Positions 1-36,196 of a stretch of 36,196 nucleotides of DNA are shown piece by piece (within the stretch, counting starts at the first letter, position 1; each line of letters opens with the position of its first letter). Below the pieces are notes generated by a model. It searched no databases. It was not told the origin of the DNA and was given only the letters and a program-made list of their open reading frames with translations. This stretch comes from Desulfobulbus propionicus (GTDB lineage Bacteria > Desulfobacterota > Dissulfuribacteria > Dissulfuribacterales > DYOW01). The translations under genes and the position numbers were made by a program. The stretch covers positions 1 to 36,196 of the forward strand of contig DYOW01000016.1 in NCBI GenBank assembly GCA_020720325.1, given 5' to 3'.

Positions 1-55
1 TTTTGATAAATGACAGACTTGTTACATAAAAATGAATTTTTTATCAATTTATCCG

Positions 56-814
56 CTATTTTGACATTTTATCTTCAGCTTCATAATCTTCTATAACATT
101 TAAAGGAGAAAGAGGGTGTCTAAGCCTCATATTAATCATTTCCACGCAAAATGAAAAAGCCATTGAAAAATATATGTATCCCTTTGGTATATGAAAATCG
201 AGTCCCTCCCCCACAAGGGCGACTCCGATAAGAATAAGAAAACTAAGAGCCAGTATTTTAATTGTTGGGTGTTTGTCAACAAAATCACTTATTGGACCCG
301 AGGCAAACATCATAAAAATAACAGCAAGAACTATGGCTATGACCATTATGGGTATTTCCCTTGCCATACCCACTGCAGTTATCACTGAATCCAGCGAAAA
401 AATAATATCGAGAAACATTATTTGTATGACAATACTGTTAAATGTGCCCGAACTCTTTACCTGCATTGGTTTTTCAAGATGCTCAAGTTTTTCATGTATT
501 TCAAGGGTGCTTTTCATTAAGAGAAACAGACCTCCCACAATAAGTATTATGTCTCTTCCTGAAATTTCATAAGCAAATATTACAAAAAGAGGTTTTGTAA
601 GTTTCATTATAAATGCAAGAGACAACAAAAGTCCGATACGGGTAAGCATTGCAAGAGCAAGCCCTATAATCCTTGCCTTTGGACGTTGTTCAGGGGGAAG
701 TTTTCCTGCCATTATTGAAATAAAGATAATATTATCTATGCCCAGAACTATTTCCAGAAAGGTCAGGGTTATTAACGCAAACCAGCTTTCAGGTGAAAAA
801 AGCCATTCAAACAT
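56..814 (-). CDS. TerC family integral membrane protein (YkoY/YjbE-like)
   Basis: This 252-residue protein is almost wholly membrane-embedded, with about seven hydrophobic segments. Two halves carry the acidic TerC signatures: LEIVLGIDNIIF near the N-terminus and FLDIIFSLDSV near residue 135. In the family the Asp residues in these segments are thought to bind or move metal ions (Mn2+ or Ca2+ efflux, tellurite-resistance associated). Length and domain content match the short TerC proteins without CBS or CorC domains. The ATG is preceded by GAGGAA at good spacing. It is transcribed divergently from the DUF4405 gene across 71 bases, so the promoters must be compact. The exact metal substrate cannot be read from sequence. 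Confidence 0.9.
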   Translation of the reverse strand: MFEWLFSPESWFALITLTFLEIVLGIDNIIFISIMAGKLPPEQRPKARIIGLALAMLTRIGLLLSLAFIMKLTKPLFVIFAYEISGRDIILIVGGLFLLMKSTLEIHEKLEHLEKPMQVKSSGTFNSIVIQIMFLDIIFSLDSVITAVGMAREIPIMVIAIVLAVIFMMFASGPISDFVDKHPTIKILALSFLILIGVALVGEGLDFHIPKGYIYFSMAFSFCVEMINMRLRHPLSPLNVIEDYEAEDKMSK

Positions 815-836
815 TTAATTTTTCCTCGTAGTATGA

Positions 837-842
837 TATAAT
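837..842 (+). promoter_or_regulatory. Putative -10 element for the DUF4405-DUF166 pair
   Basis: A perfect TATAAT lies 44 bases before the ATG of the DUF4405 gene. No good -35 hexamer is visible at 16-18 bases upstream, so the assignment rests on the -10 alone. Confidence 0.4.
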
Positions 843-885
843 GTGAAGTTTAATAATAATATAAAGGATACAAAATTCAACTAAG

Positions 886-1698
886 ATGCGTAAATCAATT
901 TCTCTTTTGCTTTTTTTTACTGGTCTGATTTTGCTTTTTACAAGCATTATCTTATACATTGAACCACCTGGAAGAATTGCCTATTGGGTTGAATGGAATT
1001 TTTTCGGACTTTCAAAGGATAATTGGGATGATCTGCATATTAATTCGGGAGTTTTCTTTCTTATCTTTGGATTTTTACATATTTACTATAACTGGAAGTC
1101 TATAACAGGCTATCTTTCCCAAAAGAAAAGCTTGAATTTTTTTACATCTCCCGTTTTTATATCAATTTTTATAACCTTTGTCATTACAACGGGCAGCATA
1201 TTAAACCTTCCGCCATTTTCCTTTATTTCAGGTTTAAACGCAGCCATAAAGGAGAGCTATCCTAAAAAATATGGAAACCCCCCTTACGGACATGCGGAAC
1301 TTTCAAGCCTTGAAAGAACAGCAAAAGAAACAGGCATTTCTGTTGATGAATGCCTTAAAATCCTTGCTCAAAAAGGCATCCATGTCACTGACCCAAAAAA
1401 CTCAATAAAAGACATTGCTAAAAAGGCACATTTAAACCCTAATCAGGTCTATAATTTTCTTATTGAAAAAAAATCCATTGATGACCCATTCTCTGCTCTT
1501 CCGGCAAATCCCCCTGAAGGCGCTGGAAGATTGTCCCTTAAAGAATTTGCATCACAAAACAAGCTTCCTCTTGATGAAGTCTTGTCAAGATTAAAAAACA
1601 AAAACATCAATGCCAATCCGGAACAAAATTTTAAAAGCATTGCAAATGAAAATAAAATTGACCCAAGACAAGTTTATCAGATAATAAAAGGTGATTAA
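886..1698 (+). CDS. DUF4405-type membrane protein with duplicated C-terminal helical module
   Basis: The first 115 residues of this 270-residue protein contain three or four hydrophobic segments, with His51 and His65 flanking the second. DHLHxN/FLHIYYNW-like spacing is typical of DUF4405 membrane proteins, where such His pairs suggest haem or quinone contact (family knowledge; function unproven). Residues 137-195 and 214-267 are two copies of a helical unit. Each copy has an LS-x-x-x-x-A opening, an LxxL helix, a x-N/D-P element and a closing N-P/D-P-x-Q-V-Y helix. This tail is soluble and probably cytoplasmic. A TATAAT-like hexamer lies at 837-842. The stop abuts the TTG start of the next gene, so the two are probably co-transcribed. 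Confidence 0.75.
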   Translation: MRKSISLLLFFTGLILLFTSIILYIEPPGRIAYWVEWNFFGLSKDNWDDLHINSGVFFLIFGFLHIYYNWKSITGYLSQKKSLNFFTSPVFISIFITFVITTGSILNLPPFSFISGLNAAIKESYPKKYGNPPYGHAELSSLERTAKETGISVDECLKILAQKGIHVTDPKNSIKDIAKKAHLNPNQVYNFLIEKKSIDDPFSALPANPPEGAGRLSLKEFASQNKLPLDEVLSRLKNKNINANPEQNFKSIANENKIDPRQVYQIIKGD

Positions 1699-2328
1699 TT
1701 GGATAAAAAACCATATAAAATTGTAGTATTTCAGGAAGATGGCTCGGGTGAGTATAAAATTGCAGGGATTACAGTTTTTGGGGAAGATATTGAAATAGAG
1801 CGAGTATTTGATATTAATTCATCTGACCTGCCTGATTTTATTGATGACCCTGAAAATTATCTCTCAGAGGATCTTTCAGCGGATCTTGTCCTTAATTTCA
1901 TCAAACACCCTGATCTTTCAGAACATCTTGTAAAAATTTGTAAAAAAAAGAATATCCCTGTAATTTCTTCAGGTAAAAATCTGATGGATTCCATAAATCC
2001 TCCTACCTGCTGTTCCCTTCAAAAAGACAGCAAAACAGGCAAGTATGGGACAATTTTTGGAAAACCAGAGTTAAAGATTACTGTCCGGGATAATGTTATA
2101 ACTTCAATTGAGGTGAAAAGGGGCGCGCCATGCGGGGCAACGTGGATGGTGGCAAAAAAATTAATTGGCATGACCAAAGAAGATGCATTATCAAAAATAG
2201 GGAGAGAGACCCAATATATATGTATGTCTGACCCATCTGATTTTGATCCTATAAGCGGAAAAAGCCCTCTTCATATTGCAGGTGATGTGCATATAGAGGC
2301 GCTAAAAGAGGCATTGAAAAAAATTTAG
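1699..2328 (+). CDS. DUF166 family protein
   Basis: This 209-residue soluble protein resembles DUF166, a family best known from archaea and some anaerobic bacteria and sometimes labelled thymidylate-synthase-like without biochemical proof. Conserved cysteines are visible at PPTCCSL (C104, C105), RGAPCGATW (C145) and YICMSDP (C175). That pattern suggests metal, cluster or thiol chemistry. The start is TTG, directly after the TAA of the upstream DUF4405 gene, with AAGGTG at 1687-1692 as ribosome-binding site. Translational coupling with the membrane protein is therefore likely. The natural substrate is unknown. Confidence 0.7.
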   Translation: MDKKPYKIVVFQEDGSGEYKIAGITVFGEDIEIERVFDINSSDLPDFIDDPENYLSEDLSADLVLNFIKHPDLSEHLVKICKKKNIPVISSGKNLMDSINPPTCCSLQKDSKTGKYGTIFGKPELKITVRDNVITSIEVKRGAPCGATWMVAKKLIGMTKEDALSKIGRETQYICMSDPSDFDPISGKSPLHIAGDVHIEALKEALKKI

Positions 2329-2354
2329 ACCAAATTAAAATGTGACTTTTTTTG

Positions 2355-2370
2355 AGGGGCTAATGCCCCT
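2355..2370. other. Short GC-rich stem-loop between convergent genes
   Basis: AGGGGC, TAAT, GCCCCT forms a 6-bp stem in the 55-base gap between two converging genes. A run of seven T lies before the stem on the plus strand, so neither strand has a U-tract after it. It may slow or stabilise transcripts but is not a standard intrinsic terminator. Confidence 0.4.
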
Positions 2371-2383
2371 ACAAAGACAAATT

Positions 2384-4282
2384 TTATAATATACCTTCTG
2401 TGATTTTTATTTTTGAGCCTTTCCTGAGACTTTCAACCCATTTTACAAAAACCTCTGAGCTTCTGGTCTGGTAAAATTTTTCCTTTATATCATTTTTTTC
2501 AGCGGCAGTAATATCTTTGGTATGGGTGTTTTTATCTTTTAATGAAATAAGATAAAATTTGTTTCCTGATTCAAAAACATCTTCTGGATAGGGATTTTCT
2601 TTTGTAAGCTTAAATCCGTTCATGATAACTTCAGATGAAATTCCACTTAAAGTTCCAACATCTTTTCTTTTAATAAATCCGGTTTCCTTAACGATTACAT
2701 TTTTTAATCCTGATTTATTTATGGCATTTGAAAGATCGCTTTTTTTAGCCAGGCTTAAAATTTCAGAGGCTTTTGTCTTAAGCAGCTCTTTTTTTATAAC
2801 GGATATTAATTCTTTTTGAACATTTTCTTTTATATCCTGAAGTTCAGGAATGTATGGGGGTTTAATATCCACAAGCTCTGCGATTGCAGCTCCGTCAGAT
2901 GTCTTAAGTATAGGGCTTAAACTACCTTTATTTAACTGAAAAAGACTATTAACAGCATCTTTTGTTAATTTTAATGTTGTTTTATTGGGATCATCAAAAT
3001 AGTCGGTTTCCATAATTTTAATATTTTTCTTGTCACTGTATTCATCAAGGCTTCCTGATAATACTATTTCATCATATGCGGAGTTGATTTTATCCTGCAT
3101 TAAAAAATCAAGCCTATTACCGGTAAGAGTTGCATTTACTTCGCTTTTTACTTCATCAAATTTTTTATGGCGCTCCGGAGTTATGCCTTCAAGTTTTATA
3201 AGATGCCACCCAAATGCAGAAAGCACTGGCTCGCTGACATTGCCTTCTTTCATGGAAAAAAGCATATCTTCAAAAGGCTTTACAAGCTGACCTCTTTCAA
3301 TAAGTCCGAGTTCTCCTCCTCTTAGCGCTGAAACCTTGTCATCAGAAAATTCTTTTGCAATTTCTTCAAAGGATTCCCCGGCTTTTACCCTGTTTAATAA
3401 ATCAATTGCCTTGTCATAATTTTTCTTTACGATTTCCTCTGTGGCATTCTGGTCAACCCTTAAAAGTATATGTTTTGTTTTTCTTTGCTCATTAACCTGA
3501 TATTTAGAAAGATTTTCCTCATAATAATTTACAAGGTCTTTTTCAGAAATATTTATTTCTTTTAAATATTCACTTTGGGGGAAATTTATATATTTTATCT
3601 TTATCATAGGATTGGTTTTATATTTTTCCTTGTTGGCTTCATAAAACTGGACTATCTGCTCCTCTGTGGCATTTACGTTATTCTTGATGTTGTTAGAACC
3701 AAGCTCAATATATGAAAGATTTATCTCTTCATTATTATAATTAAAATTATCAACAATTTCAATGTCAGGGATTATTATTCCGGCGCCAAGGATTACCCTT
3801 ATTTTTCCCATAAGAATCTGTGTCCTGACTTCTTCCTCAAATTCGGCGGGATTAATATTGTTTGTAGTTAAAATTTTTAAATAAATGTCCTTATTAAACT
3901 GATTGTTCAGCTTAAAATCGGGGATATTCATTATTTCACGCTGAATCTCCTGATTTGATACAAGAATTCCCCATTTTTTTGCTTCCTGCCTCACAAGGAC
4001 AAGATCAACAAGATTATCAAGAGCCTGTCTTCTTATGTCAAGTTTTTGCAGTATATCAGGGGGAATATTGCCTTTAAATACCTGCTGATATCTTTTTAAT
4101 GTGTTGTTATAAGCGCTTTGATAATCGCTAAAGAGTATTTCTTCACCATTGACCGTTGCGGCAATCTCTTTTCTTGAAGATTTATAATTTCCCACTCCCC
4201 ATAAAACAAAAACAAATGCTATTAACCCCAATATAATTTTAATAAACATTGATGAAGCATTTCTTCTAATAAAATCAAGCAT
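2384..4282 (-). CDS. ppiD: PpiD/SurA-type periplasmic peptidyl-prolyl isomerase
   Basis: This 632-residue protein is close in length to E. coli PpiD. A single membrane anchor spans residues 12-32 (IKIILGLIAFVFVLWGVG), with a short cytoplasmic N-terminus. A SurA_N-type chaperone region follows, opening with EIAATVNGEEILFSDY. A parvulin domain lies around residues 268-366, with KHILLRV, GGELGLIERGQLVKPFE and FGWHLIKLEGI. The C-terminal third is a second, degenerate parvulin-like or chaperone region. The family assists folding of newly exported proteins at the inner membrane. GGGAGAG precedes the ATG. The gene is monocistronic and convergent with DUF166. LptD and MltA elsewhere in the window fit the same envelope biology. 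Confidence 0.9.
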   Translation of the reverse strand: MLDFIRRNASSMFIKIILGLIAFVFVLWGVGNYKSSRKEIAATVNGEEILFSDYQSAYNNTLKRYQQVFKGNIPPDILQKLDIRRQALDNLVDLVLVRQEAKKWGILVSNQEIQREIMNIPDFKLNNQFNKDIYLKILTTNNINPAEFEEEVRTQILMGKIRVILGAGIIIPDIEIVDNFNYNNEEINLSYIELGSNNIKNNVNATEEQIVQFYEANKEKYKTNPMIKIKYINFPQSEYLKEINISEKDLVNYYEENLSKYQVNEQRKTKHILLRVDQNATEEIVKKNYDKAIDLLNRVKAGESFEEIAKEFSDDKVSALRGGELGLIERGQLVKPFEDMLFSMKEGNVSEPVLSAFGWHLIKLEGITPERHKKFDEVKSEVNATLTGNRLDFLMQDKINSAYDEIVLSGSLDEYSDKKNIKIMETDYFDDPNKTTLKLTKDAVNSLFQLNKGSLSPILKTSDGAAIAELVDIKPPYIPELQDIKENVQKELISVIKKELLKTKASEILSLAKKSDLSNAINKSGLKNVIVKETGFIKRKDVGTLSGISSEVIMNGFKLTKENPYPEDVFESGNKFYLISLKDKNTHTKDITAAEKNDIKEKFYQTRSSEVFVKWVESLRKGSKIKITEGIL

Positions 4283-4307
4283 TTTTCTCTCCCTAAAAAA
4301 TCAAATC

Positions 4308-4358
4308 AATAATCTGTTAAATTTAAAATATAAATTATATAAAATAATCTGTTAAATT
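4308..4358. repeat. Two direct copies of a 16-base AT-rich word
   Basis: AATAATCTGTTAAATT occurs at 4308-4323 and again at 4343-4358, 35 bases apart, in the divergent gap between ppiD and the PEP carboxykinase gene. The spacing of about 3.5 helical turns could suit a regulator pair. The low complexity of the region also permits chance. Confidence 0.45.
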
Positions 4359-4390
4359 CAATATATTTATCTTATAACTTAAAAAATTAC

Positions 4391-4434
4391 TTAAGGGTAG
4401 CTCTAAAAATATGTATTTTTAGAGGTTGCCTTAA
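4391..4434. repeat. 44-base interrupted palindrome upstream of pckA
   Basis: Outer arms TTAAGG/CCTTAA (4391-4396, 4429-4434) enclose mismatched four-base strips. Inside is a perfect 11-bp inverted repeat CTCTAAAAATA/TATTTTTAGAG (4401-4411, 4414-4424) with a two-base centre. No T-run follows, so it is not a terminator. It could be an operator, a hairpin in the pckA leader, or a remnant of a small mobile repeat. Confidence 0.6.
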
Positions 4435-4500
4435 ATCTTCCTTATAAATTTTAACACTTAAATCATTAAAATCTATTTTTCGTTATTTTTGAGCTGATAT

Positions 4501-4529
4501 TTGGACTTTCTAATTTTTTTTTTTATGTT
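4501..4529 (+). promoter_or_regulatory. Possible sigma-70 promoter of pckA
   Basis: TTGGAC at 4501-4506 and TATGTT at 4524-4529 are separated by 17 bases and lie 31 bases before the start codon. The -10 is poor, so confidence is low. Confidence 0.3.
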
Positions 4530-4559
4530 AAAGTTTTATAAATTGTACGGAGGAACTTT

Positions 4560-6221
4560 ATGGAAAATTATTTTAAGAAAGCTACAGTTACAATATATCA
4601 GGAAGCCAAAAAAGACAAACGATTAATTGAGGGAAAGACCCTTCAGGAATTAAAAGATATAGCCTTAAGACAGGAAGGGGTAATCAATACCCAGATAGGC
4701 TCTGTTGCGGCAGACTCAGAACCAATGTCCCGTTCTGCTCCTCACACAAGAAACAGCATTGACCATGCCTTTGGTGAAGATGAAGAAAGACTTGCTCAAA
4801 ACGCTGTTGAATATCTTAGAAAAGAAAACTTAATAAGCCTTGATACAATAGTCGGCGATGGCAGTGAAGGCATAACAGCCAGATTTATCATGCCTGAACA
4901 ATATTCCCAGATTGCATATGGATTAAAACTCCTTCTCGATGGCCCCGCGCCAAGGTTTGTTGAAGAACCCACATACACAATAATTTACTTTACTGATGAA
5001 GCCTTTGAACATAACACACACAAAAAACTTATAGATAAAGATATTCAGGTGCGTCTCTGGATGGGAGAAAAAAGGGGAGATCAGGTAAAAATCTGCAAAA
5101 ATACAATTTATCTTGGAGAGGGGAAAAAAGGTGTTTTCCAGTTTGAAGACTGGAGGGTCAAGGCAATTGATAAAAATGGCATTTTTTTACATACAGGAGC
5201 AAGAAGAGATGTTTTGTGGGTTTATGACCTTGAAACCGAAAGACCACAATTAAAGGAGGTTGTCACGGGAGTCGCAGGTCTTACCGCAACAGGAAAGACA
5301 ACCACCCTTTGCAGAAAATTTGTAAAGTTGCCACATGAAAGATCAGAGATGATTGGCGATGACGGAGGAACATTTGGTTTTGATGGAAGCTTTATTAATT
5401 TTGAACAAAACGGCATATATGTAAAAACCGAAGGACTTGACGAGAGCCAGCCTGAGATTTTAAGGGCTGCTGAATCAAGGGATGCATTTCTTGAAAATGT
5501 TGGCATAACAAGATATCCCTATATGCCTGATTTTCACGACATATCAAAAACAGCCAATGGCAGGGCAATAGTGACAAGAACAAACCTTGAAATAGCAAGC
5601 CCCACTCTAAAGGCTGATAAACTTGATCAAATAGTCATGCTTACAAGAAATCCATTTGTAAATGTAATTAGTAAGCTGACCCCTGAGCAGGCTACCATGC
5701 AGTTTATTTATGGTGAGTCCATTGAAAGTTCAGGAGGTAACCCTGAGGAGGCAGGAAAGTTCAAAAGGGTCTTTTTTCTTGATCCCTTTATTGCAGGAAA
5801 CCGTCTGGAACACGCAATGATATTTTATGATATTATCAAAAGAAATAAGACAAAATGTTATCTTGCTAATACAGGCGTTATTGGAGCAGAAAATCTCAAG
5901 GTAAATCTGAGACAGTCATTATCCGCCTATAACGACCTTTGCAGATCCCAGCTAAGATTTAGTCTTGAACCGGATTTTCTTGGATATCATTATCCAATCC
6001 AGTGTGACAGGGCAAATATGGACATCATGAATTCTTTCAGACTCTTTCCTGATAAGGTAATATTGAAGAAAAAACTTGTTGACTTTTTAAAGGGAAGGGA
6101 AAAATATCTTGAAGAATTTGAAGGAAAATATGGCGGCATCCCTGATGAAATAAGAGAATCCATCCCGTATCTGGAAAAGCATTTATTTCTTGATAATCAT
6201 CAGGATGACTTCAGAGATTAA
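4560..6221 (+). CDS. pckA: Phosphoenolpyruvate carboxykinase (ATP-type), divergent
   Basis: The enzyme would interconvert oxaloacetate plus ATP with PEP, CO2 and ADP in the cytoplasm, linking the TCA cycle to gluconeogenesis. At 553 residues it is close to the usual 530-540. The kinase-1a P-loop is at 240-248 (GLTATGKTT, where classical enzymes have GLSGTGKTT). The kinase-2 Asp pair follows at 266-270 (GDDGG, where E. coli has GDDEHGW). Later text such as FINFEQNGIYVKTEGL matches the family's metal and nucleotide region. CGGAGGAAC sits seven bases before the ATG. The gene stands alone before the TIGR02757 gene. Malate dehydrogenase at 32 kb supplies the neighbouring metabolic step. The altered loop residues suggest a distinct subfamily, so the nucleotide preference should be treated as inferred. 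Confidence 0.85.
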   Translation: MENYFKKATVTIYQEAKKDKRLIEGKTLQELKDIALRQEGVINTQIGSVAADSEPMSRSAPHTRNSIDHAFGEDEERLAQNAVEYLRKENLISLDTIVGDGSEGITARFIMPEQYSQIAYGLKLLLDGPAPRFVEEPTYTIIYFTDEAFEHNTHKKLIDKDIQVRLWMGEKRGDQVKICKNTIYLGEGKKGVFQFEDWRVKAIDKNGIFLHTGARRDVLWVYDLETERPQLKEVVTGVAGLTATGKTTTLCRKFVKLPHERSEMIGDDGGTFGFDGSFINFEQNGIYVKTEGLDESQPEILRAAESRDAFLENVGITRYPYMPDFHDISKTANGRAIVTRTNLEIASPTLKADKLDQIVMLTRNPFVNVISKLTPEQATMQFIYGESIESSGGNPEEAGKFKRVFFLDPFIAGNRLEHAMIFYDIIKRNKTKCYLANTGVIGAENLKVNLRQSLSAYNDLCRSQLRFSLEPDFLGYHYPIQCDRANMDIMNSFRLFPDKVILKKKLVDFLKGREKYLEEFEGKYGGIPDEIRESIPYLEKHLFLDNHQDDFRD

Positions 6222-6253
6222 AAAAAGGCGCACTAATTATAACCCCATCTTAT

Positions 6254-7078
6254 ATGGATTTAAAAAAACTCGGGCTTTTTTGTGAAAGTCTCTATCGCTG
6301 CTACAACAAAAGGATTTATGTAAGTCCTGATCCTTTGCAGTTTCTTTATAGCTATGAAAATCTTAAGGACAGGGAGATTGTTGCTTTAATTGCATCAAGT
6401 CTTGCATACGGCAGGGTTAACCTTATCTTAAAAAATGTGGGGTTTATCCTTGAGAATATCCCAAATCCGTATAATTTTATAACAGATGGTGATCTGGATT
6501 CCCTGAAAACCTCTCTTTCAGGCTTTAAGCATAGATTTACTGATGGAAACAACATCTGGCGCCTTTGTCTTGGACTTAGAAATGTATTAAAGAAATACGG
6601 TTCCCTTGAAGGCTGTCTTGCCTTTCATTTAAAAGAAAATGACTTTTTTTCAGCGCTTTCCCTGTTTATTAATGAAATTCAGGGTAATTACGAAAAATCT
6701 TTTCTACTTGCTGACCCCAAAAACGGCAGCGCCTGCAAGAGATTATTTTTATTTTTAAGATGGATGGTAAGAAAAGACGATGTTGATTGTGGCGGCTGGA
6801 ATTGTCTTTTGCCAAAGGAGCTTATTGTGCCTCTTGACACACATCTTTTCAGGATATCAAAGGAATTGGGTTTTACTCAAAGAAAGCAGGCTGATATGAA
6901 GACTTCCATTGAAATAACTGAAAATTTTAAAAAATTATGCCCGGAAGACCCTGTAAAATATGATTTTGTTTTGACAAGATTTGGAATCAGGAAAGAGGAT
7001 GAGTTTAAGGTTGATATTAATGCTTTATGTGAAAGTTGTTCTGAAAATCAAATAGTTACAAATCAAAATGTAATATGA
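6254..7078 (+). CDS. TIGR02757 (DUF2400) family protein
   Basis: This 274-residue protein carries the family's recognisable parts: DREIVALIASSLAYGRV near residue 37, an RLFLFLRWMVRKDDVDCGGW stretch near 164, and PLDTHLFRISKELG near 193. The layout resembles a helix-hairpin-helix DNA-glycosylase-like fold, but no function is established. The stop overlaps the ATG of the next gene by ATGA, so translation is probably coupled. No strong Shine-Dalgarno precedes the ATG. Confidence 0.85.
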   Translation: MDLKKLGLFCESLYRCYNKRIYVSPDPLQFLYSYENLKDREIVALIASSLAYGRVNLILKNVGFILENIPNPYNFITDGDLDSLKTSLSGFKHRFTDGNNIWRLCLGLRNVLKKYGSLEGCLAFHLKENDFFSALSLFINEIQGNYEKSFLLADPKNGSACKRLFLFLRWMVRKDDVDCGGWNCLLPKELIVPLDTHLFRISKELGFTQRKQADMKTSIEITENFKKLCPEDPVKYDFVLTRFGIRKEDEFKVDINALCESCSENQIVTNQNVI

Positions 7079-7557
7079 CAGAGATAAAATCAAAAAATTT
7101 TCATGAAAAATTAAATAGCATATATATTTTTTTTGAAAAATTATTATTTGTTTTATTGATTATTGTTTTTTTTGCAGCGACATTATTGGTAGTTTACGGA
7201 GCAATCTCAAAGTTTATTCTTTTTTTTATCTCTCCGGGAACCAGTATCACCCATATAGCCTTAGAAGTTGCGGATAAAATACTTTTGGCATTAATGTTTC
7301 TTGAAATTATGCACACTATTAAGGTGCATATGCTTGAAGATAATTTTGTAAATTGTGTTGAGCCTTTTCTTTTTGTTGCAATTATTGCATCAATAAGACG
7401 GATATTGATAATTTCCCTTGAGATTTCACATTCTTCAGACCTTTCAAAGGAGTTTGTTTTTTCCCACTATATGGCAGAATTAGGTGTGCTTGGAATATTA
7501 GTAGTTATTTTTGTTGTATGTATTGTATGGTTAAGGAATAATAAAATTTGTTCATGA
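7075..7557 (+). CDS. PsiE-like small membrane protein
   Basis: Four hydrophobic helices are visible in this 160-residue protein: residues about 20-52, 60-80, 95-115 and 133-155. Between helices 2 and 3 is the family-like EIMHTIKVHMLEDNF stretch, followed by VEPFLFVAIIASIRRIL. This pattern is that of the PsiE family (phosphate-starvation-inducible E), whose role is unknown. It overlaps the genes on both sides by ATGA, making a tight TIGR02757-psiE-DHH transcript. No phosphate-box is evident nearby, so the name should not be read as evidence of Pho control. Confidence 0.7.
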   Translation: MTEIKSKNFHEKLNSIYIFFEKLLFVLLIIVFFAATLLVVYGAISKFILFFISPGTSITHIALEVADKILLALMFLEIMHTIKVHMLEDNFVNCVEPFLFVAIIASIRRILIISLEISHSSDLSKEFVFSHYMAELGVLGILVVIFVVCIVWLRNNKICS

Positions 7558-8606
7558 GCAAAAAAACAACAGAACAAGAAAAAAAAAATATCAGCGATGA
7601 TCCATCTGAAGGATTAATAAAGGTCAACAAACTTAATCAGTCCGAGAAATTAAAGGCATTATTATCTCTTTTTAAAAAAGAGGATAATGTCCTTATCGTC
7701 ATTGTCGCAGACCCTGATTCCATGGCAAGCGCCTTTGCAATGAAACGCATATTAAGCAGAAGGGTAAATGAGATTACTATATGCTATCCTAATGAGATAA
7801 AAAGGGTCAATAACATTGCCATGAAAGACTTGTTAAAAATTCCATTGCAAAAATGGAAATCAATTAAAAAAGAAAATTTTAATAAAAAAATCCTTATTGA
7901 TTCCCAGCCTTCACATAATGAAGAGATATGCAAATATTGTTATGATGCGGTTATTGACCATCATCCCGTAACCCAGGGTTGGAGCGCACAATTTATTGAT
8001 ATAAGACCTGATTACGGGGCTGTTTCATCAATGATGGTGGAATATCTGAAAGCAGCGAAAATAAAGACTTCTGTTTATCTCGCTACTGCCCTTTGTTACG
8101 GAATAAAAGTGGACAGCCAGAATTTTACCAAAAAGTCCATTTATCAGGATGTCCTTGCCTTTCAATATATTTTTAATCATGTGAATAAGCAGCTTTTAAA
8201 AAAGATTGAGATTGCGGACATAAAAAGGGATGAGCTTAGATATTTTCTTTTTGCCATTGATAATCTTAAGATTTCAAAGAACAGGATATATATTCACCTT
8301 GGAAAGGTTAAAAATCCGGATATACTTGTGGTGCTTGCAGATTTTTTTACCCATGTTTATGAAATAGGCTGGGTGATAGTTTCTGGATTTTATAATGACA
8401 AACTTATTGTTATTTTTAGAAGTGACGGCTATAGAAAGGATGCGGGACTTCTTGCGCAGGAGGTTTTTGGCAATATGGGTTTTGCAGGAGGACATAAACA
8501 AAGCGCCAGGGCTGAAATTGCAATCTCAAATTTTCCGGATGAGGACATAGTGCTTAAATTCACCACCTCAACACTACAAAAATATATCACCAAACACCTG
8601 AATTGA
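7554..8606 (+). CDS. DHH/DHHA1 phosphoesterase (NrnA/RecJ-like)
   Basis: The cytoplasmic metal-dependent phosphoesterase is read here as 350 residues from ATG 7554, which overlaps the previous stop by ATGA. A TTG six bases earlier is also possible and better spaced from an AAGGAA. Motif I is DPDSMASA (53-60), the DHH motif is VIDHH (DHH at 135-137), and the DHHA1 domain ends in AGGHKQSA (GGH 312-314). Relatives degrade nano-RNA, pAp or cyclic dinucleotide products. The first motif differs from the usual DxDA, with Ser in place of an acidic or Gly residue as in several environmental relatives. Substrate cannot be fixed from sequence. Confidence 0.85.
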   Translation: MSKKTTEQEKKNISDDPSEGLIKVNKLNQSEKLKALLSLFKKEDNVLIVIVADPDSMASAFAMKRILSRRVNEITICYPNEIKRVNNIAMKDLLKIPLQKWKSIKKENFNKKILIDSQPSHNEEICKYCYDAVIDHHPVTQGWSAQFIDIRPDYGAVSSMMVEYLKAAKIKTSVYLATALCYGIKVDSQNFTKKSIYQDVLAFQYIFNHVNKQLLKKIEIADIKRDELRYFLFAIDNLKISKNRIYIHLGKVKNPDILVVLADFFTHVYEIGWVIVSGFYNDKLIVIFRSDGYRKDAGLLAQEVFGNMGFAGGHKQSARAEIAISNFPDEDIVLKFTTSTLQKYITKHLN

Positions 8607-8623
8607 TTAAGTAAAATTTATTT

Positions 8624-8938
8624 ATGCCTCTTTTTGAATTTGAGTGTGTTAAATGTAAAAACATCTCTTTACATTTAATGTTAAAAAAAGATGAATTTAT
8701 TCCTTTTTGTAAAAAATGTGGTTCAGAGGAACTGAAAAAATTAATTTCCCGTGTTACAATACGATTATCCAAAGAAACAAGGCTTAAAAAAATGGCAGAC
8801 CCAAACTTGATTAATGGTCTTGAAGAAGATGACCCCAGGGCAATAAAAAAATTTATCGGCAGCATGGAGTCGGTTATGGATGAAGGATTTGATGGAAATC
8901 CTGAACATATTGTTGATGAGGCGATGGACACCGAATAA
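8624..8938 (+). CDS. FmdB-like zinc ribbon protein
   Basis: The 104-residue protein begins MPLFEFEC, the FmdB opening, and holds a four-cysteine zinc ribbon (C8, C11, C29, C32). The remaining 70 residues are charged and helical, ending in a strongly acidic tail. FmdB-type proteins are proposed regulatory or metal-binding accessory factors with no fixed role. The gene sits 17 bases after the DHH gene and 43 before the glgC-like gene, in the same direction. Confidence 0.8.
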   Translation: MPLFEFECVKCKNISLHLMLKKDEFIPFCKKCGSEELKKLISRVTIRLSKETRLKKMADPNLINGLEEDDPRAIKKFIGSMESVMDEGFDGNPEHIVDEAMDTE

Positions 8939-8981
8939 AATATTAAGTGATAAGTTAAAATTTTTTTAAGGAGGCGCTATA

Positions 8982-10235
8982 ATGTCTGGAATAATTGCTA
9001 TGGTTCTTGCAGGCGGCAGGGTAGGTGAGCTTGGAGTATTGACATTTTACCGTCCTAAATCAACCCTTCCTTTTGGAGGTCTTTACAGAATAATTGATTT
9101 TCCTTTAAGTAACCTTATGAATTCCGGTATTGAAAGAGTTGGTATTCTAAGCCAGTACAGGTCATCCTCTTTAATTGAACATATTGGATTAGGCAGTCCC
9201 TGGGATATGATTGGAAGGCATAGGGGCATTACACTTTTGCCGCCTTTTCAGGGTATGCATGCCGCAGACTGGTACAAAGGAACAGCGGATGCGCTTTATC
9301 AAAATCTTGATTTTATTGAGGCATCCAAACCAAAGGCAGTAATAATAATCTCAGGCGATCATATCTATGAAATGGATTATAATGAGCTTATCAGATTTCA
9401 TAAGGATACTGGAGCTGACGTCACCGCTGCATTTGTTGAGATAGAGAAAGGGGATATGTCACGTTTTGGTCAGGCTGTAATATCTGATGACGACCCAAGG
9501 GGAGGGAAGGTCTTGTCTTATCAGGAAAAACCAATAATACCTATTTCCAAATGGGTTTCAATGACAGTATATGTGTTTAAGCCTGAAATACTTAAAAAAC
9601 TTCTTATTGAAAATATTATTGCGAGTTCCCATGAACTTGGCAGGGACATATTGCCTGTTTTGACAAATTACTATAATTTTTACGGCTATAAGTTTAAAGG
9701 ACACTGGGCGTACAGCAGGACGCTTGATGAATACTGGACTGCCAACATGGACACATTGGGTGAAAATCCAGCCCTTAATATTGATAAGATGAAATTAAGG
9801 ACAAATCTTGACCATGAGGCTATAAGGGACAGGGATTCTGCGCTTATTGGAAAAAATGCCGGAATAAATAATGCAAGGGTCTATAATGGGGTAAAAGTAG
9901 AAGGAAAAGTGGAAAATTCTATTCTTTTTCCTGGTGTGATGGTTGAGGAAGGCGCCGAAGTTAAGGATTCTATATTATTTTTTGACACCCATATAGGGCC
10001 TGGCGTAAAGATAGCAAAGACAATAACAGATATAGGGGTAAGCATTGGGAAGAGCAGCATAATAGGCTCTGAGACAGGGGAGCTTACAACAGTAGGCATT
10101 AACACAAGAATACCTAAAAACATAAGCATTGGCAGTGGTTGTTCTGTGCATCCAAACCTGATGTCAGAGGATTTTAAGATAAATGAATACGGAAATTCGC
10201 TGGTAATTTCCAGGGATGGCCATAGCTATATTTAG
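8982..10235 (+). CDS. glgC: GlgC-like glucose-1-phosphate adenylyltransferase / sugar nucleotidyltransferase
   Basis: It probably makes ADP-glucose from glucose-1-phosphate and ATP for glycogen. The N-terminal nucleotidyltransferase domain has MVLAGGRVGELGVLT, a variant of the GlgC LAGGRGxRLxxLT loop, then FGGLYRIIDFPLSN. It also has WYKGTADALYQN, the catalytic SGDHIYEMDY and YQEKP. The C-terminal third is a left-handed beta-helix with hexapeptide repeats (e.g. LIGKNAGINNARVYNGVKVEG). Length 417 matches bacterial GlgC. AAGGAGG eight bases before the ATG is one of the best ribosome-binding sites in the window. No glgA, glgB or glgP lies nearby, so a different sugar-nucleotide product remains possible because the P-loop is atypical. 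Confidence 0.8.
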   Translation: MSGIIAMVLAGGRVGELGVLTFYRPKSTLPFGGLYRIIDFPLSNLMNSGIERVGILSQYRSSSLIEHIGLGSPWDMIGRHRGITLLPPFQGMHAADWYKGTADALYQNLDFIEASKPKAVIIISGDHIYEMDYNELIRFHKDTGADVTAAFVEIEKGDMSRFGQAVISDDDPRGGKVLSYQEKPIIPISKWVSMTVYVFKPEILKKLLIENIIASSHELGRDILPVLTNYYNFYGYKFKGHWAYSRTLDEYWTANMDTLGENPALNIDKMKLRTNLDHEAIRDRDSALIGKNAGINNARVYNGVKVEGKVENSILFPGVMVEEGAEVKDSILFFDTHIGPGVKIAKTITDIGVSIGKSSIIGSETGELTTVGINTRIPKNISIGSGCSVHPNLMSEDFKINEYGNSLVISRDGHSYI

Positions 10236-10246
10236 GCAGGGTTATT

Positions 10247-10813
10247 ATGTTTGAAAAATGGGGAACTAATTTCAACCAAAAGCCTGTTAATCTCCTTCTT
10301 GAGAAGATAGAATATAAAATTGAAGAAGGCACAAATGGTGTCTGGAAAAGATTTTTGTACCCAAGCGGACATTTTTATGAAGAATATACATCTAAGACAA
10401 TAGTTATGGGGTTTCCCCTTGTTCATATAACCAAAGGAGTTAATCCTGAAACAGGCAAGAGAAAAATGGCAAGGGGAATTATTGCAATAGGAAGGATTGC
10501 CAAGGGATTTATTGCAATAGGTCAGTTGGCATTTGGTATTGTCACATTTTCTCAGCTTGGTATTGGTTTATTATTTTCCCTTGCCCAGCTTTCAATAGCC
10601 CCTTTTGCTATAGGACAGGGGGCAATTGGATATTTTTTGGGGATAGGACAGATAGCGACTGGAAAAATTTGTATTGCCCAGATTGGATATGGAACTTATG
10701 TCCTTGCCCAGCTTGGTTTTGGCGGGCATGTCTGTTCTGTTAAGCATGTTGATCCAATGGCAAAGGAATTTTTCATCTCGCTTTTTTATAAAATCAAGGC
10801 ATTGCTTCCCTGA
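10247..10813 (+). CDS. Glycine/hydrophobic short-repeat protein, unknown function
   Basis: I do not recognise a named family. Residues 1-68 of this 188-residue protein form a normal soluble region. Residues 70-165 are a run of roughly 8-11-residue units of the type G-x-I-A-I-G-x-x-A-x-G, such as GIIAIGRIAKGFIAIGQLA and AIGQGAIGYFLGIGQ. Similar repeats occur in scattered bacterial hypothetical proteins; they could fold as a beta-helical or membrane-associated stack. The gene starts 11 bases after the glgC-like stop and ends four bases before the convergent lptD stop. It is likely the last gene of the glgC transcript. Confidence 0.7.
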   Translation: MFEKWGTNFNQKPVNLLLEKIEYKIEEGTNGVWKRFLYPSGHFYEEYTSKTIVMGFPLVHITKGVNPETGKRKMARGIIAIGRIAKGFIAIGQLAFGIVTFSQLGIGLLFSLAQLSIAPFAIGQGAIGYFLGIGQIATGKICIAQIGYGTYVLAQLGFGGHVCSVKHVDPMAKEFFISLFYKIKALLP

Positions 10814-10817
10814 AAAT

Positions 10818-13064
10818 TTAGAACATTGACCAGTTTCCCATACCCAGAAGCTCAACATTAAATGTAACCCTCTGCTCATCCTGATCCTTTATATATTTTG
10901 TGGTAAACGTCCAGCATGAACCAACATATCTTAATCCATAAGCGGATTTAAATTCGGAATCTATGTTATCTTCGAAAGAATATCTTGTCTGATATATACC
11001 GTACCATTCAGGCGTTAGTTTCATGAGAAGATTCAGATTAAGTTCGGAAATATCAGTTAGTTTACTGTAGCGGTATTCCAAATCTCCTGTGCTGCCTCTT
11101 AGATTTGTTATCCTTGTAAGAAAATTGGCTGTTGTGACGCCATAACCGTAAATATTATAGGTTGTGTCATATCTGAAATAAAGATAAGGAGATGGAAGCA
11201 ATTCAAATTCTGCAAGGATTGGCGAGAAATAATGGTCATCAAATTCTTTATCCACATCAATTATATCTTTTTGGTCTTTATAGTTTAATTTTCTCATGAG
11301 TTCATCGTAGAAATCAAAATAGCTGTGATAGCCGTACTGTTCTTTTGTGGAACTGGCGCTTCCGTAACTGTCATAGCTTTGCTCAATTTTAAAGCGAAGG
11401 AGATCAGAGGCGCTGAAAACAGAGTCCTTGTTTCTTTGTGACAGATAGGATAAAAGAGAATATGTAATCCTATTTTGGGGTTCAAGTCTGTCATAAACGT
11501 CAATGTACGGCACATCCTCCTGTTTATCCTCTGGTCTGTGCTGGTATTTAAGCGCAGGTCTTATAGAGTGGACAAGAGTTTGGTCTGAGCCGTAATTTTT
11601 TTTAAGGATTGTGGAAAGTTCCCCCTGAAGGTGATAAAGTATCCTTGCAGCATGATCCGATGGTTTCTGATCAGGGTCGTCATTATACTTCCTGTATAAT
11701 GACGTTTCAAGCCTTGATGACAATAACAGGTTTGCCTTGTTGGAAAAATTTATTGGATATGATAGTTCAGGGTTAAGGTTAAATCTGTCATAGGATATTC
11801 CTGTTTCACGCCAGTAATGAGTGTAATTTGAGTCAAGAGAATAGTAAAAATTGCTTTTTGCAATCCTGTTTTTAAAGAATTGTCCTGTTATTTTTGGCAA
11901 GGTAAAAGGTGTTTTATCCTGTTCCCCAAGGACAAGATTATCAAAATATTTTGTTTCAACGCCGAGAAATGCCTCGCTGAATCCTTTGGTAAGCTGGACA
12001 GAAGAAGGTCTGACCCAGTCAGTTTTATCGGCAAGCCCCCTGCCAAACTCCCTTGTAAATGCCTTGTCTGTTTCTTCATAGCCGGAAGGGCCGTCGTCAA
12101 ATTCTCTAAGATAATCCATGTCGCTAACAAGGTCTATGTCTACTTTAAGGTCAATATCATGGGGAAGTTTATGGTCAGCCCGCGCCCTTAACCACCACCT
12201 GTCGTCAGTGCCCCTTATGACACCGTCTTTATTAAAATCATTGTCATTAAGCCTGTCTTCAAGGTAGTTATAGCGTATGTTTCCCTTTGATTCATTTGTA
12301 AGGGTGTAGCGTAGCTCCACTCCTTCCATCCAACCTCTTTCAGTCATGGGGCGCTGATAAAAGGTCATATCAAGACTATCATTTATTGCCCAGAAATACG
12401 GGACTTCAACTTCAATGCCGTTTCTGCTGGATGAAGTGAAATAAGGTAATAAAAAACCACTTTTTCTGTATCTGTTTATTGGAATTGATAACCAGGGCGA
12501 ATAAAGAAGCGGGATGCCCTTGACATTAAATGTGTTTCCTGTCGCGACTGCGTTTCCTGAGACTGAGAGTTTAAGTTCATTGCATTTGAAGTTCCATGCC
12601 TGTTTGGGGAGAGGGCATGTGCTGATATTAGCCTTTTTAGCCTCGTATTCCTCAAGTCCAGTTTTTTTTATCTCTTCTGCAAGCAAATGCACATTGTTTC
12701 TTTTAAGGAAAAGATGTCCTTTTTTCACCTCCCCAGTGCGTGTCACAAGGTCAAATTCTGCCTCATCTCCTTCGAGGATATCCTCTGATACCTTTATTAC
12801 AACATTTTTATTAGCAAAAACTTTATTTTTTGCCTTATCATAGATTATTACATCAGCGCTCAGAAACATATCAGAACGGGTTACCTTGGCATTTCCCTCG
12901 CCCAATACCACTTCTGTAAGATGAAAATATGAGAGTGTATCTGCCTCGATATTCCAGGGGTCATTATTTTTATCTTTGGATAAATCAATATTTGATGCAA
13001 AAATGCTGTTTGTCAAAAAACAAAATATTCCGATAAAATAAAAAAATATATACTTAATTTTCAT
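10818..13064 (-). CDS. lptD: LPS-assembly protein LptD
   Basis: LptD is the outer-membrane translocon that inserts lipopolysaccharide with LptE. The 748-residue protein starts with a signal peptide ending near ASN at residue 25. An OstA/LptA-like beta-jellyroll follows (residues about 37-165, with IEADTLSYF and LEGDEAEFDLVTRTGEV). After it comes a large C-terminal beta-barrel rich in aromatic alternation, including ISIPINRYRKSGFLLPY-like text near 195. The chain ends in Phe, usual for outer-membrane barrels. Mature cysteines are C150, C161 and C717, not the two-pair arrangement of E. coli. The gene stands alone and is converged on by the glgC block. A promoter is visible at 13143-13170. Confidence 0.92.
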   Translation of the reverse strand: MKIKYIFFYFIGIFCFLTNSIFASNIDLSKDKNNDPWNIEADTLSYFHLTEVVLGEGNAKVTRSDMFLSADVIIYDKAKNKVFANKNVVIKVSEDILEGDEAEFDLVTRTGEVKKGHLFLKRNNVHLLAEEIKKTGLEEYEAKKANISTCPLPKQAWNFKCNELKLSVSGNAVATGNTFNVKGIPLLYSPWLSIPINRYRKSGFLLPYFTSSSRNGIEVEVPYFWAINDSLDMTFYQRPMTERGWMEGVELRYTLTNESKGNIRYNYLEDRLNDNDFNKDGVIRGTDDRWWLRARADHKLPHDIDLKVDIDLVSDMDYLREFDDGPSGYEETDKAFTREFGRGLADKTDWVRPSSVQLTKGFSEAFLGVETKYFDNLVLGEQDKTPFTLPKITGQFFKNRIAKSNFYYSLDSNYTHYWRETGISYDRFNLNPELSYPINFSNKANLLLSSRLETSLYRKYNDDPDQKPSDHAARILYHLQGELSTILKKNYGSDQTLVHSIRPALKYQHRPEDKQEDVPYIDVYDRLEPQNRITYSLLSYLSQRNKDSVFSASDLLRFKIEQSYDSYGSASSTKEQYGYHSYFDFYDELMRKLNYKDQKDIIDVDKEFDDHYFSPILAEFELLPSPYLYFRYDTTYNIYGYGVTTANFLTRITNLRGSTGDLEYRYSKLTDISELNLNLLMKLTPEWYGIYQTRYSFEDNIDSEFKSAYGLRYVGSCWTFTTKYIKDQDEQRVTFNVELLGMGNWSMF

Positions 13065-13142
13065 AAATTTTAGCTGTTCCGAAAATTTGTTAAAAATAAA
13101 TCGAAAAATTATTTGATCCTTTTTTCAATTTCTTTAAAAGCT

Positions 13143-13170
13143 ATTATAAAATATTATCCTTATCAGGCAA
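13143..13170 (-). promoter_or_regulatory. Putative sigma-70 promoter of lptD
   Basis: On the minus strand TTGCCT (13170-13165) and a perfect TATAAT (13148-13143) are 16 bases apart, giving a leader of about 70 bases before the lptD ATG. Confidence 0.5.
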
Positions 13171-13320
13171 TAAAATTAATCAAAATGTTACGGATAATTA
13201 TATTATTTTTATTTTTTTCTCATGCTTTTATTTTAGTCCTGGTTTTTTAGCATTATTCTAATATTATTATACAGTTAATGTTTTCAAAAACATGATGATT
13301 TTTTTTAAAGCAGAATAATA

Positions 13321-13349
13321 TTGACAAAAAATATAAATATTTGTAAAAT
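13321..13349 (+). promoter_or_regulatory. Strong sigma-70 promoter of tRNA-Arg
   Basis: A consensus TTGACA (13321-13326) and TAAAAT (13344-13349) have the ideal 17-base spacer. Predicted initiation near 13356 leaves about 16 bases of leader before the mature tRNA. Confidence 0.75.
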
Positions 13350-13371
13350 AAAAAATTTATTTCATATTAAC

Positions 13372-13444
13372 GCCCTCGTAGCTCAGGGGATAGAGCACAG
13401 GATTCCTAATCCTGGCGCCGCAGGTTCGATTCCTGCCGGGGGCA
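13372..13444 (+). tRNA. tRNA-Arg (anticodon CCT)
   Basis: A full cloverleaf can be drawn. The acceptor GCCCTCG pairs with CGGGGGC. The D-arm begins GCTCAGGGGATAGAGC. The anticodon stem CAGGA/TCCTG holds loop TTCCTAA, with anticodon CCT reading AGG. The T-arm is GCAGGTTCGATTCCTGC. The discriminator is A at 13444 and no CCA is encoded (CAAA follows). The same window encodes a tRNA nucleotidyltransferase that could add CCA. It stands alone between lptD and the Fic gene, and tRNA 3' ends are common integration sites. Confidence 0.96.
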
Positions 13445-13636
13445 AATAATTTCAATAGGTTATATACAAATTTTAAGCTAAAAACCGTCAAATTCCTTCT
13501 TAAAGATTTTTTTCAAAAAAACGTTGAGAAAAAATGATATCATTAAACATTATATTCAAACTGATACAGGGCATTGGCGTGGGATAGCTAATAAAAGAGA
13601 AAAAAATTTTTAATAAAGAATAGAAAAAGTTATAAA
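13445..13636. other. Gap between tRNA-Arg and the Fic gene
   Basis: This AT-rich 192-base stretch has no repeat of the tRNA 3' end and no recognisable integrase fragment. A 17-codon open frame at 13535 has no support and is not called. Confidence 0.4.
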
Positions 13637-14284
13637 ATGTTGACAATTGAAGAAAATCTTAAACTTGCCAAAAAAGAAATTGTGGCTCAGATTTATACCG
13701 GAGCTAAGATTGAGGGATGCAATGTAACATTTCCGGAAACCAAAACAATCATTGAAGGTGTAAATATTGGACATATAAGTCTTGATGATTTAAGGGTTAT
13801 TCAAAATTTAAAATATGCCTGGCAATATGTTTTTAATAATATAAAAAAAAATTTAACTATAGATTTTATTTGCAAAGTTAATGAATTTGTATCTTATCAG
13901 GAATCTTTGGCATGGGGAGTTTTAAGGACAGGAGCTATAACAATCACCGGGACGCAGTGGATTCCGTCAATCCCAAATCATGATGTTGTTGTATCTGAAC
14001 TTGAAAAAATTAAATTATTGCCTCCCCGGGATATTGCAATTGAATATTTTCTGTATGGCACAAAACAGCAGCTTTTTTGGGATGGCAATAAAAGAACATC
14101 TCATATTCTTGCAAATAAAATTTTAATACAAAATGGTCAGGGATTATTATTAATTCCTGAAAAAAAACTTCTAGAATTTAATGAAAAATTACATAATTAC
14201 TATGAAAAAAATGATAAAGAATCTTTAAAAAAATTTTTATACGAAAATATTTTGTATAATGATTTGGTTGTTGGCAAATCCTAA
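13637..14284 (+). CDS. Fic-domain protein with Gln replacing the catalytic His
   Basis: Fic proteins transfer AMP or other phosphate-containing groups to target hydroxyls through an H-x-F-x-D/E-G-N motif. This 215-residue protein shows the whole fold. The N-terminal helix has YTGAKIEG (20-27), resembling the S/T-x-x-x-E inhibitory helix but with Gly at the S/T position. A flap lies around LRTGAITITG (96-105). The core is QLFWDGNKRTS (145-155), where Gln145 replaces the general-base His. I recall similar QxFxDGNKR sequences, so this may be an established subfamily rather than a random loss. Catalysis by the usual mechanism is doubtful. It lies 193 bases downstream of tRNA-Arg with a poor ribosome-binding site and no antitoxin gene beside it. 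Confidence 0.85.
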   Translation: MLTIEENLKLAKKEIVAQIYTGAKIEGCNVTFPETKTIIEGVNIGHISLDDLRVIQNLKYAWQYVFNNIKKNLTIDFICKVNEFVSYQESLAWGVLRTGAITITGTQWIPSIPNHDVVVSELEKIKLLPPRDIAIEYFLYGTKQQLFWDGNKRTSHILANKILIQNGQGLLLIPEKKLLEFNEKLHNYYEKNDKESLKKFLYENILYNDLVVGKS

Positions 14285-14356
14285 AAATCAGGATACCTTA
14301 TTTTTTTTATATATTCTCTGGCAATCTTTTTTTTAATTTTTTTAAAAATACTACAA

Positions 14357-15823
14357 ATGAAACAAGAAATTATCTCCAATTTGCTTACCATTAACAATAA
14401 TTATCCTGTCTATCTAACTGGTGGGATTGTCCGTGATTTTCTTTTACAAAGAATATCTAATGATATTGATCTTACCCTTGATGCTGATGTCTTAAAAATT
14501 GCCAGGGATTTTGCCGGTTTTCTTAAAGGGGCTTTTATACCCCTTGATGAGGATGAAGGTGTTGCGCGGGTTGTTGTTGATGACCTTGTAATTGATTTTA
14601 CAAGTTTCAGGTGCGGCGCAAAGACCATAGAAAAAGACCTTGAGCAGCGGGATTTCACAATTAATGCAATGGCTATAGCTCTATCTGATATTATGGATAA
14701 ACTTCCACTAATATTTGAAGAAAAAAAAAATATAATTATTTCTCCTGAGAAGATTATTGACCCTTTTTGCGGTGCAGGAGATATAAATAAACGTATTATA
14801 AAGGCAGTTAGAGATGAAAATTTCTTAAAAGATCCTTTGAGGCTATTAAGGGCTTTTCGCTTTATGGCAGAACTTGATTTTGAGATTGATGAGGTCGTTC
14901 TTGAATTAATAAATAATAAGGCCGGACTTATAATAAACGTTTCTCCTGAAAGGATTACCCAGGAATTGGATAAAATCATGCAAAGCAAAAAGGCTGGTTT
15001 TGCCTTTGATATGATGCAGAAAAATGCCATACTTTTTCATGTTATCCCTGAATTTTCTTTGATGCAGGGTATTGAACAGCCTCTTTTCCATCACCTTGAT
15101 GTATTGGGACATTCAATCGAGGCGCTTTTTAAGATTGAAGAGTTAATTGATGAGCCGGAAAAAAGATTCGAATATCCTGATAGAATAACAAAATGGATAA
15201 AAAAAAATTCAAACCTTATAAGCGTGAAATGGTCTGCGCTTTTTCATGACTTAGGAAAGCCTGATTGTAAGAAAATGAGAAATGAGGATAAAATAACATT
15301 TTACAGGCACGATATACATGGTTCAAAAATGTGTAATGTCATTGGAAGACGTTTAAGATGGCCGGTTCACAGAATACACCTTGTGTCATCCCTTGTGCGT
15401 TTTCACATGAGACCATTTCACCTGTTAAATACATTAAAATTTAATGGCCCTACCAAAAGGGCATTAAGGAGGCTTTTAAAAGAAGTTTCAGAGGATTATC
15501 CGGGTTTGTTTCTCCTTGCAATGGCAGATGAAATGTCCGGTTGCGGCCCGTTAAAACCTGCGGATTTACACATTGATCTTTCCAGAATATGGAAGATAGT
15601 GCATGAATTTTATATTGAAAATGAAGAAATTCTCTCAAGGAAAAAGAGATTATTAAACGGACAGGATATCCAGAAAATTTTATCCGTAAGACCCGGACCT
15701 CTGGTTGGAAAGGCAATTAATGCAATAGAAGAGGCGCAGATTATAGGGTTGATTCACAACAGGGAACAGGCGATTAACTGGCTTATAAAATGGTATGAAA
15801 ATAGAGCCATTTCGCACAGTTAA
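14357..15823 (+). CDS. cca: tRNA nucleotidyltransferase (CCA- or CC/A-adding), HD-domain fused
   Basis: This 488-residue class II nucleotidyltransferase should extend or repair tRNA 3' ends in the cytoplasm. The palm shows YLTGGIVRDFLL and the metal-binding DID (about residues 37-39). The RDFTINAMA strand lies near 97 and the DPLRLLRAFRFMAE neck near 163. An HD-type phosphohydrolase module follows, with SALFHDLGKPDCKK near 296 and RHDIHGSKM. The N-terminus starts right at the palm. Because the window also encodes a PcnB-like enzyme, the split of CCA-adding, CC-adding and A-adding roles cannot be decided here. It overlaps the next gene by 29 bases. Confidence 0.85.
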   Translation: MKQEIISNLLTINNNYPVYLTGGIVRDFLLQRISNDIDLTLDADVLKIARDFAGFLKGAFIPLDEDEGVARVVVDDLVIDFTSFRCGAKTIEKDLEQRDFTINAMAIALSDIMDKLPLIFEEKKNIIISPEKIIDPFCGAGDINKRIIKAVRDENFLKDPLRLLRAFRFMAELDFEIDEVVLELINNKAGLIINVSPERITQELDKIMQSKKAGFAFDMMQKNAILFHVIPEFSLMQGIEQPLFHHLDVLGHSIEALFKIEELIDEPEKRFEYPDRITKWIKKNSNLISVKWSALFHDLGKPDCKKMRNEDKITFYRHDIHGSKMCNVIGRRLRWPVHRIHLVSSLVRFHMRPFHLLNTLKFNGPTKRALRRLLKEVSEDYPGLFLLAMADEMSGCGPLKPADLHIDLSRIWKIVHEFYIENEEILSRKKRLLNGQDIQKILSVRPGPLVGKAINAIEEAQIIGLIHNREQAINWLIKWYENRAISHS

Positions 15824-16688
15824 CAGTTTTTTAAGACAAATATACGGTCAAAGGGTTCAAAAAATACCCCTTGACGCAGGCTTTACCTGTCCTAACAGGG
15901 ATGGAACAAAAGGCAGAGGCGGATGTATTTATTGTGATGCCACTGGTTCTGGAACAGGCAAGGGCTTTGAAAAAATCAGCATAAGGGAGCAGATGCTTTC
16001 CGGGATTAATTGGGCAAAAAAACGTTATAACGCCAATAAATATATTGCATATTTTCAATCATTTTCAAATACTTATCATAGCGACATTCATTATTTAAAA
16101 GATATTTTTACGCAGGCCTTTGTCTCAGAAGATGTTGTTGGCCTTTCAGTAGGTACACGCCCGGATTGTATTAATGAAGAATGTCTGGATATGCTAAAAG
16201 ATATTTCAAAAGGACGCCTTTTATTTCTGGAGCTTGGGCTCCAATCTGCATCAAACAAAACCCTTAAACATATAAACCGTTGCCATACCCTTGAGGATTT
16301 TATTTATGCCGCAAATTTTGTGAAATCTTTTGGTTTTCACCTATGCGCGCACATAATCTTTGGTCTTCCGGGAGAAGATATTGATGATATGAAAAAAACA
16401 GTTTTATTTTTGCGGGATTTTCATGTTGACGGCATAAAATTTCATAATTTGTATATACATAAAGATACAATTATGGAAAAATATTATAATAATGGGCTTT
16501 ATACCCCCATAAATCAGGAAGATTATACAGATATTGTAGCCTGGTCAATAAAAGAGTTGGGGCAAGATATAATAGTTCACAGATTGACAGGGGATCCTAA
16601 TCCTGACAAACTCATAGCGCCGTCATGGGCGTTGGATAAAGGCTCTACAATTGGGCTAATAAAGGAAAAACTAATAAAAATTATTTAA
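15795..16688 (+). CDS. TIGR01212 / YhcC-like radical SAM protein
   Basis: The 297-residue protein belongs to the YhcC group of radical SAM enzymes. The FeS-binding cysteines are C32, C44 and C47 in TCPNRDGTKGRGGCIYC, an expanded spacing typical of this family rather than CxxxCxxC. It also has TYHSDIHYLK, VGTRPDCINEECLDML, LELGLQSASNKTL and HIIFGLPGED, all parts of the radical SAM barrel. The substrate is not established. The ATG lies inside the end of the nucleotidyltransferase gene, so translation may be coupled. Its last eight bases overlap the convergent menG gene. Confidence 0.88.
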   Translation: MKIEPFRTVNSFLRQIYGQRVQKIPLDAGFTCPNRDGTKGRGGCIYCDATGSGTGKGFEKISIREQMLSGINWAKKRYNANKYIAYFQSFSNTYHSDIHYLKDIFTQAFVSEDVVGLSVGTRPDCINEECLDMLKDISKGRLLFLELGLQSASNKTLKHINRCHTLEDFIYAANFVKSFGFHLCAHIIFGLPGEDIDDMKKTVLFLRDFHVDGIKFHNLYIHKDTIMEKYYNNGLYTPINQEDYTDIVAWSIKELGQDIIVHRLTGDPNPDKLIAPSWALDKGSTIGLIKEKLIKII

Positions 16689-17382
16689 TTCCTGTATGAA
16701 TATATACCACACCCTGTGTCAGAGGGGTAAAAGCAGTTTTTAAAAAGCCTTGATTTTCAAGAATTTTTTTTAATTCCGGAGGGGTATAAAAAGAATTTAT
16801 TGAGCTTGCGAGGTATTTATAGGCATCTTTATCACCTGAAATCAAGCCTCCGAAAGATGGGAGGATGTTATTGAGATAAAGTTTATAAAACATGGAAAAA
16901 AATTTGTTTTGTGGGTTTGAAAACTCAAGTATCACAAGTTTTCCGTTTTTTTTAAGCACCCTGTGTATTTCACTGATTCCTTTATTAATATCTGCAAAAT
17001 TTCGCACACCAAAGGCAACGGTTATTGCAGAAAAGGTATCTGAGTTAAAAGGAAGTTGCAAGGCATCTGCGCAAATGGGCTTAATATTTTGATAGTTATT
17101 GTCTGCTTTTTCCATGCCGTCAAAAAGCATGGGGTGGCAGAAGTCAACCGAAATAATTGTATGCTTTGAAAAATGTCTGCTTATTTCCTTTGAAAGTGGG
17201 AGAGTGCCTGCGCAAAGGTCAAGAACAGGACCTTTAACCGTCCTTAATGTATCCACTAATTCCGCTGCGACACACCATCTCCAGTATCTGTCAATTCCAA
17301 AGCTTAAGATAGAATTTAGAAGGTCATATCTGCCTGAAATATTGGAGAATTTTTCCTTAACAAATTGTTTTTTTTCCAGCAT
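16681..17382 (-). CDS. menG: Demethylmenaquinone/ubiquinone methyltransferase
   Basis: The SAM-dependent enzyme methylates the quinone ring in menaquinone (or ubiquinone) biosynthesis. The 233-residue chain has FSNISGRYDLLNSILSFGID near the start, motif I PVLDLCAGT (52-60), and ADALQLPFNSDTFSAITVAFGVRN-type text near 115. The UbiE signature continues with LKKNGKLVILEFSNP near 150. The usual motif I is DVACGTG; here it is DLCAGTL, a mild change. An anaerobe would be expected to use menaquinone, hence menG. No other men or ubi genes are nearby. The gene converges on, and overlaps by eight bases, the YhcC-like gene. Confidence 0.88.
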   Translation of the reverse strand: MLEKKQFVKEKFSNISGRYDLLNSILSFGIDRYWRWCVAAELVDTLRTVKGPVLDLCAGTLPLSKEISRHFSKHTIISVDFCHPMLFDGMEKADNNYQNIKPICADALQLPFNSDTFSAITVAFGVRNFADINKGISEIHRVLKKNGKLVILEFSNPQNKFFSMFYKLYLNNILPSFGGLISGDKDAYKYLASSINSFYTPPELKKILENQGFLKTAFTPLTQGVVYIHTGIK

Positions 17383-17487
17383 TTTTACAAAAAAATTTTA
17401 AGAGTAATGTTTTAATTTTTAAGATATATAATTTTTTAAGATTTCTATCTTAACACAAAACTTTTAAAACTTAAAACTTTTTTTATA

Positions 17488-20319
17488 TTAGTGCAGGGTA
17501 AGGCGCTCTTCTCCGATTTTCTGAAGCATAATATCTTCCATGAACTGCTGTCTTTTAAGAATAAAGAGCTTAGCCTTTTCAAATACAGAAGGCAGATCAA
17601 GAATAAGACCAATTGAACCGTCACCCATGATTGTTGCGCCTGCAAAACCTGGTTGTTCCGTTAAAAATTCAGAAAGCGGTTTAACAACAATATCCTGCTG
17701 GCCTACAAGAATTTCTGCAGCAATTCCAGCTTCAATATCACCGATTTTGACAACAACAACAAAGAGTTTTTTTGGATTTAATTCAGCTCCTGTTCCCTTA
17801 AAAATATTTGAAAGTCTTATTATTGGCAGGGTTTTCTGACGGTATGGAATTAATTCAAATCCTTCTGCAGTGCCAATCTCATCTGTGAATATCCTTGTGG
17901 TTTCAATAACAACATCAAGAGGCAATGCCATAACCTGCCTGCCAACCTTAACAAGCATTGATGGGATAATAGCAAGGGTCAGAGGTATTCTTATGGAAAA
18001 TTCAGTGCCTTCGCCGGGAATGCTTATTAATTTTATGTCGCCGTTTATCTTCTCAACATTTTTTCTGACAACATCCATTCCTACTCCCCTGCCTGAGACT
18101 TCGGTAACATTCTGGGATGTGGAAAAGCCAGGCGCAAAAATAAATTCCCATACCTGTTCATCTGTTAATCTTGTTGAATCTTCTACTCTTATAAGGTTTA
18201 ACGCAACAGCTTTTGCAAGGATTTTATCCCTGTCAAGACCTTTTCCATCATCAATTATCCTTATTATAACATGGCTTCCTTCCTGCGCCGCTGCAAGGGT
18301 TATCTGACCTGTATCTGGTTTTCCTGCTTTTTTTCTTGCCTCAGGGGATTCAACACCGTGATCAATAGCGTTTCTAAGGATATGCATAAGGGGATCAACC
18401 ATTTGTTCAATAACCCTTTTATCAAGTTCTGTATCTGCTCCAATCATGTTAAGAGTAACCTTTTTGTTGAGAGATTGGGAAATATCCCTGACCATTCTTG
18501 GAAAACGGTCAAAGAGGAGACTTACAGGAAGCATCCTCATTCTCATAACATTTTCCTGTATCTGGTAAACAGTTCTGTTTAAGAGCGTGTTTTGCTCAAC
18601 AAGCTTATTTATGTGATTCTTAAAAGGTTTGAGCGCCTGAGTTTCAATTTTTAGCTCTTCAGTAAAGAATTTATATATATTTTTTATATCTTCTGCAACA
18701 TGGGCAAAACTTGACTTTAACACAACAAGCTCACTCACATCAGCAAGCAATTTTTCCACCCTGTCAAGGTCAACTCTTACAGTTTGCGCTATTGATACGA
18801 CTTTTTGTTTGGGAGCTTCTTTGATCTCTGAAAAGGTTCTTTTTACAACTTCTTTTTCTGCTTGCGAGGCTTTTTGAGGAACTTGGGGAATCTGTTCCTT
18901 TGCGGGAGCAGGCTGTTGCAGGATAGTTGTCTGAGGCACAGCAGATATTGGAGTCTCAGGTAAAAAATCTCCGAAAAGGTCATCAATTGAGGTTTCAAAT
19001 TCAGTTGTTTCTGTAAAATCCCGTAAAATTTCAGCAGATGACTGTTCTGTCGGGATTATCGTAGTTTCTGCGGGCATGTCTGCAAAGCCGCCTGGAATAT
19101 CAATATTAAAATCATCAGCAGAAGCAGGTTCCATTGCAAATTGTTCTGAAGTTAATTTAAGTTCTGAATCAAGGTCAATTTCTTCTGTGAGGGATGTTTC
19201 ATCCTTTCCAAGTTCAGGCAGGATATGAAGCATTTTTTCCCAGATATTTTTAATTGGCTCAGGATCAAATGGATCTCCTTTACCATATAAGGTCAGGGTT
19301 TCAGCTAATCTTTCTGTTGCTTCTTCCATGATGGTGCCCATATCGACATAATCCATATAGTGCGCTGCATTTTTAATGCTCGAAATGGCTTCCTGACAGT
19401 TTCTTGACCATTCCTCATCAGGATTTTCAGGCGCAAATCTTATTGGAGAGGATTGTTCTTTGACATAACTAAGGAATATTGAAAATAATTCAGGGTCATC
19501 TTCACGGCAAATTTCTCCAGATTTTGAATAATCAGTTTCAAGATAGATTGGTCCTATAACAGGGTCAAAAAGGTCTTTGAGAGAAACAAGAATCTCTTCA
19601 TAATTTTCCTTTTTTAAATTCTCTCCTGAGTATAAGTCATCAATTTTTGCCTCAATTTCAGTTAAACTTTTTAAAAGACCGTCAAGTCCGATAAAATTTA
19701 TAACCCTGTGCATATCTTTAATTATTGTTTTAAATTGAGCAAGGGAAACTACTTCCTTTGCCCTCATTTTAAGCAGGTTTGCAAAAAGATTTTGCATCTC
19801 ATCTGTAAATATTGAAAAAAGCTCTTTATCGTCTTCCTGTTCTACTATTTTGGGGGCTTCTTCAACTTTTTCTTCGTGATATGTCACAGCCTCTTTAGTA
19901 TCAAGTTCTTCTTCAATTTTTTCTTCTTTAAATTTTATCTCAGAGTCAATAAAACTTCTGATTCTTTCCACCATACTTGATGCTTCATCCGGCATAGTTT
20001 TGTCAGCATCAATGCCTTTTAAAAGTTTTCTTAAAAAATCAATAACTTCAAAGGATTTATTAATGACATGAGTGGAGAATTGCATTTCACTTTTTCTAAG
20101 CTTATCAAAGATGTTTTCCACTGCATGAGATAGGGAGGAAATTCCTTTTAGCCCCATGTAACCAGCAGCGCCTTTAATATTATGCATATTTCTGAAGCAT
20201 TCATTAAGGATTGTAATATCATCAGGATGTTGCTCCAGATTCAGGAGCAATTGCTCCAGAGCATCGAGATTTTCGTTTGCTTCAATATAAAATTCCTGCC
20301 ACATTTCATCAGATAACAT
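17488..20319 (-). CDS. cheA: CheA-type hybrid chemosensory histidine kinase with three Hpt-like modules
   Basis: The 943-residue kinase would phosphorylate the neighbouring receivers. Module order: Hpt1 (1-105) with the phospho-acceptor His46 in MHNIKGAAGYMG; Hpt2-like (165-255) with His204 in MHRVINFIGL but lacking the usual Lys/Gly; Hpt3-like (277-370) with SSIKNAAHYMD, where Ser313 replaces His. Then come an acidic and Pro/Gln linker (380-510), the P3 dimerisation helices (515-590) and the ATPase domain (N box NAIDHG about 650, G1 DDGKGLD 690, G2 GRGVGMDVV 743). A CheW-like domain runs from 785 to about 930. It lies 32 bases after the PATAN-receiver gene, as the last gene of the cluster. 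No chemoreceptor or separate CheW is in the window. Confidence 0.92.
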   Translation of the reverse strand: MLSDEMWQEFYIEANENLDALEQLLLNLEQHPDDITILNECFRNMHNIKGAAGYMGLKGISSLSHAVENIFDKLRKSEMQFSTHVINKSFEVIDFLRKLLKGIDADKTMPDEASSMVERIRSFIDSEIKFKEEKIEEELDTKEAVTYHEEKVEEAPKIVEQEDDKELFSIFTDEMQNLFANLLKMRAKEVVSLAQFKTIIKDMHRVINFIGLDGLLKSLTEIEAKIDDLYSGENLKKENYEEILVSLKDLFDPVIGPIYLETDYSKSGEICREDDPELFSIFLSYVKEQSSPIRFAPENPDEEWSRNCQEAISSIKNAAHYMDYVDMGTIMEEATERLAETLTLYGKGDPFDPEPIKNIWEKMLHILPELGKDETSLTEEIDLDSELKLTSEQFAMEPASADDFNIDIPGGFADMPAETTIIPTEQSSAEILRDFTETTEFETSIDDLFGDFLPETPISAVPQTTILQQPAPAKEQIPQVPQKASQAEKEVVKRTFSEIKEAPKQKVVSIAQTVRVDLDRVEKLLADVSELVVLKSSFAHVAEDIKNIYKFFTEELKIETQALKPFKNHINKLVEQNTLLNRTVYQIQENVMRMRMLPVSLLFDRFPRMVRDISQSLNKKVTLNMIGADTELDKRVIEQMVDPLMHILRNAIDHGVESPEARKKAGKPDTGQITLAAAQEGSHVIIRIIDDGKGLDRDKILAKAVALNLIRVEDSTRLTDEQVWEFIFAPGFSTSQNVTEVSGRGVGMDVVRKNVEKINGDIKLISIPGEGTEFSIRIPLTLAIIPSMLVKVGRQVMALPLDVVIETTRIFTDEIGTAEGFELIPYRQKTLPIIRLSNIFKGTGAELNPKKLFVVVVKIGDIEAGIAAEILVGQQDIVVKPLSEFLTEQPGFAGATIMGDGSIGLILDLPSVFEKAKLFILKRQQFMEDIMLQKIGEERLTLH

Positions 20320-20351
20320 TACTTCACCCCCAAAATATAAATTTTAATAAA

Positions 20352-21740
20352 TTATTCTTTTTCTTTCATGTTTATAAAGTCAGGAACAGCTTCTATATCA
20401 AGTATTATTTCTTCCTGTTCCTGGGACAAAATTGTCTTAAGCGGAGAGGGACTAAGGGCTGTTTTAGGGTTTTGTAGCATTATATGAGTGCCTTTAAGAA
20501 TAACCTCATCCAACCCGTCTTTCATGTTTAAGGCAGCCCCGCTTAAAACAAGAATATAGAGATTAGGCCCGTAAAATTCAGATAGTGATATCAATATTTT
20601 ATTAATATCAAGTTCTTCTTCTTTATCTCCGAGATAGACCTCAATTGTTGAATCTTCATTCACAAAATTAATATGTCTGTCCCAATTGCAAATAAAACAT
20701 TGTCCCTCGCAAAACGATGCTTCCTCATTTAAAAATCTTACTTCAAACTTAGAAATTTTATTGAAAAAATCAGCAATATATTGTGAAAAACTAATATCCA
20801 TATCCTGTAAAATCAGAATTGACCATTCTTCAGGAGAACTTAATGAAGGAAGAAGCTTTTGAAGATCCATAAATGCTCCGGTTCCCCCGATTACTAACAG
20901 AAATTTAGTGGAAGGCTTTGATGAGCCGAGTTTTTTGAAAGAAGTTAAAGTTATTTTTGCCCTTCTGAAGTTGGTTATTTCATATCTTTTTATTGATTCT
21001 ATGTGTTTTTTCAGGCGGTTTTTTATTGCTGGGATAGTTGAATTGTCTCTGGGTTTTGGTATATAATCCAGCGCGCCAAGCCTGAAGAACTCCATTATTT
21101 TAATAAATGAATCCTGATTAAGCCCACTCATAATGAAAATAGGGGAAGGAGACCTTATCATAATATATTTTATTGCCTCTCCACCGCCTAAAACAGTCAT
21201 ATTAATATCAAGTGTTATGAAATCAGGTCTGTGCTGTTCCATGAGTTCCAGGGCTTCTTTTCCATTTTTGGCAATAATTACGGTTTCAACGCCCAGTTCA
21301 TCATGTAGGATTTGTGTCATGATCTTTCCTACTATTCGGGAGTCATCAACCACCATGACTTTTTTTGCTATGCCTTCCTGCGAAGCGCCTCCAAGGTTTT
21401 GCGCTTCATCAGCAATCCTGTAAGCCTCCATAAGGAGAAAGTTCCAGGGAATATCAATTGTTTTTATATCTGAAGTTTCTTTTAGCAAGGTAAATCTTGC
21501 CGGTTGAAATGAAAAAAGATTATAGAAAGCATCCTGTCCCTGGAGATCATCAATTTGAGCATGGATAACTTCCCCGTCAGCAAAATATATGTTGCCTGTT
21601 TTACTATTTTTTTTCAGGGTGAGTTTTCTTTCAAGTCTTGAAAGGCAGACTAACTGAACTATATCAGAAAGCGCGACTTCCTCTACATATCCAGTCAGGT
21701 TTTTTTGGGGTTCTTTTATTTCAAGCGTTTCTATATCCAT
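20352..21740 (-). CDS. PATAN (DUF4388)-receiver-degenerate CheB fusion protein
   Basis: This 462-residue protein fuses three modules. Residues 14-110 are a DUF4388/PATAN domain (LTGYVEEVALSDIVQLVCLS, GNIYFADGEVIHA). Residues 127-245 are a receiver with acidic pair D132-D133, phospho-acceptor D178, Ser205 and Lys229; the usual MPxMDG after the Asp is changed to MTVLGGG. Residues 280-440 read as a CheB methylesterase-like fold. There IGGTGAF (284-290) stands where IGxSTGG should be, QDM (312-314) where QHM should be, and a KDG near the third site. The catalytic Ser and His are therefore absent, leaving at most the Asp. PATAN-receiver proteins elsewhere signal to motility or pili. GAGG precedes the ATG. 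Confidence 0.8.
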   Translation of the reverse strand: MDIETLEIKEPQKNLTGYVEEVALSDIVQLVCLSRLERKLTLKKNSKTGNIYFADGEVIHAQIDDLQGQDAFYNLFSFQPARFTLLKETSDIKTIDIPWNFLLMEAYRIADEAQNLGGASQEGIAKKVMVVDDSRIVGKIMTQILHDELGVETVIIAKNGKEALELMEQHRPDFITLDINMTVLGGGEAIKYIMIRSPSPIFIMSGLNQDSFIKIMEFFRLGALDYIPKPRDNSTIPAIKNRLKKHIESIKRYEITNFRRAKITLTSFKKLGSSKPSTKFLLVIGGTGAFMDLQKLLPSLSSPEEWSILILQDMDISFSQYIADFFNKISKFEVRFLNEEASFCEGQCFICNWDRHINFVNEDSTIEVYLGDKEEELDINKILISLSEFYGPNLYILVLSGAALNMKDGLDEVILKGTHIMLQNPKTALSPSPLKTILSQEQEEIILDIEAVPDFINMKEKE

Positions 21741-21761
21741 TCAAACCTCGATTTTTTTCAG

Positions 21762-22805
21762 TTACCATTCCATTATTTTGTGCGCAATTTTATCGATGGC
21801 GATGACCTCAGCGTTGGTTTGTTCAGTTATCATTATGGGATTTTCCATTGCAAGACAGGTGTCGATCTCCTGGACTAATACTTTGCCACCTGTTCTTAAA
21901 ACTTCCTTACAGCCGTTTACGCCGTCATTTCCATCTCCGGACAAAAATATTGCCTGTGTATTTCCCGGATAGAGATCAGATGCCGCAAAAAGAAGGAGAT
22001 CAATTGACCCTTCTGCAGTAAAAGATTTTTTTCTTGGAGAAAGTCTTAACACAAGGTTATTATTTGCAATTTCAAGCGCAGGAGTTTCATCGGCGCTGAT
22101 AAAGTGGATCATCCCGTTTTGCAGTGCATCATTATCATGCATTCTTTTTACAGGAATTGATGAAAAGGTATTTAAAAAATCTACAAAAGCCCCTAAATAT
22201 AATGATGGCGTTCCCATTACAGCAATTATCGGATTTTTGGGCGGATTTGACAAAAGAGGTATAAGGGTCAGAATTGATGAATACCCTCCGGTTGATGTTC
22301 CAAGTATTGTTATGCCGGAAGTTCTATCAATGTCTGGCTTTCCTGCAAATTTTTGAACAGCCTGAAGTCTTAAATATTTTGCTGCGCCGACCTTAACCTT
22401 GGATGCCCTTTTTATTTTATCAAGAAGCGTCTTTTTTTGTTCTTCAATCCCTTCACCTTCCTGATTGGATGGTTTCTGGTAGAAATCCACAGCGCCGTAT
22501 TTAAGCGATGTAAAGGTAATATCTGATCCATCAGCGGTAAATGCGCTGACCATAAGACAAGGTCTGGGAAATTTGATCATTATATGTTTAAGAAGTGTAA
22601 TGCCGTTCATTCCAGGCATATTAACATCTAATGTGCAGACATCACATGGAGTTTTTGAAAGAGCATCAAGGGCAATCTGTCCGCTCATTGCAATGCCCGC
22701 AACTTCAAGTTCAGGATCTTCTGAAATAATATTTTTCATGACCTTGCACATCATGGGGGAGTCGTCAACAATAAATACCTTGATTTTTGTTTGAGTATCA
22801 GTCAT
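21762..22805 (-). CDS. CheB-like receiver-methylesterase, catalytic His missing
   Basis: The 347-residue protein has an intact receiver (D14/D15 pair, phospho-acceptor D60, S87, K111). A CheB domain follows with catalytic Ser171 in LGTSTGG and Asp294 in SGDGNDG. The QHMP segment that normally carries the third triad residue reads VMGTP (196-200), so the His is Gly198. True esterase or deamidase activity is therefore doubtful. I chose ATG 22805 over an upstream ATG at 22850 because AGGAGG lies nine bases before it and the receiver begins there. The start overlaps the previous stop by eight bases. It sits between two other receiver/CheB-like genes. Confidence 0.82.
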   Translation of the reverse strand: MTDTQTKIKVFIVDDSPMMCKVMKNIISEDPELEVAGIAMSGQIALDALSKTPCDVCTLDVNMPGMNGITLLKHIMIKFPRPCLMVSAFTADGSDITFTSLKYGAVDFYQKPSNQEGEGIEEQKKTLLDKIKRASKVKVGAAKYLRLQAVQKFAGKPDIDRTSGITILGTSTGGYSSILTLIPLLSNPPKNPIIAVMGTPSLYLGAFVDFLNTFSSIPVKRMHDNDALQNGMIHFISADETPALEIANNNLVLRLSPRKKSFTAEGSIDLLLFAASDLYPGNTQAIFLSGDGNDGVNGCKEVLRTGGKVLVQEIDTCLAMENPIMITEQTNAEVIAIDKIAHKIMEW

Positions 22806-23877
22806 TTGTAGCATCCTCCTGGGAGGTTTGGTTTCTTTTGGTTGGATCAATTATAAAACTTGTTCCGAATATCTCTACCTTTGCCCAGATATATTGTTCT
22901 GAAGGCATTTTTTCAAATAATTGGAGATATTGTTCAGGCAAATCATCTTCCGGATTAAAGAAATAGCAATCTATCTTGTTGTCTTTAAAAAAAGATATGG
23001 CATTTGCTGTTTTTTCATCAGGGTTGCCGAAGACAACAGCCAAACAGTTTGACTGTTTAACTTTTAATACCTCGGAAAACATTGCTGTTATATCATCATA
23101 ATGACAATTTTCAGAGACTGTAAACATGTTATTTTCATATGAAAGACATGGTATGTTTGTAAAGGATGATAAAAGACAGCGCCCAACATAGAGTTTATTT
23201 CCTGGTTCGGTAAACACAGACCAAGGAAGCACGCTGTTCATCTCTAACGCATATGAGTCAACCACTTCTTTATTAATGTCGTGGATTGCAACAACTGCTA
23301 TGGGGAGTCCGGGTCTTAGATTGCCAAGAAGTCTCAAAAGAAGCGAAGAAGTATATCTGTGCGCAATAACAAAAAGTATTCCTTCAGGGGGTTTTTCAAT
23401 CTTTACCTGTCTGGAAAGACAAAATTTTGGATTATATGTAAAACAAACCCTTTGGATGTTTTGAGGAGAGATTTTAGAGGCATTTTTTATAATTTCTGAC
23501 AATTTATTCCCGACTGAATGAATATCAAGCGAGATTGTTCCTGAGGGTTTGGGAAAAAAATCCACGGCGCCAAGTCTTAGCGCATCAAGGGTAACCGATC
23601 CCTGACTTGCAAGACCGCTTATCATAATAATTGGCGTGGGGTTTTTAATCATAATGTGCTTTAATGCTGTTAAGCCGTCCATAACAGGCATATCAACATC
23701 CATTGTAATAACATCCGGCTTAAGCGTTTCAACGGCTTCAATAGCGTCCTGTCCGTTTTTAGCTACTCCGACAACTTCTATATCTTCATCTTTTGATATT
23801 ATATCTAAAAGAGCTTTTCGCATGAATGAAGTATCGTCCACAATAAGAACTTTTATTTTTTGCCTGACAATGTCCAC
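22798..23877 (-). CDS. CheB-like receiver protein with decayed methylesterase domain
   Basis: The receiver is canonical: LIVDD (D14, D15), MDVDMPVMDG with D60, S87 and K110. Residues 165-345 keep the CheB order but not its chemistry. VIAHRYTSS occupies the GASTGG position with no nucleophilic Ser in register, AIHDI retains a His (H199) where QHM is expected, and FGNPDEK replaces the G-x-G-x-DG Asp loop. Only the His of the triad survives, the reverse of the next gene downstream. The start is GTG with GAGGAGG five bases before it. A 107-base AT-rich gap separates it from the HDOD gene upstream, and it may hold a promoter of its own. At 359 residues it is CheB-sized. Confidence 0.8.
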   Translation of the reverse strand: MDIVRQKIKVLIVDDTSFMRKALLDIISKDEDIEVVGVAKNGQDAIEAVETLKPDVITMDVDMPVMDGLTALKHIMIKNPTPIIMISGLASQGSVTLDALRLGAVDFFPKPSGTISLDIHSVGNKLSEIIKNASKISPQNIQRVCFTYNPKFCLSRQVKIEKPPEGILFVIAHRYTSSLLLRLLGNLRPGLPIAVVAIHDINKEVVDSYALEMNSVLPWSVFTEPGNKLYVGRCLLSSFTNIPCLSYENNMFTVSENCHYDDITAMFSEVLKVKQSNCLAVVFGNPDEKTANAISFFKDNKIDCYFFNPEDDLPEQYLQLFEKMPSEQYIWAKVEIFGTSFIIDPTKRNQTSQEDATND

Positions 23878-23984
23878 TAAGCCTCCTCTACCCTTATATT
23901 AAAAATAATTTTAAATATAATTTTCGAAATTTAACATAAAATAAAGACAAGAATATTAAATTTCTATTAAAAATATGTTAAATT

Positions 23985-24836
23985 TTAAACCAATAACATA
24001 TTGCCCCAGTTTTCTTCAATTGTTTTTTTCTCTTCCTTTATCATATCAACAAGTTCTTTTACAAATTCTACATTAACATGAAGTGATTTGGGGACAAGTA
24101 ATTTTTTTCCGCTTTCATCATAATTAAGTCCTAATCCTGTTTTGTCACAGAGTTCATTTGCCAGAAAAAGAACGGATGCAAAACTTATAAATTCTCCTGC
24201 GCTTGTGGGTTTGTGATGATAGCGGATAATATTTGTCATAAAATCGCTTAAAGCCCATTTTTTTGCAAGAAAAGCCCCTATCTCAGTATGTTTCAATCCG
24301 TACATTTCTTCGGCGTCAGGGAAAGAAATGTTTTTTTCTTCTACGAGCCGGAATATCTCTAAGGTTTCATTTTTAAAGTGATGACACATTATAATAAGTC
24401 CTATGTCATGAATAAGTCCGCCAGTAAAAAAGTCATCAGGATCGCCAATTTTAAGCCTATGGGATATGCTCTGGGCGACTTTACCCACACCTACTGAATG
24501 AAGCCACATGATTTTGGAATCTATTGGACCGCATTCAAGGCCTGAATTAAAAATATCCGAAAGAGAGAATCCAATAACAAGATTTTTTATTTCATTAAAT
24601 CCAAGAAGCATTATTGCCCTTTTTATGTTGTTTACTGTCCCGGCCTGACCGTAATACGGAGAATTTGCAATTTTGAGAATTTTTGTTGTTAAAGCAGGGT
24701 CTTCTTCGATTATGTGGTCTAAAGTTGAGGCATTGGTATCATCGCTGTTGAGCTTATTTAATACATCATACAATGTTTTGGGCATAGCAGGAAGGTCGTC
24801 AATTTTATTCAGTCTGCTTGTATAATCTTTTTCCAT
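23985..24836 (-). CDS. HDOD domain protein
   Basis: This 283-residue protein is a single HDOD domain, an HD-related fold that has lost phosphodiesterase metal ligands and usually acts as a signalling or scaffold element. Visible signatures are DDLPAMPKTLYDVLNKL near residue 13, IIEEDPALTTKILKIANSPYYG near 42, and an IKRAIMLLGFNEIKNLV helix near 70. The GLIHDIGLIIMCHH stretch near 138 retains HD-like residues. In Desulfobacterota, HDOD genes often sit beside chemosensory or pilus regulators, and here the gene heads the cheB-cheA cluster. The ribosome-binding site is weak. Confidence 0.87.
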   Translation of the reverse strand: MEKDYTSRLNKIDDLPAMPKTLYDVLNKLNSDDTNASTLDHIIEEDPALTTKILKIANSPYYGQAGTVNNIKRAIMLLGFNEIKNLVIGFSLSDIFNSGLECGPIDSKIMWLHSVGVGKVAQSISHRLKIGDPDDFFTGGLIHDIGLIIMCHHFKNETLEIFRLVEEKNISFPDAEEMYGLKHTEIGAFLAKKWALSDFMTNIIRYHHKPTSAGEFISFASVLFLANELCDKTGLGLNYDESGKKLLVPKSLHVNVEFVKELVDMIKEEKKTIEENWGNMLLV

Positions 24837-24874
24837 ATATATTAATCACACCATTTTTTAATACTTAGATATTT

Positions 24875-25837
24875 TTAAACCTTTCCGTGAGTTTTTGCAA
24901 GATAAATATCACGAAGTTTTTCCGCGTCGTCAATTCTTGTTTTTCCTGATGATGAGCCTAATAAAATAACAATTACAGGATGATTTGCAATTTTTGTATG
25001 CATCACAAGGCATTTGCCGGCTTCATTTATAAAACCGGTTTTGCTGAGATTAATATCCCAGTTGCTTTCCCTTACAAGATAATTTGAATTTTTATATGTA
25101 AGTATTTTACCGTTTACTTCAAAATCCTTTTGGGCAGTGGTGGAATAATGTCTTATTAAAAAATATTTATGCGCAGCATGGACCATTTTCAAAAGATCAC
25201 TGGCAGTTGATACATTATGTTCACTTAAACCAGTTGGATCAACAAAAACAGTATCATACATGCCAAGTTCTTTTGCCTTTATGTTCATTGCCCGCACAAA
25301 AGCCCTTCTGCCACCCGGATATTCCCTTGATAATGCAAAGGTAGCGCGGTTTTCCGAAGACATTAAAGACATATTTAACAAATCTTTTCGTGTAGCTACA
25401 GAGCCAACTTCAAGCCTTGAAGTGGAATTTCTTATTGTATCAACATCAGCTTCAGTTATTTCAATTTTTTCATCCATGGAAAGCCCGGTATCAAGAACTA
25501 CCATGGCGCTCATAAGTTTGGTTACAGATGCGATAGGCATGGGCTTTTCAACATATTTGGAGATATAACTCTTATTATCTGCCGCATCATAAACAATATA
25601 GGATTTGGAACTTATGTTGTCATCATCTTTTATGTTACTTTTTGCGGATTTTTTATTAACGGATACTTTTTTATTTTTTGATGAAGAATTTTTAGAGGTT
25701 ATTTTTGACGAATGCATTACAGTTATTTTTTTTGAAACATTTGATTTTGATGATTTTTTTTCCGCTGCAAAAACATTGACCTGAGACGAGACTATAAAAA
25801 AAAATAAAATTATTAAAGAAAATAAAACTCTAAACAA
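24875..25837 (-). CDS. D-alanyl-D-alanine endopeptidase/carboxypeptidase (PbpG/DacA family)
   Basis: It would cleave peptidoglycan peptides in the periplasm. The 320-residue precursor has a signal peptide (residues 1-25, ending FAAE) and a Ser/Lys-rich linker (about 28-78). The penicillin-binding catalytic domain follows: SVTK (S104, K107), SEN (161-163) and KTG (266-268). Lack of the C-terminal domain and amphipathic tail of DacA points to the PbpG-like endopeptidase subgroup. The start is TTG with AAGGAGG six bases upstream. It precedes the HDOD gene by 38 bases, so read-through into the chemosensory cluster is possible. Confidence 0.9.
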   Translation of the reverse strand: MFRVLFSLIILFFFIVSSQVNVFAAEKKSSKSNVSKKITVMHSSKITSKNSSSKNKKVSVNKKSAKSNIKDDDNISSKSYIVYDAADNKSYISKYVEKPMPIASVTKLMSAMVVLDTGLSMDEKIEITEADVDTIRNSTSRLEVGSVATRKDLLNMSLMSSENRATFALSREYPGGRRAFVRAMNIKAKELGMYDTVFVDPTGLSEHNVSTASDLLKMVHAAHKYFLIRHYSTTAQKDFEVNGKILTYKNSNYLVRESNWDINLSKTGFINEAGKCLVMHTKIANHPVIVILLGSSSGKTRIDDAEKLRDIYLAKTHGKV

Positions 25838-26035
25838 GCGTATCCTCCTTGTGTTTTTTCTTAATAAATTGCAACAATTCTATTATTCTTAACGGCATAA
25901 AGTTTGATTATATCCAAAGATAAAAAAAGAAAAAAATCATTTATTATTTTATATCGTAATTTTAAAAATTCATTATAATAAATAATATTTTATTATCTAC
26001 TTTAATTTTTTTTATTTTTTAAAAAGAGGTTTTCC

Positions 26036-26647
26036 ATGAATTTTTATCTGATTTTATTGCCGCTCTGCACATATATCCTTGGCTCAATACCTTTTGGGCT
26101 TATTTTTGCCAAAGCGCAGGGTGTTGACATCAGAAACCAGGGAAGCGGAAATATCGGCGCAACAAATGTAGCAAGAATTATGGGAAAAAAAATAGGACTT
26201 TTAACCCTTTTTTTTGATTTATCCAAAGGTCTTCTGCCTCTGATCTTTGCAAGATTTTATTTTGAATCTGTTCCTGAAAGGGATTTAATAATAGCCCTTA
26301 TGGGTTTTGCCGCTATTTTGGGACATTGTTATCCTGTGTTCTTGAAATTTAAGGGAGGCAAAGGGGTGGCAACTGCGGCAGGTGTATTTCTTGGGATCTG
26401 TCCCGTTGCAGCAGGGGTTGGATTTGCCATGTTTATGCTGATATTTCAGGTTTACCGCATAGTCTCAGCTGCGTCAATCACAGCAAGCATTACAATACCC
26501 GTCGCTGTCTTTCTATCTTGTCCTTCGAGAGATTTTTTTTATATGTCGCTGCTTTCTTCTGTGATTATAATTTATAAACATAAGGATAATATTACAAGAC
26601 TTTTAAAAGGTGAGGAAAAAAAGCTAAATTTAGGAAGAAAGCCCTAA
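26036..26647 (+). CDS. plsY: Acyl-phosphate:glycerol-3-phosphate acyltransferase PlsY
   Basis: PlsY makes lysophosphatidic acid from acyl-phosphate at the inner membrane, the first step of phospholipid synthesis. The 203-residue protein has five or so membrane helices and the three loop motifs. These are GSIPFGLIFAK near residue 16, GSGNIGATNVARIMG near 36 and GHCYPVFLKFKGGKG near 94. GAGG lies six bases before the ATG. Its last 18 bases overlap the convergent NtrX-like gene. No plsX is adjacent. Confidence 0.95.
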   Translation: MNFYLILLPLCTYILGSIPFGLIFAKAQGVDIRNQGSGNIGATNVARIMGKKIGLLTLFFDLSKGLLPLIFARFYFESVPERDLIIALMGFAAILGHCYPVFLKFKGGKGVATAAGVFLGICPVAAGVGFAMFMLIFQVYRIVSAASITASITIPVAVFLSCPSRDFFYMSLLSSVIIIYKHKDNITRLLKGEEKKLNLGRKP

Positions 26648-28006
26648 TTCATCAATTTTTCTGTGTAAGTGCCTCCTGTCAATCCCGATTGCCTCTGCGG
26701 TTTTGCTGATATTTCCGTTGTGTTCAAGAAGTTTATGGGAAATAAACTCTTTTTCAAAAAGATTTTTTGCGTCCTTGAATGTCTTTGATTTTAGCCATAA
26801 AGGCAGGTTTTCGCTTTCATTTACAGATGTCTTTACCTTGTTTTTTAATGAAACAGGCAGTTCGTCAATTCCTATTTCATTTCCCCTGCTTAAAATAACA
26901 AGCCTTTCAAGGAGATTTCTAAGCTCCCTCACATTTCCAGGCCACTGATATTCCGTAAGAAGTTTCATGGCATCTTCAGAAAAAACCTTTCTTTTTTTTG
27001 TTCTTTCTCCTATAAACTCTTTTAAAAATTCTTCTATCAGAAGCGGAATATCCTCTTTTCTCTCCCTTAAAGGCGGCACATGTATGGGAACAACATTAAG
27101 CCTGTAATAAAGGTCTTCTCTAAAATTTCCCTTTGCTATCTCTGTTTCTATATCTTTATTAGTGGCTGCAAATATCCTTACATCAATATTAATTGTCTTT
27201 GTGCCCCCGATTCTTTCAAACTTTAATTCCTGCAAAACCCTTAAGACCTTGGCTTGTGTTTTTAGGTTCATATCCGCAATTTCATCAAGAAAAAGCGTGC
27301 CGCCGTCTGCTAATTCAAACTTGCCTTTTTTTTGTGAAATAGCGCCAGTGAAAGCCCCTTTTTCATGTCCGAAAAGCTCGCTTTCAATTAGTTCTTCCGG
27401 TATCGCGGCGCAATTAAGGTCAACCAGGGGTTTGTGCGCCCTTTTGCTCGATTTCAAAAGTGACTGTGCCACCAGTTCTTTTCCTGTTCCGTTTTCACCG
27501 TATATAAAAACCCAGGCATCTGTTGGGCTGATTATTGCTATTTGTTCTTTAAGCGCAGTTATGACAGGGCTATTACCAATAATTTCACGAGTTTTAAAGG
27601 CCCTTTGCTTTAAAATTTTGTTTTCTTCCTCTAATTCTTTGAATTTTAATGCATTTTCCACAGCTAAGATTACTTTTTCCAGAGAAAGGGGTTTTTCAAG
27701 AAAATCGAGGGCGCCAATCTTTGTGGCCCTAACAGCTGTTTCAATATTTGCATGTCCGGACATCATTATAACAGGCAGATCGTTCCATTTTGCCTTTATA
27801 TCATTTAATATTTCAACTCCGTCCCTGTCAGGAAGCCATATATCAAGTAAAACAAGGTCAATTGATTCTTTTTGATGTAAAATAATTGAATAGCCTTTTT
27901 CACCTGTCTCTGCTGTTGTGACATCATAGCCCTCATCATTAAGAATATCTTTTAGTGAATCAAGAATGTATTTTTCGTCGTCAATAATAAGTATGTTTTT
28001 TTTCAT
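26630..28006 (-). CDS. ntrX: NtrX-like sigma-54-dependent response regulator
   Basis: This 458-residue activator of sigma-54 promoters pairs with the histidine kinase encoded just upstream. The receiver spans 1-120 (D9/D10, phospho-acceptor D55, S83, K105). The AAA+ domain (about 140-370) has Walker A GENGTGKE, the sigma-54 contact loop GAFTGA and Walker B GGTLFLDEIADM. It also has an RLNVVPIHVPPLRER element. The Fis-type DNA-binding helix-turn-helix at the C-terminus reads NGNISKTAEAIGIDRRHLHRKI. A six-base gap separates it from the kinase gene. The names follow NtrYX homology; targets are unknown and need not be nitrogen genes. Confidence 0.9.
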   Translation of the reverse strand: MKKNILIIDDEKYILDSLKDILNDEGYDVTTAETGEKGYSIILHQKESIDLVLLDIWLPDRDGVEILNDIKAKWNDLPVIMMSGHANIETAVRATKIGALDFLEKPLSLEKVILAVENALKFKELEEENKILKQRAFKTREIIGNSPVITALKEQIAIISPTDAWVFIYGENGTGKELVAQSLLKSSKRAHKPLVDLNCAAIPEELIESELFGHEKGAFTGAISQKKGKFELADGGTLFLDEIADMNLKTQAKVLRVLQELKFERIGGTKTINIDVRIFAATNKDIETEIAKGNFREDLYYRLNVVPIHVPPLRERKEDIPLLIEEFLKEFIGERTKKRKVFSEDAMKLLTEYQWPGNVRELRNLLERLVILSRGNEIGIDELPVSLKNKVKTSVNESENLPLWLKSKTFKDAKNLFEKEFISHKLLEHNGNISKTAEAIGIDRRHLHRKIDELGLSS

Positions 28007-28012
28007 CTGATG

Positions 28013-30250
28013 TTATCCTTTTAAAGGAATGACAACCACAAACCTTGTTCCTGCTTTGTAGTCAGTATCAAGTTTAATCTCACCGTTATGATCAGAAATA
28101 ATATTTTTTACAATTGCAAGCCCAAGACCGGTTCCATCCTTTTTCCTGGAAAAGTACGGTTCAAATATCCTTTCAGCGTATTTTTCCTCTATTCCTCTGC
28201 CTGTGTCTAAAATAGTTAAGATAATATTTTTTGAATCAGCATCTGTGGTTAATAAAATTTCAATAATACCTTTGTCAGCAATAGATTCCACCGCATTATC
28301 AAGAAGATTAAGGATAACCCGCCTTATCTGTGATGGATCGCCATAAAACAAAGGTAAATTGTCTGTGACATCAATCTTAAATTCAATATTTGTAAAACTT
28401 TCCCTGTACATTATCCAGACCTCTTTTATTAGTTCATTTATGTCAAAATACATGAAATCCGGCGCAGGCAATTTGGCAAAGTTTGAAAATTCGTTTACAA
28501 GTATCCTTAATTCCTCTACCTGGGTTATTATGGTATCTGTGCAGCGCAGTAAAACCTCACGGAAATCACCGGCATTTTCCATATATTTTTTTCTTATTCT
28601 CTGTGCGGAAAGTTGTATTGGTGTAAGGGGGTTTTTAACCTCATGGGCAACCCTTCTGGCAACCTCCCGCCAGGCAACGATCTTTTGAATTTTTTCCATT
28701 TCTGTGAGGTCATCAAAAACAATAACTATCCCCAGGTCTTTGCCTGAATTATCTTTGAGGTGTGTAAATTTTACAAACAGGGATATTTGTTTTGTTCCAA
28801 CTGTTGTTGTCACGGGTTTTTGAATTGTTCCAAAGGGAGTTTTTAATAATTCCTTTTTTATCATTTCAAATTTTTCAATGTCATCCCTTGCCATGAGAAG
28901 CGAATAATGCCTTCCAACAGCCTGTTCTTCGTTAATTTTCAGGATTTCCTGGGCTGATTGATTTATTGTGGTGATTATTCCCCTTTCATCAATGGAAATA
29001 ACACCTGCAGCCACATTTTTCAATAAAATTTCATTATACCTTATTTTTTTATCGAGTTCAGCATAACTTTTCTGAAGTTTTCTGTTTGCCTCCTCTGCCC
29101 TTATCCTTGCTTCCCTTAAATCCTGCGTCATTGTATTAAACGCATTAATAAGATGGTATATCTCGTCCCTTCCTCTGCTTTCCAGATGGAAATCAAGGTC
29201 TCCCAGGGCGACCCTTTTTGTGCCTTCAGAAAGAAGTTTAAGGGGTTCTGTAATGCCTTTGGCAATTTTTATCCCGAACCATATTGCAATAAAAAGAATT
29301 AAAAGTGTAATCAGGGCAAGAATAAGAAGCAATGTGCCTTTTATTGGTTTTTTATAAAGCAGCAACTGTTTGTATTCTTCAAAACCAAGGCGTATTGCGT
29401 CAAGGGATGCCATTTTTTCTTTTGGAATTATCTGTCCCGCAACAAGATATCCAAAAAGGTCATTTTCATTTTTTTTAAGAGGAATAACATATCTAATTAA
29501 GGTATCTTCGCCTGAAATTGAATTATAGAACACATCTGTTGTTTTTAAGGATTTTACCAATGTTTCTCCGGGTATTGGCGGTAGCTCCATATCTTTTTTC
29601 CATTTATAAGAAAGAATAGTGGCATTGTTTTCGCCTGCGATCTGGATAGTATCTATCTTAAAAAAATTGTCATCGTCATATCCTATGCCTTTTTCTCCAA
29701 AAATTGAAAAAATAAAATCTCCAATGCATTTAGTGTCAAACTCATTGTTTTTTTTACATTTTTTTGATATTTCAACATAAATGCCCAGAGATATATTTTT
29801 AAGTCCCGTATTTTTTGATTTTAAGTATGACCTTCCAATGTCTATTGATTTTTCCAGGGCATTTTCCACCTTTTTATTAAACCATGAATCAAGGCTTGTC
29901 ATTAAAAAGTGAGCTGAGACAAAAAAAAGGAGGGTGGTGGTAATAAGGCTTAATGTTACAAATGCAATAATAAGCCTGTTTCTGAGCCGTGCGCCAAGGA
30001 TATTTTGTTTTTCTTCAAAAAAAAACTTTACGATATTTCTTAAAATCAGAAAACTCACAAGGAGCACAAGAAGGACATTAATGTTAATTATGGCAAAGAT
30101 AAGAAGATTTGTGGTATTTGATGAAAGCCCAAGAAAATGAACGAGCTTAAACTCAAGGTACATGAAAAAGCCCAGTAAAAACAGGGCGACAAAGAGAATA
30201 ATAAGCTCTCTTTTTTTAAAAACTGTCTCAGTATAAGAATTTGAGTTCAT
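28013..30250 (-). CDS. ntrY: NtrY-like membrane sensor histidine kinase
   Basis: The 745-residue kinase has N-terminal hydrophobic helices around 13-32, 42-68 and 88-113, an extracytoplasmic loop (about 115-310) and another helix near 312-335. HAMP follows (335-390), with a PAS domain near 410-510 (GVISIDERGIITTINQSA). The HisKA box REVARRVAHEVKNPLTPIQ lies near 535. The ATPase domain has NLLDNAVESI, DTGRGIEEKY and GTGLGLAIV. Loop cysteines (KKCKKNNEFDTKCIGDF) may form a disulfide. It overlaps the DUF4390 gene by 23 bases and precedes ntrX by six, giving a three-gene operon. The signal sensed is not evident. Confidence 0.9.
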   Translation of the reverse strand: MNSNSYTETVFKKRELIILFVALFLLGFFMYLEFKLVHFLGLSSNTTNLLIFAIININVLLVLLVSFLILRNIVKFFFEEKQNILGARLRNRLIIAFVTLSLITTTLLFFVSAHFLMTSLDSWFNKKVENALEKSIDIGRSYLKSKNTGLKNISLGIYVEISKKCKKNNEFDTKCIGDFIFSIFGEKGIGYDDDNFFKIDTIQIAGENNATILSYKWKKDMELPPIPGETLVKSLKTTDVFYNSISGEDTLIRYVIPLKKNENDLFGYLVAGQIIPKEKMASLDAIRLGFEEYKQLLLYKKPIKGTLLLILALITLLILFIAIWFGIKIAKGITEPLKLLSEGTKRVALGDLDFHLESRGRDEIYHLINAFNTMTQDLREARIRAEEANRKLQKSYAELDKKIRYNEILLKNVAAGVISIDERGIITTINQSAQEILKINEEQAVGRHYSLLMARDDIEKFEMIKKELLKTPFGTIQKPVTTTVGTKQISLFVKFTHLKDNSGKDLGIVIVFDDLTEMEKIQKIVAWREVARRVAHEVKNPLTPIQLSAQRIRKKYMENAGDFREVLLRCTDTIITQVEELRILVNEFSNFAKLPAPDFMYFDINELIKEVWIMYRESFTNIEFKIDVTDNLPLFYGDPSQIRRVILNLLDNAVESIADKGIIEILLTTDADSKNIILTILDTGRGIEEKYAERIFEPYFSRKKDGTGLGLAIVKNIISDHNGEIKLDTDYKAGTRFVVVIPLKG

Positions 30251-30836
30251 TCCACGGGCTTACAATGCTTTTTGAATGTAAAAAAGGGAGAAAGCCAAAA
30301 TCCATTTTTGAATCCATTCTTTCAATTATTGACCTTATTTTTACAAAATAAGAGCGGCCTTTTTTTATATACAAATTTTTTGTATCAATTTTAAAGTTCT
30401 GATTTTCAAATATTATTGCCTCAGCCTCATTAAATTGTTTCAGACTGAAGACCTTTATGTTGCTGTTGTAATTTATTACCCTTATTTCATCCTTGAGGTT
30501 ATCGTAATTAATCTGATAAACTATTGATTCTGAGAAGAGTTTGCTGTCCCTGATTAGTCCTTCTTCGATTATCTCAATCTCATAGATATATCTTAATGGT
30601 ATCCCACTTTTTAAGACTTCCTGAAATTCAGGATGGATGTGATTATTTGAGAAAAAAGAGACTAAAAGTTCGTTTTTTGAGTTATTTATTTCGATATTTA
30701 GTATCTCAGAGGAGAAATCTTTGCTAAAAGAATTATTTTTTGTGAATAATTCAAAAAAAATAAAGAAAAAGCATATAAAAAATAACAATGCCTTTATGTA
30801 TAAACATTTTTGTTTTGAATGGTTCTTGTTAAACAT
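30228..30836 (-). CDS. DUF4390 family exported protein
   Basis: This 202-residue protein begins with a basic patch and a long hydrophobic segment (about 14-34), a signal or anchor. A beta-rich periplasmic domain follows, with the DUF4390 pattern LNIEINNSKNELLVSFFSNN, SGIPLRYIYEIEI and YFVKIRS near the C-terminus. The family commonly sits just before an NtrY-type kinase, and here the end overlaps ntrY by 23 bases, suggesting it modulates the sensor. The function is unproven. The ATG is only about five bases from the predicted transcription start, and the ribosome-binding site is weak, so the true start may differ slightly. Confidence 0.8.
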   Translation of the reverse strand: MFNKNHSKQKCLYIKALLFFICFFFIFFELFTKNNSFSKDFSSEILNIEINNSKNELLVSFFSNNHIHPEFQEVLKSGIPLRYIYEIEIIEEGLIRDSKLFSESIVYQINYDNLKDEIRVINYNSNIKVFSLKQFNEAEAIIFENQNFKIDTKNLYIKKGRSYFVKIRSIIERMDSKMDFGFLPFLHSKSIVSPWNELKFLY

Positions 30837-30847
30837 TTCTTTTGTTT

Positions 30848-30876
30848 GTAATATATTTGTTAAAATAACTTGACAA
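30848..30876 (-). promoter_or_regulatory. Putative promoter of the DUF4390-ntrY-ntrX operon
   Basis: On the minus strand TTGTCA (30876-30871) and TATTAC (30853-30848) have a 17-base spacer. Its -35 overlaps the -35 of the plus-strand small-RNA promoter, so the two would compete or be co-regulated. Confidence 0.45.
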
Positions 30877-30897
30877 AAATATTTTTTTGGTTACAAT
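30870..30897 (+). promoter_or_regulatory. Near-consensus promoter of the candidate small RNA
   Basis: TTGACA (30870-30875) and TACAAT (30892-30897) are 16 bases apart, pointing away from DUF4390 into a 135-base gap that has no protein gene on the plus strand. Confidence 0.65.
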
Positions 30898-30904
30898 ATT
30901 ATTA

Positions 30905-31013
30905 AATAATTTTGAGATTAGAGTTTCCCCTGCTGGCCTCCAATTCCATCTCCACACACCTACCGACACACTCACCTCCATCCTTTCACACCCTCCAGCA
31001 GGGGATTTTTTTT
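30905..31013 (+). ncRNA. Candidate C-rich small RNA
   Basis: A promoter at 30870-30897 predicts initiation near 30905. Bases 30926-30936 (TCCCCTGCTGG) pair perfectly with 30995-31005 (CCAGCAGGGGA), followed by eight T (31006-31013), as in an intrinsic terminator. Between the arms is a 58-base loop (30937-30994) with 30 C, 14 A, 13 T and a single G, so it cannot fold on itself. CCTCC occurs at 30937-30941, 30975-30979 and 30992-30996, with further CTCC/ATCC words. These are complementary to GGAGG ribosome-binding cores. I infer a trans-acting antisense RNA of about 109 nt. I do not recognise a named RNA family. Its 3' part is antisense to the last codons of mltA. The large loop is unusual for a terminator. 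Confidence 0.6.
30926..31013 (+). terminator. Long-loop terminator-like stem followed by T8
   Basis: The 11-bp GC-rich stem closes a 58-base loop and is followed directly by eight T on the plus strand. On the minus strand no T-run follows, so it would stop only plus-strand transcripts. Confidence 0.55.
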
Positions 31014-32153
31014 AAGGAAAAAATAGAGGTTGCCGTGGCTTTTCATCTTTTCAGCCTTTTTTCCTGCAAGACTTCCTTCACCGAAATAAATATCCACCCT
31101 TCTTTGTCCTTTTATAGCAGCGCCTGTGTCCATATTTACGGTAAATCCCCTGAAATCAGGATTATCTATTATAACAGGCAGTCCAAATGGATAAAAAGCA
31201 GGGTCAAGGGCGATTGATTTTTCCCTTAAAAGCGTTAAGCCAGAGCTTCCTGTTGCGCCTTCTCTTTCCTGCCATTCAAAGAATATGTATCTGGGATTTG
31301 TTTTACAAGCCTGAATGAACTCTTCCTTCTTATTTTCCCAGATATTATTTATATTTTCCCATGTGCAATTGTCTTTGTTTAGGATATTTTTTTCTATAAA
31401 ATAATTGCAGATGCTTCCGTATTTATGACCATTATTTGCCGCATAATGTATGACTTTTTTTTTATTGTCATCAAATTTTAATATTCCAGAGCCTTGTATG
31501 TGCAGCATTATGCCTTCAACAGGTGTTTTTATCCATGCAAGAACAGGGGCGAAAACCGGCTTTTTTTCCCAGTCAATTTCATAACGCGTGTAAAAGGGCA
31601 TAACCTTGTTGTCCTTAATAATTCCCCATATATTTTTATTGCCCTGATAATCAAAGTCTGAAAGATTGATTTTTACAAGATCAGGAGGAGCGCCGTATAA
31701 CGGATATTCATATCCGCGCCCTTTTTCAAGGCTGGCGTTGATTTCAGGCATGAAATAACCTGTGAACAAAACTTTTTTTTTAAGTGTGTTTATTTTATAG
31801 AGATTAAAATTTTCAAAAAATTCCTTTTCAAAGGCATCAGAATCCAGTTTTTTTTTCATAAGCGCTGAAAAATCCCTTAATGTCTCAATAACAATATGTT
31901 TGGGGATAGATGTGTCTGCTATAATGATATTATCTTCTTTTTTCTGCTCAGTCTTTTTGATAAATTCATCAATCTGGTTTAAAAATTCTTTTTTATCATT
32001 TAATAAAGAAGAATGATAGGCAGAAAGGGATAATCTTCTGACGCTAAAAACTTCCGGTTTTATGAAATAGAAATAATATATATATAAACCTGATATCAGG
32101 ATAAAAAATAAAAAAAATAAAGGAAAAATTATGTAGATTCCCTTTTTTTTCAT
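30972..32153 (-). CDS. mltA: Membrane-bound lytic murein transglycosylase A
   Basis: MltA cleaves peptidoglycan glycan strands to anhydro-muropeptides. The 393-residue protein has an N-terminal membrane anchor (about 6-30) rather than a clear lipobox. The MltA domain shows FTGYFMPEINASLEKG, YPLYGAPPDLV and MLHIQGSG. A 3D domain has FFEWQEREGATGSSGLTLLREKSIALDP and the Asp-bearing VNMDTGAAIKGQRRVDIYFG. The family normally ends near the LYFFLKK stretch. Here about ten more residues (NPLLEGVKGWR) are encoded opposite the terminator arm and loop of the candidate small RNA. The ATG overlaps the mdh stop by ATGA, so the two genes are co-translated. Confidence 0.92.
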   Translation of the reverse strand: MKKKGIYIIFPLFFLFFILISGLYIYYFYFIKPEVFSVRRLSLSAYHSSLLNDKKEFLNQIDEFIKKTEQKKEDNIIIADTSIPKHIVIETLRDFSALMKKKLDSDAFEKEFFENFNLYKINTLKKKVLFTGYFMPEINASLEKGRGYEYPLYGAPPDLVKINLSDFDYQGNKNIWGIIKDNKVMPFYTRYEIDWEKKPVFAPVLAWIKTPVEGIMLHIQGSGILKFDDNKKKVIHYAANNGHKYGSICNYFIEKNILNKDNCTWENINNIWENKKEEFIQACKTNPRYIFFEWQEREGATGSSGLTLLREKSIALDPAFYPFGLPVIIDNPDFRGFTVNMDTGAAIKGQRRVDIYFGEGSLAGKKAEKMKSHGNLYFFLKKNPLLEGVKGWR

Positions 32154-33109
32154 CCATCCAGGCCTGTGGCCGCAATCTGATTTTTTACTGCCTTAACAGA
32201 GTTGGAAAGGGCTGTTTTTTCTTCATCAGTGAGCTTAAATTCAATAATTCGTTCCACGCCCTCTGCCCCAAGGATTACTGGCGCGCCCAAGAAAATTCCG
32301 TTCACACCGAATTCTCCCTCAAGATAAACAGCGCAGGGCATAATTCTTTTCTGATCATTTAATATTGCCTCAGCCATTTCAACGCTTGCAAGACCAGGGG
32401 TGATAAATGCGCTGCCTGTTTTAAGAAGGCTTACAATCTCTGCCCCTCCATGCTGGGTTTTATGGATTATATCATCAATTTCTTCCTTTGAAAGAAGTTC
32501 GGAAAGGGGAACGCCTCCCACAGATGCGAGCCTTACAAGGGGTAGCATGTGGTCTCCGTGAATCCCAATGACAAGGGCAGTGACATCTTTTGGTGAAACA
32601 TTAAGTTTTTTTGCGATTAATGTCCTGTATCTTGCAGAATCCAGAACTCCTGCCATGCCAATAATCCTGTTTCTCGGAAAACCTGAGGTCTTATATGTGA
32701 CATACACCATTGCGTCAATGGGATTTGTCACAACTATGATTTTGGATTGTGGCGATCTTTTTGATACCTCAATGGCAACTCCTTTGATTATCTCAAGGTT
32801 TTTCTGCAAAAGGTCATCCCTTGTCATGCCGGGTTTTCTTGCAAGGCCTGCGGTGATAACAATAACGTCAGAGTCAGAGGTCAGGTCATAGTCGTTTGTT
32901 CCTATGACTTTGCAATTGGCATTCCAGAGCGGGGATGACTGGGATAAGTCAAGGGCCTTGCCCTGGGGCAGACCTTCAATAATGTCAAAAATAACTATTT
33001 CATCCGCAATATTTCTTGCAAATGCCCATTGCGCCACGGAAGTTCCCACTGCCCCTGCGCCTATAATAGATAATTTTTTTCTTTTGCTATTTAAATGTGA
33101 TTTTTCCAA
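32150..33109 (-). CDS. mdh: Malate dehydrogenase (LDH-like type)
   Basis: The NAD-dependent enzyme interconverts malate and oxaloacetate. Its 319 residues match the tetrameric LDH-like MDH group. The Rossmann motif is IGAGAVGTSVA (16-26). The substrate loop ARKPGMTRDDLLQKN carries the Arg that favours malate over lactate. VTNPIDAMVY and the catalytic IGIHGDHM follow. The start is TTG, with an AGGAGAAG-type site just upstream. It overlaps mltA by four bases although the functions are unrelated, which suggests a compact housekeeping operon. Together with PEP carboxykinase it covers malate-oxaloacetate-PEP conversion. Confidence 0.93.
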   Translation of the reverse strand: MEKSHLNSKRKKLSIIGAGAVGTSVAQWAFARNIADEIVIFDIIEGLPQGKALDLSQSSPLWNANCKVIGTNDYDLTSDSDVIVITAGLARKPGMTRDDLLQKNLEIIKGVAIEVSKRSPQSKIIVVTNPIDAMVYVTYKTSGFPRNRIIGMAGVLDSARYRTLIAKKLNVSPKDVTALVIGIHGDHMLPLVRLASVGGVPLSELLSKEEIDDIIHKTQHGGAEIVSLLKTGSAFITPGLASVEMAEAILNDQKRIMPCAVYLEGEFGVNGIFLGAPVILGAEGVERIIEFKLTDEEKTALSNSVKAVKNQIAATGLDG

Positions 33110-33144
33110 CCTGCTTCTCCTGCTTTATAAATTTTTTAAAATAT

Positions 33145-33573
33145 TTAATCCCCGTTTTTATGGGGCTGTTTAAGGCTTATGATCTTTCCGCCTTTGGGCT
33201 TATTTGGGTCATCATCATCTTTGACAGGCAAATGCCTGACATTTGTTTTTGGGACATTAGTCATTAAAAGTTCCGAATATTGCTTCATAACACCGGGGGT
33301 GAGGTCATTTTCCATAATAAAGCATGAAACATTATTTCTGTTTATTCGTATTGTTGATGTAGTGAGGATAGTAAGGATATGGGGTCTTACAACAGGACCC
33401 TGCTGATTGTCATAAGTGACAACACAGGGAAAAAGTAAATCAACGTACTGGGCTTTTTCAAGGACAAAAAGAGCTGTCTCTGTCTGTCTGTTATATTGTA
33501 TCTGACCAATAATCAGACCCAGCCCTGCTATCTCAAAAAGGACTATTTCCCTTGCATTAAGACCTAATTTCAT
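33145..33573 (-). CDS. Conserved-looking small protein of unknown function
   Basis: I do not recognise this 142-residue protein. It has no signal peptide or membrane helix. Residues 1-100 alternate hydrophobic and polar residues as in a compact beta-rich domain (REIVLFEIAGLGLIIGQIQY, LFVLEKAQYVDLLFPCVVTY, PHILTILTTSTIRINRNNV). The last 30 residues are charged and probably disordered (DDDDPNKPKGGK). The strand-rich layout is loosely reminiscent of Sm-like folds, but this is a guess. It lies 14 bases after the PcnB-like gene and 35 before mdh, in the same direction, with GAGGA before the ATG. Coding is supported by gene packing and the ribosome-binding site. Confidence 0.75.
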   Translation of the reverse strand: MKLGLNAREIVLFEIAGLGLIIGQIQYNRQTETALFVLEKAQYVDLLFPCVVTYDNQQGPVVRPHILTILTTSTIRINRNNVSCFIMENDLTPGVMKQYSELLMTNVPKTNVRHLPVKDDDDPNKPKGGKIISLKQPHKNGD

Positions 33574-33587
33574 TTTTTTATCCTCGC

Positions 33588-34856
33588 TTAATTTATCGTT
33601 TTTTCGTTATAAAATTTATTTTTTTTGGGGTTGTTTCTTGGGAAACCCTCCACTGTCTTTAATCCTGATTCCTTCATAGTAAGATTATAAATTTCAAGGG
33701 ATTTGGTAAATGTGTCTTTGGTGTAAACCTTTTTGGGCCAATAATTTCCTTTTACGCAGGCATTAATCGCCCAGTAGCCTGAAAGTATAATTGTTGCCTT
33801 ATCTATAATTTCTTTTTTAAAATCATAAGGCAAAAGTATGTCTTTGTTAAGCTGCCTTACTTCGTGATATAAAAATTTGGGCTTTTCCCTTGCCAGCTCG
33901 TTCCATTCAGGCATTGAACAAATAGCGGGATACATAAGAAGCGCAAGCATATATGGCATATCAAGGGCATATTTCCATTTTATTTTATCAATCTGGCTAA
34001 AGCAGGCGAATAAAAGTTTTTTAATAAACTCAGCGCCACCAGCTTCAGAACATAAAATATCTTTATAAAAGGGCAAAATATTATAAAATATTCCACTTTT
34101 TAATGACAGGTCAAGCCACTTGGACGCTGAGCCGGATGTGAGATCTTTAATAAATTCATCCCTGACCCTTGGGATGGAGCAACATCTGATTTTATCAGCA
34201 TGTTTTATTATAGCGCCCCAACTCTGACTTTCAATGGAAAAATTTGCCCTTGCAGCATGTCTAATTGCCCTCATCATCCTTACCGGATCTCTTAAAATTC
34301 TTGTCTCAGGATCACCAATTATCCTTATTATTCCGGCATGTAAGTCATCCATGCCTTTTACATAATCAATGACAGAATAGTCATCTATATTATAAAAAAG
34401 GGCATTTATGGTTAAATCTCTTCTGAATGCGTCCTCTTCCGGGGTGCCAAAGATGTCGCCGTTTTCTTCCTCCACATTTTCATCCAGGGAGCTTCTCGAT
34501 TTTCTGAAGGTTGACACCTCAATATATTTTCCACCTTTAAAAAAGACATGCACAAGCTGAAATCTTTTCCCGATAATCTTGCTGTGCTTGAATAACTTAT
34601 GAATTTCTTCAGGCTGTGCGTCTGTTCCCACATCAAAATCCTTGGGGTTTTTTCCGATAATGAGGTCTCTTACGCTTCCTCCCACAAGATAGGACTTATA
34701 TCCGCTGTCTTTTAATTTGTAAAGGATATATATGGCTTCCTTGTCTATATTTCTCCTGCTTATGGGATGTTCCGCCCTTGGTATTATCACGGGAGCTTTG
34801 TTTGTGCTGTTAAAAAGCTCTTTTTGAGTGGAAAAGGTCATTTCTTGTAATGTCAT
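33588..34856 (-). CDS. pcnB: PcnB-like polynucleotide adenylyltransferase
   Basis: This 422-residue class II nucleotidyltransferase probably adds poly(A) to RNA, or A/CC to tRNA. The N-terminal palm has YLVGGSVRDLIIG and KDFDVGTDA, with the DxD metal pair, after a basic leader (ISRRNIDKEAIYILYKL). The FRRDLTINALFYN strand and the RDPVRMMRAIRHAARANF neck follow. The C-terminal half is helical with a basic tail (NNPKKNKFYNEK), as in PcnB. The leader before the palm distinguishes it from the shorter-start tRNA nucleotidyltransferase at 14.4 kb. The start is ATG 34856; Met6 is an alternative. Confidence 0.85.
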   Translation of the reverse strand: MTLQEMTFSTQKELFNSTNKAPVIIPRAEHPISRRNIDKEAIYILYKLKDSGYKSYLVGGSVRDLIIGKNPKDFDVGTDAQPEEIHKLFKHSKIIGKRFQLVHVFFKGGKYIEVSTFRKSRSSLDENVEEENGDIFGTPEEDAFRRDLTINALFYNIDDYSVIDYVKGMDDLHAGIIRIIGDPETRILRDPVRMMRAIRHAARANFSIESQSWGAIIKHADKIRCCSIPRVRDEFIKDLTSGSASKWLDLSLKSGIFYNILPFYKDILCSEAGGAEFIKKLLFACFSQIDKIKWKYALDMPYMLALLMYPAICSMPEWNELAREKPKFLYHEVRQLNKDILLPYDFKKEIIDKATIILSGYWAINACVKGNYWPKKVYTKDTFTKSLEIYNLTMKESGLKTVEGFPRNNPKKNKFYNEKTIN

Positions 34857-34898
34857 TTCAAAATAAGCAGGAGAAATAAAAAAGAACTGTTATTAAAT

Positions 34899-35678
34899 TT
34901 ATACAGAAAGTTTTTGATTTATAATTTCAGCAATTTTTCTGCCGGAAAGAAGCATGCCGCCAAATATAGGGCCCATCCTGAATGAGCCGAAAGTTGCATT
35001 TGCTGCCATTCCTGCTACATAAACACCGGGAAAAGCCTCTTTTGTATTTTCAAGGGTGGTGGTTTCTGCAATGTCAGCGCACATTGATCTCTCGCCTTCT
35101 ATTTCTCCTGAAGGTGTAAGAAGTTTGTGTCCGCATTTTCTCTGGATTACCTTTAATACTTCAACGGGATGTCCTGTTGCCTCAATAACATACTTGCTTC
35201 TCACAACAAGGGGGTCAATATGAAGACCTGCCATTTCAACAGAAGTCCAGTTAATGACAAGACCGTTTACCCTGCCATTGCTAATAAGGACATCTTCAAC
35301 GGACATAAGGTTAAAAAACTTAGCTCCTGCTTTACAGGCAAGACTGGCAAGGGTTGTGACACATTCCACAGAATCAGCGGTAAAAAGTCCATCTTCTGTT
35401 TCAATGGTTTTTATTCCCAATTCGTTTAATATATCTGAGCCTTCTTTTTGAACGACTATTTCATTAAACATCATTCCACCGCCCCACATTCCACCGCCGA
35501 TTGAAAGCTTTCTTTCAAATACAGCTACTTTTCTACCCATCTTAGCAAGCTCTAGCGCTGCCATCATTCCAGACGGTCCTGCCCCTACAATTGCAACATC
35601 AATATCAAGGTAATCAATAAATTTTTCCATAAACCGTTTGATAATAGCGCGGCTTATTTTAATCTCATCTAATGCCAT
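34899..35678 (-). CDS. thi4: Thi4-type thiazole synthase, sulfide-dependent His form
   Basis: Thi4 builds the ADP-thiazole precursor of thiamine from NAD, glycine and a sulfur source. The 259-residue protein has a FAD/NAD-type fold: VGAGPSG (31-37), [16 protein letters not shown] (55-70) and a C-terminal [19 protein letters not shown]. The residue that is a sacrificial Cys in yeast Thi4 is His153 here (AGLHIDPL). This is the pattern of archaeal and anaerobic bacterial enzymes, which use free sulfide and turn over catalytically. AGGAGA lies five bases before the ATG. No thiamine-pyrophosphate riboswitch is recognisable upstream. Confidence 0.93.
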
Positions 35679-35716
35679 AAGATCTCCTATTATATTTTAC
35701 AAATTTAATCCTATAG

Positions 35717-35745
35717 AGATTACATAAAAAAAACTATTTTTTCAA
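35717..35745 (-). promoter_or_regulatory. Putative sigma-70 promoter of thi4
   Basis: On the minus strand TTGAAA (35745-35740) and TAATCT (35722-35717) are 17 bases apart, with TG directly before the -10. The predicted leader is about 30 bases. Confidence 0.5.
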
Positions 35746-35832
35746 TGGAAATATTTAAGGAAATTTTTTTTATTATTTTTGATCAACTTAATTTGATTAT
35801 CGCTGTTGATTATTTAGAGTCTATTTAAAAAG

Positions 35833-35877
35833 TATAACATATTAAAATAACTTGCAAACAATAGAAAATATGTTATA
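35833..35877. repeat. Perfect 11-bp inverted repeat before the transposase fragment
   Basis: TATAACATATT (35833-35843) and AATATGTTATA (35867-35877) are perfect inverted copies separated by 23 bases, 43 bases before the transposase start. They could lie within the left end of the IS or act as a binding site; the IS terminus itself cannot be fixed from one end. Confidence 0.5.
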
Positions 35878-35919
35878 AAAAGCAAGAAATTTAATAATAT
35901 TGCCACAAAAGGCTTGCAT

Positions 35920-36196
35920 ATGATTCGTCACAATACAAATCCAACCCTACCCTTTGAGGAATTTAAGATACCATTTAGTGGTTCTTTAGATTCAAACAAC
36001 CGCTGGATTAAATTGAGCCGTCTTATTTGATGGGATGCTCTTGCAGAGATATATCACCGGAAAAGAAATCGCGTTCATGGTCGTCCGATAAAATTTGCGC
36101 GACTTGTGATAGCTGCGGTGATAATCAAGCACAAATTGAGACTTACAGACGAGGAGACGGTTTTACACATACAGGAAAACCCTTATCTGCAATATT
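35920..36196 (+). pseudogene. IS1182/IS5-type transposase N-terminus with internal stop, cut by window edge
   Basis: Reading from ATG 35920 gives an N-terminal DUF772-like transposase: TLPFEEFKIPFSGSLDSNNR and WIKLSRLI, then a TGA at codon 37 (36028-36030). In the same frame it continues WDALAEIYHRKR, RGRPIKFARL-type text, LRLTDEETVLHIQENPYLQY to the edge. Relatives have Pro at the stopped position (LIPWDEL). The frame stays open on both sides of the TGA, so this is one broken gene, or a recent nonsense change. It marks an insertion sequence beside thi4. The remaining length is outside the window. Confidence 0.8.

Follow-up and report, generated by a model that had tools for sequence, protein, structure and literature searches.

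This locus raises the question whether a promoter-like sequence followed by a long-looped hairpin forms a small RNA gene and, if so, what its RNA would act upon. The first-pass annotation of the stretch of DNA analysed here (the window, 36,196 nt) had proposed an orphan small RNA, citing a promoter, a perfect 11-bp stem, a 58-base loop with one G and a run of eight T, and all of these were present (Table 1). TTGACA-16-TACAAT was joint best of the 53 promoter matches in the 14.2 kb scanned, and the plus-strand fold of the window copy outdid 198 of 200 shuffles. The 5′ end of the RNA was inferred from the -10 element and the 3′ end was placed at the T run. The gap, described as AT-rich, was not cleanly intergenic, since an mltA-like open reading frame on the other strand overlaps the RNA gene by 42 nt in the window and has its stop inside the loop; the RNA elements themselves were nevertheless real. 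The mltA-like gene is a neighbour and has no role as a functional part of the RNA. Its reading frame also crosses the 3′ arm of the stem (30972-31013) and encodes the C-terminus NPLLEGVKGWR, unlike in several relatives, where the mltA frame terminates at the stem or before reaching it.

Table 1. Positions in the window of the predicted small RNA gene, its parts and the overlapping gene.
Feature	Position	Strand	Basis
Sigma-70-type promoter, TTGACA-16-TACAAT	30870..30897	+	Sequence, 11/12 consensus; TTGACA upstream of homologues
TTGACA; 16-nt spacer; TACAAT	30870-30875; 30892-30897	+	Read from sequence
Predicted small RNA, ~110 nt	30904..31013	+	Homologues in 43 genomes; conservation island
Stem 5′ arm TCCCCTGCTGG, closing/terminator stem (11 bp, perfect)	30926..30936	+	Covariation
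Open C-rich loop, 58 nt, single G	30937..30994	+	No consensus inner structure; sequence conserved across families
Loop word 1 CCATCTCCA (AYCUCCA)	30946..30954	+	Paired copies in 8/11 clade representatives
Loop word 2 TCACCTCCATCC, contains CACCUCC	30972..30983	+	(T/C)CACCTCCAYCC kept in inspected homologues of both classes
Stem 3′ arm CCAGCAGGGGA	30995..31005	+	Sequence, alignment, covariation
U tract of intrinsic terminator, T8	31006..31013	+	Sequence; T-rich tracts in most homologues
MltA/3D-domain lytic transglycosylase-like gene, convergent	30972..32153	-	ORF list; Pfam MltA and 3D

The significance of the locus was settled by the existence of homologues in 43 genomes of two classes, with one clear copy per genome, which confirmed that the arrangement is hard to explain by chance. 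Of 46 genomes from the window's order, covariance model R1 recovered the RNA in 28 (E ≤ 6e-17), and model R2, built with five distant copies included, recovered it in 15 of 41 genomes of the second class (E ≤ 2.3e-5); the order and the class are probably Dissulfuribacterales and Thermodesulfobacteria, respectively. In blastn comparisons with relatives the RNA appeared as a separate conserved island, and mean pairwise identity was 0.79 within it versus 0.50 and 0.47 in the flanks. The window copy was the most divergent of its order (75.8 bits versus 99-118). The RNA was missing in all sampled genomes of families f2 and f6 and in a few single genomes of the order, which for the two families suggests clade-level losses or strong divergence. 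At E ≤ 0.01, 395 genomes sampled across the phylum yielded nothing further except one weak match that was rejected. Weak matches in G282 (L106, coding-like sequence) and G174 (L090, an ordinary terminator) were both discarded. No copy was found in viral contigs, plasmids or phages; two chance matches in the viral contigs lay within a phage-like coding region and were discounted. The titles of public records matching the exact core were mostly those of Deltaproteobacteria/Thermodesulfobacteriota MAGs.

Above the gathering cut-offs of Rfam 15 the window contained only a tRNA (13372-13444), and at permissive thresholds neither the window copy nor L004 matched near any cut-off. The RNA family appears to be new and previously unlisted, although an earlier ncRNA survey, which took in one Thermodesulfobacteria genome left unnamed in its main text, may hold an unnamed candidate (PMC8632094). 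On comparative grounds, the existence of a new and real small RNA gene and family at this locus is almost certain.

Covariation showed the stem to be selected as RNA on the plus strand. In a 33-sequence alignment that had been fitted to the covariance model, two-sided changes occurred in 6 of 12 pairs and 98.9% of cells were paired; the covariation score was reached by none of 500 shuffles, and sliding the stem partners abolished the signal. An independent MAFFT alignment of 22 sequences of the order agreed, with two-sided changes in 3 pairs. Some lineages had replaced most of the stem sequence and kept the pairing, the inner stem of family f72 being CCCCTGTGGG/CCCACAGGGG and the stem of family f39 GGCTCTCCGAGGG/CCCTCGGAGAGCC. 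Homologues also kept the promoter (perfect TTGACA upstream of 28 of the 30 copies checked). The expectation that relatives would combine a conserved stem with a variable loop was wrong, the loop proving ultra-conserved. In L085 (G305) a second 11-bp helix, GTATTTAGAGG/CCTCTAAATAC, extends the stem outside the usual one; no TTGACA-type promoter was scored for this copy, although TTGACG stands upstream.

The plus strand was identified as the RNA because the G.U pairs of the stem occur only there; on the minus strand they would turn into A.C mismatches. Read on its reverse strand, the loop carries several GGA words, which would suit a minus-strand, GGA-rich RNA (a CsrA decoy) or a DNA-level element, but such a reading is the least credible of those considered: besides the mismatches, in most homologues it is the plus strand that carries promoter and T tract, and the reverse-strand fold of the window copy showed no gain over shuffles.

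The genomic position of the RNA was shown not to be conserved. Its neighbours in the window and many families are DUF4390/ntrY and mltA/mdh (Pfam for the window genes), in family f10 it precedes a secreted-protein gene, and in the second class it mostly precedes dnaJ; mltA adjoins it in only some lineages. This variety of neighbours speaks against both a cis element and an antisense RNA dedicated to mltA, and it indirectly supports action in trans. A cis-acting leader or attenuator of the downstream gene would agree with the short distance to a same-strand gene in f10 and most of the second class. It is already largely refuted by gene context and is highly improbable, as the RNA converges on mltA, with no same-strand gene after it, in the window as in most other families, and the downstream genes are unrelated among lineages. 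Scarcely more believable than the minus-strand reading is a cis-antisense function directed at the 3′ end of mRNA from the convergent mltA gene. The 42-nt overlap and the convergent mltA neighbour in several families would accommodate it, but the RNA, loop included, was kept in f10 and the second class without that neighbour. The description as an orphan small RNA was strongly supported, as the promoter is conserved, the stem covaries, a terminator is present and the gene does not depend on particular neighbours. The trans-acting part of the proposed translational regulator gained indirect support from the changing neighbours; conserved targets were not seen, as described below.

The loop was the most conserved part of the RNA, and comparison among families showed its sequence to be under strong selection. 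GGTCCCTCTGTACCATCTCCAACAAAGACGACCAACATACCCACCTCCATCCTTCTT was almost invariant across most families, as were ~40 nt of unpaired sequence in many, and the 22-sequence alignment gave no consensus inner structure. Eight of the 11 clade representatives, among them every one from the window's order, carried two AYCUCCA words spaced ~26-34 nt apart (shuffle P ≤ 0.005 in each), the second word lying within (U/C)CACCUCCAYCC. The window copy has lost the GACGACCA box and retained both words, which therefore are suggested to be the core of the loop; the middle box was also altered in G243 and f39. Between the loop start and the stem edge, CCTCC stands at 30937-30941, 30975-30979 and 30992-30996, the last of the three entering the stem; homologues had been expected to retain these words, but only the middle one was conserved. 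In f39 (L095, L096, L098, L099) the loop has acquired an additional inner hairpin of 7 bp, ATCGTCT/AGACGAT, which seems to be a remodelling specific to this lineage. A small open reading frame on the strand opposite the loop (MEVGMLVVFVGDG...) was rejected, its frame being broken by 1-2 nt indels between families.

The conserved words pointed to the anti-Shine-Dalgarno sequence. CACCUCC is identical to the 16S anti-SD core (16S tail seen in G243 and G305) and AUCUCCA is a second near-copy. The base after CCUCC is, however, conserved as A where 16S has U, so that canonical AGGAGG sites pair less well. At start regions the native loop performed no better than composition-matched shuffles (175 genes of its own genome and 363 of G243), shuffled loops being as low in energy as the native one in 4 of 25 cases for G000 and 9 of 25 for G243. 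For target prediction we used the window and 20 contigs of its genome, together with 400 kb from each of the genomes G003 and G243. The G+C-rich G003 yielded poor gene calls and was omitted from the statistics. The first-pass annotation's C-rich anti-SD loop was partly right, with one conserved core and its near-copy. A global anti-SD RNA dampening translation of many mRNAs would use the open C-rich loop and the 16S core, but the shuffle results, the A in place of U and the loss of the RNA in whole families make it improbable, and the earlier suggestion of a possibly global role was not upheld.

A restricted set of targets was sought by conservation. Complements of word 2 or the middle box were not seen conserved at start codons across relatives in a partial target search. 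The cheB-like, glgC-like and D,D-peptidase genes of the window named earlier as targets were unsupported, with no complementary start-codon site seen to be conserved across relatives. Sites for GGATGGAGGTGGG with one mismatch (43 examined) lay mostly in coding genes, off conserved start regions, and a long antisense partner via this sequence was rejected; their frequency was roughly double that of a reversed-pattern control, an excess given no weight because the control contains TAG. TATGTTGGTCGTCTT with two mismatches had no evident recurring site apart from the RNA itself, and TGGAGRT-N14-40-TGGAGRT occurred in the window's genome only as the RNA's own antisense. The top energy-ranked duplex matches were dismissed as composition-driven and GC-biased. 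Pairing of the loop with rRNA was likewise rejected, since even the strongest duplex within the rRNA region of G243 did not outdo shuffles.

Hfq was found in none of the 46 genomes of the order and in none of five tested second-class carriers; a second model, with positive controls, scored nothing above cut-off among 13 carriers and relatives. By these searches the RNA does not belong with the Hfq-dependent small RNAs. This result, the negative searches for RNA partners, the repeated word at almost fixed spacing and the ~40 nt of almost invariant unpaired sequence, which is longer than one pairing seed would require, would suit a decoy. Here the words and the box between them would bind a C- or pyrimidine-preferring RNA-binding protein, with the stem only stabilising and terminating the RNA, in the sponge logic of CsrB or 6S with different motifs. 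Such a decoy, our second choice, is unlikely, as there is no candidate protein, the middle box is not kept throughout, and the match of the words to the anti-SD core favours RNA pairing. A little more doubtful still is an open loop that would use its two AYCUCCA words as a protein-binding platform instead of a pairing seed in these Hfq-less hosts, perhaps mimicking the 16S CACCUCC 3′ tail and titrating an RNA-binding or ribosome-associated protein.

The sequence has the features of trans-encoded small RNAs in general, namely its own promoter, an intrinsic terminator and no consistent gene association. By analogy, Yfr1 is nearest in logic, followed by the rhizobial RNAs with anti-SD loops. The cyanobacterial Yfr1 is a short, stand-alone RNA with an ultra-conserved, unpaired, CUCC-containing ACUCCUCACAC and a 3′ terminator hairpin (PMC2190773, PMC6778093). 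Both RNAs are stand-alone, carry a conserved unpaired CUCC motif and a terminator hairpin, and occur clade-wide with occasional loss. However, in Yfr1 two stem-loops flank an unpaired segment of 16-20 nt that contains a single 11-nt motif, whereas in the new RNA one stem encloses a loop of 50-60 nt in which AYCUCCA occurs twice; ACUCCUCACAC was absent from all aligned copies, and no Rfam match linked the two. The rhizobial 'cuckoo'-type SmelA075/SmelA099 carry CCUCCUCCC in each of 3-4 separate small hairpins, and their genes are present in several copies per genome (PMC3927594). They share unpaired, repeated anti-SD words in hairpin loops and variable stems with the new RNA, which has one hairpin, the word CCAYCUCCA and one clear copy per genome.

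C-rich unpaired regions also act against ribosome-binding sites in the Gram-positive RoxS/RsaE and RNAIII and the actinobacterial 6C/B11, which differ from the new RNA in sequence and architecture and showed no Rfam similarity to it.

Our preferred reading, to which we assign a probability of about 0.5, is a stand-alone, Hfq-independent RNA acting in trans on a restricted set of targets, with a logic like that of Yfr1 and no relationship to it. A strong vegetative promoter would transcribe the gene, and the stem of the single hairpin would double as terminator and hold the 50-60 nt loop open. The loop would display the two copies of AYCUCCA, of which the second lies within UACCCACCUCCAUCC; these would base-pair, without Hfq, to G-rich ribosome-binding regions in a limited number of mRNAs and prevent their translation. 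Through these two short words the RNA probably switches off particular mRNAs. Selective mRNA pairing, an even bet as a mechanism, remains our first choice.

Thermophilic sulfur bacteria have retained this RNA over a very long period. It represents a small RNA family deeply conserved across two classes of these bacteria without detected Hfq, with an unusually long invariant single-stranded loop. The family offers an entry point to post-transcriptional regulation in a phylum in which such regulation is poorly known, and its carriers likely include cultured species, in which direct testing would be possible.
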